Below, one piece after another: positions 1 through 15,138 of a stretch of DNA of 15,138 nucleotides. How positions within the stretch are numbered: position 1 is the stretch's first letter; each line of letters begins with the position of its first letter. The stretch is from the NCBI GenBank assembly GCA_025526915.1, contig JAHLKH010000395.1, forward strand, positions 1 through 15,138, written 5' to 3'. Source of the stretch: Entophlyctis helioformis. Taxonomy: Eukaryota; Chytridiomycota; Chytridiomycetes; Chytridiales; Chytriomycetaceae. The notes below the pieces were generated by a model that worked only from the letters and a program-made list of their open reading frames with translations, had not been told where the DNA came from and did no database searches. A program made the position numbers and the translations under genes.

Positions 1-57
1 GGTTCTCATCTGCTTCTCCAGACAGTTGCAACCCCGGTTCTCATACCATTACCCCTG
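1..57. other. Left edge, partial direct repeat
   Basis: The 9-mer GGTTCTCAT occurs at 1-9 and again at 36-44, a spacing of 35 bp. The window may therefore begin inside a short tandem array whose earlier units lie outside. Nothing coding is visible here. Confidence 0.3.
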
Positions 58-135
58 GTGGAATCGCTGTGATTGGTCGATCTTAGTGGAATCGCTGTGA
101 TTGGTCAACTCCTGGTGGAATCGCTGTGATTGGTC
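58..135. repeat. Three 21-bp direct repeats, each with an inverted CCAAT box
   Basis: A 21-bp unit (core GAATCGCTGTGATTGGTC) is present without mismatch at 58-78, 86-106 and 115-135. The 7-8 bp spacers differ (GATCTTA, then AACTCCTG). Period is 28 then 29 bp. Each unit ends in GATTGGTC, which on the minus strand reads GACCAATC, the CCAAT box bound by NF-Y/HAP complexes in eukaryotes. Regular spacing and perfect conservation of the unit against diverged spacers suggest either a regulatory cluster or a short minisatellite. Promoter use is an inference, since no confident gene starts next to it. Confidence 0.6.
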
Positions 136-141
136 GATCTA

Positions 142-1583
142 GAGAGCCCTTGCACGGTGCTGACACTGCGCGATGCGAGCACAGCAAGAACGCGCCATGC
201 CAGATCCAGACGCTGCACTTGCCGCCCAACTGCACACAAGCAACAACGAGCCAAACGACAACGACGGCAACGCAGGCGACAGCACGGATATGGGACAGCG
301 CTCGCTTGCTGGCCGAGTCCTTTCAGGGGAGACTGCGAGGCTCACTGCTCAAGGTGGCATGCAGCAGGCCATGCAGCAGGCTATCCAGCAGAGCAGCGTG
401 GTCGTGGCCGTCTGAGAGGCGTGCCCAACAAGGCGGGCGGACAGAAGGCAGGCTGCAGACAGGCAAGCAGGTGCGTTGACTCGCTGTCTGTCCAGGCATG
501 CTCCATTGCCCATCGACGACGACGGCACAGTAGTCTGACGGCCGTGTCTGTGTGGTCTTGGCACTGACTGTGTGCATGTCTGATGGGTCCAAACAGCAAG
601 GGACGTTGGCAAGACGGCCGTGAACAGGGCGATCTGGTTGTTGTTCAAGAGGACAGCGAGAGCATTGGCATCGCAGGACCAAGCTGTCTGGTGCTTTCCG
701 ACTGCGACATGGGATGCAGCAGCAACGATGAGCAGCCACTGAGACGTGCTCAATGGGCCGATCCTTGGAGTTGGCTGCAGGAACTGCTTGCTGGACAGCT
801 GGATTGGCATGCCGACTTGGATGCCAAACTCGGCAGTCGCAGCACACTCGATGAGCAGCACACTCGGAGACACTGATCCAGACGAGATTGGTGAGGAGGA
901 CGCGAGTGCTGGCAGGCGTGTCTGGCCACATTGCACTTGGTGCGATGGCATCTTGGATGCGATCCATTGAGCAGCACATGGAGTGGCCAGACAGACAGAT
1001 CAAGCACTCTCCATTCATTCAACAACCACAACGACGACGATGATGGCGACAATCCTGACGATCACAGTCTTGCATGCACTGTGTTTGTTGACAAGGACAA
1101 TCCAGAGCAGAGGGGCATTGCAGGCAGTGCGCCAACGACCAACCTGTCCATGGACCAGCTGGCCAGTCAGGCAACACCAACTGCATCGCACTGGGTCACA
1201 ATGCAGATGCATATCAGGACGATCGATGGATGCAGTGGGACATTGACTGAGAAGACGCTACTCGGAGAGACGCTCGCTGCAATGCAGCTCATGACACGCA
1301 GAGTGATGCTGCACGGTGCATATCAAGCTGCGCACTGAGTGGCATCACATCAATGACTGTGCCAGCAACACACGACCGCATCTTGAACGCCTGGCTGTTG
1401 GCTGTGCTCGCTGCTCGCTATTCCCTTGATGGCTGTTGGACAGTGGGCGGCAAGTGCCAGACTGCTCGCTCTCTATCGACTCACTCTCTGTTTTCATGCA
1501 ATGAAAAGTTCAACTCCGCCAGACGCTCCGATTCTTTTCTCGTAAACACAGATACAGACACCCCACGCACCAACAGCACCAGC
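142..1583. other. No defensible gene; short ORFs only
   Basis: About 1.4 kb without a convincing gene. Plus-strand ORFs at 173-415, 583-876 and 931-1338 have ordinary-looking composition: the first ends in a Gln-rich MQQAMQQAIQQ stretch, and the last has an NHNDDDDGDNPDD acidic run. They lie in different frames. I could join 173-415 to nothing with matching phase. A possible intron 471-596 (GTGCGT to AAACAG) would lead into the 583-876 frame, but third-position bias is weak. The stretch could be 5' untranslated or promoter sequence of the gene at 1584, a decayed gene, or a fast-evolving gene I do not recognise. Confidence 0.4.
1491..1507. repeat. 17-nt perfect palindrome
   Basis: TTTTCAT-GCA-ATGAAAA is a perfect 7-bp inverted repeat around a 3-nt centre. 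It lies 76 bp upstream of the chosen start codon at 1584. It could be a protein-binding site in the promoter or leader, or chance. Confidence 0.3.
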
Positions 1584-2979
1584 ATGACTTTGGTAGGCCT
1601 GCTGAGAGCCTTCAAGGTACGCCGTGCCGTCTGCGACCACACCGGCAAGACTTTTGGCCATGCTGTGCAGCGTGTGCTCCACAGCATGCTGCCACAACAG
1701 CCGCCTCTGCAACAGCCGCCGCCGCAACAGCAGACTGCAACAGCTGCAACAACAACAGCCGCAACAACAACAGCCGCAACCACCCAGTTCATCAGCGGGA
1801 TGCTGCACGTCGACTTCCTTAGCATCTTTCACCCAGCATTAGTCGCAACAGCCGCCATCAGCATGCCCGACTCCATTGACAGCTGGAAAGCCATCATCCA
1901 GCCGGCCTTTGAGCAGTTCATGGCATCCCTTGGCGGCGGCCACACCATCCGCTTCCATGTGGATGGCCAGCTTGGCGACCTGGGCCTCAAGCTGGTCCAC
2001 AACAGCCGCACCAACAACATGCTGCATGCGGCGGTCAAGGTTCTGCAGCATGCATTCCGCCGCCAAGAATGCAAGCAGACGGGATCACTTTCAAAGTAAG
2101 TTTGCTACTCTGTACTGTGTGGTTGCCTTACTGACCATTGTCTGCTGTTGGCCATTAAGGACAGAGAAGCACGCCCTCCACCGCTTCTTTTGTCTTACAA
2201 TTGCTGATAAGAAGGCGATCTATGAGGCTCTCTCAGAGCTGGCTGGATCCAAGGAGGCGTGCACAGTCTGCCCATGCGACTATGAGGCAGACGTGTGCAT
2301 TGCCTGCCGTGTTCGCGAGTCCAGGTTAGATCGCCTTGCATTCTTCTGCTGTAGTTGATGGCTCACAGTCTGTATTCTGTGACAGTGACCAGCCGATCAT
2401 TGTCATTGCCAATGACTCTGATCTGGTGGCACATTGTGCTGGGCACTGTGCAGTCATTTTGACGCACTTGGAGCATGGGCAGCTTGTGCAGATGCGATCC
2501 TACAACCATGGTGGGCTTGCCACCATGGCATCTGTCTTGGGCGTGCGCGACTTTGCTGGAGCATGCCAGCTGGTCGCTGCACTGTCCAGGACAGACTTTT
2601 TTGGCCGCAATGACCATGGTGAGTTGCCGCGCCTGTTTTGTAGTATCTGCCATCACTCACATGCCATTCTTTGTCTACATGCGCGATTCTGCTTGCATTC
2701 CCTGCCAGGAATCGCCGCCGCGGTCAAGTTTGTCAATGCGCGGTTTGATGCCAAGGCCAAACAGCTCAACATCAAGGCGGCTGACCTCTGCGCGATCCTC
2801 GAGACTCCTGATGAGGCCAAGGCGTTCATGGACACCATCAAGGACGCGTACATCGAGGAGCTGGTCAAGAATGGTGATGAGAGCCTTGTCCAGGCATTCA
2901 AGAATGCATTTGAAGTCTTTGTCAACCGGAATGAGGTTGGGGCCTCTGCTGGTGCAATCACAGCGCCGATCGTCGCGAG
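1584..2979 (+). other. FEN1/XPG-family 5' nuclease domain
   Basis: Four exons give a domain with the ordered acidic motifs of structure-specific 5' nucleases: HVDFL (first Asp), RFHVDGQ (Asp of the FDG-like motif), YEADVCIA at 2281-2304 (the EAEA-like pair), ANDSDLV at 2408-2428 (the DSD pair), and RNDHG just before the 2619 intron (the last Asp). All metal-binding positions known from FEN1 thus have a plausible counterpart, so the domain looks catalytically intact. A low-complexity Gln/Pro/Thr/Ala insert (about 1690-1785) separates the N-terminal GLLRAF motif from the first Asp. The helix-hairpin-helix region after RNDHG is diverged, which suggests a substrate choice unlike that of housekeeping FEN1. 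Confidence 0.7.
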
Positions 2980-5900
2980 GTATGTTTATTCTTGAAGGAT
3001 GTCATGGACATGATGGCATTGACGCGTTTGAATGCCTTGCACAGATCTGAGCCTCAAGCCGACCACACCAACCACATGGATGTCAACACGACTCCATCTG
3101 TTGGAATGAAGTATGAATGCATGGAATCTGTGGCGTTTCTGGCAAAACTGACACTGAGTTTCTGTTTCTGATGCTGCGATCTTGTTATTGTGCAGGTGCT
3201 TGATGGATGGATGCTGCTTGAGCCATACTGCGCAGCAGCAGCAGCAGGCTGAGAACGGCGTCCAGCTTGTCCACCTGACACGTGGCAGGGTCGAGCAGCT
3301 TGTCAGCAGCACTGTTGGCAGCAGGCGGTTGGATGCTGCATTTGATGAGGTGAAGGGTTGCCATGTGGCACTCGACACCATCATCAGGTGCACAGTCAAC
3401 CGCCTTGCGAGCAGCTACGATGCTGTTACGCGTCGCGACATCCTGGCGGCCATCTGCAAAGCAGCAAGTGCCCAGCTGCTGCAGATTGCCAGCGAGCAGT
3501 TTCTTGGAGCAGATGGCATTTTTAAGCTCCTCCCAGCAGATGAGCCAATCTATCGCGCATTGGTATGTTTGCATGGCTTGAATGCATGCTGTTGCTATCA
3601 CACCACGTGCATTTGCTGATTTTGAATGCGGCTGACTTGATCCATTGCTTCTGGACAGAACGCAGCAATGAGAATGCAGATGCAGCTCGACAAGATTGCC
3701 AATCCGCCATGCGCATCCCACCGGCATACATCCACTCCCAGTAGGTGTTGATTGCATTGAAATGATTCAACAGCTTCCACTCACAGATCCATTTGTGTTG
3801 AATGCATAGTACTGGACACAGAGACGCAGAAAGTCGAGTACCACGGCAGGATGACCACACGAGTTGCACCGCGATCCATTGTCGCTGCCATCCACGACAA
3901 GGCGTCAGCCTGGCTGTATTTCCTGGAGCACCCCATAGGTCCACATCCAGAAAACGCCAAACCGCCGACACTCATCAATCAGCGCCAAAAGGCCGTCGCC
4001 CTGCTGCAGTCCATCATTGAGCAAAGTGCAGTGCGTCTCGACTTCCACTGACTGCATGTGCATGGAATGATTTGGCGCGATTGCTCACCATCCCACTCCA
4101 CAGGTTGGTCCTCCTCCACCGCCGCCCAAGCCACCACGGTTGTCCAACAACATTTTCGCAGCACTGGCATGCTCCAAGACCTTTCCCGTTGGCGATCTTG
4201 CCGACACTGAGACGACGGTGAGTTTGGTGCACCATTGGCGATCGTGGCTGTGTTTGGTGCACTTGGAATGGCCGCCTGATGCTGCATCCAACCGTCACAG
4301 GCGCCATTCCAATTCACGGCAGCCAAGCGGGCTGCGCACACAAAGGAGCGTGCCAAGAAAAAAGAGAAGGCCACACTACAGGAGATCATCAGAGAGAACA
4401 AGAAGAAGTCAGGCCTGCATGCTCGCAAGGCTGGAACTGTTGGCAAGAAGCAGGCGTACGCGACATATGGCATGTCATGTGCCTTGAATGTGCTTGCTGA
4501 CAAGTGTCATGCCACAGATGGGTTGCTGGCAGTCGAGTGGCAACTCGTCAGAAGCTTGCAAAGCTCGGCCGCATGATTGCGATGCCAGTCATGACACTTG
4601 CCGCGGCCACCTATCCCAAAGGACAGCCAAGACCTAAAGGCAATGCACACAGCCGCCCTGAGCAGATTGTCAAAATGGCGGTATGGGGTTTGATCGGCAT
4701 GCTGCTCTGTTTGCTTGGCTTTGTGGATGCTGACTTGTGTGGTATGCAGAAGATGCAGTCATGCGATCTCGCAAACACCAAGTTTTTTGGGCCCCAAACC
4801 AAGACACCACTCGCCGAACAGACACCCAGTTCAATCAGCCACGACACCACCCTCACAGTCTACTATTTCACGGCCGGCTTGTGGCGTGCTGCCCTTGCCT
4901 TGATCGGCGCCATGGTCGCGGATCTGGTCAAGCTGGATGCAGACGCGCCTCTGCCTCTGGAGTACTGTGTCCTGGAGGCAAGCCAAGGCAAGTGACGCAG
5001 TATTACTATGTCAACCCCGAGGACTTTGACGAGGACGAGAGCGCGACGCTCTTGTCAGGTGGATGCATTCACAAGCAGGGCATCATTGTTTGGCACATGT
5101 ACGGCACCGGCCCGCACAGCAGCGACACAAAGATCCCTCGCTATGGCAGCTTGGTGACTCTCGAGAGTGACACGGCTCTCAAGATCTGCGCCTTTGATAC
5201 TGCCAAGATTGCCAAGCAACCCAACATGCATGGCGACCTCGACGATCAGGACAAGCAGAACGAGCACGACGAGCACGACGAGCAGGACGAGCAGGACGAG
5301 CAGGACGAGCACGACGAGCAGGACGAGCAGGACGAGCACGATGAGCACGATGAGCACAACGAGCAGGACGACCATGATGTGCACAATCAGCCGACAGCAG
5401 CGCCAGCAGCACCGGCGCTTCATCTTCAGCCGTCCAACCACCACCACCACCACCACCAGCAGCAGCAGTTCCATCAGCAAATGAGCTGCTTACGGCCCTC
5501 ACCAGCAGTATATCAGGTGGAGGCGGTGCTGTGGACATGCTGCTGCGCCATCTTGGCTATGTCCTGGCGGACAGCATGATGGTGCAGCCACAAGCAACAA
5601 AGCATGCCATCCACTCCTGGATTGTAACAGTCATGCAAATGACGATCCATCGCACCTGGACGCGGAGGGTGCTGCAAACCAACGCAGCCAAGCTGAAGGA
5701 TGACACGGTACGGATGGACATGATGCAGACGTGCACGATGCTGATGGACATGTCACTGATTGATGCAATGCAGCAGGCGGCCACGGCACACAGCGACACG
5801 TTCCAGAAAGACGCGCGGCAAGCAGCCATGATGGACATGGCACAGATGGACACGATGCGAGCAGCCATGATGGATGTCGACATGATGGACGCGACGCAGC

Positions 5901-8884
5901 AGACGGTGACAATCCAGGCCGACGCGATCCTGTCAGCCGTGGTGCAGGCAGATGCAGAGCTGTCGGCCTTGATGCACACAAGTGCGCAGACGGCAGACGC
6001 TGTGCACGCGGGCACTATGGAGGCTGTCTTGCCCTACAGGCTTGATGGCAGCCTTTGCGCAGATGCAAGGCATGACATTTACAGCAATCTGGCAAGGGAT
6101 GTGTGTGGCATGCTCGCGCGGCACTACATCTCCAGCCAGTCTGAGCTGGCCGTCACTGCGGCCCTCAAGCTGATGCCCAGTGCATCCATTGAGGACGTGA
6201 GAGTGTGGATTGCAACACTTTTCAAGACCGCCAAGGCTGCTGCTGCCAAGGCTGCCAAGGACGCTACACCACCAGCGATTGAGGACGCCACACCGCTGGC
6301 CACTTTGGACGCTGCTCCTCCCACCTCAAGTCTCAAGCGGGGCCGGTCCACCTCTTCGTCAGCCAACAAGGGCGGCAGGCCCAAGAAGCGACGGGGCAGG
6401 AAGGCAGCCACCACCAAGGACGCGGCATCCAGCTCTTCCTCGGCCACTGACGACGGCGGTCTTGATACAATCCCGCAAGAGCTGCACGAGCTCAAGACGC
6501 TGGTGCCTGATGTGTCTCGGTCAGAGATCGTGATCTTTTACAAGCTGTCCAAGCTTGCTGGCACGACAAACAAGCTGTGCCCGCAAGCAGCCAGCCGCGA
6601 CCCATTCATCCTCATCACCGAGACAACGCTCTTTTGGGCAGTGATGGGGAGTAGTGATGATCGCATCCGTGGCGAGCAAAGTGCTGCTTTGGCATACTTG
6701 CGACTGCAGCTCCTTGCTGTACTCAGTAGGTCGCACTGCCTGTTTATGCCATGTCTACATGATATGATGCTGACACTCCACTTTTATCCAAGACTACCAA
6801 AAAGCCAGCTTGGGTCTCGCATCACCTAACACGACGATCAAGAAGGCACTCAGCAATAGCAAGGAGCTCTGTATCCTCAACATACTCCTTCCCGGCCTCC
6901 GCCCCAAGAAAGGCCGCTATCAGACGCCAGACGAGGCCGACAAGGAGGTGTTTGAGCAGGTCCAAGCAAATGACACAGTCATTGCTGATGCGATGCAACT
7001 GGCTGAGCACGAGGGTCTGGTTGGCAAGGAGCGCCAGGAGTTTATAGACGCCGTGATCGATGGTCTTCCTCCTGCAATTCCAAGCAAACCGACCGCGGTG
7101 GGCAGCTTCCGGACGGACGGATACAGCATCTTTCAATTGGCGCTGGACTATCGCACAGACCGTCCAGAGTCGCCTCGCAGTATGTGGCGTGCTTGAATGC
7201 TTTGGTGCACACATTGGTTCTGACTGCCGCCTTGATCTGCATGCTCCAACATGGCAACTTTAGGCGAGCAGCCCAGCCTTGCTGATGGCATGCCTGATGA
7301 TGATGATGATGATGAGGCTGATGAAGTTGATGATGGGCATGATGGGCATGATCACTTGGATGGCGAATGTGAGTTGCTGTGCCAATCCAGACGCACACTT
7401 GTTGTCCACACCGACTGACATGCTATCCACAGCTGCCGATCCTGCCGACCCATCAGCCGCCAAGCCAAAAGCGACCAATCCTGTAAGTCACTTGCCTGCC
7501 AACCTCGCGCATTGGTGCACATGCATTGCACATTCCTCACTCATGCCATGGCATGACAGGGCAAGCTCAGCTTCTACGCCTCGCAGCGATTGCTCAACAT
7601 TGTCAAAGCCAACAAGTTGTTCACCAACAAGGGCTACCGGTTTGTGCGGATTGTTGGCATTGATTGGGGCGAGCGGTACATGTATGGCGCGTCCAGCATG
7701 CTGGTGGATCTGGCAACCTTCACCTATACCCTCGAGTCCAACTACGTGCTCTCCTCTGGCATGGCACGAGCCGAGCACAGCCTTCAGCGGTGGTATGCAT
7801 GCAATGACTCTGCCACGCGCACTCTTGACCTGATCAACTCACAGTGCCTGCCTCTTGTGCCAGGTTTGCTGATCGATATGCCAAGGCAGCCGACATCCAG
7901 GCGGCCATTGCATTCAAGACAGCAAAGCATGCCGATCCAGGCGTCTCAGCAGGCGAGAGAGCCTTTTGGGATCTGCGCTGCCATGCGTACTGCACGCCAT
8001 TCTTGAATGCACGGGTACGTTTTCTCTGTTTCTGGATGCCCATTGCCATGGCCGCCATGCTGCTTGATCGCATGCTGATCACACTGGACGGCATGGCATG
8101 GCATGGCATTCCACAGAAGGTCAAGGCCAAGCGGTTCACCATGTGCAGCAACCGCACGTCTGATCGCGGAAACGCTCTTGAGGGCATCATGAATCTGGCA
8201 GGCTCGACCACTAGATATCGCGCATCTCGTGCATCTCAAGGCCGCTGTGACAAGCCAACAGAGAAGGACATCCCTGTTGTATGGGCATTTGGCATCGACT
8301 TTACAGGCCAAGGTGGCAGGCACGCTGTGTTTGAGAAGTTTCTCATCAGGCATCTGCGGTCGTCTGGATATGCCTATGTGCGTCTGGATATGCCACGCTG
8401 TCCATCCATCTGTGCACCAACTGACCACACGATCATGCACACACACACACAGATCTACCGCTGCAATGAGAACCTGACCAGCCAGATGTGCCCGCAGTGC
8501 AAGCAGCGGATCCCATACGAGAACCGCACCAACCTGCGACGCTACGAGTGCATACCATGCAAGACCGTCTACCACCGAGACGTGCTTGGAGCCACCAACA
8601 TCGGGATGGTCGCACTGTGGCATCTGCTCTATGGACAACGGCCGCTCTACTTGACGCACACGCCACCTGACAGCAATCCAGCCACGCCAGAGCACCTTGC
8701 AGACATTGAGGCAACTCATCATGGCATCCAGTGGCGTGCACAACATCACATCATGCTGCTCGCGATACCGCCTGATCAGCCTGTCATCCAGCAGCCTCCG
8801 TCACCCGATCTGCTTCCCTTCAAGTCGCATGTGGCCTCATGGGATCAGATCATGCTGCCATGTCTGCCAACAACAACACTTTGA
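1584..8884 (+). CDS. FEN1/XPG-like nuclease fused to Fanzor/TnpB-type RuvC nuclease
   Basis: Predicted two-nuclease protein of about 1,955 residues in 20 exons. Introns: 2096-2159, 2325-2385, 2619-2708, 2980-3044, 3111-3195, 3563-3658, 3741-3809, 4031-4103, 4218-4300, 4456-4517, 4681-4749, 4927-5000 (weak donor GTCAAG), 6726-6792, 7180-7263, 7369-7432, 7483-7559, 7793-7863, 8015-8116, 8378-8452. All are GT-AG, and phases match across every junction. Residues about 1-400 carry FEN1/XPG acidic motifs, about 1287-1309 a nuclear localisation signal, and about 1600-1956 a RuvC nuclease with zinc ribbon. The start at 1584 (MTLVGLLRAF) resembles the MG-GL start of FEN1-family proteins. One -1 frame break near 5378-5485 is unexplained. 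From memory, the architecture resembles very large uncharacterised proteins of Mortierella-type fungi; unverified. Fanzors are RNA-guided DNA nucleases carried by eukaryotic transposons. It could instead be two adjacent genes split near 5500. Confidence 0.72.
3045..5000 (+). other. Central linker of the fusion protein, exons 5-12
   Basis: Eight small exons code for a region I cannot assign to a family. Visible features are a poly-Gln run from CAG repeats (3233-3247), a proline run (VGPPPPPPKPP, exon from 4104), a Lys-rich probable helix (KERAKKKEKATLQEIIRENKKK, exon 4301-4455), and a hydrophobic stretch near 4861-4926. Every junction up to 4750 has a standard donor and matching phase. The join from the frame ending near 4992 to the frame starting at 5001 is doubtful: a 74-nt intron 4927-5000 with donor GTCAAG fits the phase, but coding-like third positions continue to about 4990, so a 1-nt deletion is the alternative. 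Confidence 0.5.
5239..5372 (+). repeat. Acidic GAC-GAG-CAC/CAG tandem repeat (HDEQDE)
   Basis: About 130 bp of imperfect 9-bp units GACGAGCAC or GACGAGCAG. In the coding frame this gives a run of Asp-Glu-His and Asp-Glu-Gln triplets inside the fusion protein. The frame is open throughout the repeat. Repeats of this kind change copy number easily, in multiples of three bases. Confidence 0.8.
5441..5468 (+). repeat. CAC then CAG triplet run near a frame break
   Basis: A run of CAC triplets is followed by CAG triplets. In the upstream frame it reads HHHHHHQQQQ; in the downstream frame it reads poly-Pro then AAA. The switch between these two frames must occur between 5378 and 5485. No GT-AG pair of normal length gives the right phase, so this low-complexity stretch is the likely place of a 1-nt indel. 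Confidence 0.6.
5700..6015 (+). other. Met- and Asp-rich segment
   Basis: The open frame contains an unusual cluster of methionines, for example MMDMAQMDTMRAAMMDVDMM, encoded by repeated ATGATGGA and GGACATG-type words. The segment looks like a diverged internal repeat. No domain is recognised. Confidence 0.5.
6335..6403 (+). other. Nuclear localisation signal
   Basis: The codons give KRGR, then a Ser/Asn spacer, then GRPKKRRGRK. This is a classical bipartite or monopartite import signal, flanked by Ser- and Ala-rich disordered sequence. Eukaryotic Fanzors are described as having acquired such signals, since their DNA targets are nuclear. Confidence 0.75.
7560..8884 (+). other. Fanzor/TnpB-type RuvC nuclease domain with zinc ribbon
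   Basis: Exons 7560-7792, 7864-8014, 8117-8377 and 8453-8884. RuvC-I is RIVGIDWGERYMYGAS, with the catalytic Asp codon at 7662-7664. A strand reading VVWAFGIDFTG (about 8276-8308) sits where RuvC-II is expected but lacks the usual glutamate. A zinc ribbon follows, with CPQC (codons 8489-8500) and CIPC (8549-8560). RuvC-III is HRDVLGATNIG, catalytic Asp at 8579-8581, then LLYGQRPLYL. The order RuvC-I, RuvC-II, zinc ribbon, RuvC-III is that of TnpB and Fanzor. The 8378-8452 intron is a multiple of three without stops, so retention would still give an open frame; removing it restores the expected spacing before CPQC. A 71-nt intron 7793-7863 explains the frame change after HSLQRW. Confidence 0.8.
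8438..8450. repeat. CA dinucleotide run at a splice acceptor
   Basis: A short (CA)n tract runs directly into the AG acceptor at 8451-8452 of the last intron of the fusion gene. Confidence 0.6.
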
Positions 8885-9093
8885 ATCGGGGGACCTCCCG
8901 ATCGACCTAACGGGTCACTTTACGAAGGTGAGACCCTTGTTGGATGTGCCTCGCCCGCCTGTCGTGGCATGCTCGTTGCTGACTCGAACCTTGCATCGTG
9001 TGATATGTGGGCTTGCATCCGTCGCCTCTTGGGTCGAATTTAACTCCAAAATCCTTGGTAATTGTTTGAATATCGGGTCCAGTTGCAGGCCCC
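8885..9093 (+). other. Intergenic region: possible guide-RNA/right end or MTA1 leader
   Basis: Only 209 bp separate the Fanzor stop from the methyltransferase start. Near the left side are a GC-rich inverted motif (GGGGGACCTCCC, 8888-8899) and a hairpin at 8912-8936: GGGTC pairs with GACCC, two further pairs follow, and the loop is small. In described Fanzor loci the guide RNA is encoded just 3' of the protein and overlaps the element end, so this would be the place to look. Against that, GAAG|GTGAGA at 8924-8933 and TTGCAG at 9083-9088 could be the two ends of a 161-nt leader intron of the next gene. The sequence does not decide between them. Confidence 0.35.
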
Positions 9094-10502
9094 ATGCTTC
9101 GCATCGGTCGTTCTGCTGACGAGGCCGAGCTCCGGCGGCTCCTGGCGAGGGAGGAAGAGCTGCAGCTGCGCATCGACACACTCATTGAGAGCCTTGCGGT
9201 TCTTGAGGCAGACTTGAGCACGGCCAATCCTGTGGCCGCAGCAGAAGCGACGACGCTGTCCGATCGTCTGGACGATGCAGCCTCTGTCGCCACAGCAAGG
9301 GCTGCGTCGCCTGCAACGCCTGCACAGGCTCAGCCTTCAATAGGCTCGCACACTGGCGGCTTGCCTGTCGCACACTCTCCAGAAATGGCCTGGGCTGCAA
9401 CGACACCTGCAATGCCGCCTGCCCAGTATCCGAACGAACGCTCGGCCAGCGCCGTTGTCGATGGAAAGGGCGTCGCCTCTGTATCTGCTCTTGACGGGTC
9501 CGCCAGCGAATGCATCGCAGATGGCGACGATGTCGCAGGTTGGTCCAAGCTGCATGCATCTTGCGCCATGGGCTCCCACTCGCGGCTTTGGCCAGAGCCG
9601 TGGCCAACGATTGTTCTCAATGCCGTGCACAGATCCCAACAGCTTTGACGAGTTCGAAGCGCCCGAGTGGTGTGTGCCGATCAAGGCGAATGTGCTCGAC
9701 TTTGAGTGGGATGTAAGCGGCGGACCCCGTTGCATGCCGCTGTGCTTATCCCAGGCGCAACTGACGGACGCAATCATCCTCAATGGGCATTGCAATGCTT
9801 GCATGGCAGGCACTCGCCGAGGCATGCCAATTCGACATTATCAGCATGGACCCACCTTGGCAGCTCGCCTCGCATGCACCAACCCGCGGCGTAAGTGCAA
9901 GGGCAGCTGCCGTCAAGTTACCCTCCGCGCAGACGCGACAGCTAATCATGCATGCACATCAACATAAAAGGTTGCCATTGGATACCAGCAACTACCGGAT
10001 CTGCTGATAGAGACCCTGCCAATCGAAAAGCTGCAGACAAACGGGTTCATTTTCATCTGGGTCATCAACAACAAGTACGCCAAGGCATTTGATCTCATGA
10101 CCAAATGGGGATACGAGTACGTGGACGACATTACATGGGTGAAGCAAACAGTCAATCGACGCATGGCCAAGGGTCATGGCTACTACTTGCAGCACGCCAA
10201 AGAGACGTGTCTGGTCGGTCGCAAAGGAAACGATCCACCGGGCTGTCGCCACGGCGTTGCTTCAGACGTCATCTTTTCTGAGCGTCGCGGCCAAAGCCAG
10301 AAGCCAGAAGAAATCTATCTGATGATGGAAGAGCTTGTTCCAAACGGTGTGTTCATCCTCGCATCTCTTGATGCTGACCAAAGACTAGTGCAGCGGGCTC
10401 ACACTGGAATCACGACGCTATGCAACAGGCAAGTATCTTGAGATTTTTGGCCGCAAGAACAACCTGCGAGACTATTGGATCACAATTGGCAATGAACTGT
10501 AA
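9094..10502 (+). CDS. MTA1: MTA1-like N6-adenine DNA methyltransferase (MT-A70 family)
   Basis: Predicted S-adenosylmethionine-dependent N6-adenine methyltransferase of 351 residues. Exons: 9094-9538, 9633-9712, 9810-9890, 9971-10346, 10429-10502; all introns are GT-AG (80-97 nt) with matching phases. The catalytic DPPW codons are at 9849-9860, within FDIISMDPPWQLASH. Later motifs FIWVINNKYAKAF, WGYEYVDDITWVKQT, KGHGYYLQHAKETCLVG, SERRGQSQKPEEIY and LEIFGRKNNLRDYW end in IGNEL and the stop. This set fits the MTA1/AMT1 branch (6mA at ApT in ciliates and basal fungi) better than METTL3/IME4, which has DPPWDIHMELPYGT. The first 45 residues form a charged probable coiled coil, then a Ser/Ala/Pro-rich linker. 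The start is the first ATG after a possible leader acceptor. MTA1 acts in a complex with partner proteins not present here. Confidence 0.85.
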
Positions 10503-10679
10503 AACGTGGCCATCCGGTTCATTGCGAGATCTCTTGTATGCCTGAATGCGTAGCAAATGTGGGCGCCAAACACAGGCAAAAGGTCTGCCAAGCATATGGT
10601 CAAGAGGACTGAAGAGGCATTTGGAGGAGCCGGAATGGAGACAGTAACTGTGTGTGTAGGAGAGAGAGAGGCATGCGGA
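10503..10679. other. Convergent 3' region, 177 bp
   Basis: The plus-strand methyltransferase and the minus-strand synthase both end here. I see no canonical AATAAA on either strand, and only a short GT/GA-rich patch (10648-10671). Confidence 0.5.
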
Positions 10680-13443
10680 TCAAACCCCGACTTTGCGGCT
10701 GGGAAGAGCTTCCGTCTGGTCTGGTTTCTTGCCAATGGCGCGACGCTCAGCATTGAGCATCTTGTTGACCGCGTTGATGTACGCTTTCGCCGACGCGACC
10801 AGAATGTCTGCATCAACACCTTGACCTTGGATCGTGTCCTCGAGATGGACCGTTTCCAGCTCGTCGCTCTCAATGCGGGGGATCTTGCTGGGTCTCTCGT
10901 CCGAAGAGGCCGACGATGGCAATGCGTCTGTCGCAGAGGCCTTGGCGCCCTGTTGGATGCGCACAATGACCTTTCCAAGAGAATCAGAGCCTTCCGTGAT
11001 GGCCTTGACTTCATAGGATGCCAGAACGTTTTTGAAGCCGACAAGACGGTTGATGGCACTGAAAATAGCATGGACAGGCCCGTGGCCAATGGCGGCATCC
11101 GTCAACACGCGTCCGGTTGGTGGTGCCTGAGCCGGGGCGTGCTGCGCGTGTGCCTGCGAGCTATCGACGAGGCTCGGTACCGACTCGCCAGAAGAAACAG
11201 ACGGCAGAATCTCGGTCTCTGAGGGCGACTTTTCCATCGGCAGCGGTGCACAGGTTGTGTCTGTGATGGTGACGGTGGCAGTCGAGAGGATGCCGCTGCC
11301 AGAAAGAACTTGCAGAGCGCCAAACTTGTACGTTTCGTGGCCAGAGCTCACGAGGTTAAGCTGATCGTCCAGGAGGGCGAACAGGTCCTGGTCCCGCACG
11401 CCGTTCTTTTTCGAGTCGGCAAGCTTCTTAAAGGCCACAAAGAGCGATTCGTAAACCAAGGGGTCGCGAGCCAGGTAGTCCTGGTAGATGGTGTTCTTGG
11501 AAATGTCGTCGATGCGGGTGCGGAATGCATTGCGGCCAGAATGCTTGCCAAGAACAAGTGCCTTGGACGGGATTCCGAGAATCTCGGGCTGGATGATTTC
11601 GTAGGTGGCCTTGTGCTTTAGCACTCCGTCCTGGTGGATGCCCGACTCGTGGGCGAACGCGTTGGCACCAACAATGGCCTTGTTGGGTTGGATAACCATG
11701 CCCGTCTTTTTCGTGACAAGCTGCGATGCGTGGTAGATCTGGTACGTGTCAATGGTATGATAGACGGGGAATGCCGTCGGATGGGTGTGAATAGCCATGA
11801 CAATCTCTTCCAAGGACGTGTTGCCTGTGCGTCGCAGTGTCAGCAACTCGAGCACAGCATGGCACTCAAGATGGGCGATATAAAACGCCGAGGAATACCT
11901 GCGCGCTCGCCAATGCCATTGATGGTCACTTCGACCTGTCTTGCGCCATTGCGAATGCCAGCAAGGGTGTTGGCTGTCGCGAGGCCAAGGTCGTTGTGGC
12001 AATGTGTCGAGAACACGACCTAGTTGCAGAAAGCGTTTGTCACTACGAGTCCAACGATCCTGCAGGCTCGGCAGATGGCGCCAACGCCATAAGTCGGCAG
12101 GCATGATGCATGGCAGTGCACGACGCACCTCGCTGCTTGATTTGACATTGTCCACAAGGTACTTGATGATGGAGCCGTACTCTTCCGGCGTGTTGTATCC
12201 CACCGTGTCGGGGATGTTGACGGTTGTGGCACCCGCAGCAATCACAGCCTCCAAGACTTGGACGAGAAACTTGCGGTCGGAGCGGCCAGCATCCTCGGGA
12301 GAGAACTCAATGTCGTCGCAGCCCAGAGACTTGGCGTACTGCACAGCAGCAACAGCCCTGCTGATGCATTCTTCGCGCGAGATCTTGAGCTTGAACTGCA
12401 GATGGATGTCTGATGTTGCCAGGAATGTGTGGATACGTCTGCGAGGAGCTGCCCGGATAGCGTCGAACGCACGCTTGATATCCGTCTGGACCGCTCTTGC
12501 CAGCGCGCAGATGACCTTGGCAGTGTGTCAGATGAATCAGGGATGCACACGAGACAGACTGCAAGGGAGGCTGCAAGGCGGAGTGCGCAGCCCGCCCGAC
12601 CGAGTTCAGCGTGTGGCAACACCCGCACGTGCAAAGCGTGTTGCAGCGCGGGATGAATGAATCCACGAGCAGAAGCAGAGCCACCACAACAAGGCGGAGG
12701 GGGATCTGGTAGGCCATGCACAGCAGGGCAGAGAGGCAGACGGACAGGCAGACGGAGAGGCAGACGGAGAGGCAGACGGACACGGACGCAACGAAGCGAC
12801 GCTACCATTGGAGTGCCAGTCTTGCGGCCTGCCGTCAGCGGGCCAACCTCGACAGCAATGCGACGAACAGCCTCAAAGTCGCCATCGGACGCAATCGGAA
12901 AGCCAGCCTCGCAGACGTCGACGCCCAGGCGGGAGAGCTGTTTGGCAATCTCGAGCTTCTCGGATACGGTGAGGGTGACGCCGGGCGACTGGCACCGTCG
13001 AGCGTGTGTGTGTGTTCATAGCAATGGGGTCGCAGAGGGGCTGTGTGAGCATCAATGTTGAATGTCTGGCGGAGCACATGCACCGTTGGCATGCACCGTT
13101 GGCATGCCGGCAACAGCAGCCAGCAGCACGCAGCCATGCGCCGAGAGAGGCTGCACAGCACGGCGCAGCCACGGCCGCCACACACCTGCTCTCCGTCCCT
13201 CAGCGTCGTATCAAAGATGATGAGGCTGGAGCGTTCATCGGTCAGACATTCGCGCGGCCATGTTGTTGGAGGTGAGGAGAGGGTTTTGGCTTTCGCCGAC
13301 AGATGGCCGCGTTTGTTGAGCACACACCGGTGCCGCCAGATACGGCCCACGCCCACAGCTTCCCAGCTCACCGCCAGCAGAACAGCCAGCAGAACAGCCA
13401 GCAGAACGGCCAGCAGACGCTCGGCAACCGAAACAGCTCGCAT
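10680..13443 (-). CDS. leuA: 2-isopropylmalate synthase, bacterial/plant type
   Basis: Condenses acetyl-CoA with 2-oxoisovalerate, the first committed step of leucine synthesis. About 697 residues. Exons in transcript order: 13443-13186, 12988-12806, 12515-12129, 12019-11899, 11824-10680; introns 197, 290, 109 and 74 nt, phases consistent. Catalytic signatures: [12 protein letters not shown] (end of exon 1, metal Asp), [40 protein letters not shown] (metal His pair), [15 protein letters not shown] and [13 protein letters not shown] LeuA regulatory dimer domain follows ([15 protein letters not shown] to [20 protein letters not shown]), so leucine feedback is likely. Ser/Pro-rich inserts lie before and inside that domain. 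The first about 65 residues are hydrophobic and Arg-rich with a LLAV repeat and may be a mitochondrial presequence. The start is the first ATG after an in-frame TGA (13458-13456). It resembles bacterial and plant enzymes more than the yeast LEU4 type. Confidence 0.9.
12735..12782. repeat. Four 12-bp tandem units in the second synthase intron
   Basis: The unit GGCAGACGGA(C/G)A is repeated four times, at 12735, 12747, 12759 and 12771. It lies inside the 290-nt intron of the isopropylmalate synthase gene (12516-12805), where it has no coding role. Confidence 0.75.
13078..13103. repeat. Two 13-bp tandem units in the first synthase intron
   Basis: ATGCACCGTTGGC occurs twice in a row without mismatch, inside the 197-nt first intron of the synthase gene. 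A GT run (13004-13014) lies in the same intron. Confidence 0.6.
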
Positions 13444-15138
13444 GCACCTGTGCTCTCAGCGCCAGACCTGCGCACGTCGCTTGTCGAGCACCTGACCCTC
13501 ACTGGAGCTGCCAGCAGACCTCAAGGCATGCACTTGCCATGCACTTGTCGCCGATCTGTGTGTCATCCATCAGCTAACACACATCCACACAGTCCCAGCT
13601 CCGTGCAAAGCTCTATGCCGAACTCAGGCTCCGTGCTGTTGCAGTCTCAGTGCAGGACTCGAATGCCACGTCGTCCATCAGCAGCAGCCTGCTCTTCAAA
13701 GTCGTCGACAGCCTTCTTCTCGGATACCTTCAAGAGCGCCGGTCTCGACTTCACCTTGTCAGTCTTTTGTTCCAGAAGCCGGTCTTTGCCAACCACGCGA
13801 GGTGTGTGTGTCGGGCTTGTGGCTGGCATGTGCCGTGATGCCTCGCCAAATGGCCATCTAACCACACCACGCAGCAGGCTTTGGAGCGACAGCGACATTA
13901 TGCATGCATTGCACTTGGATCGTCCTTGTGCTGCCTTTCGCGACATGGTACTTTGTTGCATACGCTCCTCCGTTGCCGTTGCGAGCAAGTCTCATGCGCT
14001 TGGGGCTGACTCCCAACCTGAACGATGCACCCTTGCAGATGTCTGCTGTTCGAGGGGCACATCAGGCTGCGGATCTTCAGCGCCAGCCACGCCAATTGGC
14101 ATCTTCTGACGGCCACCACGCAGCCAATCACCCCAGCCAGCCATCGCTGCTTGTTCGTCTGCTTGACGGCCTTGCCAAAGTCAATGATGTGCCACGCACA
14201 GAAAAGGAGGTGCAGACCAATACGGATCTGGAAGACATCTTGAGTATGCGAGCCGCTTAGCATGCATGCATGCATGTGTTCTTCCAAAACGGCTTTTTGA
14301 CTGGATTTGACCAACATGCCTGCCATCTTCAACGGTACCGGATCTGGGCCGGATCAGACACAAAGATCAACGATATCGAGCGCAGCATCATGCAACAGCG
14401 CCACGAGTCTGCCCGGGTCAAGTCGGGGATCATCGAAGACAGGCTGTTCCAATACCAGCAGCAGCTTGAACTTCGCATGACAGAAGACACTCATGCACAG
14501 GTGAATGCCGTGTGCAGCTCATGCTTGTTGGCATTTTGCTTGGTGCGCTACTTGACCATCCACAAAGAAATGGGCCAAAATGGCTTGCTGATGTACGTAT
14601 GCTGGCATGCGTGGGTATTCGTCACACCGTGGTTGTGCCATACGACAGATTGCAAGATTCAAAGAGATCGAGCTGGCTCAGATGCGTCTTGATGAGCGCA
14701 AGGCATTTCAGTCAGAGATTATGCGCCAGAAGGCAGACTTTGAGCAGAAGCTTTTGGATGCGCAACAGAACATAGTCAACTCGCAAGAATCGGAACGCAG
14801 GCGGCTTGGAGAGAAAGAGCGTGTAAGTGATGGGCTCATCGAGCAACTGTTGCAACATTTGTTTCGTTATTGTGCGGGCCAGTCGAGGCTCGTGAGTGAT
14901 GTCTGGTATTTACAACGATCCCGATGATGCAGGAGCTTGAGCGGCAAAACCTGGAACTGCGGCAGAAGCTCTTGGATGAGAACAACCGTATTGTACTAAA
15001 GGAGGTGCACCTGCGGAATGAGGCCGAGCTGCAGGCCAAGGAGGTGCGGCTCGAGAGAGACATGCTTCAGCGACGATTTGAGCAAGTGCAACAGCAGGTG
15101 GCAGAACTGCAGGCGTTCAAGGAGCGGTACACACAAAA
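13303..15138 (+). CDS. OFD1: OFD1-like centriole/basal-body protein, partial, with frame breaks
   Basis: Best match is OFD1, a LisH-domain coiled-coil protein of distal centrioles needed for cilium assembly. Exons: about 13303-13525, 13593-13803, 13878-13947, 14039-14243, 14358-14500, 14649-14822, 14933-15138 (runs off the window). Evidence: LSAPDLRTSLVEHL, SQLRAKLYAELR, SSSLLFKVVDSLL, FKSAGLDFTLSVF, VPEAGL, SDSDIMHALHLD and EKEVQTNTDLEDIL follow the order of OFD1's N-terminus. A long coiled coil comes after (IARFKEIELAQMRLDERKAF onward). Three +1 shifts (near 13516, 13719 and 13768) are needed to read these motifs together, and the first intron needs a GC donor (13526). The start is unsure: 13303 is the in-frame ATG but overlaps the synthase exon antisense; ATG 13442 would need another indel. 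From 13878 on the frame is clean. It could be a pseudogene or an assembly-damaged intact gene. Confidence 0.72.
13373..13416. repeat. 12-bp tandem repeat over the synthase presequence
   Basis: AACAGCCAGCAG is repeated three times at 13381-13416 (the third copy has one change), preceded by a partial unit. On the minus strand it encodes the repeated LLAV of the synthase N-terminus; on the plus strand it reads [11 protein letters not shown]. The hydrophobic presequence may thus be a product of repeat expansion. Confidence 0.65.
14261..14276. repeat. GCAT tetranucleotide run
   Basis: Four copies of GCAT in a row, inside the 14244-14357 intron of the OFD1-like gene. Alternating GCAT is self-complementary. 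No function is inferred. Confidence 0.5.

Follow-up and report, generated by a model that had tools for sequence, protein, structure and literature searches.

The accessible portions of the Fanzor papers (PMC10432273, PMC3627910, PMC10711439, PMC11423790, PMC11071296) describe Fanzors as RNA-guided nucleases with a single RuvC domain; what they do for the element that carries them is still debated. Fanzor1 proteins share the motif D-X(125,275)-[TS][TS]XX-C4-X(5,50)-RD (Bao and Jurka 2013, PMC3627910). Published copy numbers include 42 loci in S. punctatus (PMC10432273) and ~150 in one red-alga family (PMC3627910). An additional domain, FRI, is reported in the available text of PMC11423790 only from Parasitella parasitica and Rhizopus. 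The name "Fanzor flap endonuclease homologs (Fendons)" is applied in the available part of PMC11071296 to candidate homologs in large animal-virus contigs. The literature searched, mostly papers outside subscription and in part seen as excerpts, contained no Fanzor fused to a FEN/XPG domain, and a search of it for Fanzor together with Chytridiomycota found nothing.

We analyzed a stretch of 15,138 nucleotides of Entophlyctis helioformis (contig C395; hereafter, the window). Comparisons were run within this one genome of 29.6 Mb and 482 contigs. Window positions 31-9079 are one copy of a high-copy DNA transposon family with inverted ends and an 8-bp target-site duplication (TSD). In blastn searches, similarity to other copies extended from near the left window edge to ~9080 and ended there. 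The left and right TSD copies (23-30 and 9080-9087) both read CAGTTGCA. The left terminal inverted repeat (TIR; 23 bp, 31-53, + strand) was located by motif search, for which a reversed-pattern control gave 0 matches, and the right TIR (9057-9079, - strand) by motif search and end comparison. The initial annotation had suggested transposition or homing as a possible purpose and had set the unit at 1584-8884; the TIRs and TSD supported a mobile-element context, and the extent had to be enlarged to the whole transposon. Left ends of the family start GGCCCGGTTCTCATACCATTACC, and the right ends of 31-32 loci and the window read ...TTGGTAATTGTWTGAATRTCGGG with few changes, the flanks beyond being different. 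Compared as inverted repeats, the two ends agree in 19 of their 23 positions, a figure that falls to 16 of 23 for the window copy. A subterminal array of ~28-bp repeats (51-140, + strand; unit GGTGGAATCGCTGTGATTGGTCGATC) adjoins the left end and has one to five units per element, the number differing among copies. It is followed by a 5′ region without a recognised gene (141-1583, + strand).

Window positions 33-53 matched perfectly at 59 genome places, the window's own included. With up to three mismatches, the left-end motif occurred at 99 places (at least 2 of its 13 three-mismatch rows being right ends on the other strand) and the right-end motif at 192 places; reversed controls gave 0. Pairing of ends, which took in 86 of the 99 left places and 100 listed of the 192 right places, yielded at least 38 pairs of a left and a right end on one strand; 27 of these pairs span 7.2-9.8 kb and the others are longer. 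None of these 38 pairs was a short derivative ("ghost") element. An 8-bp TSD was present in five of the seven copies having both TIRs (the window and the copies on C63, C66, C102 and C138). The C239 and C198 copies had a TIR at both ends without a duplication, and no TIR was found in the left stretch compared for C36 and C122. In view of the published Fanzor counts of 42 and ~150, the copy number is high, not unprecedented.

Several observations concern the surroundings of the copies. Three loci on C408, C36 and C122 (L009, L075 and L081) have the same right flank and may represent a duplicated segment or allelic contigs. At L012, L017, L021, L024, L025, L026 and L032, the right end is ~50 bp longer (GCCATTTGCCGGCGG...) before the flank begins; the extension is shorter in L017. 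In the window, the right TSD ends 6 bp before the ATG (9094) of a possible MT-A70 (METTL3-like) first exon at 9094-10441 (+ strand), within which the MT-A70 domain lies at 9968-10441 (+ strand; Pfam E 7e-24). An insertion preference just upstream of start codons was considered and rejected: 42% of 33 flanks had an ORF of at least 60 aa, vs 45% of controls. Farther along, frames at 10680-13015 (- strand) resemble, by their translation, what we take to be an isopropylmalate synthase gene. Elsewhere, locus L003 (G000:C2:289838-292999) holds a fragment that corresponds to 8271-8665 and 8774-8894 of the window and lies directly downstream of an apparent host FEN1 gene, in opposite orientation to it.

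The sole recognised gene of the element is a giant one (1584-8884, + strand; ~1,975 aa). It comprises exons 1-7 (1584-2095, 2160-2324, 2386-2618, 2709-2979, 3045-3110, 3196-3562, 3659-3740), exons 8-13 (3810-4030, 4104-4217, 4301-4455, 4518-4680, 4750-6725, 6793-7179) and exons 14-19 (7264-7368, 7433-7482, 7560-7792, 7864-8014, 8117-8377, 8453-8884). Six-frame comparison with diverged copies showed that 1584-8884 is conserved as coding sequence along its length. With GT-AG introns placed by hand, the exons join in phase, as had been proposed, but they number 19 and not 20. The motifs that the initial annotation had pointed out, namely the FEN acidic motifs and RuvC-I, CxxC/CxxC and RuvC-III, were all confirmed. 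The ~1,200 residues of the protein middle (3045-7482, + strand) have no recognised domain and are coding by dN/dS below 1; part of this middle should be the Fanzor region that precedes RuvC.

The C-terminal part is a predicted Fanzor (TnpB-type) RuvC nuclease. The RuvC-I exon (7560-7792, + strand) contains the GIDWG aspartate (codon 7662-7664), the exon at 8117-8377 (+ strand) covers the VWAFGIDF... region between RuvC-I and the zinc ribbon, and the last exon (8453-8884, + strand) contains the NENLTS glutamate (codon 8468-8470), the CxxC/CxxC ribbon and the HRD aspartate (codon 8579-8581). The glutamate was identified from its position ahead of TS-xx-C4 and not from a structural alignment. The Fanzor motif D-X(125,275)-[TS][TS]XX-C4-X(5,50)-RD is present, with 188 residues from D to TS and four from the last cysteine to the H of HRD, hence five to RD. 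Across copies, both aspartates are conserved in 31 of 31 sequences, and the glutamate and each of the four ribbon cysteines in 30 of 30 with one gap. The TNB/OrfB zinc ribbon PF07282 matched in the C-terminal half (E 9.9e-10; 38.9 bits, cut-off 26.3), and NCBIfam TnpB models matched the same stretch under their cut-offs. In PHROGs and PADLOC, the C-terminal part matched mainly transposase, TnpB- and Cas12-type families, along with families of unknown function and a Csx1 model (E 0.0011). Sequence search of the PDB gave no match for this part, AlphaFold prediction of window 7865-8704 read through two introns gave a pLDDT of 37, and queries with the N- and C-terminal domains found no relatives among viral contigs. 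A genome search with PF07282 scored at least 150 places of 205 candidates, all 150 above cut-off.

A conserved noncoding region (8885-9079, + strand) lies between the stop codon and the right end of the transposon; alignment and folding make it a candidate omegaRNA scaffold. Mean column identity of 8878-9080 was 83% in an alignment of 32 copies. In copies whose third-position divergence exceeds 0.2, the region was 7-17% diverged, below every codon position. A stem ATCGGG...CCCGAT is invariant, and a terminal stem with one compensated pair adjoins the right end. One stretch is highly variable in sequence and length; 11 of its 12 distinct variants form a hairpin, and for 7 of these 11 the fold was equalled or surpassed by no more than 6 of 300 shuffles. 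The variant present in the window did not fold. A single-sequence fold of the whole region was no better than shuffles (z -0.54; 50 of 200 folded equally well). The alifold consensus, which lacked the variable hairpin, had a two-sided change in just 1 of 37 pairs and little covariation overall. Rfam gave no match at gathering threshold; an asX2 match on the opposite strand (E 0.81) was taken as chance. The same position is taken by the omegaRNA in SpuFz1 and by the SfAV Fanzor reRNA, and elements that form a TSD have it joined to the guide-RNA scaffold, according to the available text of PMC10432273 and PMC10711439. The region is a candidate guide RNA, probably structured in part.

We consider it fairly probable that the window holds a decayed transposon copy whose gene joins a FEN-like 5′-nuclease and a Fanzor on one chain, serving a guided cut, tethered trimming and retention of the element. 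The 3′-end RNA, reading into the flank, would direct the Fanzor part to the donor site, when empty, or to the sister site, where it would make the cut. The tethered FEN-like 5′-nuclease would trim or resect the cut ends, and repair would then copy the element back from an element-bearing template. Mobilisation would depend on a transposase acting in trans, or on one hidden in the unrecognised protein middle. We infer every activity in this scheme; what was seen in the data is the element with its ends, the two motif sets, and the conservation and linkage of those sets. Taken by itself, an end-processing role for the FEN-like part is a tentative proposal that we hold with some doubt. The domain could act at another step instead, in guide-RNA maturation or, as part of a transposase, in cutting at the ends or at flaps when the transposon is excised. 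FEN/PIN-type nucleases are able to act on RNA or branched DNA. The translated gene had no Pfam match above cut-off except PF07282, and neither DDE nor any other known transposase was recognised; we therefore assign no transposon superfamily. This lack of a recognised transposase domain favors the other-step explanation and nothing specific argues against it; we regard it as rather unlikely.

The N-terminal part is likely a FEN/XPG-like nuclease domain, a prediction that lies below family cut-offs. Exon 1 (1584-2095, + strand) encodes D77 (HVDFL) and D127 (FHVDG), exon 2 (2160-2324, + strand) E213 and D215 (YEAD), and exon 3 (2386-2618, + strand) D236 and D238 (NDSD) and D296 (SRTD). The NDHG motif ends at G304, and exon 4 (2709-2979, + strand) encodes a helix-turn-helix-like GIAAAVKF and what lies downstream of it. 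We take these residues to be the seven acidic metal-ligand positions of FEN1/EXO1, in order. Among 20 distinct paralog rows, six of the seven acids were conserved in 19 of 19 with one gap each, and D296 in 20 of 20; all seven were invariant in copies down to ~60% identity. The genome's own EXO1-like frame contains YEAD and TEDSD.

Family searches with the N-terminal part gave results below thresholds. For residues 1-864 of the protein in the window copy, the sole Pfam match was a weak one to XPG_I_2 (E 0.66). XPG_I_2 was also the best match in three of four paralogs scanned (E 0.0026, 0.058 and 0.016), the best paralog scoring 17.7 bits vs a cut-off of 24.2; the fourth, L072, matched SlyX alone, which was taken as chance. 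Thus, of the two family assignments made initially, profile searches confirmed the C-terminal one and left the N-terminal one under cut-off. A genome search with XPG_I_2 gave matches at other genes and none at the transposon family. No FEN-family chain was among the PDB sequence matches of N-domain queries up to E 10. Alignment by hhalign with a FEN/EXO1/XPG profile put YEAD, NDSD and SRTD in register, but with E 0.11 and a probability of 0.5%. PADLOC gave no match for the N-terminal part and PHROGs two unknown families (E 0.19-0.26). AlphaFold prediction of a partial frame (L051 exons 2-4, in-frame introns read through) gave a pLDDT of 35. None of the 20 rows, that of the window among them, fitted a strict FEN regular expression. 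Two expressions loosened after this failure matched 16 and 15 of the 20 rows, vs 26 and 0 of 100,000 shuffles; rows that failed mostly lacked parts of exons. Because the loosening was post hoc, the statement that the resemblance exceeds chance rests mainly on seven-acid conservation and on linkage of the N- and C-terminal domains. The unmet Pfam cut-offs, the paralog without an XPG_I_2 match, the failed strict expression and the PDB searches without a FEN chain would suit a diverged or unrelated fold that is not a working FEN nuclease, e.g., an inactive Asteroid/XPG-like DNA- or RNA-binding domain. The invariance of all seven acids, dN/dS well below 1 and XPG_I_2 as sole or best match in three paralogs argue against such a fold, which we consider improbable.

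The two domains recur together throughout the genome, in line with the co-occurrence that had been anticipated. An N-domain exon lay upstream on the same strand, ~6 kb off, at no fewer than 64 of the 150 listed zinc-ribbon places, and within 9 kb downstream on that strand at 0 of the 150; opposite-strand N-domain exons were found at 3 of the 150 (2 upstream, 1 downstream). Among 114 listed C-terminal places, at least 63 had a same-strand N-domain exon upstream within 9 kb, 0 had one downstream within that distance, and 0 had one upstream on the opposite strand. Viewed in reverse, at least 64 of 155 merged N-domain places had a listed zinc ribbon no more than 9.5 kb downstream. These counts are lower bounds, some contigs ending early. 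The N-to-C distances were tightly clustered (interquartile 5.8-6.1 kb).

The initial annotation had described two nucleases in one protein, with a single low-complexity break. Two nuclease-like domains do lie in one exon series, but two frame breaks keep the window copy from encoding one uninterrupted protein. The first break is at 4990-4995 (~4993, + strand) and the second in a low-complexity stretch at 5370-5395 (~5380, + strand); other copies read through each. The C198 copy (L076) has one open frame across both sites and around 5500, the diverged C66 copy (L085) also reads through both, and the close C36 copy (L075) passes the first site and has its own break nearby. Pfam matches on 5001-5377 were weak low-complexity ones (best E 0.013), all under cut-off. 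The window copy, with its two frame breaks, is therefore a degenerate member of the family, though open frames exist across the region in other copies. Where the frame is open, we infer a full-length product consisting of one chain, with an N-terminal FEN-like domain, the ~1,200-residue middle and a C-terminal Fanzor RuvC domain. A fixed cassette of two adjacent genes, one FEN-like and one Fanzor, with their boundary in the low-complexity region at ~5200-5500, is a very improbable explanation: both window breaks fall within 4990-5395, the C36 copy is also broken there and the putative boundary is a low-complexity acidic/His/Gln stretch, but the C198 and C66 copies read in frame through it and coding sequence is conserved on either side.

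Selection was estimated as dN/dS by the Nei-Gojobori method against the window; ranges are those among the comparisons listed. Values were 0.26-0.38 for the FEN domain (dS >0.3), 0.24-0.40 for the first part of the middle (where dS was near or >1) and 0.42-0.76 for RuvC. From these values, both halves look to have experienced purifying selection in the past, which seems to have been no weaker on the FEN part than on the RuvC part.

Divergence was distributed unevenly between exons and introns. When loci were compared with the window, introns had diverged less than third codon positions in 68 of 71 cases and less than second codon positions in 63 of 71; some of the 71 are overlapping pieces of one copy, and the closest copies are among the exceptions. 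For 29 loci of the C half, intron divergence was below exon divergence in 371 of 406 pairs (medians 0.11 vs 0.175). The 5′ region (141-1583) was 4-11% diverged from other copies regardless of exon divergence. Exon 3 (2386-2618) is a mosaic of ~40-60-bp blocks in combinations that vary by copy (L042-L046, L052), and the introns flanking it are 98-100% identical in several copies; other exons, too, are made up of short diverged blocks combined differently from copy to copy. In the N-half set of 17 copies, diversity was 0.14-0.18 in exons 1-3 and 0.13, 0.09 and 0.015 in their introns; exons 5-10 (0.01-0.035) did not differ consistently from their introns. In the C half, the introns at 6726-6792 and 8378-8452 were as diverse as some exons. 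Minimum numbers of recombination events were 25 on 206 sites for exons 1-4 (10 copies) and 46 on 129 sites for the C exons (30 copies); introns gave 4 on 20 sites and 20 on 49 sites, indicating that recombination is not confined to exons. The pattern fits frequent short-tract gene conversion that would homogenise ends and introns, with exon variants kept by selection for diversity; intron constraint or an exon-limited process are alternatives. A wider reading would make the protein a single-chain retention machine (a Fanzor with its own 5′-flap or resection nuclease) and add exon diversification by short-block shuffling among >100 dispersed copies, greatest in the FEN domain and in the part that precedes RuvC, with introns and ends more uniform. 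We offer this reading only as an unlikely, speculative one; if it is true, the pattern resembles loci under selection for diversity. If the exon mosaic is general, it would be a case of pressure for diversity acting on the evolution of a transposon protein.

As for the preferred reading of a guided cut with tethered trimming, a high-copy natural fusion to a 5′-nuclease domain would couple RNA-guided cutting to end processing. The idea of retention by cut-and-copy would become testable in eukaryotic elements, one domain being mutated at a time, and the fusion could suggest engineered fusions that steer break repair. The N-terminal domain resembles the FEN1/EXO1/XPG superfamily, including Asteroid-type XPG_I_2, in its seven ordered acids, basic residues after the second motif and GI[GA] turn, all of which have roles in that superfamily. 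It differs from the superfamily in that similarity is under family cut-offs and in being fused to a Fanzor. Fendons differ from the gene described here, no fused FEN domain being described for them in the accessible part of PMC11071296.

The element is like the Fanzor1 elements of fungi and other eukaryotes in the accessible part of PMC3627910: it has the RuvC/zinc-ribbon motif, with spacings of 188 and 5, and is a DNA transposon, as are the Fanzor1 carriers, some of which lack their own transposase. Unlike the MuDR-like fungal Fanzor1 elements, which have a 9-bp TSD, it has one of 8 bp, and unlike Fanzor1 its protein is ~1,975 aa long with an extra N-terminal nuclease-like domain (PMC3627910). 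PpFz1 of Parasitella is also a Fanzor1 with an additional domain; that domain, FRI, was tested against cyclophilins and is not presented as a nuclease in the available text of PMC11423790, whereas the extra domain here is nuclease-like. SpuFz1 of Spizellomyces punctatus (Saito 2023, PMC10432273, available portions) is encoded by a single ORF in a locus of ~2.1 kb; the present element is ~9 kb long, and its gene has 18 introns and encodes a FEN-like domain at the N terminus. Its metal ligands D383, E541 and D606 correspond to D, E and D here by motif position, not by alignment. SpuFz1 is TIR-flanked like the present element, and its noncoding RNA lies between the stop codon and the right end, as does the candidate RNA of the transposon described here.
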